The notes below the pieces were generated by a model. The model searched no databases and was not told the DNA's origin. It worked only from the letters and a program-made list of their open reading frames with translations. A stretch of DNA of 32,496 nt from a virus: positions 1-32,496 of the IMG/VR virus record IMGVR_UViG_3300006920_000138. The stretch is one strand, 5' to 3'. How positions within the stretch are numbered: the stretch's first letter is position 1; each line of letters opens with the position of its first letter. Below are positions 1-32,496 of the stretch, in pieces. The translations under genes and the position numbers were made by a program.

Positions 1-1
1 C

Positions 2-472
2 GACGACGATTATGATTTTATGTGTCGCGCCAAGGTGCCACGTTCGAACCGTCTTGTTATGCGTTGGGCCGAATATGACAACGCGGAAATACCACTCGCC
101 ACGATTATACGTTACTATGTGTCGAACAGTGGCGGAACGCTTCATAAAATTGCACCACCAACGGGCGAACCTGGTACATGGAAACGAGCCGCTAAAGTGA
201 GTGACGCGACGTTCAAAGCTGTAATGGCCGAACTAGATGGAATGAACGACGGTTTCACGGAAGAAGATTCAACGGGTGTCATTCACGACGAACGTATTCA
301 CACAAAGAATAAGTCGAAACACGATAAACGCGAAATGGGTATTTGTGTCGGTTGGCGTGTAACGGACTGTTCGAACGTGGCGAACTTTGACCGCTCAACG
401 GTTAATTACGACTATTACGTCGAACAAGCTGAGAAATTAGTTAAACCACTCTTGACGGGCTTGTCAAAGTAG
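2..472 (+). CDS. Probable DNA polymerase (family B-like), C-terminal part, partial at window edge
   Basis: The frame is open from the left edge to the TAG at 470-472, so the gene most likely begins outside the window. The ATG at 20 has no visible Shine-Dalgarno site. The visible ~156 residues end in a segment, VNYDYYVEQAEKLVKPLL, that resembles the extreme C-terminal thumb region of family B DNA polymerases, where an (I/V)(N/D)Y-x-YY-(I/V)-E pattern is common. The preceding stretch (ERIHTKNKSKHDKRE, then GWRVTDCSNV) fits the C-terminus of phage replicative polymerases as I remember them. The role would be phage genome replication. No catalytic motif (DxxSLYP or DTD) falls inside the window, so the assignment rests on the tail of the protein alone. 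It could be another replication protein. Confidence 0.5.
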   Translation, partial: DDDYDFMCRAKVPRSNRLVMRWAEYDNAEIPLATIIRYYVSNSGGTLHKIAPPTGEPGTWKRAAKVSDATFKAVMAELDGMNDGFTEEDSTGVIHDERIHTKNKSKHDKREMGICVGWRVTDCSNVANFDRSTVNYDYYVEQAEKLVKPLLTGLSK

Positions 473-533
473 CGTACTGTTACACATAACGAAGCGCTTC
501 ACATCGGGCGCTGATTTAACGAGGTGAATTGAT

Positions 534-794
534 ATGGTAAACATAACCAACTGTAAAGTAGTCGACATTCAAGTTGAACATAATAAATCGAACGAAGCGA
601 TGTGGGCACGCATTGAAGCGTTTGAAGAACTCGACGCGTATATTTACATACTTGAACGATGTGACTTTGACCGCGGCGTTACGGGTGCGTTACTTGAAAA
701 CCCCGTCACGTTACTTAAAAATATTAAACGTTGCGTTGCGTCAAAGTGCAGCACCGAAATGACACGAACAATTTTATTAGAAGGATTAGTATAA
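534..794 (+). CDS. Hypothetical protein (86 aa), first of a three-gene coupled run
   Basis: This is a small acidic soluble protein I do not recognise. It is preceded by a good ribosome binding site (GAGGTG, about 9 bases before ATG). Its stop TAA at 792-794 overlaps the next ATG at 794 (TAATG), which implies translational coupling. No membrane segment or zinc ligand pair is seen. Its last residues, EGLV, are the same as the end of the next protein, and the DNA there (GAAGGATTAGTAT) is also shared; that purine-rich block serves as the ribosome binding site of the following gene in both places. It probably belongs to the replication-side early operon that starts left of the window. Confidence 0.7.
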   Translation: MVNITNCKVVDIQVEHNKSNEAMWARIEAFEELDAYIYILERCDFDRGVTGALLENPVTLLKNIKRCVASKCSTEMTRTILLEGLV

Positions 795-1039
795 TGAAGA
801 TACTGGTAAACGATAGACTCATGTCGGATGAAGTAACATTGGAGTTATATGGTGATGAGGTTACGCTAAGGGACCTTAGCCTCGAAGACGTAGAGTACAT
901 TAATCATTTTACACTCCCCGAGTTCCACATTGTGAAAGTTAACAGTGAAACACGGGAAACTTTTCGGGTGATACGTATCGGTGAGTATACTTTTAAACTC
1001 CAAGAGGGCGTGTTTCGTTCAATAGAAGGATTAGTATGA
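794..1039 (+). CDS. Hypothetical protein (81 aa)
   Basis: I chose the ATG at 794, which overlaps the upstream stop (TAATG) and has GAAGGA about 7 bases before it. A longer open frame upstream would overlap the previous gene by 60 bases. The protein has strongly alternating short hydrophobic and acidic segments, consistent with a small beta-rich protein (for example TLELYGDEVTLRDLSLEDVEY). I do not recognise a family. The stop TGA at 1037-1039 overlaps the next start at 1036 (ATGA). Confidence 0.65.
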   Translation: MKILVNDRLMSDEVTLELYGDEVTLRDLSLEDVEYINHFTLPEFHIVKVNSETRETFRVIRIGEYTFKLQEGVFRSIEGLV

Positions 1040-1296
1040 TGAACGATAAGGTAATTGAAGTATACGACGCTGGTTTTCAGGACGGTCGAAAAGAGCGAGA
1101 CTACGACCCTAAATCTCACAGTGTGGTTTACGATACGCAACAACGAATCGAAGCGCTTACGCTTGCACTGACCGAAGCGCATCGTGTAATACTTCACGAG
1201 CTCGATTCGGGTCGCACGCCTTACCTGTTGAAAGCTGAAAACGGCGGTAAGGGTTTTGGCTATCTTGAAGATACGTTGAGTGGGATCACTCGCTAA
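1036..1296 (+). CDS. Hypothetical protein (86 aa)
   Basis: The ATG at 1036 overlaps the preceding stop as ATGA, and a second in-frame ATG follows at 1039. The GAAGGA site lies just upstream. The protein is mostly helical and charged (QQRIEALTLALTEAHRVILHEL looks like an amphipathic helix) and has no known motif. It is the last gene of the left plus-strand operon. Its stop TAA (1294-1296) overlaps the TAG stop of the convergent holin gene (1293-1295), so there is no room for a terminator between them. Confidence 0.65.
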   Translation: MMNDKVIEVYDAGFQDGRKERDYDPKSHSVVYDTQQRIEALTLALTEAHRVILHELDSGRTPYLLKAENGGKGFGYLEDTLSGITR

Positions 1297-1619
1297 TCGC
1301 CTTTAGACGACATCACTTTAATTAATTCAATGCGTAACGCCTCGTGTGCTTGCGCATTTTGCGTTAGTTCGGCTTGCATTTGTTCGCGTTGAAGTTGTAA
1401 CGCTTCTTGATGATGACGCTCAACAATGTCACGGTTTTTACGCTCGGAACGTATCTTGAAATAAATACCGACCAATAACGACACGAGCGATAACGTCAAA
1501 CCGATAATCACGGCGTTCTCGTTAATCCAACCTACCGCACCACTAGCGGTCGTCGCGACGGCGATCCCTCCCGAGCTTGTAATCCCCACATTCCCGACAT
1601 TTTGTGTGTGAACGCTCAT
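1293..1619 (-). CDS. Putative holin (HP1-like, single strong membrane segment)
   Basis: This is a 108-residue protein. A Gly/Ala/Ser-rich N-terminal ~30 residues is followed by NENAVIIGLTLSLVSLLVGIYFK as a membrane segment (about residues 33-55). Then comes a basic cluster (IRSERKNRD) and a long charged coiled-coil-like tail rich in Gln and Glu. The YFK-x-R-x-E-R-K-x-R signature after the membrane segment is typical of HP1-family and P21-type phage holins, which form the lesion that releases or triggers the endolysin. The ATG at 1619 overlaps the upstream stop (ATGA at 1619-1616), so I prefer it to the longer frame starting at 1652. The endolysin lies 600 bp away on the other strand, so the lysis genes are split. 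An inner-membrane spanin is an alternative reading of the coiled coil. Confidence 0.6.
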   Translation of the reverse strand: MSVHTQNVGNVGITSSGGIAVATTASGAVGWINENAVIIGLTLSLVSLLVGIYFKIRSERKNRDIVERHHQEALQLQREQMQAELTQNAQAHEALRIELIKVMSSKGD

Positions 1620-1734
1620 GCTCTTGTAACCCTTTGTAAATTGACCAACCAAGCGCGAATATCTGAATGATGATCACGATAAGCAAACCGTATTGTTGGA
1701 AAAATTGCGATAAGTTGACACCCCACCAGTCCAT
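1543..1734 (-). CDS. Candidate overlapping small membrane protein (63 aa)
   Basis: This frame overlaps both the end of the 148-residue membrane protein and the start of the holin, in the third frame. It has a credible ribosome binding site (GAGG, 9 bases before the ATG at 1734). The product has one very hydrophobic segment (GLLIVIIIQIFALGWSIYKG) followed by a basic, Cys-containing tail (CRECG). Overlapping frames that encode small membrane proteins are common in lysis regions (antiholins, spanins). The hydrophobicity could also be a by-product of the overlapping membrane-coding frame, so this is tentative. Confidence 0.35.
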   Translation of the reverse strand: MDWWGVNLSQFFQQYGLLIVIIIQIFALGWSIYKGLQEHERSHTKCRECGDYKLGRDRRRDDR

Positions 1735-2062
1735 ATATGGTCGCCTCGTAGTTGTTGTAAATGAGTATATGCATTCCGTGCGCTACATCATATGCTAATG
1801 CGGCATATGCTACGAGTGTGACAAGTAATATTATCGAATGATAGAAACCTAACCATGAACCGTGACGGATCAATAATCCACCCGTTATGGTCACAATAAT
1901 AGCTCTGTGCCAGTACAGTACAACACCTTGCGGGTCGAACATGTGAACGTTAGCCCATAGTAAAAAAGACATGCCACTAATCAGTAACCAAACGGTACGA
2001 TGTGGTTTGTATATTAAACTTAGGATAAACGTTAGAAACGCGACACAGAGTAAATAACTCAT
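1616..2062 (-). CDS. Multi-pass membrane protein of the lysis region (148 aa)
   Basis: The protein has four to five predicted membrane segments (near residues 2-20, 24-38, 52-66, 72-92, 106-122) with short charged loops. No enzyme motif is visible. It sits between a tiny Lys-rich ORF (stop 2 bases upstream of its ATG) and the holin (ATGA overlap), so the three are probably translated together. The location suggests a role in lysis control or membrane modification, but this is inference from context. I do not recognise a named family. Confidence 0.6.
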   Translation of the reverse strand: MSYLLCVAFLTFILSLIYKPHRTVWLLISGMSFLLWANVHMFDPQGVVLYWHRAIIVTITGGLLIRHGSWLGFYHSIILLVTLVAYAALAYDVAHGMHILIYNNYEATIYGLVGCQLIAIFPTIRFAYRDHHSDIRAWLVNLQRVTRA

Positions 2063-2064
2063 CG

Positions 2065-2169
2065 TTATTTTTTAGCTTTCGATTTCTTGGTCGTCACTGG
2101 CTTAACTGGTTTAGTAGCGTCACGTTGTTGTTGCTTAACTGGTAATGTCGGTTTAGTAGCGTCAGTCAT
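2065..2169 (-). CDS. Small Lys/Pro-rich peptide (34 aa)
   Basis: The ATG at 2169 is preceded by a clear Shine-Dalgarno site (GGAG, 8 bases). The product begins MTDATKPTLPVK and contains an imperfect internal repeat (DATKP-T-L-PVK, then DATKP-V-K-PV), ending in a run of lysines. The stop TAA at 2067-2065 is 2 bases before the ATG of the 148-residue membrane protein. It is the first gene of the minus-strand lysis block. The strong ribosome binding site and tight spacing make it a likely real gene despite its size. Function unknown; the basic tail could bind nucleic acid or membrane. Confidence 0.5.
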   Translation of the reverse strand: MTDATKPTLPVKQQQRDATKPVKPVTTKKSKAKK

Positions 2170-2235
2170 GATAATTACTCCAAGTGTGGGTTTATGTTAC
2201 TATATGTTCAATAATAACACACATCGGGTGGGCAT

Positions 2236-2700
2236 ATGAACAACAAATTAATTGGCGGGGCATTGTTGGCCGCTGTTGCGCTTGTTGCGGCTAACGAAGG
2301 GTTACGTACCGAATCATATCTTGATGTCGGCGGCGTGTGGACGGACTGTTACGGTCGAACCAAAGGCGTTAAACCTGGTACGACCGCGACGATTGAAGAA
2401 TGCGACACGGCATTGATGAAAGAACTAATCGAACACGCCAAACCATTAGAACGCTTACCGTATCAGTTACCCGACAATGTGATCATCGCGTGGGCTGACT
2501 TCTGTTATAACGTGGGTGTCGGCGCGTGTAGTAATTCCACAGGTTACAAGATGCTCGAACGCGGTGACATTAACGGGGCGTGCGCTCAATTGTTACGTTG
2601 GAAATACGTCGATAAGAAAGATTGTTCGATTCGAGCCAATGGCTGCTACGGGATATGGAAAAGACGGCTCGTTGAGAACCGTCTTTGTGTTGGTGGCTAG
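2236..2700 (+). CDS. SAR endolysin, GH24 lysozyme (R21-like)
   Basis: This is a 154-residue phage lysozyme that cleaves the glycan strands of peptidoglycan. The GH24 catalytic triad is present in the usual E-x8-D-x5-T spacing: Glu21, Asp30, Thr36 in NEGLRTESYLDVGGVWT. The N-terminal ~19 residues (LIGGALLAAVALVAA) form a weakly hydrophobic Ala/Gly-rich segment typical of signal-anchor-release endolysins. These are exported by Sec, tethered inactive, and freed when the membrane is depolarised by the holin. Length fits the family (150-165). A purine-rich GGGTGG precedes the ATG. It is transcribed away from the holin block, an unusual split of the lysis genes. Confidence 0.92.
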   Translation: MNNKLIGGALLAAVALVAANEGLRTESYLDVGGVWTDCYGRTKGVKPGTTATIEECDTALMKELIEHAKPLERLPYQLPDNVIIAWADFCYNVGVGACSNSTGYKMLERGDINGACAQLLRWKYVDKKDCSIRANGCYGIWKRRLVENRLCVGG

Positions 2701-2729
2701 TTGACGATCGAGTCATTATCATGTACAGT
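2701..2729 (+). promoter_or_regulatory. Promoter with near-consensus TTGAC-N6-GTCAA operator
   Basis: TTGACG (2701-2706), a 17-base spacer and TACAGT (2724-2729) form a sigma70-like promoter. The same TTGAC half is followed after six bases by GTCAT, one mismatch from the palindrome TTGAC-N6-GTCAA seen at five other plus-strand promoters in this window. It starts directly after the endolysin stop and would drive the two zinc-ribbon genes. Confidence 0.5.
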
Positions 2730-2768
2730 GGATAAACTTAAAAATAAATTTCACATTAAGGATAAGTT

Positions 2769-2993
2769 ATGAGCACCAAAAATAAGGCTATATATTGCAG
2801 TACATGCGGTGAGTCTTGCCAGCATGATGGTGCGAATCATGTGTTCGTAAGAATTAACATTCACAACTTGCCAAAAGGTATTATTGATAAATTAAATTTT
2901 AAAGGTAACATCAACATATGCTACCCATGCGGATACAATAAAATATATAAACCAAACTTATTAGTTAGAATTAAACGCTGGTTTAACAGCTAA
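2769..2993 (+). CDS. Small zinc-ribbon-like protein (74 aa)
   Basis: The product has two Cys pairs, CSTCGESC near residues 10-17 and CYPC near 51-54, spaced like a zinc ribbon. It ends in a basic amphipathic tail (LLVRIKRWFNS) that could contact membrane or nucleic acid. The ribosome binding site is AAGGA, about 7 bases before ATG. The DNA is more A/T-rich than the neighbouring phage genes, suggesting recent acquisition. It forms a two-gene cassette with the next gene, between the operator-bearing promoter at 2701 and the terminator at 3293. No specific function is recognised. Confidence 0.65.
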   Translation: MSTKNKAIYCSTCGESCQHDGANHVFVRINIHNLPKGIIDKLNFKGNINICYPCGYNKIYKPNLLVRIKRWFNS

Positions 2994-3007
2994 AAGGATA
3001 AATAAAA

Positions 3008-3289
3008 ATGAAATGTAAAACATGCAAAAGCGATATGATAGTTGACCCAACAAGATTGTTGCTAAGCGACCCTCCTAAGCCCGCTTATTATTGTGAAGCT
3101 TGCAACCAATACAAGCTAAAAGTTAACACTCTTGGGATGATATTGTCACGACAGGAAACAAAAGTAATCAACTTTGACGCTGTAAATTCAATAGATGATG
3201 TAAAGGCTATCTTGAAATGCTTGGATATATCTTTTCCAGCAGGTAACCGCACAAAAGACATAGATCACCTTTTAATTACTAAGTGTTAA
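3008..3289 (+). CDS. Small zinc-ribbon protein (93 aa)
   Basis: The protein begins MKCKTCKSDM and has a second pair, CEAC, near residue 30, together a likely four-Cys zinc ribbon. The rest is a short alpha/beta tail. The ribosome binding site AAAGGA lies 9 bases before ATG, 14 bases after the previous stop. Base composition is A/T-rich like its partner gene and unlike the structural genes. It may be a small accessory regulator or host-directed protein; function unknown. It ends 4 bases before a bidirectional terminator. Confidence 0.65.
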   Translation: MKCKTCKSDMIVDPTRLLLSDPPKPAYYCEACNQYKLKVNTLGMILSRQETKVINFDAVNSIDDVKAILKCLDISFPAGNRTKDIDHLLITKC

Positions 3290-3292
3290 ATA

Positions 3293-3316
3293 AAGCCCCG
3301 CAATTGGGGCTTTTAT
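3293..3316. terminator. Bidirectional intrinsic terminator
   Basis: The arms AAGCCCC and GGGGCTT enclose a 6-base loop. A T-rich run follows on both strands (TTTTAT on plus, TTTATTT on minus). It separates the convergent zinc-ribbon cassette (ends 3289) and tail-fibre gene (ends 3327), so it serves both. Confidence 0.85.
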
Positions 3317-3326
3317 AATTCTAAAC

Positions 3327-4523
3327 CTAAGCCATAGTTATTGCCTTTACTACGCCTCCGCTATCTTTGAATGATAGTGCTCCAGTTGCTGAGTTAACAA
3401 ATAAGCTCAAGTTTTCCGCAGAAGCTGACGCTATCGGGTCTAATCTGACCTGTTTTAGCCACGCGATATTAAAGCCTCTTGTAGATATCCCTAAGTCTTG
3501 GGTTCCGCTAGCGGGTCTAAGTGCGTAGTTTTTGGTTGAGTTCTCAAGAACTAACCTTTCTGCTGAATTGGATACCCATTGGTGAGCGTAGTCCCCTTCA
3601 ACACCCCATTGCACTGTTGTTAAGCTAGATGATGCATATCCCTTTGGCGCACCTACTGTACCAACCCAGCTAAGTGGAACGCCAACCATTGGTTTACTGG
3701 CTCCAAATATAGCTCTTGAGGTAAATGCGGATTCACCTCCGACTAATACTTTACCAGCCGCGGGTGCGTACAACGTGTATCCTACCGCTTGAGTAGTCCA
3801 AAAGGCGTAATTTCCAGTGGCGCCCTTTGTTTGGTTGTGAACTTTAATACCAAACTGATTCGATACTGCGTCAAATCTACCGAGCGAATCAAGGTCTTTA
3901 GCTTCAAAGTGGAATAGTTCACCTACAGTGGACGCTGCACCTGTAAGAGTAGGCCAACTGATGTATCCGCCCCAAGTCGCAATGCTCCCCTCACCCGAAA
4001 ATTTAGCTCTGTTCTGATAACTGAACTGGTGTGACTGAGCGTGAGTTCCTGCTATTTCTGTTGTCGAATCGAATGTACCGTAAGTACCACTATCTGTAGC
4101 ATTGCTAATAATTGTTCTGTCAGCAAATGCGTGGCAGTCTGTTAGCGTGGTTAGTGTGCGAGCCGTTACAAATGCGTCTCTTAGTGCTGCACCAGTTATA
4201 TGCGTTGGGCCAGCTACGAAACGTTCAAACCTCGGAGCTAAAGGTACATATGACGTAAAGTCTATAGAACTTGCGGGCTTACTAAAAGCTTTCAAAGCAT
4301 CCAAACGTTGCGATGCGATAGCCGTGTCAGGTAGGCCGTTTGGCGTGATACCTGCATCAGCTAATAACGCGGTGTCGAAGCCCTCGTGGTCATTCGCCCA
4401 ATCTGCATTTAACGGTGTGCCGTCGCGAGCGCCGGGGACCGTCTCGTTTTTAAACGACCCGAATGGGTAATCCGTGTCGGCCGCATTAGCGCGAGGGGTG
4501 AATCGATCGAATATTTTTAACAT
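3327..4523 (-). CDS. Tail fibre protein (398 aa) with conserved N-terminal adaptor
   Basis: Residues 1-80 (starting MLKIFDRFTPRANAADTDYP, with the PGARDGTPL motif near 30) form the virion-attachment adaptor shared with the next gene upstream. The same kind of N-terminus is common in phage fibre proteins. The rest is Ser/Thr/Gly/Asn-rich and beta-like, as expected for a receptor-binding stalk and tip. No enzyme motif is seen. GGAG lies about 10 bases before the ATG. The adaptor-coding part has the C/G-rich codon style of the neighbouring tail genes, while the distal part is more A/T-rich, which suggests that the receptor-binding end was exchanged. It is the last gene of the late region and ends at the bidirectional terminator. 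Confidence 0.8.
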   Translation of the reverse strand: MLKIFDRFTPRANAADTDYPFGSFKNETVPGARDGTPLNADWANDHEGFDTALLADAGITPNGLPDTAIASQRLDALKAFSKPASSIDFTSYVPLAPRFERFVAGPTHITGAALRDAFVTARTLTTLTDCHAFADRTIISNATDSGTYGTFDSTTEIAGTHAQSHQFSYQNRAKFSGEGSIATWGGYISWPTLTGAASTVGELFHFEAKDLDSLGRFDAVSNQFGIKVHNQTKGATGNYAFWTTQAVGYTLYAPAAGKVLVGGESAFTSRAIFGASKPMVGVPLSWVGTVGAPKGYASSSLTTVQWGVEGDYAHQWVSNSAERLVLENSTKNYALRPASGTQDLGISTRGFNIAWLKQVRLDPIASASAENLSLFVNSATGALSFKDSGGVVKAITMA

Positions 4524-4539
4524 GTGTAAGGCTCCGAAT

Positions 4540-4561
4540 TAGCGCTCAACGTTGAGCGCTA
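4540..4561. repeat. 22-bp perfect palindrome between the two fibre genes
   Basis: TAGCGCTCAAC is followed directly by its reverse complement. In RNA it would form a 9-bp stem with a 4-base loop. No T-run follows on the minus strand, so it is not an ordinary terminator. It lies in the short gap between the spike gene (ends 4576) and the fibre gene (starts 4523). It may be an RNA-processing or stability hairpin, or mark a junction where fibre genes are exchanged. Confidence 0.6.
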
Positions 4562-4575
4562 CAATGTGATCACTA

Positions 4576-6804
4576 TTAAACGAACGCTACGTCTGACAAG
4601 TCAATTGTGTCGAGTGATAGCGAAACGGTGAGCGCTGGAATGTTAAAACCGTAACAATTCCCGTCAACCCCGATGTATAAGTTTGCAACGCCTGACGGTA
4701 GACCAGTAGCAGCCAGACAGGTAACTGTTTTAATTTTAACATTAGTCGGGCGTAAATGCTTCGGTAATTGCATGAACGGGTTACCTTCGGGCGATGTCGC
4801 GCCGTCGAAGTGTACTTTACCCGCCAACTTAAACACCTTGATAGTCGGGCGTGACGTTACACCAAAACCATTGCGCATCCAGTTAGTCGGAACGCTTTCG
4901 AATGGTTGCGACTCGCTGTCATCTAAACGATGCAATGCGCCCACAAGTGATTCAGACCAACCAAGACCAAGCATCATCGCAGCATATGGTGTCGGGTGAA
5001 TATTATCGACAACCATTGAGTCAGTTTGTACACCCGTTACGTTAGCGCTTAACCAGCTAGCAGTTAATGCGCCTTGGTTTTTAATCGATTGCAAGTTAAT
5101 TAAACCGCCAACCGAAGCAACAGCACGTATTAATAATGCTCGATACGTATAGCCTATTTGGTTATTTGCTGTATTTTGGCCGCCCGTTTGCCCATTGGCG
5201 TTGGCCTCGGCAAGCGAATAAAACTGTGTAGGTATTCCCACTATTGGGGTCATGCCTACCGACTTAGCGTAAGTGCAGATATCGATAATTGTCTGCGAAA
5301 AACTAGCGAAACTAGTAGACCCTTGGATATCGTTAACACCAACTTGAACAAGGCAATAATCGTAGCCTACACCAATTGCTTGCAATCGTGCGTACTGTTG
5401 CGTCGCCAACTCACCAGCCACTGACAGGTTATTTAACTCAGCTAACTGCAAGCCTTGAGACTGTAAAATGCTGCTCATAAGTCTGTACGGTGAATACTGC
5501 ACATCGTTGTCACTAATTGAATCACCTAGCGCAACGATACGTAACGGTTTGCTACCACCTTTCGAGTTTGTGATCACACTGCTAAACTGACTAACCGACG
5601 TTGTGCCATTTATCTGACTAGTACCGAACATAGCACCCGTGATATTTGAGCGTGTGTTGTATGTTCCAATAACTAGGCCGTTACATAAAACACTATACTT
5701 ACGTGATGAGATTATACGCACGCTCATCAATGAGTTATTGAACAAGTCGCGTTGCTGGTTCATTAACGTATATTGAACGCCAGTAACCAATGGTGATAAA
5801 CCAGCCGTTGAGTCAACGAGCATTACAGCTTGAGTGCCGCTGTTTTGTGAGTAATACGAATGCCCGTTAGCAGTCAACACACCAGCGAAGAATATACCCG
5901 GAGTTGGGTTAGATATTAAAGCAAAAGTCTCGTCGCCGACACGAGCCGCTTTTACTGCCGCGATATCTTTACCTGTTCCGCTAAACGATATCGAATCTGA
6001 CACAGTGGTAATTGGTGTGATCGTATTGCTTGGGTCAGCTAAATCTATGACAACGAAATTATTACCCACTAGTGTTCGAGGCTCAGAATAAACGCCTTGA
6101 CCTTGTGTGATGTTTGACAAATTAGATGATGCTAACGCACCTGTGTTTGGTTGCGTGTAATTACTAAAACCAAAGTTTTGTTGTATCTTTAAAATCTGAC
6201 GATTAGATCGGACATTATTATTGGCCAATGGGCTGTTAGTTGTGCCGCCACTTGATATAACCCGAATATACACACCTTCATCGGCCACAATCTCAATTGG
6301 CGACGTGGCGGGCGTTGGGTCATCGCCGTTAATAAAATAACCGCCGGTAACCGTTTTCGGTAAATACATCTTACCGCCGCCAACCGAATTTAAATATGCA
6401 AAATATGACGCAAACGCAGTTAAGTTGTTGGTCGTGGTTAACGATCCGTCATCGTCATCTTTACCGCCGAAGTCGAGAATACTCAACGTATCGAGTGAAC
6501 GACTTTGTAAGTCACGCTCAACGCCCGTTATAACCTCGTTAATTACCGAAGTTGACGGTTTACTGAATAGTTTCAACGCCTGTAAACGTTGCGATACAAG
6601 TGCCGTATCAGGTTGACCACTTGCTACTAGTCCAGCGTCAGCCATTAGCGCCGAACTGAAACCTTCTAGGTCATTACCGCTACGCGACGTCAACGGTGTA
6701 CCGTCACGTGCGCCCGGTGTCGACTCGTCTTTGAATGACCCATAAGGGTATTCACTGTCGGCGGGTAATGCGCGCGGTGTAAATTCGTTGTAAATTTTTA
6801 ACAT
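4576..6804 (-). CDS. Tailspike/fibre with SGNH esterase domain (742 aa)
   Basis: Residues 1-80 are the same adaptor type as in the downstream fibre. A linker and a segment starting like a beta-helix (LDFGGKDDD, about 110-160) follow. Residues ~420-620 form an SGNH/GDSL hydrolase: block I GDSIS with Ser429, block II Gly464, block III GVND with Asn491, and block V Asp600-x2-His603 (DNIHP). All four catalytic blocks are intact. Such domains deacetylate or de-esterify surface polysaccharides, so this protein probably recognises and trims host capsule or O-antigen. It starts 2 bases after the stop of the DUF2612 gene. The C-terminal ~120 residues are beta-rich. The esterase assignment is firm; the substrate is unknown. 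Confidence 0.88.
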   Translation of the reverse strand: MLKIYNEFTPRALPADSEYPYGSFKDESTPGARDGTPLTSRSGNDLEGFSSALMADAGLVASGQPDTALVSQRLQALKLFSKPSTSVINEVITGVERDLQSRSLDTLSILDFGGKDDDDGSLTTTNNLTAFASYFAYLNSVGGGKMYLPKTVTGGYFINGDDPTPATSPIEIVADEGVYIRVISSGGTTNSPLANNNVRSNRQILKIQQNFGFSNYTQPNTGALASSNLSNITQGQGVYSEPRTLVGNNFVVIDLADPSNTITPITTVSDSISFSGTGKDIAAVKAARVGDETFALISNPTPGIFFAGVLTANGHSYYSQNSGTQAVMLVDSTAGLSPLVTGVQYTLMNQQRDLFNNSLMSVRIISSRKYSVLCNGLVIGTYNTRSNITGAMFGTSQINGTTSVSQFSSVITNSKGGSKPLRIVALGDSISDNDVQYSPYRLMSSILQSQGLQLAELNNLSVAGELATQQYARLQAIGVGYDYCLVQVGVNDIQGSTSFASFSQTIIDICTYAKSVGMTPIVGIPTQFYSLAEANANGQTGGQNTANNQIGYTYRALLIRAVASVGGLINLQSIKNQGALTASWLSANVTGVQTDSMVVDNIHPTPYAAMMLGLGWSESLVGALHRLDDSESQPFESVPTNWMRNGFGVTSRPTIKVFKLAGKVHFDGATSPEGNPFMQLPKHLRPTNVKIKTVTCLAATGLPSGVANLYIGVDGNCYGFNIPALTVSLSLDTIDLSDVAFV

Positions 6805-6806
6805 TG

Positions 6807-7445
6807 TTATGCCCCGAAGTATAAGCCGTAATTAGCTCGTGAGTCACCGTAACCAAACACACCGCCGTATTGCGTGATTTGAGATTCTTCCGTGTACCCT
6901 AAAAATCTAACACCTTGTGGTCTTGGTACAACGTCGAAAGTATTAAATACGAAACGTTGTACGTCGTTTAATGTACCGTCAAACGATACGCTCATCGTCA
7001 TGTTTTCGTGGTCATTGACACGTATCGGTGAAATACCGGTGATATACACAAGAGCATCCACAACGCCGTCGAGTGTGGCGGGTGAGTTATTCTTTGCTAT
7101 TTTAGCATTTATAAGCATTCGAAAGATAGCGTCACTCACTTCTTGCGTGAGTATGTCACCCTCAGATTCGAACTGTGCGTCGAGTCCGCCGAACTGAGCC
7201 TCGTCACCCACTCCACCGAAATAAGTGTCAGCTTGGAAATCGACAAACGACTCGAAGCCCCTATCGATAACTACAATCCGACCAATGACGTCAAGTTGTT
7301 CGCCGACCGCCGCGTTAATATCGTAAGTATTACGTACCATTTCATAAGCTGATTCTATTTCATCGGCTAACGACGGCGTGATGTTATACCATTTGACAGC
7401 TTTGGGTTTATCGGCGTACTGTGCGTATACTCTATTATTAGTCAT
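6807..7445 (-). CDS. Baseplate wedge protein (DUF2612, gpI-like)
   Basis: The 212-residue protein has the look of the DUF2612 family. It has an N-terminal helical part (SLADEIESAYEMVRNTYDINAAVGEQLDVIGRIV), a central helical repeat (ILINAKIAKNNSPATLDGVVDAL) and a Gly/Tyr-rich C-terminus. These proteins occupy the position of P2 gpI, next to the gpJ-like wedge protein, and link wedges to fibres. The gene overlaps the gpJ-like gene by 8 bases and lies directly upstream of the tailspike gene, as expected. Confidence 0.8.
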   Translation of the reverse strand: MTNNRVYAQYADKPKAVKWYNITPSLADEIESAYEMVRNTYDINAAVGEQLDVIGRIVVIDRGFESFVDFQADTYFGGVGDEAQFGGLDAQFESEGDILTQEVSDAIFRMLINAKIAKNNSPATLDGVVDALVYITGISPIRVNDHENMTMSVSFDGTLNDVQRFVFNTFDVVPRPQGVRFLGYTEESQITQYGGVFGYGDSRANYGLYFGA

Positions 7446-8643
7446 TGACAGTCACCGTGATATTACCTTCGGCCCATCGTGACAACTCGTTAAAGTCAAT
7501 CGGTACTTGTCCACTGGTTAACGTATTAACGACAAGTGCCGTCACGTATGCGTTACCGTATCGACCAATCACTTGGTTAATCGGCGTGTAAATTCGCGAT
7601 ACGGGAACTTCTTCGCCGATGTCAAAACCTAACACGTTGAACCCACATTCAGCAGCAACTAAATCGCCCGCTGAGTAATTCAGTATTGCAGCAACGATTA
7701 ACTCATCGGCGTTGTTCGGTAACGATCCGTCATTTTGAACAGTAACTGATATCACCATGTCCACATAAACAGGACGGCTGAACAATATGTCGCGTTTATT
7801 AGTTATGTATTTGTCGTAAACGTCAGGCACTGTAACAGGTGTAGCCGCCGCGTGAAGTAAACAACCAGGGTTCTTTTTGCGAAAGATAGCGAGCGCTATG
7901 TCAGCATCCGCACCGCCGTCAACGATAGCAGCTTCACTGTGACCGGGTAATCCGTCAACGTCGATAGTGTCCGTGTCGTTCTCTAATATGATAGCGCGAC
8001 GAACACCGTCAACGGCAAATATCTCACCGAGCATGTTATCGACTTGAGCGTTACCGGGACGTGATACTGATTTCGCGCGTTCTAATCGCAACGATGAGTT
8101 GTTCTGTTGATTTGTACCAGCCGTTGCGACAGTGGCGTTCGTGACGCTTTGCCACCCACCAATGGTCGACACGATGCGAGTTAACGTTCCGATGCTCGCC
8201 TGCGTCGCTCCGTTCGTGGTACATGTGGCGTTAACTGTTGTGGTCCCGCCGACACCAATCGTAGCGTTGGCATCTGTGGCCCATTGCGTACCGTCGACAC
8301 TCGATTCAACTAATTTACCTTGAACGATGACCGTGCCCGCTACACCACTGAGCGTTAATTCCACATTGCTCGGGGTGCCTTGGCTGCGTATCGTACCAGT
8401 TAGTGAACAGATCACATCTAGGTCGTAATCTTTCGCCTTGTTTGGGTCTTTCGAGTTATACGCTCGTTGACCAATCTCATCTAGGTTCGCCCATATCTCA
8501 GCGTCTGATGATAATTTCAGGCCGTCAGGTGTGGACGCGTCAAGGTTCCAATTTGCGTCGATATCTAAATATAATTGGCGCTCTTGAGCGTACCAATCAT
8601 TTTGTGTCTTTAATACGTAGCCCGTCGACGTTATATTAGCCAT
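7438..8643 (-). CDS. Baseplate J-like wedge protein
   Basis: This 401-residue protein matches the Baseplate_J family (P2 gpJ, Mu gp47, T4 gp6 core). It has an N-terminal helical region, then RSQGTPSNVELTLSGVAGTVI and the conserved central part (NNSSLRLERAKSVSRPGNAQVDNMLGEIFAVDGVRRAIILEN), then a C-terminal arm. Six copies or dimers form the ring that opens during sheath contraction. The gene overlaps both neighbours by 8 bases, a tight baseplate operon. Confidence 0.92.
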   Translation of the reverse strand: MANITSTGYVLKTQNDWYAQERQLYLDIDANWNLDASTPDGLKLSSDAEIWANLDEIGQRAYNSKDPNKAKDYDLDVICSLTGTIRSQGTPSNVELTLSGVAGTVIVQGKLVESSVDGTQWATDANATIGVGGTTTVNATCTTNGATQASIGTLTRIVSTIGGWQSVTNATVATAGTNQQNNSSLRLERAKSVSRPGNAQVDNMLGEIFAVDGVRRAIILENDTDTIDVDGLPGHSEAAIVDGGADADIALAIFRKKNPGCLLHAAATPVTVPDVYDKYITNKRDILFSRPVYVDMVISVTVQNDGSLPNNADELIVAAILNYSAGDLVAAECGFNVLGFDIGEEVPVSRIYTPINQVIGRYGNAYVTALVVNTLTSGQVPIDFNELSRWAEGNITVTVND

Positions 8644-8989
8644 TTGTCACTGTTAACTCCGTGTTGCCGTATGTCGTTAGTATACCAGCGTTGACGCTGT
8701 ACACGCGAGTATTGATGTCGAAATCAGTGCTAAACGACGTCAGACGGATAACGCCCTCGGTGCGTATGATACGACTTTTAATGATCGCCTCTTTACTTGA
8801 TAACGTTCCCGCTTTACCAAGTATCGACTCCCACCATGGCGTGCCGTCGGTGATATCGCGGAAATTCTCACCGAGGAATAAACGTAAACGCGTCTTAACG
8901 GTTTGCGCTATTTCCTCGACTTGTGTCGTGAATTGCACACCGCTGGTAACGATGTCACCCGTTTCGGGGTCGATTAGTCTCACTGTCAT
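8636..8989 (-). CDS. Baseplate wedge protein, gp25/gpW-like
   Basis: This 117-residue protein lies between the spike and gpJ-like genes, exactly where P2 gpW and T4 gp25 homologues sit. The helix-rich centre (EEIAQTVKTRLRLFLGENFRDITDGTPWWESILG, then IIKSRIIRTEGVIRLTSF) is typical of the family. It initiates sheath polymerisation by contacting the first sheath ring and stabilises the wedges. The ATG overlaps the spike stop (ATGA at 8989-8986). Confidence 0.8.
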   Translation of the reverse strand: MTVRLIDPETGDIVTSGVQFTTQVEEIAQTVKTRLRLFLGENFRDITDGTPWWESILGKAGTLSSKEAIIKSRIIRTEGVIRLTSFSTDFDINTRVYSVNAGILTTYGNTELTVTNG

Positions 8990-9651
8990 GATGGATTACC
9001 CGATGATTCAGTCACAGGCGTTGTACCTGCTTTATATGTTCCGGCTGCGTGTTTGTGGTCGTCGCCAACGTTAATACCGTTATGTGTGAATGACGGGGAT
9101 TGAACATTAAACGATGTGAAGTCACCTTGAAAACCACCCTCCGCGCTAATGGTCAACGACCCGATTGAATTGGCCGCTGTAATCGTGCCGTCTTTCTTCA
9201 ACCAGATAAAATGCGAGCCGTCTTTATTACGGATGCGAATACCGTCGTTACCGAAACCTGTGATCACATTAGGTTGTGAACGGACGCCAGGCATAAAAAC
9301 AGCGTCGCTCATGTCGTGAAAACGCATGATAGGATTATTACCGACACCACCCGTTGTTTTCCAACCGTCAATACAACGTTGCGAGAAAAGTATTACACCT
9401 TCGTCACCCACGTTTATTTCGTACTCGAGGAAGAACTCAGCACCGCCGCCAAAATGGACAGGTACTTCGATTAGTGGCGTGGGTGTAAATATCTTACCGT
9501 TGACGTCCTTACGGACAACTCCGATTTGTATTTGGGCGTGTTGAGTTACCGGGTCAAATGCTATGACATGACCCGGTATTGACGTCGCAACGTTTTTCAT
9601 CATTTCAAAAAACGAGCGTTTCGTATATTCAGTAAACGATGCAGTATTCAT
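8986..9651 (-). CDS. Baseplate spike protein (Gp138/gpV-like)
   Basis: This 221-residue central spike has an N-terminal OB-like region (VIAFDPVTQHAQIQIGVVRKDVNGKI), a FLEYEINVGDEGVILFSQRCIDGW stretch seen in Gp138-like membrane-puncturing spikes, and a repetitive beta-helix-like part. The C-terminus has an HKH motif (DDHKHAAGTY), the His pair that binds the tip metal ion in P2/phi92 spikes. I place the start at 9651. The longer frame from 9684 begins inside the terminator hairpin at 9669-9693. No good Shine-Dalgarno site precedes 9651. It is the first gene after the tRNA-like region. Confidence 0.82.
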   Translation of the reverse strand: MNTASFTEYTKRSFFEMMKNVATSIPGHVIAFDPVTQHAQIQIGVVRKDVNGKIFTPTPLIEVPVHFGGGAEFFLEYEINVGDEGVILFSQRCIDGWKTTGGVGNNPIMRFHDMSDAVFMPGVRSQPNVITGFGNDGIRIRNKDGSHFIWLKKDGTITAANSIGSLTISAEGGFQGDFTSFNVQSPSFTHNGINVGDDHKHAAGTYKAGTTPVTESSGNPS

Positions 9652-9668
9652 ATCGTCAAGTGTAACAC

Positions 9669-9693
9669 AAAAAAAAGCCCTCACATAGAGGGC
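9669..9693 (-). terminator. Intrinsic terminator after the tRNA-like region
   Basis: GCCCTC and GAGGGC form a 6-bp stem with a 5-base loop. It is followed on the minus strand by eight T. It would end transcripts from the hub gene and tRNA-like genes only ~18 bases before the spike start codon. Spike expression must therefore come from read-through, antitermination or a promoter hidden here. Confidence 0.8.
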
Positions 9694-9732
9694 AAATAAC
9701 GAGGAAGTCGAACGAGGGATTGCAAATTAGTG

Positions 9733-9826
9733 GGGTCGTCTAGGGTTCGAACCTAGGTCTACAGTTTTAGACGCTGCGCTTTGCCTGCTTTGGACTCTAG
9801 AAACCCTCCACTCAAGCTAACGACCC
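9733..9826 (-). tRNA. tRNA-like gene with possible CUA anticodon and a D-loop insertion
   Basis: The 94-nt sequence has a perfect 7-bp acceptor (GGGTCGT with ACGACCC) and a perfect T arm (CTAGG, TTCGAAC, CCTAG). Four bases before the T arm, a plausible anticodon arm GCAGC-GTCTAAA-ACTGT has U33, anticodon CUA and A37, with one C-A mismatch and one G-T pair. The D stem GCTT/AAGC then encloses about 32 bases instead of 8. Removing 24 bases right after the GG of the D loop would leave GAGTGGCA, an ordinary D loop, though base 26 would be missing. Either this is an unusual tRNA, a tRNA with an insertion, or a decayed gene. No CCA end is encoded. A class II (long variable arm) fold was tried and gives no anticodon stem. 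Confidence 0.5.
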
Positions 9827-9831
9827 ATATT

Positions 9832-9894
9832 TTAAACGCCTCGGTTACGTCTCGCGACGTTACGTGGCTGCAAGGTGTCTGTGCCTTGCCACAT
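9832..9894 (-). CDS. Tiny ORF (20 aa) between the tRNA-like genes
   Basis: GGAGGTGG, almost the perfect anti-16S complement, stands 5 bases before the ATG at 9894. The frame encodes MWQGTDTLQPRNVARRNRGV and stops at TAA, 5 bases before the first base of the tRNA-like gene at 9826. The coding part is highly structured (ACGTC/GACGT hairpin and CAAGG/CCTTG with GTGG/CCAC pairs). It may be a small basic peptide or a leader whose translation affects folding or processing of the neighbouring tRNA-like RNAs. Confidence 0.35.
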   Translation of the reverse strand: MWQGTDTLQPRNVARRNRGV

Positions 9895-9930
9895 GCGGAC
9901 CACCTCCAGTTATGGAATGAACCATCGAAT

Positions 9931-10043
9931 GTGATATTACAGGATTCGAACCCGTGTCCACTTGTCTATAGGATATCGCGATCCAGACTAATGATATATC
10001 GCGTTTCAACTTTCGGCCTGATTACTGCTCGGTCAAATATCAC
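9931..10043 (-). tRNA. tRNA-like gene, anticodon not resolved (113 nt)
   Basis: TGATATT pairs with AATATCA, plus one extra outer G-C pair, giving an 8-bp acceptor. The T arm ACGGG-TTCGAAT-CCTGT is canonical. Between them are ~80 bases, too many for a standard tRNA. A D-arm-like part (ACCGAGCAGTAATCAGG) is visible, but no 5-7-5 anticodon arm in register could be found. The interior has two copies of CGCGATAT and a CGCGAT/ATCGCG stem. The extra pair recalls tRNA-His, but no GUG anticodon is in place. It may be a decayed or rearranged tRNA gene or a tRNA mimic. Confidence 0.35.
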
Positions 10044-10137
10044 ATTGTTAAAGTGTTTTTGACGGCTTCAACGTCCACTTACTGGGCTTGTTATGGTGGT
10101 ATCCCTCATTTATACGGAAAGCCATTATCCATGCGCA

Positions 10138-10249
10138 TTTAAAACACTTCAACAATATAATAAACCGCGTGTGCGGTAACGGCTCTTTGCCAGTCAAGAT
10201 TTTAAAACACCAACAACAGTCGGTTAATGTTTACCGCGTGTGCGGTAAC
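10138..10249. repeat. Two diverged direct repeats with GCGTGTGC hairpins
   Basis: Copy 1 (10138-10180) and copy 2 (10201-10249) each start TTTAAAACAC, continue with a CAACAA-like block and end in ACCGCGTGTGCGGTAAC. The last block is an ACCGC/GCGGT hairpin with a 4-base loop, extended to 7 bp in copy 2. Spacing between the two conserved ends differs by 6 bases. They lie downstream of the hub gene on its own strand, upstream of the tRNA-like genes. In copy 1 the minus strand continues TTTATTATATT, a weak terminator-like tail. Role unknown. With the tRNA-like genes they fill the 630-bp gap 9652-10281. Confidence 0.6.
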
Positions 10250-10281
10250 TTGTCTGAGGCATTAACAATATCTCATCGTGA

Positions 10282-11151
10282 CTATGGTGTCAACTCTTTA
10301 TATCCTGTTATTTTAGTCGACCAAGCGTCGCCCCACGTGTCACCCGTATGCGTAAGGCGAAATATTTTATATTCACCAACGCCAGCCGATTTGGGTATGT
10401 CCACAAAATACAAATTGCTGAAGTTGAATGTGGCTAAATCCGACTCGATGCGATACATACCACCAATGTGTAGTTTGGGATTTAAACGAACCGTTACGTC
10501 CACGCCGACTTCGGTGATTTCTGGTATGCCTTCCATCCCCGTGAACTGCGACACGACTTGTACTTCACCTTGACGTGAATAACCTTTACGTACCACGACC
10601 ATTCGTTCATTTTCAATCACGTAATCGAAGTTATGCGCTTGTGCTAGCTCGTCCATATACACACGCGGGTCGCCGCTGAGGGCATAACCGAACGCATACG
10701 GATCGATATCTGCAAATTGCGCATCATCCATTACAATCGGATAACCCATTGCTGTGACACACGAGCGGATCAACTCTGTTACTTTGGCGTTTTTACCGAG
10801 TGTTTCGTTTATCTGCGTTTGGTCGTCGACAAGTTTACCGCCGCGACAAATTAACCGTGTTATCGTATCCGGTCCAACTCTCTCACGTAGAACGTTGTTA
10901 ATTGTGCCTGTGAACAACGTATCGATTGAATCGGCATAACCGCCACGGAACGACATTACAGTGCCACGAGTGAACGCCTTGTTCGCTGTGTCCGTACTGA
11001 TATTATATAACGCTACGTCGGCGTAACTTGTATACCCGCCAAAGTCGTGTAATATCTCAAACGTACATTTAAATTGTCGCCCTTCGGTTTCCTCGATGAA
11101 CGGTTCACCGTCAAGCGTCATTGACCAGCGTCGGTTATTATAACTACTCAT
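10282..11151 (-). CDS. Baseplate hub protein (gpD / gp27-like)
   Basis: This 289-residue protein lies between the plug and spike genes and looks like the hub that connects the tail tube to the spike. Features are an N-terminal beta domain (FKCTFEILHDFGGYTSYADVALYNIS), a segment TRLICRGGKLVDDQTQINETLGKNAKVTELIRSCV, and a late-control-D-like part with YMDELAQAHNFDYVIENERMVVVRKG. The ATG overlaps the plug gene by 8 bases. It ends in TAG, the codon the nearby CUA tRNA-like gene would read, but read-through would add only two residues before TGA. Confidence 0.78.
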   Translation of the reverse strand: MSSYNNRRWSMTLDGEPFIEETEGRQFKCTFEILHDFGGYTSYADVALYNISTDTANKAFTRGTVMSFRGGYADSIDTLFTGTINNVLRERVGPDTITRLICRGGKLVDDQTQINETLGKNAKVTELIRSCVTAMGYPIVMDDAQFADIDPYAFGYALSGDPRVYMDELAQAHNFDYVIENERMVVVRKGYSRQGEVQVVSQFTGMEGIPEITEVGVDVTVRLNPKLHIGGMYRIESDLATFNFSNLYFVDIPKSAGVGEYKIFRLTHTGDTWGDAWSTKITGYKELTP

Positions 11152-11443
11152 CGTCAGACACCCACACCAAACGGTTATCGGTTCCCAGGTTATCGAGCGT
11201 TACCTCTGCGCCTGTGAAAACTAATCGACCAATGCCCGCGTTATAGTTATCAGTGATTACAGCGTTCGGTTCGAGCATGGCGCCCGATATGAGCGACACA
11301 CCTTCGCGTGATATGTCCACGCTCCAAGCTGGGCCAGCTATAGTGATGTAATTAACGACAAACGTGAGTAAGTTATCACCTAACTGAATACTAAACGGCT
11401 GGTGAGCATTGCTTGCACCGTTGAGTAACGGGACGGTTTTCAT
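11144..11443 (-). CDS. Baseplate plug protein (DUF6983-like)
   Basis: This is a 99-residue all-beta protein. Its start (MKTVPLLNGASNAHQPFSIQLGDN) and the later EGVSLISGAMLEPNAVI pattern match the small plug proteins found between Dit-like and hub genes in phages of this layout. It probably closes the hub channel or bridges hub and tube. Overlaps on both sides (4 and 8 bases) show tight coupling. The family name is from memory and moderately sure. Confidence 0.6.
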   Translation of the reverse strand: MKTVPLLNGASNAHQPFSIQLGDNLLTFVVNYITIAGPAWSVDISREGVSLISGAMLEPNAVITDNYNAGIGRLVFTGAEVTLDNLGTDNRLVWVSDDE

Positions 11444-12090
11444 ATTATAACTCCGTTGGTAGCTGTAATCGATGACGGTAACGGGTCAAGTCCTTGTATC
11501 TCACCTCGATTACTAACTGCGCTCGCTTGCGATACGCTCGGGTCATTAGCGTTGAGTATTGCCGTACTCGGTTGGTTTTTACGTAGCACAGTGGTCAACA
11601 CGTTATACTCTTGTAAATCCGCTTCGAATATCAAACCGTTCTCATTTGACGGGTCTTTGGTGCGACGTAAATTCACAATAACCATATTGGTTAATTGCAC
11701 GTCACCTGTGTCGACGTCGAATGGTTCACCCGTGGTCATCAACGTGATTAGAAAGTCAAGTGTTGAACTCGCACGCGTCTCGGAACTACCAGCGAGGAAA
11801 CCAGCCGACAAACCAGCTACGGTCGAAGCGATGCCGGAATTACCGATAAAATTACTCGTAGCGCCACCAACGAAATCAGTTAAACCCGCTTTCAACGGTG
11901 TGTTACTAATTGCGCCAACGATAGACCAACGAAACGGATTAACGATGCGGTGATCACTTACTCGTGCTCCAAGTTCAATCGTGTAACCGGTTAAGTCCAC
12001 ACTTGCTTCAAACGTATCTTCGAGAACTGCGTCAAACTCGTAACCCGCCATGGTCGGCGCGTTCGGTGTGAATATACTTAATAATGACAC
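11440..12090 (-). CDS. Dit-like distal tail / baseplate protein (GTG start)
   Basis: I place the start at GTG 12090, one base after the tape-measure stop (TAA 12094-12092), with GGGGG 5 bases upstream. The ATG at 12186 would overlap the tape measure by 95 bases. From this start (VSLLSIFTPNAPTMAGYEFDAVLEDTFEASVDLTGYTIE) the 216-residue protein resembles Dit_like N-terminal domains, with VSDHRIVNPFRWSIVGAISNTPL as the characteristic core. A Gly/Ala-rich helix and a second beta domain follow. It would form the ring joining tube to baseplate hub. Confidence 0.7.
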   Translation of the reverse strand: MSLLSIFTPNAPTMAGYEFDAVLEDTFEASVDLTGYTIELGARVSDHRIVNPFRWSIVGAISNTPLKAGLTDFVGGATSNFIGNSGIASTVAGLSAGFLAGSSETRASSTLDFLITLMTTGEPFDVDTGDVQLTNMVIVNLRRTKDPSNENGLIFEADLQEYNVLTTVLRKNQPSTAILNANDPSVSQASAVSNRGEIQGLDPLPSSITATNGVII

Positions 12091-12091
12091 A

Positions 12092-13270
12092 TTAACCCCC
12101 AGTGTTTGACGATATGTCGTCGATTGCAGTTTGCGCCATACCATCAACGATCTTAACTGTCCGTCTGTCAAGTACCGAACCGTCAAGGTTCAGTGATATG
12201 TTAACGTTGGACTGTATCGGTTGATTCGTCGTTGTTTTATATTTTTGCGTCATTGATGAAGTCGACGCGTCTTGTTCAATCATTCGAGGCGCGAACGGAT
12301 CGGGTTGACTCGCAAACGGATTGGATAACTGAAGGTCAAAGAGGTTATTAAATGGCGTCGTTAACCAATCTGGTAAAAATGGGTCATTATCGGGTATAGG
12401 ATACGAATAACGTCTCGGGCCTTCTGATACACCTGCGCTCACATCTATACTATGTAGCATGTCCATTACCCGCGCGGCTTGGTTTGATGTTGGGTTACCA
12501 AATAAAAACGAAGTGCCAGCACCGATATCTTTGATTAATTCTTGACGGTTCTCGCCAAACCATCCGTTAATCTGTTTGGTGATATCATTAATAACAGGTA
12601 ATAAATCAGCACTTATCGCGTTAGCCACTCCTTTGATGTTAGCTGACGCTTCGACCCATTGACGGTTAAACTCCGCGGCGTCGTCGGTCATTTGACCTGT
12701 TAATGGTTGGATGTTGCGATACTTACTGACCAGACCTTCAACGGCGTCACGACCTTGTGATAATAGTCGGATACTCGACTCATCTAGCCCGAGCGCTTCG
12801 GCTGCGTTAATTCGTTGTTGGTTGTTCATGCTACGAAACGAATCGGCAAGCGCCAGGTAAGCGTCTGTCGCGTTGTTCGCGTTGGCGATAACGTTAGGGT
12901 CAAGTCCAGCTTTACCAGCCGGCGCGAAGAATCCCACATCGCCGACACGGATACGCGCACGCGCTCGTTCAATTGATTCGATTTGATTCATGAACGATTC
13001 GAGCGTACCGCCCTCGGTGGCTAGTGCGTTACCGAACGCTTGTATTTCGTTGGCGTTCACACCGAACACTTGCGAGAATTTACCGAGCATGTCGGCACTT
13101 GACGCGAAATCAGCAGTTAACGACTTTAGACCAAAACCACCCGCGACGACCGCCCCGAGTTGTAGCGCTTTCGACTTTATCGTGTCGATGCCACCTTCGA
13201 TCTGTTTCGCCGACTTCTTATCGTAATCAAAACCGATACCGACTAAAAAGCTTGATATAACGTTAGACAT
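12092..13270 (-). CDS. Tail tape measure protein (392 aa)
   Basis: The start at 13270 (MSNVISSFLVGIGFDYDKKSAKQIEGGID) is preceded by GGGG about 10 bases away; the open frame to 13432 has no such support. The N-terminal helix-rich region, Ala-rich hydrophobic segment (ALQLGAVVAGGFGL) and KFSQVFGVNANEIQAFGNALATEGGTLESF motif are usual in phage tape measures of the lytic-module type. It sets tail length; 392 residues at 1.5 Å per residue suggest a short tail of about 60 nm. It lies after the chaperone, as in most tailed phages, but here a plus-strand cassette separates the two. Confidence 0.82.
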   Translation of the reverse strand: MSNVISSFLVGIGFDYDKKSAKQIEGGIDTIKSKALQLGAVVAGGFGLKSLTADFASSADMLGKFSQVFGVNANEIQAFGNALATEGGTLESFMNQIESIERARARIRVGDVGFFAPAGKAGLDPNVIANANNATDAYLALADSFRSMNNQQRINAAEALGLDESSIRLLSQGRDAVEGLVSKYRNIQPLTGQMTDDAAEFNRQWVEASANIKGVANAISADLLPVINDITKQINGWFGENRQELIKDIGAGTSFLFGNPTSNQAARVMDMLHSIDVSAGVSEGPRRYSYPIPDNDPFLPDWLTTPFNNLFDLQLSNPFASQPDPFAPRMIEQDASTSSMTQKYKTTTNQPIQSNVNISLNLDGSVLDRRTVKIVDGMAQTAIDDISSNTGG

Positions 13271-13300
13271 TAATAGTCGCCCCGTGTGAATAATATCCAC

Positions 13301-13309
13301 AGTATAACA
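13301..13309 (-). promoter_or_regulatory. Extended -10 promoter for the tape-measure operon
   Basis: The minus strand reads TG-T-TATACT, an extended -10 element without a clear -35. It is preceded by GGGCGG and lies about 31 bases before the tape-measure ATG. The same GCGGTGTTATACT string occurs before the Mu F-like gene at 26808. Confidence 0.5.
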
Positions 13310-13322
13310 CCGCCCCGAGATA

Positions 13323-13376
13323 TTTAAAAATAATTGAGTCGTAACGCTTGACACAACCGTCAATAGTGTTAATATT
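13323..13376 (+). promoter_or_regulatory. Promoter with TTGAC-N6-GTCAA operator (cassette 13.4 kb)
   Basis: TTGACA (13348-13353) and TAATAT (13370-13375, spacer 16) form a sigma70-like promoter. The palindrome TTGAC-ACAACC-GTCAA (13348-13363) covers the -35 and spacer. An A/T-rich block TTTAAAAATAATT lies 25 bases upstream (UP-element-like). The whole segment is a near copy of 16735-16788. Confidence 0.7.
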
Positions 13377-13422
13377 GATTCAAGAGCTAAGGAACACACC
13401 GAAGCGCAACGGAGTAAACAAC

Positions 13423-13698
13423 ATGGAATCATTCAGCACTGTAATCAACTCAAGAGTTTTCGACGGTAAAGGACGTAACGTATCTTACGAAGTTTTCATG
13501 AACGAAGTAGACGGAAAGTTTTATGCAGCAGTACAGCAGACTCGTGACGGCAAGCGCTTTGGAACGACTCCACGATGTAAAGAGTTTGAAACCTTTGAGC
13601 AATCAAAAAAATACGCATACACAACAGCAAAAGAAAGACTATCAAACATAGCAACAAACAAAAGCTGGTTGATAGATAACAACGCACAAGTTCGATAA
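13423..13698 (+). CDS. Hypothetical cassette protein (91 aa)
   Basis: The start at 13423 has GGAG 9 bases upstream within the leader CGCAACGGAGTAAA, which recurs before two other cassette genes. The product (MESFSTVINSRVFDGKGRNVS...) is a basic soluble protein with a predicted beta-hairpin N-terminus (YEVFMNEVDGKFYAAVQQTRDGK) and a helical Lys-rich C-terminus. It is of the small unknown type common in phage early regions. First gene of a four-gene plus-strand cassette inserted between tape measure and tail chaperone. Confidence 0.7.
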   Translation: MESFSTVINSRVFDGKGRNVSYEVFMNEVDGKFYAAVQQTRDGKRFGTTPRCKEFETFEQSKKYAYTTAKERLSNIATNKSWLIDNNAQVR

Positions 13699-13711
13699 TC
13701 ACTAACTAAAA

Positions 13712-13727
13712 GCGCCCCACGGGGCGC
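13712..13727. other. GC-rich hairpin just before a ribosome binding site
   Basis: GCGCCC and GGGCGC with a 4-base loop lie 3 bases before the CGGAG of the next gene. There is no T-run, so it is not a terminator. It could protect the 5' end of a processed message or tune initiation. Confidence 0.5.
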
Positions 13728-13740
13728 AACGGAGTAAACC

Positions 13741-13893
13741 ATGGGTCAATTATCTAACTTACGTGCCGCGCTATCATTTTGGCGCACATATGCAACGGTC
13801 GTCACGACTGTGGCGTTTATTATTGGTGGCTGCGCCATCGGTCTAGCGTTTGAAGTTTTACGTCTACGTGACGTTATTGGGGGTGTGTTGTGA
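13741..13893 (+). CDS. Small single-pass membrane protein (50 aa)
   Basis: This protein has a short basic-amphipathic N-terminus (MGQLSNLRAALSFWRTYA), one membrane segment (TVVTTVAFIIGGCAIGLAFEVL) and a short charged tail. GGAG precedes the ATG by 8 bases. Its TGA overlaps the GTG start of the next gene (GTGA). A Cys inside the hydrophobic segment (IIGGC) is slightly lipobox-like, but the context suggests a plain membrane anchor. Not near the lysis genes; function unknown. Confidence 0.6.
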   Translation: MGQLSNLRAALSFWRTYATVVTTVAFIIGGCAIGLAFEVLRLRDVIGGVL

Positions 13894-14270
13894 ACAAGAC
13901 AGTAGCCGACGCGGTTAAGCATTACGGTACGTGGCCTGAACGGTCGTATGATAAAAACTGGATTGTGTATCGAAAGGTCGGAACGTTTGACATGTGGAGT
14001 CTGTGGGGTGACGAACCATTAAATCTCACATGGCAACGGGTGTGTAATCGCGAGCAGTTCGAACTGTACGTTAATCGTAAACCTTACGAGTTCGACGACC
14101 ATGTTAGTGACGCGGTTAAAAATATGTCGGCTGGTGTTCGTGAGTTTTACAAAGACGGACAACGGTCTAATGAAGGCGCCGCGAATCCGTATGATAGAAA
14201 ACATCAGGTTCGAGCGTTTCACGGTTGGTCGGCGGGATATTGTGATAAATGGGGAGTATTACCAAAATGA
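13890..14270 (+). CDS. Hypothetical protein with RMF-like C-terminus (126 aa, GTG start)
   Basis: The GTG at 13890 overlaps the stop of the membrane protein, with GGGGG 5-9 bases upstream. The N-terminal half (Trp-rich, WPERSYDKNWIVYRKVGTFDMW) is unfamiliar. The C-terminal ~40 residues (YKDGQRSNEGAANPYD, then AFHGWSAGYCDKW) follow the G...NPY...R..(W/F)..GW pattern of ribosome modulation factor and its phage relatives. This suggests ribosome or nucleic-acid binding, but it is a short-motif match. The stop overlaps the next ATG (ATGA). Confidence 0.6.
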   Translation: MNKTVADAVKHYGTWPERSYDKNWIVYRKVGTFDMWSLWGDEPLNLTWQRVCNREQFELYVNRKPYEFDDHVSDAVKNMSAGVREFYKDGQRSNEGAANPYDRKHQVRAFHGWSAGYCDKWGVLPK

Positions 14271-14512
14271 TAGGACACGGAAGCAAGAAAGGCATGACGT
14301 GCGCTAAACTCGATGCGCTACGTGACACTAGTAAAGTCGTTACAGATTACGGCGGTTGTGAATACATCACAGCGGGTAAAGAATACGATTTGATTGATGG
14401 CACATGGCACATCGTAGATGACGTGGGGGATAGAATCACAGTTCGACACGTTGGACATGTTGCTCCATGTTTCCACGATATTGGCGTATGGTATCACCCA
14501 TTACGTACTTAA
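14267..14512 (+). CDS. Hypothetical protein (81 aa), SH3-like beta pattern
   Basis: The start at 14267 overlaps the previous stop and has GGGGAG about 10 bases upstream. The product has a Cys/Gly N-terminus and a beta-rich part (ITAGKEYDLIDGTWHIVDDVGDRITVRHVGH) that looks like a small SH3/Tudor-like barrel often found in phage small proteins. Last gene of the cassette; it ends just before the terminator at 14516. Confidence 0.6.
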   Translation: MIGHGSKKGMTCAKLDALRDTSKVVTDYGGCEYITAGKEYDLIDGTWHIVDDVGDRITVRHVGHVAPCFHDIGVWYHPLRT

Positions 14513-14515
14513 TAA

Positions 14516-14547
14516 AACGCCTCGTAGCTTTACAGTCACGAGGCGTT
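14516..14547. terminator. Bidirectional terminator closing the 13.4-kb cassette
   Basis: AACGCCTCGT and ACGAGGCGTT form a perfect 10-bp stem with a 12-base loop. The better T-run (TTTTATT) is on the minus strand, after the tail chaperone gene. The plus strand has TTATTCT. It lies between convergent stops at 14512 and 14551. Confidence 0.85.
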
Positions 14548-14550
14548 ATT

Positions 14551-15113
14551 CTATCTAGCGTGTGCAGCAATGTACGCGTTTTTGAGTTCGTCCATCGTTA
14601 AATGGAACCGCTCTACATCGCCCAACGAGTACGTACCGTCGTTAAGTTCTGCCCATGTGCAGAGTGGCGGGCAAATACCTACCATTCCCACACATGGCCG
14701 CATAAAATACCATTCGACTTTTTCGTCTACTTCACTTGTGGTTTTGCTCGACGCTCGGCGTTTCCGGTGTCGAGCCATGTAAAAAAATCGTTAAGGTTAT
14801 ATGCGACAACTTCGGCCACTAACTGAAAATAGCCCATCATGCCACCTTGGAACGACTTTAAATCAATCTTGTCGGTCGTACCAGCTACGAAAGCTTGACG
14901 TAGAACAAGACTAGCCACTTCGTCAAACGTCGACTCAGGTAATGTGATCAACGCACCAACTAACAACGGCGTGTTGATTGGTTCCTGACCCGCTGCGCTA
15001 TGTAACGCAATTTTACCACCGAGTAGTAACATCAGTTTTTTTTGGTCAACGGCTGACGCTTGCGCGATGTTGTACGTGTTTTCGTTTACTGTAAAGGCCC
15101 GTGTTTGTGACAT
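14551..15113 (-). CDS. Tail assembly chaperone GT fusion made by -1 frameshift
   Basis: The upstream frame encodes the G part (14727-15113, see that entry). An in-phase heptamer T-TTT-TTT at 14787-14781 (codons GAT TTT TTT) allows a -1 shift into the frame that runs to 14551, giving a fusion of about 187 residues. The T part is basic at first (MARHRKRRASS) and then acidic and aromatic (EVEWYFMRPCVGMVGICPP). Its ATG at 14778 has no ribosome binding site. Lambda-type G/GT chaperones made by such slippage bind tape measure and tube protein during tail assembly; the place between tube and tape measure fits. Confidence 0.82.
14727..15113 (-). CDS. Tail assembly chaperone G (unshifted product, 128 aa)
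   Basis: The start at 15113 has AAAGGA 10 bases upstream. The longer frame to 15140 would run into the tube gene. The all-helical protein (MSQTRAFTVNENTYNIAQASAVDQKKLMLLLGGKI) has the size of the first product of tail chaperone pairs. Translation that does not slip at 14781 ends at TAG 14729-14727. The ratio of this form to the fusion normally controls tail assembly. Confidence 0.8.
   Translation of the reverse strand: MSQTRAFTVNENTYNIAQASAVDQKKLMLLLGGKIALHSAAGQEPINTPLLVGALITLPESTFDEVASLVLRQAFVAGTTDKIDLKSFQGGMMGYFQLVAEVVAYNLNDFFTWLDTGNAERRAKPQVK
14781..14787 (-). promoter_or_regulatory. -1 ribosomal frameshift slippery site
   Basis: The minus strand reads T TTT TTT in phase with the G frame (GAT TTT TTT ACA). 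After slippage the ribosome reads TAC ATG GCT in the T frame. Both tRNAs re-pair fully. Confidence 0.8.
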
Positions 15114-15118
15114 GATAT

Positions 15119-15526
15119 TTATCCTTTGGTTCCGTTCCAAACGTTGAACTCACAATCGTATTGATCGTCAGTAATCGTTGAACCGCCGCGACCGGTTGAC
15201 GCGTCGTTAATGATTGCACCTTCCGTTCCGATAGCCGCTTCAAGTGTGCCAATTTGCGTTTTGGTCACGGTGATATTAGCGCCCGAGTTAAACAGACCTT
15301 GCATATATGCGCTGTCCGGTGAACCAGGGTTCAAGTATAACGACACGGCACGACCGGGGTTAATACGATTCAGACGAACCGCGTTACCACCTTGACCTCG
15401 ACGAATTTGCGTTTTAGCGTCGATAGGTGCATCGGTGTACGGTGTCGCTGTTTCGCCCCAATCGCTGATAACACGACCGTTGACCGTTACGACGAATAAA
15501 TCTGTACTAAAATTATTGATAGACAT
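15119..15526 (-). CDS. Tail tube protein (DUF3277-like)
   Basis: This 135-residue all-beta protein directly follows the sheath gene, as tube proteins do in contractile phages. It has the look of the DUF3277 tube family: N-terminal strand FVVTVNGRVISDWGE, then the ARG-like loop DAKTQIRRGQGGNAVRLNRINPGRAVSLYLNPGSPD and ending EFNVWNGTKG. Hexamers stack to form the rigid channel through which DNA passes. Confidence 0.82.
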   Translation of the reverse strand: MSINNFSTDLFVVTVNGRVISDWGETATPYTDAPIDAKTQIRRGQGGNAVRLNRINPGRAVSLYLNPGSPDSAYMQGLFNSGANITVTKTQIGTLEAAIGTEGAIINDASTGRGGSTITDDQYDCEFNVWNGTKG

Positions 15527-15540
15527 TTAATGTCCCCTTA

Positions 15541-16683
15541 TTAATAAACGTCGATATCAACGGGAGAAGAATGAATTGCTCCCTTGCGGAAAATACGGAT
15601 TCGGATCGGCGCTGATTTACGCGCGTCACGGTCGGTATCGGTTAAGTTTAAAATCTCGTCCGGAGTGGTCAAAATCTCATAACCCACTGTGTACTTTGTC
15701 AAACCGTCGTCAGGGTCAATGTAATTACGTGGACCTAAATAACCGTTCGAGATGTAAAGTTCACATTGAGCTTTAGCCGCACCGAGTAACACCGATTGAC
15801 CAACAGGGTCTTGACCGAGTTTAGTCGTTTGGTTAAATACCGTATTGTATAACTCAACACCCATCGCATTCGTAAACGCTGATAAATTGATCACGTCGTC
15901 CATAAATTCGCCGTATGAGCTATGTGACCACGTATTAATAACACGTCCCGCATCGGTCGAACCTTTGTTCTCTACTTGCGTGTAGAACTGACATTTCTTA
16001 GTATCTTGACGCATCGCTGCGTAAGCTGTACCCGTTAGACTTTCGCCAACAACGCCACTTAACACTTTACCTTCGCCGGTAATCGTCGAGTTTGCCGCGC
16101 TGTAATTTACTTTAGCGAACGGTACACACAGTTTGACACCAGCATACGGATCGGTTGCGTGCGCAAGTGTACCCGCGAAACGTAAACCCGCCGCCGTTAA
16201 ATTCGACGCGATGTCAGTTGTTGTCGCTGGTGTACGAATAGCCGTAGCGCTTGTACCAGTTTGACAGTTTTGGAACCACGATTCGTTGTCGTTACACCAC
16301 TGCGCAATAGCTTCGGCGTCAGTTAATGAAGCATATATCGGAGCCGTTACGAATGTGAAGAACCACCAAAATTCGTTACGTGCTTTATTGAGTGTGGTCG
16401 CCCACGTTGCGTCCGCATCAGCAGTCGCCCAAATAGTCAACGAGTTCATGCGAGGCGTACCAGATAACCAGTAACGGGCCATTTTGTACGTTTCGGTTGT
16501 ATCTGCGAAATCTACAGATAGATCCGTTAAAGTCGTGTAGACGCGACGGGTATCGACAGCGAAGCCGACAGGTAATTCAGATTCAGGTGCGAAGCCGCAC
16601 GCCGAACCGAAGTTAGCCGTTCCGAGTCCCTGCGGTGAAATCCGCACGTTAATCGGAACAATATTATCAATATTGTAAGACAT
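15541..16683 (-). CDS. Tail sheath protein (DUF3383)
   Basis: This 380-residue protein resembles DUF3383 sheath proteins. It has an N-terminal domain with VPINVRISPQGLGTANFGSACGF, a central insertion domain (WWFFTFVTAPIYASLTDAEAIAQWCNDNE) and a C-terminal core with INLSAFTNAMGVELYNTVF and TPDEILNLTDTDRDARKSAPIRIRIFRKGAIH. It contracts around the tube during infection. AGGAG lies 9 bases before ATG. A TG-G-TATACT promoter lies about 31 bases upstream. Length is short for sheaths, in the range of this family. Confidence 0.88.
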   Translation of the reverse strand: MSYNIDNIVPINVRISPQGLGTANFGSACGFAPESELPVGFAVDTRRVYTTLTDLSVDFADTTETYKMARYWLSGTPRMNSLTIWATADADATWATTLNKARNEFWWFFTFVTAPIYASLTDAEAIAQWCNDNESWFQNCQTGTSATAIRTPATTTDIASNLTAAGLRFAGTLAHATDPYAGVKLCVPFAKVNYSAANSTITGEGKVLSGVVGESLTGTAYAAMRQDTKKCQFYTQVENKGSTDAGRVINTWSHSSYGEFMDDVINLSAFTNAMGVELYNTVFNQTTKLGQDPVGQSVLLGAAKAQCELYISNGYLGPRNYIDPDDGLTKYTVGYEILTTPDEILNLTDTDRDARKSAPIRIRIFRKGAIHSSPVDIDVY

Positions 16684-16713
16684 TAGTTAAATCTCCTGAT
16701 TGCAATCGCTCAT

Positions 16714-16722
16714 AGTATACCA
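16714..16722 (-). promoter_or_regulatory. Extended -10 promoter for the sheath-tube-chaperone operon
   Basis: The minus strand reads TG-G-TATACT preceded by CGCG, about 31 bases before the sheath ATG, the same distance as in the tape-measure operon. No clear -35 is seen. Confidence 0.5.
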
Positions 16723-16734
16723 CGCGGTTGATAA

Positions 16735-16788
16735 TTTAAAAATAATTACGTTGCAACGCTTGACACAACCGTCAATAGTGTTTAATAT
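16735..16788 (+). promoter_or_regulatory. Promoter with TTGAC-N6-GTCAA operator (cassette 16.8 kb)
   Basis: TTGACA (16760-16765), a 17-base spacer and TAATAT (16783-16788) make a near-consensus promoter. The palindrome TTGAC-ACAACC-GTCAA spans 16760-16775. The segment from TTTAAAAATAATT onward duplicates 13323-13375 almost base for base. Confidence 0.75.
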
Positions 16789-16821
16789 AGCTACATCAAC
16801 AACGCAACGGAGTAAATCAAC

Positions 16822-16974
16822 ATGAAATCTAAACTTAACTGCACGCTAAATCAGTGGAAAGAAATTTATAATAAAGAAATGGCAATCAGCGCAGACCTTA
16901 GAAATATAAATAAGACAGTTGAAGCGTTCACTATGATGCTTAAAATAGAAAAGATGATTGCAGAATGCGATTAA
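16822..16974 (+). CDS. Small helical protein (50 aa)
   Basis: The ATG at 16822 has CGGAG 9 bases upstream in the leader CGCAACGGAGTAAA, shared with the 13.4-kb cassette. The product (MKSKLNCTLNQWKEIYNKEM...) is predicted to be one or two amphipathic helices. The DNA is A/T-rich. The end overlaps the next gene by 10 bases. Function unknown. Confidence 0.55.
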   Translation: MKSKLNCTLNQWKEIYNKEMAISADLRNINKTVEAFTMMLKIEKMIAECD

Positions 16975-17135
16975 AACGTAACGAAAGGGCTTTGTCGTCA
17001 ATAAAAGCACTATTCAAAGCCGAAAATATAGACTTCAACGATGTTGAGTCATGTATGAAATCTTTATCTCAAACATGCTTACCGTCAGCATTAACTAAAA
17101 TATATCTAGACTCTTTAATTTATGGTGACGCCTAA
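16965..17135 (+). CDS. Small hypothetical protein (56 aa)
   Basis: The ATG at 16965 overlaps the end of the preceding frame by 10 bases and is probably translated by coupling; only a weak AGATGA precedes it. The product starts MRLKRNERALSSIKALFKAE and is mostly helical with two Cys. Its stop (17133-17135) is 2 bases from the end of the convergent neck gene at 17138, with no hairpin between. Confidence 0.5.
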   Translation: MRLKRNERALSSIKALFKAENIDFNDVESCMKSLSQTCLPSALTKIYLDSLIYGDA

Positions 17136-17137
17136 CT

Positions 17138-17686
17138 CTAACCTATCACTCCACTCGCTACAATCTCACCGCTCGTCTCGTATTCTACGCTATAACTTGC
17201 CGACTCGATGTTGTTGATCACAACCGGGTCGCGCGTCTCGTACATTAAATATAAATAGATTTGTGCGCGTTGCTCAGGATTACCTGATTGCAAGCGTGTG
17301 AGGTTATTCGGCGCACTGGTACGTTGCCAACCGAGTTTATTTTTAAACAGAGTAGCGCTCACGTCTGGTCGTTTGTTGCATTGTAACAGACGTTCGACAC
17401 GACTCACCGCGTCAACTCCACGAAACACGTTAACCGATACTTCAACGATAATCTGTGCACGTACTTCAACGTCAATTGACTGTGGCGTGACGCTCGTGTT
17501 GCGATATATGTTCGCCTGACCACGTTGATTAATTGATTGTTTCGGCTCGATGACAGCGTATTCACCGCTTGGCGATGGTAAACCCGAACCACCACTCGAC
17601 ACCTGGTCAGCAAGTATCACATTCGAGATACCCGTAACGGACGCCACTATTGGTCGAATAATATTAAATATCTCTACGCGATTCAT
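17138..17686 (-). CDS. Neck / tail terminator protein (gp12-like)
   Basis: This 182-residue protein sits last in the neck block, just upstream of the sheath gene. The fold pattern (IRPIVASVTGISNVILADQ, central IDVEVRAQIIVEVSVNVFRGVDAVSRVERLLQ and C-terminal YLYLMYETRDPVV) fits the phage neck terminator family that caps the tail and joins it to the head. The start overlaps the upstream gene by 4 bases (ATGA). Confidence 0.65.
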   Translation of the reverse strand: MNRVEIFNIIRPIVASVTGISNVILADQVSSGGSGLPSPSGEYAVIEPKQSINQRGQANIYRNTSVTPQSIDVEVRAQIIVEVSVNVFRGVDAVSRVERLLQCNKRPDVSATLFKNKLGWQRTSAPNNLTRLQSGNPEQRAQIYLYLMYETRDPVVINNIESASYSVEYETSGEIVASGVIG

Positions 17687-18039
17687 TTATCGTCAATCCT
17701 CGATACGATGGCTTTGCAATAATTACGCCAATAACGGTTATCTAATTTGTGGCATTTCCACTGTTGGCCCGCGAACGTCCACACGTCAGACTGTTGAATG
17801 CTCGCGTCGAGTCCGTCGTTGATGTAAATACGACGAGCATCGACGATACGTTCACCACCCTTTTCGAGCGTTTCGATTTCACGGTCAGTTGCTTGCTGTA
17901 TGTTCACGGTGTGAGGTGTGACCGTTGTCGTGCCGTCTTGCCAAATGCCGTCAACGTAGCCGCCGCCAGTGAATGACGAACGTGTTGCGGGTATCGATAC
18001 GAATACGGGGTCGATATGCCCCACCATGTCTAAGCTCAT
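17683..18039 (-). CDS. Putative head closure / head-tail joining protein
   Basis: This 118-residue beta-rich protein (TPHTVNIQQATDREIETLEKGGERIVDARRIYINDG, ending FAGQQWKCHKLDNRYWRNYCKAIVSRIDD) has the typical layout of head-closure proteins that convert a tail-side OB-like fold into the head-tail interface. It overlaps both neighbours by 4 bases. The call rests on position and general pattern. Confidence 0.55.
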   Translation of the reverse strand: MSLDMVGHIDPVFVSIPATRSSFTGGGYVDGIWQDGTTTVTPHTVNIQQATDREIETLEKGGERIVDARRIYINDGLDASIQQSDVWTFAGQQWKCHKLDNRYWRNYCKAIVSRIDDK

Positions 18040-18638
18040 AAACCCTCGTTCGGTTTACCCGATATTAATTTATACGTTACGCTTTGACGCAATGCGCCCG
18101 ATGAAATTAACGGATTTGACGAACCTTTCTTTTTAATCGTACTTGGCGCGTTTGGTGGTGTGCGTAAATCCGTCATGTATTTCTGAACTTTACCGACCGC
18201 CACGACTCCGACCTTGTTTAACGCTTGGGTCATCGTGCCGCCGTCGCTGAGTGTTTTTTCAATGATTGTCAGATATTCAGCGTTACCAGACGCCACGCCA
18301 GGGTTTAACCAAGGTCGTGCTGGTATCTTGATAATGTGTGGACCGGTAACGCCTAATTCCATGTAACCACGGCCAGACTTGAGGAACCTCACATCGTTAC
18401 GATCCGCTGCAGCTTTACTCGCATAACCGTATGACGTGCCGCCGGGGTGAGTAATCTCCGAACCGAACTCATGTACCGCGCCTAATTGAGCGTTCGTGAT
18501 GTCGTCCGACTCGTGATTACCCGCGTCTTCATGTATTCCAACCGTCACGTATTTGTCGACCATCAACGCACGTAACGCTTTTTGAATAGCGTCTCGCGAT
18601 TGTTGAACATTGGTCACTGTGACTTTAGGTTTGAACAT
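18036..18638 (-). CDS. Neck / tail completion protein (HK97 gp10-like)
   Basis: The 200-residue protein has the marks of HK97 gp10-like and related virion morphogenesis proteins: NAQLGAVHEFGS near residue 49, IPARPWLNPGV near 107 and TPPNAPSTIKKKGSSNPLISSGALRQSVTYKL at the end. Between the first two there is an extra ~35-residue segment (HPGGTSYGYASKAAADRNDVRFL...) not usual in the core family. It would help complete the tail or neck. First gene of the neck operon, downstream of the 18.7-kb repeated element. Confidence 0.72.
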   Translation of the reverse strand: MFKPKVTVTNVQQSRDAIQKALRALMVDKYVTVGIHEDAGNHESDDITNAQLGAVHEFGSEITHPGGTSYGYASKAAADRNDVRFLKSGRGYMELGVTGPHIIKIPARPWLNPGVASGNAEYLTIIEKTLSDGGTMTQALNKVGVVAVGKVQKYMTDLRTPPNAPSTIKKKGSSNPLISSGALRQSVTYKLISGKPNEGL

Positions 18639-18696
18639 GACGAGACTCGTGATTAGTAATGACTCAATATTAACACAATTTAGGTGATGTGGTAAT

Positions 18697-18901
18697 AACC
18701 CCGAACAAAAACGACTCAGGTAAATTTACAGGTACTAAAAGCGATTAAAGAATCAATGACTTAACGTACTTACCTCTATAACTCTACTTTCTATAACTGT
18801 AAGAATTATAAGTATGCATATAGTATATACAGTATGGATCATACATACATATACAGATAATATACAAGAATACTATAGGGAGTATTGAACGATACGGGGT
18901 T
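18697..18901. repeat. Structured repeated element, copy 1
   Basis: This ~205-bp segment is repeated at 31039-31252 in the same orientation. Long blocks are identical or nearly so, for example AACGACTCAGGTAA, AATCAATGACTTA, CGTACTTACCTCTATA and ATACAAGAATACTATAGGG. The ends are an inverted repeat AACCCCG/CGGGGTT (18697-18703, 18895-18901). Inside are AGGTAA/TTACCT, a nested hairpin GTATAT..GTATG-GAT-CATAC..ATATAC and AATACT-ATAGGG-AGTATT (18869-18886). The closing helix and the GTATG/CATAC helix each show a compensatory change against copy 2. The middle is very A/T-rich. It may be a structured RNA, a regulatory DNA site or an origin. Confidence 0.75.
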
Positions 18902-18991
18902 TGTAGTGTAAATGAGGTAGTCGTTTTTAATCAATACGTTACGCCACCTCAAACAGTGTGTCGTTAACTCAAAGTTCGGGTAAATGAATGA

Positions 18992-19019
18992 TTGACAACC
19001 GCGTCAATAGTGATACTAT
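18992..19019 (+). promoter_or_regulatory. Promoter with TTGAC-N6-GTCAA operator (cassette 19.1 kb)
   Basis: TTGACA (18992-18997) and TACTAT (19014-19019, spacer 16) form the promoter. TTGAC-AACCGC-GTCAA (18992-19007) is the palindrome, continuing AATAGTG as in the other copies. It drives the single gene at 19072. Confidence 0.7.
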
Positions 19020-19071
19020 GTAAATCAGACGACGGGGATTCGCTTCGTCGTGTTAATGAACGGTGGTTATT

Positions 19072-19737
19072 ATGAGTATAAGTATGTACGACGACATAAG
19101 GTGTAAAATATGCAAGAGCGGCGTGGTTCATGTTAGTTTCTGTGGTGACGAAGATGATGACCATTATTTTCTTAAATCTTCCGATTTTACTGACGAGGAT
19201 AGGATGGATGACAGTTGGCAGTATTGTTCTAATAAAGGGTGCATAAATCACAAAGGTGAAGGTATATCCCAAGAACGTGCTGACTTTACTGAGTACGGGG
19301 TTCACGATGGTACTTTAATGAAGGAATTTGACAGATTAGACGAGATAGATGTCCCTCACTTCCTTCTTGGTCCGTTGACCAATTATAAACTTGTTAATTA
19401 TTATCAACGAGGCGGGACTGTTGAATACAGCGAGGGTGTCGATACAGTGACGATGGCAATAACTCAAAATGGTGGTCAATTTAAGAAGTGTTCGACATTG
19501 ACCATGGACGGAATGTGGCCTAGGTATTTGACAATTAGAGCCGCTTTTGGGTATCCAAAAAACATGCGCGAGGGCTCAACCGTAAAGCTTAATTCTGAAA
19601 TGTACGGTATGTGTGTTGGAACTGTCGGTACACTTACTTTTACCAGTAAAAGTAAGGGGTCTGTAGTTGTTCATTTCGTAGATGAAGGATTAGAGTGTTC
19701 GGTAAGTAACGACATGTTAGATATCGTTGAATATTAA
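19072..19737 (+). CDS. Hypothetical Cys-rich protein (221 aa)
   Basis: I prefer the ATG at 19072, with CGGTGG 5 bases upstream; the GTG at 19063 lies inside that site. Near the N-terminus CKICKSG (about residue 10) and CSNKGC (about residue 50) could bind one zinc ion. The middle is acidic. The C-terminal ~60 residues (REGSTVKLNSEMYGMCVGTVGTLTFTSKSKGSVVVHFVDEG) look like a small beta barrel of the KOW/SH3 kind. No family recognised. It is a single-gene cassette between neck and connector genes. Confidence 0.65.
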   Translation: MSISMYDDIRCKICKSGVVHVSFCGDEDDDHYFLKSSDFTDEDRMDDSWQYCSNKGCINHKGEGISQERADFTEYGVHDGTLMKEFDRLDEIDVPHFLLGPLTNYKLVNYYQRGGTVEYSEGVDTVTMAITQNGGQFKKCSTLTMDGMWPRYLTIRAAFGYPKNMREGSTVKLNSEMYGMCVGTVGTLTFTSKSKGSVVVHFVDEGLECSVSNDMLDIVEY

Positions 19738-19751
19738 CCGACCATTGCAAC

Positions 19752-19779
19752 ACCCGACACGTAACGTAACGTGTCGGGT
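19752..19779. terminator. Long hairpin between convergent genes
   Basis: ACCCGACACGT and ACGTGTCGGGT form a perfect 11-bp stem with a 6-base loop, between the stops at 19737 and 19786. No T-run follows on either strand, so it is an imperfect terminator or an RNA-end protecting structure. Confidence 0.55.
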
Positions 19780-19785
19780 CACCCA

Positions 19786-20217
19786 TTACACTACTCGTGC
19801 GCCCATAGCTGAACGTCGGCGTAGCCTCAAATATTGAACGCCATACAATGTCAACGACAGAAAATCATCAGAAGAATTTTGAATCTGGGTGATCCGAAAG
19901 CTAACCGACTCGTCACCCACCGATTTAGCAGCTAAGTTCAAACGTGCAGCAGCGTTGATGTTTGTCGGGTCTGTGGCGCCCGCTGCGGTGTTGTAAGTAA
20001 TGCTCAAGAGGTGAGCCGCGTATAAGAACACGCCACGCCTCTTGAAGTTCTGACAGTCGTTGATATCCAAAACGCCCCACCCACGTCCACCGCATTCCGG
20101 TAGCGCCTCGCAGAACGCTTCTGTGACCACATTATCAGGCCACGTCGTTACGTTGCTGAACGCTGGTTGAGCGCTTCGAAACGCCGCTATTAATTCTGGT
20201 GTTATTGGTTCGCTCAT
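19786..20217 (-). CDS. Head-tail connector protein (DUF4054)
   Basis: This 143-residue helical protein has the DUF4054 look: ELIAAFRSAQPAFSNVTTWPDNVVTEAFCEALPECGG, followed by FLYAAHLLSITYNTAAGA and an ISF-like C-terminus ending in a YLRLRRRSAMG motif. Such connectors bind the portal ring after packaging. It overlaps the upstream gene by 4 bases. Confidence 0.78.
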   Translation of the reverse strand: MSEPITPELIAAFRSAQPAFSNVTTWPDNVVTEAFCEALPECGGRGWGVLDINDCQNFKRRGVFLYAAHLLSITYNTAAGATDPTNINAAARLNLAAKSVGDESVSFRITQIQNSSDDFLSLTLYGVQYLRLRRRSAMGARVV

Positions 20218-20819
20218 GTTAAATCTCCGTTCGGTACGTCGAGTTCACCTTCAAACCCTTCGATGCGTGCCGCTATTACTTGGTTTTGAGTGTCCTTACT
20301 CCAAAATTTAAGCAAATAAGAACTATTAGGGGCAAGTATATAATTCTCACCATATACAGCATTATTCGCGCCTTTAGACTGTTGCGAGTTCGGACCGAGT
20401 GCATAAATTGTTGCTGCAAACTGATCACCTTCACTAGTCAATGTAAAACCTGTCAATAGTTCAAGTTCGAACACATGTGGCGTTACTGCATTGCCGTTGT
20501 ATATCGGATCGGGAGTACCACCGGTGTAAACTGGATTCTCAAAAATATCAGCGTTTAAACCAAAACCACTAAATGCAAATTGTCGTTGTTTTAAATCGAC
20601 AGGTAACGAGCCGGTTTTGATAATTGAGTAATACACGCCCGCTGAGTTAATTGCACCAGTACTAGGTACAGCGACTAAAATTTCTCGTGACGCTGACCAT
20701 TGCAAACCGCGCTTGCGATTCATCTCGCTGTATGACTGCATACAAAAAGCACGCAATCCATTAATAACCCTTAGTATCATACTATCGGTATTATTAATCT
20801 GCCAAAATTTAATATTCAT
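20214..20819 (-). CDS. Probable virion structural protein (201 aa)
   Basis: This beta-rich protein (GAINSAGVYYSIIKTGSLPVDLKQRQFAFSGFGLNADIFENPVYTGGTPDPIYNGNA) resembles conserved unnamed structural proteins that lie near capsid genes in related phages, perhaps head decoration or fibre subunits. It starts after the terminator at 20833, so it may need its own promoter or read-through. The assignment is by context and vague resemblance. Confidence 0.5.
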   Translation of the reverse strand: MNIKFWQINNTDSMILRVINGLRAFCMQSYSEMNRKRGLQWSASREILVAVPSTGAINSAGVYYSIIKTGSLPVDLKQRQFAFSGFGLNADIFENPVYTGGTPDPIYNGNAVTPHVFELELLTGFTLTSEGDQFAATIYALGPNSQQSKGANNAVYGENYILAPNSSYLLKFWSKDTQNQVIAARIEGFEGELDVPNGDLT

Positions 20820-20832
20820 TACATCACCTCTT

Positions 20833-20861
20833 ATAAAAACGGCCGCAATTAAGCAGCCGTT
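20833..20861 (-). terminator. Intrinsic terminator downstream of the capsid block
   Basis: On the minus strand AACGGCTGC pairs with GCGGCCGTT (one G-U pair), with a 6-base loop, followed by TTTTTAT. It is well formed and lies between genes ending at 20884 and starting at 20819. Confidence 0.85.
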
Positions 20862-20883
20862 AGGATTGTATTGTTACGAGCGA

Positions 20884-21222
20884 CTACTCGTCGTGTGCTT
20901 CGAGTTTGGCAGCTAATGATTTAACTGTGTCACGCGAACCGACTTCAATGTCTTGAGCTTCACATAACGCGATTAAATCCGCTTTACTCATTAACTCATA
21001 AGCTGACACCGCTTCAACCGTTGCGCTTGCGTCGTCTTCACATTCGACACGTAACGAACCGTCAGCGATTAGTGATTGAACGAATGCGTTATCGCACAAA
21101 TCGTTAGGCACTTCAACCGATGGGTTGTCACCAGGTTTAATTTGGTAAGTCACCACTCGTGCGCCGTTTTCGAACGCGCCATTAATCGTGATTAGTCGTG
21201 CAACTGTATTTTTTAATAACAT
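20884..21222 (-). CDS. Head-associated protein with HeH/SAP-like C-terminus (112 aa)
   Basis: The N-terminal ~65 residues form a small beta domain (ARLITINGAFENGARVVTYQIKPGDNPSVEVPND). The C-terminal ~35 (YELMSKADLIALCEAQDIEVGSRDTVKSLAAKLEAH) match the helix-extended-loop-helix (HeH/LEM/SAP) pattern seen in phage head or packaging proteins. It lies directly after the capsid gene, so it is probably a minor head or head-completion component. GATTAGTAAT lies ~22 bases before the ATG, as before the neck operon. Confidence 0.6.
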   Translation of the reverse strand: MLLKNTVARLITINGAFENGARVVTYQIKPGDNPSVEVPNDLCDNAFVQSLIADGSLRVECEDDASATVEAVSAYELMSKADLIALCEAQDIEVGSRDTVKSLAAKLEAHDE

Positions 21223-21255
21223 GGTAAATAGCCCTCAGCCCGAGATTAGTAATAA

Positions 21256-21298
21256 GTCGCTTCGGTGTGGCGGGCCTTCCACATTGCCCCGAAGCAAC
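21256..21298. other. Large branched stem-loop after the major capsid gene
   Basis: On the minus strand GTTGCTTCGG pairs with CCGAAGCGAC (10 bp, one G-U). An inner GTGG/CCAC stem lies in the loop. TTATTACT follows, so it may be a weak terminator or protect the capsid message from 3' decay. Confidence 0.6.
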
Positions 21299-21314
21299 TT
21301 AAAGTTTTACTAGT

Positions 21315-22322
21315 TTACAGTGAATCTCTGTAAGCACCAGAGAATACGTAACGCCATTCTACGCCGCTAACTTTGTATTCCGCAGGTACTAAGATATTCA
21401 GTCCTTTCATCTGTGGAGCAAGTGCGCGCCAAGGGATAGGGTTAACCATGCCTAGGTTATCGTCGTTTAGCTCGTAAGCTAACATACGGTCCTTACCACC
21501 CACACCAGCACCTTTAAGTTGCAAACGTGGGAACACGCGTAACTGTTGACCGGTTGTAGTAGTGTACAAGTTATTAAGCATGAAGAACTGCATGATAGTT
21601 GTGTCAGTACCTGTATCCATACGACGTGACGTTAAGATTGCGTAACGAGACGAATCAAGTGCTAATGCGTTTGGAATGTGCGTGTTAGCTGAATCAATCC
21701 ACACTTTGATTAACAACGAGTTCATGTCGTCGATAATTTCTTGACCTGTGGCAGTAGCCCAGTCAACAGTAGAGTTGTCTAACGCTAAGTTAGGATTGTT
21801 AAACAAACCTGTCATGCCGCGAGAAGCGTCGCCAAAGTAAGCTACACGCTGAGTATGTTCTTGTGAACCACGGAATGCAGCGCGACCCTTAGTGGCGTCA
21901 ACTGGAATACGTAACTGTTGAGTTTTACGTAATTCGTCTAACGAGTAATCGAACGCGTTACCAGCGTAACCAATCGGAACAGACGTCTTGTTAGCTGATA
22001 GCGCTACAGTCGGAAGGTCGTCGGCACTTGAACCAATAAACTTACCAAGCGTTACAGCGTCGTAAGAAATATAATCCCACGAATCGGCCCACTCGGGAAC
22101 GTTAGTGTTGATCGGCACCATTTCAGCGAAATTGATGTTGGTATATTTTGCTTCGTAAATCTTAGCTTCTAAGTTAGCGAGCTGAGAAATATAGAAGCCC
22201 ATACCGTCGTCCATAGTAGGTAGATTGTCACGGAACGATACAGTGTGACCAACCGTTAAACCCAACTGTGGATATTCTGCGTCCAATACGACGCTAATAA
22301 GATTCTTTTGCATGTTAGCCAC
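21315..22322 (-). CDS. Major capsid protein (DUF2184)
   Basis: This 335-residue protein has the DUF2184 capsid signature: YDAVTLGKFIGSSADDLPTVALSANKTSVPIGYAGNAFDYSLDELRKTQQLRIPVDATKGRAAFRGSQEHTQRVAYFGD, later PRLQLKGAGVGGKDRMLAYELNDDNLGMVNPIPW. It builds the HK97-fold shell. It overlaps the cement gene by 8 bases and follows protease and scaffold, as expected. Confidence 0.92.
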   Translation of the reverse strand: MANMQKNLISVVLDAEYPQLGLTVGHTVSFRDNLPTMDDGMGFYISQLANLEAKIYEAKYTNINFAEMVPINTNVPEWADSWDYISYDAVTLGKFIGSSADDLPTVALSANKTSVPIGYAGNAFDYSLDELRKTQQLRIPVDATKGRAAFRGSQEHTQRVAYFGDASRGMTGLFNNPNLALDNSTVDWATATGQEIIDDMNSLLIKVWIDSANTHIPNALALDSSRYAILTSRRMDTGTDTTIMQFFMLNNLYTTTTGQQLRVFPRLQLKGAGVGGKDRMLAYELNDDNLGMVNPIPWRALAPQMKGLNILVPAEYKVSGVEWRYVFSGAYRDSL

Positions 22323-22797
22323 CTAATCCTAGTGAAATTTTAACCAGTGAGTCAGCAGCGCCGCCACTTGTGAATTTAGCGTTAGGTACTAGAACACCTA
22401 GAGTTACGCCAGTACCAACGACACCTGAGAAGTCACCGTTGCCAGTTGCGCCCACACGTAGATAAACCGGTGCGTCTTTCGCCACGGTATCTAACGTCTT
22501 GACCCAAATTTCACCGTGGGTTACAACAGTCATGTCGTACTTAGCTGTTGCGCCCGATTCAGTAGATGTACGCGCGCGGTTTAATTCGTACTTAACAACA
22601 CCGATAAATTGAGCGGCCGTTGAACCACTTAACGGTAACTTACCGCCGTCTTCACCGTCAGTTACAACACCCTTACCGAATGCGATACCAACAGTACCTT
22701 TGTTTAATTTCGATACGGCGTTACATAACTGCAAGCTTGAAACTTGACCAGCATACGAGACACCATGATCGATTTTATTGCCACCTAATACTGACAT
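22315..22797 (-). CDS. Capsid cement / decoration protein
   Basis: This 160-residue all-beta protein has a Gly-rich N-terminus (MSVLGGNKIDHGVSYAGQV) and a core with GIAFGKGVVTDGEDGGKLPLSGSTAAQFIGVVKYELN and VTHGEIWVKTLDTVAKDAPVYLRVG. It fits structural cement proteins that stabilise capsids in phages of this gene order. Encoded between protease and capsid, with a 1-base gap and an 8-base overlap. Confidence 0.75.
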   Translation of the reverse strand: MSVLGGNKIDHGVSYAGQVSSLQLCNAVSKLNKGTVGIAFGKGVVTDGEDGGKLPLSGSTAAQFIGVVKYELNRARTSTESGATAKYDMTVVTHGEIWVKTLDTVAKDAPVYLRVGATGNGDFSGVVGTGVTLGVLVPNAKFTSGGAADSLVKISLGLGG

Positions 22798-22798
22798 G

Positions 22799-23335
22799 TT
22801 ATTTCCCCTTCCAAGCGTTAGCCTGACTTTCTTTGTGAGCGTCGTATGCTGATTTACGTGCGACTACTGGAACCACTGCGTTAGCAGCGTCTTTCGAAAA
22901 CTGTGCGAGTTGATCAACTGACTGAGCGGGTTCAGCATCGGCAAGTTCTAACGCTGCGTCGAATGCAACTTGAACATACGTTTCGGACTTGGTAGCCCAA
23001 TCAGTAGTTGGACGTTTAGCGGTTAACGCTGCGCGTTGAATGTCCAATGTGTTCACACTGTCACAAGTGAACTCGTCACCAACAACTTTACGTGCACTTG
23101 CTTGCATCGCTGCGATAGCTTGAACGCGTTCGCTGATAGCTGCGTCGTTAGACTTCGCTTTTTCCGCTTCGAGTTCTTCTTGTTTCATGTCTTTTTCGGC
23201 TTCGGCTTTATCGGCTTTGGCTTCTGCGTCTGTTACGCGTTGGGTCAAACGTTCAATTGAGTCAGTTACGAGTGCGGCGACCGCTTCGTCTGCAACATCA
23301 ATCGAGCGACCCGAATCAAGTGTTACCTTAATCAT
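22799..23335 (-). CDS. Nested scaffolding protein (178 aa) from an internal start
   Basis: Inside the protease gene, AAGGAG stands 8 bases before an in-frame ATG (23335), starting MIKVTLDSGRSIDVADEAV. This is precisely the junction between the protease domain and the coiled-coil scaffold. The layout is that of lambda C/Nu3, where scaffold is made in excess from a nested start. The ribosome binding site is stronger than that of the full gene. Confidence 0.65.
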   Translation of the reverse strand: MIKVTLDSGRSIDVADEAVAALVTDSIERLTQRVTDAEAKADKAEAEKDMKQEELEAEKAKSNDAAISERVQAIAAMQASARKVVGDEFTCDSVNTLDIQRAALTAKRPTTDWATKSETYVQVAFDAALELADAEPAQSVDQLAQFSKDAANAVVPVVARKSAYDAHKESQANAWKGK

Positions 23336-23899
23336 GGGTGTTACTCCTTGGTTGTCGTATAAGCGAGCCTGTGCACCAGCTCTCGCCCGGTCGCAGATCG
23401 CGATGTGGTTTATCTTTATGTCACGTTGTACGAACTCGTATTTCTGACCGTCTTCGGTCTCGCCTGTTATATTATCATATATTGCGGTGTAACCCGCTGA
23501 TAATTGTACTTTGCCCGATTCAACCGCTGATATGGCATCTTTTGATTTAATGATTAGATTAGCTAGAACGAAATCACCGTCTTGCGTAGCCGGCCCATGC
23601 ACTACGCCAACGCTAGTTTTATTGTAGTTGTTAGCGTTCACCATTTCAGAAGGATGTTCTAAAGTCACGTCACTCGCTTCGTATGATGCTAGCGAGTCAA
23701 TATTGAATACTTCGTCGAAAGGTCGATATACATTAATTATTTCGTTTGGCTTACGGTCATTTAGACCTAATTCGGACGCTAGATATTGTTGTATACCACT
23801 ACGCGCAACACGACCAGGAACTATAAGGAAGCCCTCGTCGGTGTATGTCCGTTTGGTAATGCCGTAACTAACACGGTCATTAACTGTAACTCGTAGCAT
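22799..23899 (-). CDS. Prohead protease with scaffold domain (DUF2213)
   Basis: The N-terminal ~185 residues resemble DUF2213 proteases (YLASELGL, VNANNYNKTSVGVVHGPATQDGDFVLANLIIKSKDAI, then KINHIAICDRARAGAQARLYD). The C-terminal ~180 residues are a highly charged coiled-coil rich in Ala, Glu and Lys (residues ~215-255), typical of scaffolds. It would guide shell assembly and then cleave head proteins. An internal start at 23335 probably gives free scaffold. Not preceded by a clear Shine-Dalgarno site; the region upstream holds the HNH gene. Confidence 0.8.
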   Translation of the reverse strand: MLRVTVNDRVSYGITKRTYTDEGFLIVPGRVARSGIQQYLASELGLNDRKPNEIINVYRPFDEVFNIDSLASYEASDVTLEHPSEMVNANNYNKTSVGVVHGPATQDGDFVLANLIIKSKDAISAVESGKVQLSAGYTAIYDNITGETEDGQKYEFVQRDIKINHIAICDRARAGAQARLYDNQGVTPMIKVTLDSGRSIDVADEAVAALVTDSIERLTQRVTDAEAKADKAEAEKDMKQEELEAEKAKSNDAAISERVQAIAAMQASARKVVGDEFTCDSVNTLDIQRAALTAKRPTTDWATKSETYVQVAFDAALELADAEPAQSVDQLAQFSKDAANAVVPVVARKSAYDAHKESQANAWKGK

Positions 23900-23955
23900 G
23901 TTTAACAGCTCTCAATAGCTTAGATATATACCATTATATGTGATTGGTGTTATTT

Positions 23956-24813
23956 TTACAAACATATTAATTTATCACGTTTATCTAGATTATCTTGTTT
24001 CCACAGGGGTTGTAAATTAGTAAGGGCATTTATTATAGATGGGTCATTTACATCGTTCTTGAACCACCACGAAACAGGTATTATATGATCAATGTGCCAT
24101 TCGCCGTAATTTCCCCACTCCATACCATCTACGAATAACGATTCTAAGTGTGACATCAACTCATCCCTGTCATAACCTAATATCTCGTAACTCCCTCCGT
24201 TCTTGGTTGTCTTAGCTTTTCTTAATACACGTTTTAACATGTTACGACACGCAACTGACGCCTTGTATTCCGGACATTTAGCATAGCGTTCGCGTTGTCT
24301 AATCACGTTTAGTTTTGAGAAGTGAGTTTTATTATCTCTATGATATTTAGATTTAGTTTTCTGACGGTCAGGTGTAGCCGCCATTTCAATTGCACACTGG
24401 TGGCACATTCCGTTAGCGGTTATTCGTTCGCTTGCGTGACCTCGCTTACAAATCAAACCTTCAAAATAACGAGGAAACCCAAACGTCAACGCTTCGACTT
24501 TAGATATATACTTAACACCTGCTCGAATTTTGTTAGTTCGTTTATCGATTTCACGTTGGATTATACGATAGTGATCATTGATTCGCTTATTTAAGTTTTT
24601 ACGCTCTTTATGTTCTGATGTCGATCTACGTTCAGATTCTTTTAACTTACGAGTCGGACATTTTCGTTGTTCACGCATGACTATGTTTTTACATTCGACA
24701 CAATATGATTTTGCTGTTATACGTTCAGCAATGTGACCACGCTTGCACGGTTCACCAGTGAAGTATCGTTTAAGGTTTTGCGCTTTAGCATCCGCGCGAG
24801 AAATGATTTGCAT
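23956..24813 (-). CDS. HNH endonuclease with two N-terminal zinc knuckles
   Basis: The start at 24813 has GGTGG 6 bases upstream. The 285-residue protein has two copies of a C-x3-H..C-x2-C module: Cys23, His27, Cys38, Cys41 and Cys122, His126, Cys137, Cys140, each preceded by RYF(T/E)G. A Lys/Arg-rich linker (143-235) leads to a C-terminal HNH motif (HIDHIIP near 240, then NALTNLQPLWKQDN). It is probably a free-standing homing-type nuclease that cuts DNA to spread itself. The same zinc module occurs in the protein at 31409. It lies upstream of the protease gene. Confidence 0.85.
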   Translation of the reverse strand: MQIISRADAKAQNLKRYFTGEPCKRGHIAERITAKSYCVECKNIVMREQRKCPTRKLKESERRSTSEHKERKNLNKRINDHYRIIQREIDKRTNKIRAGVKYISKVEALTFGFPRYFEGLICKRGHASERITANGMCHQCAIEMAATPDRQKTKSKYHRDNKTHFSKLNVIRQRERYAKCPEYKASVACRNMLKRVLRKAKTTKNGGSYEILGYDRDELMSHLESLFVDGMEWGNYGEWHIDHIIPVSWWFKNDVNDPSIINALTNLQPLWKQDNLDKRDKLICL

Positions 24814-24908
24814 AATACCACCGTAGAGTAGTTGCGTAGAATTGAGGATGTGTGGCAATCGGTTCTACGTACCGACGTTCCCCCGCTAAAGGTAGCCACT
24901 CGGGCGCT

Positions 24909-24915
24909 AGTATAA
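24909..24915 (-). promoter_or_regulatory. Minus-strand TTATACT promoter box upstream of the HNH/head genes
   Basis: The minus strand reads ACGT-TATACT about 96 bases before the HNH start. It resembles the extended -10 boxes at 13301, 16714 and 26808 but lacks TG. It faces away from the plus cassette promoter at 24933. Confidence 0.35.
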
Positions 24916-24932
24916 CGTAATGCACAAAGGTG

Positions 24933-24975
24933 TTGCAAACTATTAATTTGTGGTATATATTGACGTAATTGTCAA
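24933..24975 (+). promoter_or_regulatory. Promoter with operator over the start site (cassette 25.0 kb)
   Basis: TTGCAA (24933-24938), a 17-base spacer and TATATT (24956-24961) form the promoter. The palindrome TTGAC-GTAATT-GTCAA (24960-24975) begins at the last base of the -10 and covers the start site. It is therefore independent of the -35 hexamer, which supports a true operator. Confidence 0.72.
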
Positions 24976-24993
24976 CAACGAAGCGAGAACGAT

Positions 24994-25467
24994 ATGAATG
25001 AAGTAGATTGGAGTAAAGCGCCCGATGGTGCGATGCGTCACAATGAGAAAATAGGTTACAACTGGTTACGTAAAGTTAATGGGTGTATTGATTATTACAT
25101 TGGCGACACATGGGTACAGTATGGCGTCGAACAGGCAGGTAAAAAACATTGGCGTGATGCAACGCCTCGACCTGAACCAGCAACACCAACCGACATCGAT
25201 ACGACCATCACACAACGTGGCGAGTTAAACGACGGTGATAAATACGAACGGACGTTAGTCGCGTTGTGTGGTACACATGTCAAAACTGACGTGTATCGTG
25301 TACTCGACGCATTTAAGACTGGCGACCCGACACTTGACCATCTAATTAAAAAGGCGTTATGTGCCGGTCTACGTGGTCACAAGAATAAATTAATAGACTA
25401 TCAAAATATTGTCGAAAGTGCACAAAAAGCATTGACGTTATTGGAGCAAAAAAACAATGGTAAATAA
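24994..25467 (+). CDS. Hypothetical phage protein with conserved C-terminal helical domain (157 aa)
   Basis: The N-terminal part (DWSKAPDGAMRHNEKIGYNWLRKVNGCIDYYIGDTWVQYG) resembles repeats in phage proteins of unknown function. A Pro/Thr linker follows. The C-terminal ~70 residues (TDVYRVLDAFKTGDPTLDHLIKKALCAGLRGHKNKLIDYQNIVESAQKAL) form a helical domain frequent in phage early genes; I know no function for it. The leader GCGAGAACGATATG is shared with the gene at 26895. First of three tightly overlapping genes. Confidence 0.68.
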   Translation: MNEVDWSKAPDGAMRHNEKIGYNWLRKVNGCIDYYIGDTWVQYGVEQAGKKHWRDATPRPEPATPTDIDTTITQRGELNDGDKYERTLVALCGTHVKTDVYRVLDAFKTGDPTLDHLIKKALCAGLRGHKNKLIDYQNIVESAQKALTLLEQKNNGK

Positions 25468-25747
25468 ACGTTACTACATAGCGGGACCGATGACAGGTTA
25501 CGATAATTTCAACCGCGACGCATTCAACGACATGTCAACAAGCTTGGTGTCTCAAGGTCACACAGTTTTAAACCCGGCTACGTTACCTGACGGTTTAACT
25601 CAAGCTCAATATATGGACATATGCCTCGCCATGTTACGATGTGCGACGCACGTTAAAATGCTGAAAGGTTGGGAACGTTCGGAAGGTGCCCGAATCGAAC
25701 AGGCGTTGGCAATTAAAAGTGATCTCATGGTGGAGTATGAACGATGA
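25457..25747 (+). CDS. DUF4406 protein (deoxyribosyltransferase-like)
   Basis: This 96-residue protein starts KRYYIAGPMTGYDNFNRDAF, the hallmark of DUF4406 and related nucleoside 2-deoxyribosyltransferase-like folds. It ends with the LRCATHVKMLKGWERSEGARIEQALA segment that carries the usual substrate-site Glu. Such proteins act on or sense nucleosides; the reaction in phages is unproven. It overlaps its neighbours by 11 and 4 bases. Confidence 0.85.
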   Translation: MVNKRYYIAGPMTGYDNFNRDAFNDMSTSLVSQGHTVLNPATLPDGLTQAQYMDICLAMLRCATHVKMLKGWERSEGARIEQALAIKSDLMVEYER

Positions 25748-25902
25748 AAACATGGTACGAAAAGAAGCGCGACGAAATGTTCAACGCGTATCAAGCTGTA
25801 TTAGACGACGAGACACTGACGGCCGATGCACGCGCCGAACAGTCCGAACATTACATGAACGAGTACGAAAATTACGTTAGATTATGCGGGGGTTTACGAT
25901 AG
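25744..25902 (+). CDS. Small acidic/helical protein (52 aa)
   Basis: The ATG overlaps the previous stop (ATGA at 25744-25747). The product (MKTWYEKKRDEMFNAYQAVLDDETLTADARAEQ...) is a charged helical peptide. Its TAG (25900-25902) directly abuts the last codon of the convergent Mu F-like gene at 25903, with no spacer. Function unknown. Confidence 0.55.
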   Translation: MKTWYEKKRDEMFNAYQAVLDDETLTADARAEQSEHYMNEYENYVRLCGGLR

Positions 25903-26778
25903 TTAACGCTTAACACCCTTCACGACGCGACCGGCTTTTACGTTCGCGTCGACTTCTTCTTGTGAAATAGGGATAGCTATACAGCGACATTGAAAATCCT
26001 CACCAGGAATTATAGGCACGCCCTTGTCGCTTAGTGGCGGGTTGTCCCATCGATACACACCCTTGCCGTATTGTGTTACGTGTTCCGATAAATAAGCGTG
26101 ACGATCCCTAACGCGCTCATCACTTGAGTCGACCCATTCAAAGTACGGGAAACCGACATCTTGCTGACGTTTAGCATTTAACTGTCCGTTAACCTTCGCC
26201 GTTTGGTCGCGAGCGATCATCTTGGCGCGACGTTCCGTAACGCCAAATTGTTGTTGAAGTGATTTAGCTATACTCGACGGACGACCACCGCCACGGACGT
26301 TCGTCATGACAATCGATTCGACCTGCGTCAAATACTGTTCGGGGATTGATTGTATTAACCGCACGTTATCAGCTATCGACGCTTGAACGTAATTGGTAAT
26401 CGTCGTTGAGTCGCTAAATATATCGATACCCATGTCACGCTCGGTACGACGACGATTCGAGTTGTTCGCGCTCGTGACGAACCGACGTGCTACGTCATTG
26501 GCCAACGCTTGAAACTGTGGGCTCGACCAGCGAATACGTAACGCACGTAACGCCCCTGTGAGTACATCGACCCACGAGTCCATCACAAGCGCACTGTCAC
26601 GCTGATACTCGGGCGCCAGGTTACGAACCGTAGGCATTAAATTAGCGTTAATATCACGCGTTACGGCACGTACTAGGCGTTGTAATTCCACATTGTAGGA
26701 TATACCGGCCGCTACGTCGGGTTTCGTACCCTTTGGGCGCTTGCGTGTGGGCGTGGCTAATTGTTCTTCGAGTGTCAT
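25903..26778 (-). CDS. Head morphogenesis protein (Mu gpF-like)
   Basis: This 291-residue protein matches Phage_Mu_F / SPP1 gp7-like proteins. The C-terminal domain contains TERRAKMIARDQTAKVNGQLNAKRQQDVGFPYFEWVDSSDERVRDRHAYLSE, followed by the Pro/Gly-rich GEDFQCRCIAIPI. It is a minor head protein present in a few copies near the portal. It follows the portal in phages of this type, but here a plus cassette and a terminator (27750) lie between. A TG-T-TATACT promoter lies 30 bases upstream. Confidence 0.88.
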   Translation of the reverse strand: MTLEEQLATPTRKRPKGTKPDVAAGISYNVELQRLVRAVTRDINANLMPTVRNLAPEYQRDSALVMDSWVDVLTGALRALRIRWSSPQFQALANDVARRFVTSANNSNRRRTERDMGIDIFSDSTTITNYVQASIADNVRLIQSIPEQYLTQVESIVMTNVRGGGRPSSIAKSLQQQFGVTERRAKMIARDQTAKVNGQLNAKRQQDVGFPYFEWVDSSDERVRDRHAYLSEHVTQYGKGVYRWDNPPLSDKGVPIIPGEDFQCRCIAIPISQEEVDANVKAGRVVKGVKR

Positions 26779-26807
26779 GTGATTGGTCCGGTCGTGTCGA
26801 TACGATT

Positions 26808-26816
26808 AGTATAACA
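26808..26816 (-). promoter_or_regulatory. Extended -10 promoter for the head operon
   Basis: The minus strand reads TG-T-TATACT preceded by GCGG, 30 bases before the Mu F-like start. It stands back to back with the plus promoter whose -35 begins at 26821. The string GCGGTGTTATACT recurs before the tape-measure gene. Confidence 0.5.
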
Positions 26817-26820
26817 CCGC

Positions 26821-26870
26821 TTGACACGTGTCGCGAGTGGGTATATATTGACGGTGTTGTCAATGTTGAC
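26821..26870 (+). promoter_or_regulatory. Promoter with operator and an extra half-site (cassette 26.9 kb)
   Basis: TTGACA (26821-26826), a 17-base spacer and TATATT (26844-26849) make a strong promoter. TTGAC-GGTGTT-GTCAA (26848-26863) overlaps the -10 and start site, and a third half TTGAC follows at 26866-26870. The layout copies that at 24933. Confidence 0.75.
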
Positions 26871-26894
26871 ACGATGAAACGGAGCGAGACCGAT

Positions 26895-27413
26895 ATGAAC
26901 GATTTAGAATTTATACGCAAACACGTAAAGGTTTGGCCTGAAGGTGCCACTTCGGTACGCCTTGACCATGACGGTGAGATTTGTTTCAAACCAGAACCAG
27001 CGTGTACTATTTATGATTTTTACGCTAAAGGTTATGATGTATCAATGTTCAATGCCAATGTTGAGGAATTTGGGTCAAGCGCAGCAAGTGGAATCAATCA
27101 CACCTATACTCAGTGGTTAGGCGAGCAAGACCTAACGACACTCGACGTACCGTTCGGTGAACTTGACCGTGACACACAGTTACGTCTCGTTAATCACGTG
27201 TTGGACGGTGGTGAGAGAACGCGTGAATTAGAAGGTGAATGGGTCACTTCGAATGGTAGATCTGATTGTATTTATTTCAACGGTAACGCCAAATACCGCG
27301 CCGTAGCGAAGCAACCCGAACAACCGACAGAACGCGAAACGCTCGAAGCGAAATTACATGAGCAATGGGTCGAACTTAACGCAACGATGAAACGCATCAC
27401 GGAGATTAAATAA
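26895..27413 (+). CDS. Hypothetical cassette protein (172 aa)
   Basis: The start at 26895 has GGAGCGAG ~8 bases upstream. Upstream in-frame ATGs (26874, 26733) lie in or before the promoter. The N-terminus (HVKVWPEGATSVRLDHDGEICF) and GEWVTSNGRSDCIYFNGNAKYRAV resemble short repeats in other phage early proteins. The C-terminus is a helical coil (ERETLEAKLHEQWVELNATMKRITEI). Function unknown. First gene of a two-gene cassette between portal and Mu F-like genes. Confidence 0.65.
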   Translation: MNDLEFIRKHVKVWPEGATSVRLDHDGEICFKPEPACTIYDFYAKGYDVSMFNANVEEFGSSAASGINHTYTQWLGEQDLTTLDVPFGELDRDTQLRLVNHVLDGGERTRELEGEWVTSNGRSDCIYFNGNAKYRAVAKQPEQPTERETLEAKLHEQWVELNATMKRITEIK

Positions 27414-27415
27414 TT

Positions 27416-27745
27416 ATGAAATTACTAACCGAGTATGAAGAAGCAAGGCAAAAACTGTTCGATTATTTCGGATATATTGAAGATTGGGTCGTTATCCCCG
27501 TTGATGACGCAACCGAATACTATTGGCGTTTGGACAGCACCGAATCGGATGGGAACGTTTGTTTCGCCGATACAGAGTTAGAATTGATAAACGAAGACGG
27601 TAATTATTACGAGAACGAGATATACACTCAACGTCACTTGTCGAAGTGGGTATACCGAGGTGAAGATTACACGATGATTTGTGTCGATACTCATACTGAC
27701 GGTAATAAGTTCCTTCAAATATTTAGCAACAATTTAGAACGTTAA
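27416..27745 (+). CDS. Hypothetical acidic protein (109 aa)
   Basis: GGAG stands 11 bases before the ATG, within the end of the previous gene. The protein is acidic with many Tyr and Trp (FDYFGYIEDWVVIPVDDATEYYWRLDSTESDGNVCF), a composition often found in DNA-mimic or host-inhibitor proteins, though nothing specific is recognised. It ends before the terminator at 27750. Confidence 0.62.
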   Translation: MKLLTEYEEARQKLFDYFGYIEDWVVIPVDDATEYYWRLDSTESDGNVCFADTELELINEDGNYYENEIYTQRHLSKWVYRGEDYTMICVDTHTDGNKFLQIFSNNLER

Positions 27746-27749
27746 CAAA

Positions 27750-27778
27750 ACGCCCCGAGACTTATCATCAAGGGGCGT
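27750..27778. terminator. Bidirectional terminator between portal gene and 26.9-kb cassette
   Basis: ACGCCCC and GGGGCGT form a 7-bp stem with a 15-base loop. On the minus strand it is followed by TTTTGTT, directly downstream of the portal stop (27784). The plus strand has a poorer T-run. Confidence 0.75.
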
Positions 27779-27783
27779 ACTTA

Positions 27784-29169
27784 TCACATCTGCTCAACGT
27801 ATCGTGCGGCAAACGCTAACGGGTCTTCGTCTTGGTTCACCGTAGTTGGTGTCGTTATATCCGCTTCGTTCTCGTCGACTGGTTCGTCGAACATGTTACC
27901 TTCTTCGAGCGATTCGAGTTCGTCAAGTTCCGCTTCGTCGTACTGGTATTCTTCGGCCGCTTGTAACTCGCGCATGATTTGCGACTTCTGAACGATGCCA
28001 GCTTCGAGATACTGCATGTGCTTCTGCGCGCGTAACTGTTCGGCTTGAGCGTTCTCTAAGTCGTTCGGTAATGACAACGGATTCCACACATAATCGTAAT
28101 CGTCTGGAAAATAACCTAACGCGCTACGAACTAACACTTCATCAATCGTACGCATCGGTTCGGCTAAATACGAACGTTGACCAGCACGTATCGAGTTGTT
28201 GTAATTACGGTCATCACCTTCACCCGTGGCGTTCATACCCTTAGCGCTAGTACCGAACATGCGCGTGACGGGAATATCAGCCGCGCCGCTAATCCACGTC
28301 ATGAACTGTTCAATCACCGGAGCGACACCTGACAAATTGAGCGTCATGCGGTTGAACACTTCTTCCTTGTCGAGTAACGCCATGTTGATGTTGGATTTCA
28401 TCATGCTAAACAATTCGTAACGTTTAACAATCATGTCGTCTTGGTCGGTGCTTAGCTCATCGGTCAACCCTTCACGGTTGATAATGTCGATGTTCGCTTC
28501 TTGCATTAACTCGGCGATGCCGTTTTTGGCCGCGACCATATCGGTAATGTCTTCCAAACATTTACGTAAAACCGAATCGCCCCATCCCTGAGTTTGCGCC
28601 ATGTAACGAAGCGGTAAACGCTCACCGCTGAATCGTGCAAAGTGCGAATGATGGATTTGCATCGACCCGCCACGAACTGTGTATTGTTCTGGTTTCAGGT
28701 AATTCGATGCGAGTACGTCCCACGTGTTAATCGTTTGGGCTTGCATGTCCCAACGGTCAAGAACGAGCAATCGTTTAAGCGATCCCTTCTTGATACGACC
28801 AACGTTTAACGGCTTCGTTAAGTCTTGATCCGTTATCATCAGCACGCCGCCGCCGCCATACAATCGACCCCACGTAACGCCCTCTTGAACGACGTTAGGT
28901 AACAGTAATTGCTGCTCAAGCGCTTGGATTTCTTCCGCGCCGTCACACTTAATTCGACGCCATTCGCGCGTCATATCCTCGGCGGGGATGTCGCATATTT
29001 TACGCGCTATCCAATTGGACTGATAACAATTATCGAGACTAGCATAGTCGTTCAGTAACGCGGGTAACCATTCGTTATACGACCGCTTAGATTTAGCCGT
29101 ACCGAGCCCGGTCATCACATTGGTGAGTCCGTCAAGGTTTGTTAATACTGGTGGTTTAAGGTCTGTCAT
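27784..29169 (-). CDS. Portal protein (DUF1073 type)
   Basis: This 461-residue protein matches DUF1073 portals. Features are N-terminal NEWLPALLNDYASLDNCYQSNWIARKICDIPAEDMTREWRRI, then GVTWGRLYGGGGVLMIT, and TWISGAADIPVTRMFGTSAKGMNATGEGDDRNYNNSI near residues 290-325. The acidic C-terminus is usual for this family. The dodecameric ring is the DNA gate and the seat of the terminase. It follows terL by 10 bases. Confidence 0.92.
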   Translation of the reverse strand: MTDLKPPVLTNLDGLTNVMTGLGTAKSKRSYNEWLPALLNDYASLDNCYQSNWIARKICDIPAEDMTREWRRIKCDGAEEIQALEQQLLLPNVVQEGVTWGRLYGGGGVLMITDQDLTKPLNVGRIKKGSLKRLLVLDRWDMQAQTINTWDVLASNYLKPEQYTVRGGSMQIHHSHFARFSGERLPLRYMAQTQGWGDSVLRKCLEDITDMVAAKNGIAELMQEANIDIINREGLTDELSTDQDDMIVKRYELFSMMKSNINMALLDKEEVFNRMTLNLSGVAPVIEQFMTWISGAADIPVTRMFGTSAKGMNATGEGDDRNYNNSIRAGQRSYLAEPMRTIDEVLVRSALGYFPDDYDYVWNPLSLPNDLENAQAEQLRAQKHMQYLEAGIVQKSQIMRELQAAEEYQYDEAELDELESLEEGNMFDEPVDENEADITTPTTVNQDEDPLAFAARYVEQM

Positions 29170-29179
29170 TTGGTCACAC

Positions 29180-30580
29180 CTATAAATATTCTTTAAGATT
29201 ACGGCGGGCTAACATGCCTGTACTGTTCGCTATGATAAACGAATCGGCTATGTTTGGCGATTCTATTTCTCGTTTAGCTAGGTCTTTCTTAGATTCGACC
29301 TTGACTTTACCTGCGTTATCGAAGTCTCGTTTAGGTGTGGACAGTTCGTCAACGATCGCGTCGAGCAGTTTCGGATTGATGTCTTCACTCGAAAAACTAA
29401 CCATATCCGAGGCAGGGAATTGCTTACCCTTCGTTACGGCCAGGTATGTGTTACGGAAACGGTCAGCTAGCATCCACCACGTTTGAGCCTTGAGGTTACA
29501 GAAAAAATCCTCGTTGTTAATCTTCGACGTGCCGTACGGCTTTTTAGGGTTAACGACTTTGGCACCAGCGTTAAACTTGAAGTGTTTACGCCACGGTGGT
29601 GACATGTTATTCAAGTGAGCGCCAGTGCCGGCACCGACACCTATCGAGTCGTATCCGATTTGTCCAGCACCTATCGACACGGCGTGACCTCGAACGCGTC
29701 GAGCCGACTCGAACAGTTCGTCCTCACCACCTTTCCATTCGTCCAAATGAATGCACACCGAGCCGTCCATTCCAGTCGTCGCGTTCTTGTCGTCACCCGA
29801 GTCGGCAACGTCATAACCGATAGTCTTACCGCCTCGCCACAAGCCCGTGAGCGGAACAACTGTCAAGTGTGCGTCAATAGCTGCCATTATCCACGAACGT
29901 TTAATCACAACGCTGTCATCGTCTTCTAGGGGTATTCCTAGGTACACGTGCGCGGCGTGGTCGTAATCTTCCTCGAACTCAGCTTCAATGTCGTCGAGTG
30001 CCGATTGCGTGAGGAACGGGTTTTTATCGTAATTGATTTGTTGTACTAACGAACCCTTCGGAGGTGTACGAACCAAACGTTTGTACGCGTAGTCACTCAC
30101 TAAACGAGGGTTAAACGCGAACCACATTTCGGCGCCAGGGTTACGCATGATCGTAGGACGAACAACCGTGAACATATTTTCCGTAAGATTGTGTGCTTCT
30201 TCGAACCAAGCGACCGTCGCTCCCTCGAACGATTTAACCTCGTCAACGTTACGCGCTAGACCGTAAAACCTGAATAACGAACCGTTTGTTTTATGTTCTA
30301 TCGCGTCCGCGTAAACCTTGAAGTTAGCGTCGAGCCCAAAATAACTAATTTTATCTTTCAGCAACGTGTAAACCGAATCGGCTATTCGATTCTGGTACAT
30401 ACGTAAACACAAAAAACGCTCAGTTTGAAAGTTGGCGCGGGCTATGGCCACACCTGCCATGTCGTGAGACTTGGAAGACATACGACCGCCGTGAAGCGTT
30501 CGGAACCTCACTGGTGTTCCGTCGGGTAATTCACGAGTGCGCCAAAAATCACGCAAGTTGGGGTTAAGCGTCGGAACCAT
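29180..30580 (-). CDS. terL: Terminase large subunit
   Basis: The 466-residue packaging motor has an ATPase and a nuclease domain. The Walker A region is GGRMSSKS (residues 31-38), with Ser in place of the usual second Gly. Walker B is VAWFEEAH with Glu127/Glu128. The nuclease domain has GYDVADSGDDKNAT (Asp257, Asp260, Asp263) and a C-terminal DAIVDEL acid. This is the PBSX/T4-like type. It overlaps terS by 17 bases and is followed by the portal gene. Confidence 0.95.
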   Translation of the reverse strand: MVPTLNPNLRDFWRTRELPDGTPVRFRTLHGGRMSSKSHDMAGVAIARANFQTERFLCLRMYQNRIADSVYTLLKDKISYFGLDANFKVYADAIEHKTNGSLFRFYGLARNVDEVKSFEGATVAWFEEAHNLTENMFTVVRPTIMRNPGAEMWFAFNPRLVSDYAYKRLVRTPPKGSLVQQINYDKNPFLTQSALDDIEAEFEEDYDHAAHVYLGIPLEDDDSVVIKRSWIMAAIDAHLTVVPLTGLWRGGKTIGYDVADSGDDKNATTGMDGSVCIHLDEWKGGEDELFESARRVRGHAVSIGAGQIGYDSIGVGAGTGAHLNNMSPPWRKHFKFNAGAKVVNPKKPYGTSKINNEDFFCNLKAQTWWMLADRFRNTYLAVTKGKQFPASDMVSFSSEDINPKLLDAIVDELSTPKRDFDNAGKVKVESKKDLAKREIESPNIADSFIIANSTGMLARRNLKEYL

Positions 30581-30965
30581 AAAAATCTGCCAATGTTGTT
30601 CGTGTCGTTACGGTGCCCGATAATTCAATCAGTTGTTTGTCGAGTCCGAGTAATTTCGCTTTACCCATCGACGCACCGACCGCAGCGCTCGTTTGAGGTG
30701 TTTCGGCACCAAGCGCAATTTGTCGAGCTTCTTCGAGTTCACCGAGCAGATCGTCAACGGTCACACGATGTCGCAGTCGATGTTCTTCGCGTAAAGCGTC
30801 AATTCTCCCCGCTACGTCCCCGTCACGGATTAATTCGCTTGCTCGCTTACGTATGGTCGTATCTTTCATTTTCGACGCGTTGTAAGCGCCCCTGTACGCC
30901 TCAGCGTGATTGTTTAATTCCACAACAAGACGAGCAAACTTTTCTTTCTTTTCCGTCATTGCCAT
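30564..30965 (-). CDS. terS: Terminase small subunit
   Basis: This 133-residue helical protein (KKEKFARLVVELNNHAEAYRGAYNASKMKDTTIRKRASELIRDGDVAGRIDALREEH) fits the Terminase_2 small-subunit family. It has an N-terminal helix-turn-helix-like DNA-binding part and a helical core. It recognises the packaging start. ATG 30965 has no strong ribosome binding site, and a second ATG lies 6 bases in. It is the first gene of the packaging operon, downstream (minus strand) of the repeated element copy 2. Confidence 0.85.
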   Translation of the reverse strand: MAMTEKKEKFARLVVELNNHAEAYRGAYNASKMKDTTIRKRASELIRDGDVAGRIDALREEHRLRHRVTVDDLLGELEEARQIALGAETPQTSAAVGASMGKAKLLGLDKQLIELSGTVTTRTTLADFYGSDA

Positions 30966-31408
30966 TCTAGTTCAGCCCATTATCTAACATGCCGTCAATA
31001 ATGCCACAATTCACCCCATAACGCCACACATCGAGCAGTACCCCGAATCAAAACGACTCAGGTAATTTTGAAGGTACTAGAAGTAATTTAACAATCAATG
31101 ACTTAGCGTACTTACCTCTATACCTCTATCTTTTAATGTTGTAAGAATAATGAGTATGTATAATAAGAGAGTATAGTATATAGGGTATAATATATATACA
31201 TATACAATTAATATACAAGAATACTATAGGGAGTATCGAAAAAAGCGGGGTAACATGCCCGATCCTTTACAACCCGCGCCACGACTGCGTTTCAGCTACC
31301 ACCCGAGTTTTACCCCGAACTGAGAAACAGTGGTTATTACGTCATAATTGCCATTATAATAAAAAACTGATAAAATCCCGTATACTAACAAACAGCAACG
31401 AGGAACAC
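30966..31408. other. Divergent non-coding region with repeated element copy 2
   Basis: No gene is supported here. It holds a minus-strand AATTGTG..ATTGA motif (30995-31011) like that before the neck operon, the repeated element 31039-31252, and an unstructured stretch with TATAAT at 31355-31360 (weak -35) and TATACT at 31381-31386 that may drive the gene at 31409. The TTGAC-N6-GTCAA operator is absent. Confidence 0.65.
31039..31252. repeat. Structured repeated element, copy 2
   Basis: This is the partner of 18697-18901. The ends are TACCCCG (31039-31045) and CGGGGTA (31246-31252); in copy 1 the outermost pair is A-T, here T-A. The inner hairpin is GTATAT..GTATA-ATATA-TATAC..ATATAC, where copy 1 has GTATG/CATAC. 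AATACT-ATAGGG-AGTAT is kept at 31220-31236. The A/T-rich centre differs most. The two copies lie in the same orientation 12.3 kb apart, each upstream of a late minus operon. Confidence 0.75.
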
Positions 31409-32170
31409 ATGGGAAAGCTATTTAAAATCTCCACGGGAGGATTAGCACCACATCCCGACCTACGAAGCGTGTCCGCAAAGATACGTCACCGCTTTTATAT
31501 TGACTATAAAAAGTGCGAAATCTGTAATAGTAGCTCTACGCGATACACTAAAAGTGGAAAATGCATCATGTGTCAGCGATACAAAATTGAGCTAACGAGA
31601 CACTATTCACGCATTAATGACGACTCAATATCAATGTGGCCAAAGGGCGTACCAGAAGTATTTAACCACCCAATGTTGCTCGGTGAGGTTAAAGCGATGC
31701 GCGAACTAATACGTTCAAATGACGGTTACACATTACACTATGAACCATGTACGACACACGGACATGTGAGAGTATCGAGCAGCGACGGCACGCCATGTAT
31801 GCAATGTAAAACAGCGCTTAAACCACGTGAACAAGCTATCGCCGACGGCGACTCACAATACGTGTCTACAAGCCCGTGTCGCTCGTGTGGTGAGATAACG
31901 TTACGTAGCGTTGACGACAAGACATGCGAAGCGTGTGACTATACTCCAGGTAGCGCCGAACGTGCTGAACCCGAGAACGACGACCGCTCAACACCCGACT
32001 CGATTATGATGCATGCTAACCCAGACATGATCCTCAGTCGCGAAGATGCCCGCGCGTATGACATGAAAGTGTATCGCACTGGTCAGAAATGCAAACACGG
32101 ACACGACCATTGGCGCTACGTATCCACCGGTAATTGCATAACGTGTCTACGCACTAAGGACGGCGAGTGA
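31409..32170 (+). CDS. Protein with four tandem zinc knuckles (253 aa)
   Basis: GAGGA lies 6 bases before ATG. The protein contains four similar modules: Cys36/39/52/55; Cys114, His119, Cys130/133; Cys157/160/173/176; and Cys228, His232, Cys243/246. Each has ~10-13 residues between the ligand pairs, often ending (T/S)-x-(G/D)-x-C-x2-C. The last module, preceded by MILSREDARAYDMKVYRTGQ, is clearly related to the knuckles of the HNH protein at 23956 (MQIISRADAKAQ..RYFTGEP). There is no nuclease core. It may bind DNA or RNA and regulate. A small downstream gene overlaps its stop by one base. Confidence 0.75.
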   Translation: MGKLFKISTGGLAPHPDLRSVSAKIRHRFYIDYKKCEICNSSSTRYTKSGKCIMCQRYKIELTRHYSRINDDSISMWPKGVPEVFNHPMLLGEVKAMRELIRSNDGYTLHYEPCTTHGHVRVSSSDGTPCMQCKTALKPREQAIADGDSQYVSTSPCRSCGEITLRSVDDKTCEACDYTPGSAERAEPENDDRSTPDSIMMHANPDMILSREDARAYDMKVYRTGQKCKHGHDHWRYVSTGNCITCLRTKDGE

Positions 32171-32250
32171 TGTCAGACGTCAACGCGATACTGTTGGGTT
32201 TATTAGTTGGTACCACCATTTATTACATTTACGATAAATACTCTAAATAA
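32170..32250 (+). CDS. Tiny membrane peptide (26 aa)
   Basis: The ATG at 32170 overlaps the upstream TGA (TGATG), implying coupling. The product, MSDVNAILLGLLVGTTIYYIYDKYSK, is one membrane helix with a short polar tail. Small membrane peptides of this kind are frequent in phage early operons. Function unknown. Confidence 0.5.
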   Translation: MSDVNAILLGLLVGTTIYYIYDKYSK

Positions 32251-32257
32251 CGGACAA

Positions 32258-32281
32258 CAAAAAGCCCGCTCAACGGCGGGC
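32258..32281 (-). terminator. Intrinsic terminator for the right-edge minus genes
   Basis: On the minus strand GCCCGC pairs with GCGGGC (6-base loop) and is followed by TTTTTGTT. It lies after the 47-residue minus gene and between convergent stops at 32250 and 32287. The plus strand has only AATATTT, so it could also weakly serve the plus operon. Confidence 0.8.
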
Positions 32282-32286
32282 AATAT

Positions 32287-32430
32287 TTAACATGAACGTA
32301 TCGATATACGCCAACCGAACAGCTTGAATAATGGTTTACGACTACCACAGCGTTCTGAGTACATCACAATCCATTTAGGACTTTTAATCTGCACCCGCCC
32401 AATGTTCCAGCAATAACCGATCATCTTCAT
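32287..32430 (-). CDS. Small basic protein (47 aa)
   Basis: The ATG at 32430 overlaps the stop of the edge gene (TGATG), with GGGGAAG about 6 bases upstream. The product (MKMIGYCWNIGRVQIKSPKW...) is basic with many aromatic residues and a GWR near the end. An in-frame ATG at 32454 would overlap the previous gene. No family recognised. It ends before the terminator. Confidence 0.55.
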   Translation of the reverse strand: MKMIGYCWNIGRVQIKSPKWIVMYSERCGSRKPLFKLFGWRISIRSC

Positions 32431-32495
32431 CACATCTTCCCCTTTATCCATTCTTGTAATCGTATCAATCTGTCACGTGTATCGGTAGCAATACG
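32430..32495 (-). CDS. C-terminal end of a minus-strand gene running in from the right edge
   Basis: The frame RIATDTRDRLIRLQEWIKGKM ends at TGA 32432-32430 and is open to the window edge. It looks like the helical, charged end of a small protein. It overlaps the next gene's start by TGATG. Too little is visible to name it. Confidence 0.45.
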   Translation of the reverse strand, partial: RIATDTRDRLIRLQEWIKGKM

Positions 32496-32496
32496 A

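Follow-up and report, generated by a model that had tools for sequence, protein, structure and literature searches.

A syntenic zinc-module gene of Jedunavirus-like phages and the tandem DNA word beside it: a candidate regulator of late operons

What might a small, nuclease-free protein of cysteine-rich modules do beside the terminase genes of a phage, when one of its modules also sits on an HNH nuclease of the same phage? The stretch of DNA analysed here (the window) comprises 32.5 kb from a myovirus-like phage, as judged from matches to portal, terminase, protease and baseplate families, and the gene in question occupies 31409-32170 on its plus strand (ATG start, 253 aa; P0001). An earlier note had given exactly this open reading frame, had read it as four zinc modules of one plan and had suggested capture of a domain shared with the nuclease, a DNA-targeting role, and regulation or antagonism of the nuclease. 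The observation was largely right, with the corrections set out below.

Zinc modules shared with an HNH nuclease

P0001 belongs to no Pfam (E ≤ 10), NCBIfam or PADLOC family, and the weak Pfam matches scattered through its relatives each occur in at most 2 of 12 family members. The PHROGs that it matches (1081, 20468, 29682, 30250, 23777 and 15231) are all families of unknown function. It is best filed with PHROG 20468 and 29682 (E 5.7e-10 and 2.1e-8), both of which are matched by all 12 aligned family members; this is a known phage family lacking an explanation, for which no function or DNA site is given there and both are proposed here. The window lineage differs from that family by an extra module, M4. 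PHROG 1081 is the module itself, a stand-alone single zinc module of 67 aa, which is arrayed in P0001 (E 4e-10) and recurs in the HNH protein (E 8e-28).

All four modules lie on the plus strand. M1 (31460-31597) has its knuckles at 31514-31573 (aa 36-55, C-x2-C..C-x2-C), M2 (31688-31822) at 31748-31807 (aa 114-133, C-T-T-H-G-H..C-x2-C), M3 (31817-31939), which is invariant in the family, at 31877-31936 (aa 157-176, C-x2-C..C-x2-C), and M4 (32033-32152), which is of the HNH-nuclease kind, at 32090-32146 (aa 228-246, C-x3-H..C-x2-C). Among the aligned rows that have each module, the four cysteines of M3 (invariant motif RQxAIxxGxxWYxPxxPCxxC..RxVxxGxCRxC) and the Cys/His set of M4 do not vary. 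Zinc ligation is predicted from these conserved residues, and the modules are presumably zinc-binding.

A search with the module alone, using an HMM of 12 modules from HNH and other module proteins with P0001 left out, scored M4 at 47.7, M3 at 13.1, M1 at 4.7 and M2 at 2.4 bits. Because the best of 1000 shuffles of P0001 reached 4.9 bits, M4 and M3 are secure, and M1 and M2 cannot be distinguished from noise in P0001 taken alone. In homologues the positions of M1 and M2 outscore every shuffle (15.0 and 10.0 bits in L098, 16.4 bits for M2 in SppYZU01, where M1 scores 6.7), and the four-module reading therefore holds for the family. Modules of one plan are thus supported by the HMM for M3 and M4 and through homologues for M1 and M2; the strict C-x3-H..C-x2-C pattern, preceded by the complete leader (I/L)SRxDAxA..YxTG, is found in M4 only.

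The HNH nuclease (P0002) is encoded at 23956-24858 on the minus strand, with two related modules (24685-24807 and 24388-24510) and its HNH core near 24073-24090. It also matches the endonuclease VII family PHROG 1035 (E 6e-24), phage nucleases in which the same module occurs once or twice, whereas P0001 is without a nuclease domain. A leader motif that the earlier note had seen twice in P0002 is clear in the first copy (IISRADAKAQ..YFTG) and degenerate in the second (YISKVEALTF..YFEG). That the module is common to both proteins was borne out by PHROG 1081 in each and by the score of M4, and P0001 is indeed nuclease-free: the HNH catalytic domain is absent, and Pfam and PHROG matches to HNH or endonuclease VII are restricted to P0002. 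Several carriers of the zinc gene encode further proteins in which another zinc module, of the C-x-EHG.. type, is repeated before a putative nuclease domain, presumably of the GIY-YIG type (L006 4819-5526; L007, minus strand, near 985-1446; L033 1812-2690; L035 gp37, gp40 and gp74).

The full-length AlphaFold2 model of P0001 was poor (pLDDT 42.9), and M1 and M2 gave no confident model. The M3-M4 fragment, modelled from 7 aligned sequences, reached a mean pLDDT of 72.9, with most module blocks, M3 included, at about 76-87. M3 and M4 are predicted to share the order helix, strand, knuckle, strand, knuckle, and for these two the unrelated folds that the earlier note had named as evidence against a common module did not appear. 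A 69-aa single-module phage protein from a library of predicted viral proteins superposes on the model over 44 residues at 0.5 Å, and among the matches to M3-M4 are proteins bearing the names HNH, endonuclease VII or group I intron endonuclease. Foldseek and VIA searches of the PDB matched no solved structure to the M3-M4 fold, so that DNA contacts cannot be built by analogy; a sequence-profile search of the PDB returned only weak ribosomal zinc proteins (E 0.14-0.3).

M4 looks like the piece that was added or swapped, by recombination. Over the linker and M4 tract at 31976-32172 (plus strand), the final 197 nt, the DNA of the window shares 95-96% identity with that of the sister contigs L004 and L005, and the rest of the gene has diverged, the remaining protein being about 41% identical. 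The window lineage has M4, as do SppYZU01 and L097-L101; homologues of 170-215 aa, which finish at M3, lack it. Module number also varies in the HNH protein, with one in G001 and two in the window and G002. Capture of a domain, as previously proposed, is consistent with this exchange of M4; the whole protein is no recent capture, as the family with M3 is syntenic in many phages. Longer arrays, with up to four consecutive M3-type modules, were seen in the homologues L103 (3333-4232), L107 (3776-4447) and L098 (3989-4963).

Position and distribution of the zinc gene

A tblastn search with KpV79_75, which together with PEi21 gp71 is the same gene as that for P0001, found 79 phage records, 73 of them covering at least 80% of the protein; 65 are Klebsiella phages, and the others include phages of Edwardsiella, Escherichia, Pectobacterium, Pantoea, Acinetobacter and Shewanella. 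One scan of genome contigs gave no relative. In the window, SppYZU01, KpV79, HF1013, KpP_22, PEi21, AAM22, 1611E, KB2, KsaM-C1, LAPP1 and IME346 the zinc gene stands at the early/late junction, divergent from the terminase and late genes. Divergence was read from annotation on both sides, and for Geezett, RCIP0033 and MSW-3 from one side only. L098 and L099 differ in that the zinc gene comes about fifth, not first, among the open reading frames of the divergent operon. At its position VchM138, which has the same structural genes, encodes an unrelated small protein. MG592407 encodes a free-standing two-module protein at another genomic position and is therefore a non-carrier only of the terminase-adjacent gene. 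As judged from these gene orders, the zinc gene is a syntenic gene of Jedunavirus-like phages.

What lies across the junction is less constant. In the window the first late gene encodes the terminase small subunit (30564-30965, minus strand; 61% identity to KpV79 terS), followed by the large subunit (29180-30580, minus strand; PHROG match). The terminase PHROGs beside the zinc gene are 2/3717 in the window, 38 in L097, and 15 in SppYZU01 and L101; the late genes of L098-L101 begin with one for a minor tail protein of PHROG 4688. None of the terminase, capsid, neck and sheath proteins of the window is matched in SppYZU01, yet this phage has the zinc gene and the tandem word described below. In the sister phage G001 (L003 3391-5565) the zinc protein is identical and the intergenic element the same, with no match to the large subunit of the window; here a different terminase seems to have taken the place next to an unchanged zinc gene.

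The repeated element and its tandem word

Between the terminase small subunit and the zinc gene lies an AT-rich region, T (30966-31408; GC 0.37). It contains one copy of a long repeat (copy T, 31040-31251, minus strand), which is 78% identical to a second copy within the window (copy N, 18698-18900, minus strand) upstream of the neck/tail operon, whose first gene, downstream of copy N, encodes a neck/tail-completion protein (18036-18638, minus strand; 59% identity to PEi21 gp23). In a within-genome comparison of the 900 bases before terS with the 900 bases preceding the neck gene, a long repeat linked T and N in each of the 10 carriers of the structural lineage of the window (the window, G001, G002, KpV79, PEAT2, 1611E, KB2, KsaM, PEi21 and AAM22), with bit scores from 61.7 to 522; the repeat spans 286 bp at 93% identity in KpV79. 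Neither of two non-carriers with the same structural genes has it (VchM138 shows only two matches of 18-23 bp, V455E52 none), and SppYZU01 has no second copy of the element and a single tandem site. Copies are alike within a genome and different between genera, which is expected if the site evolves in step with the protein, or by gene conversion. Both copies in the window also hold ACTATAGGGAGTAT (18872-18885 and 31223-31236), which reads away from the late genes and which we take to resemble the core of a T7-type promoter.

Common to all elements is a core, the tandem RRGGTA-N2/3-RRGGTA, reading towards the late gene. In the window a motif scan placed one strict site at 31113-31126 (minus strand, GAGGTATAGAGGTA), reading towards the terminase. 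When one mismatch was tolerated, the 32.5 kb gave a single further match, at 18771-18784 (minus strand, GAGTTATAGAGGTA); as 0.92 such matches are expected by chance, it is the position of this site in copy N that matters. The 11 carriers from which the motif was derived hold 21 strict matches, 12 in T, 8 in N and one elsewhere (KpV79, 42749), against a simulated expectation of 0-0.27 per genome; T has a strict tandem in all 11 and N in 8 of 10, and none of the 7 non-carriers compared with them has one. The T region of G003, which stands outside these counts, contains the tandem by eye in the alignment. Every T match reads towards the terminase side, which in JD001, KpV52 and RCIP0033 was deduced from the direction of the zinc gene. 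A loosely spaced AAGGTATATGAGGGTA occurs in T of the non-carrier VchM138 and could be a decayed site or chance.

After the motif had been fixed, all six further carriers (LAPP1, RCIP0033, IME346, MSW-3, JD001 and KpV52) proved to have two strict sites each, one beside the zinc gene and the other, by arithmetic, 12.9-14.9 kb away, and none was found in five further records without the terminase-adjacent gene (0 of 12 non-carriers overall). As these carriers are mostly near relatives from the same genera, this is a weak test. A stronger one came from a profile scan of viral contigs, which gave 15 loci, 8 of them new. In six of the 8 new divergent contigs the divergent intergenic region before the late genes has a strict tandem, and the rest of the locus has none. 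The tandem of L100 in this region has one mismatch. L109 has just one unit in T; its strict site, at contig position 3, would be about 14.5 kb away on a circular contig. Carriers share ancestry, and the counts are therefore not independent events. Still, the motif accompanies the gene beside unrelated terminases, and gene and site accordingly appear to travel together. The DNA-targeting role put forward in the earlier note becomes plausible because a specific DNA motif tracks the zinc gene.

The single word CGGGGTA was less telling than the tandem, being near expectation in the window, G001, G002, SppYZU01 and PEi21. Most carriers, though not all, show a raised density of GGGTA in T (p ≤ 0.05 in 10 of 20, with five control regions; not at all in L100). 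Across homologue loci, no simple match was seen between the number of modules (2-5) and that of repeat units. About 10-30 nt past the tandem, the window, KsaM, L097, L103 and L107 have another word, partly palindromic and resembling GTAAATCAATGACTTAC.

The window also has repeats of other kinds. The palindrome TTGAC-N6-GTCAA occurs six times (452, 13348, 16760, 18992, 24960 and 26848; 0.02 expected) and 3-6 times per genome in G001, G002, PEi21, VchM138 and AAM22; these sites have the look of a promoter/operator set for early genes, unconnected with the zinc gene. A direct repeat (13322-13370 and 16734-16782) carries this palindrome, and another (4267-4541 and 6548-6821) joins two tail-fibre genes.

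A candidate regulator of late operons

From module homology, synteny, the T/N repeat and the link between motif and gene across phage backgrounds, we infer that P0001 binds zinc and DNA, and it is probably a sequence-specific regulator of late operons whose module array contacts the tandem word in T and N. This array, the product of the gene at T, would bind RRGGTA-(2-3 bp)-RRGGTA in both elements, T serving as the promoter of the zinc gene itself and of the divergent terminase genes and N as the neck/tail promoter. As its own gene would start from the same element, the protein probably controls that too. Nucleases, which have to bind DNA, bear homologous modules, and this is counted in favour of DNA as the target. 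Weighing against the reading are the loose site of the non-carrier VchM138, the one unit in T of L109, the missing second copy in SppYZU01, the want of a simple relation between module and repeat numbers, the lack of a clear sigma-70 promoter over the tandem and the lack of a solved structure like M3-M4. Whether late promoters would be activated or repressed is a guess that leans modestly towards activation, which fits the constant strand of the tandem, the AT-rich stretch upstream and the finding, in the promoter check of T and N in the window, of no clear sigma-70 site overlaid on the tandem.

Alternatively, the element could act in the 5' leader of late mRNAs, where the zinc array would bind GGGGUA words as an antiterminator or translational regulator. 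The tandem lies 85-399 nt before the start of the downstream late gene and always in its sense, as such a leader element would. However, leader folding is not consistently stronger than in shuffled sequence (z from -2.96 to +1.38 over 18 regions), no terminator-like site was found in T or N of the window, and the related modules are carried by DNA nucleases, which together make action on RNA unlikely. It is quite unlikely, too, that T and N are promoters for the host RNA polymerase homogenised by gene conversion, with the zinc gene a mere neighbour. Gene conversion would give the 100% identical T and N copies of 1611E (289 bp) and KB2 (150 bp), but it would not lead one to expect a motif that tracks the gene across different structural genes, is absent from phages of the same lineage without the gene, and has an unlinked copy 12-15 kb away. 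A role in packaging or replication, with T and N as pac- or origin-like sites that the zinc protein and the terminase would recognise jointly, would suit the neighbouring small subunit and the AT-rich repeated site. It appears very improbable, as the same motif adjoins unrelated terminases and copy N precedes the neck operon, no expected place for packaging sites. Finally, it is hardly credible that P0001 arose when an HNH protein lost its nuclease domain and that it now works with or against the HNH nuclease: the two share a module and M4 seems to have been exchanged, but the place of the zinc gene beside the terminase is conserved and, against the regulation or antagonism suggested earlier, the genes occur independently, with this kind of HNH missing from 5 of 11 carriers (KpV79, 1611E, KB2, PEi21 and AAM22) and present in 3 non-carriers (VchM138, V1.239 and V455E52).

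As a regulator of late operons, P0001 would recall the zinc late activators Ogr of P2 and Delta of P4, the latter a tandem form, by analogy as a small phage zinc protein that switches on late operons. Size and site are different, the cysteine spacing of Ogr and Delta differs from that of P0001, and neither P0001 nor its 12 family members match the Ogr_Delta Pfam family. The late-gene switch of Jedunavirus-type phages appears to be undescribed in the literature searched; the portions consulted of PMC11633184, PMC9007800 (Jedunavirus) and PMC8465730 (Edwardsiella phage PVN06) mention neither a zinc protein nor late promoters.

Perhaps, and this is speculative and on balance doubtful, the interchangeable modules form a phage DNA-reading kit, in which arrays of 2-5 modules would act as late-operon regulators reading tandem RRGGTA words, one or two modules would direct HNH and other nucleases, recombination would swap single modules among these proteins, and module sequence would specify the DNA word. 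For Jedunavirus-type phages, which include Klebsiella phages studied for therapy, the regulatory reading names one gene and one DNA word for late-gene switching. It also supplies a functional hypothesis for three PHROG families of unknown function and for a module found repeatedly on phage nucleases. Should each module read DNA on its own, the result would be a compact new kind of DNA-binding array.
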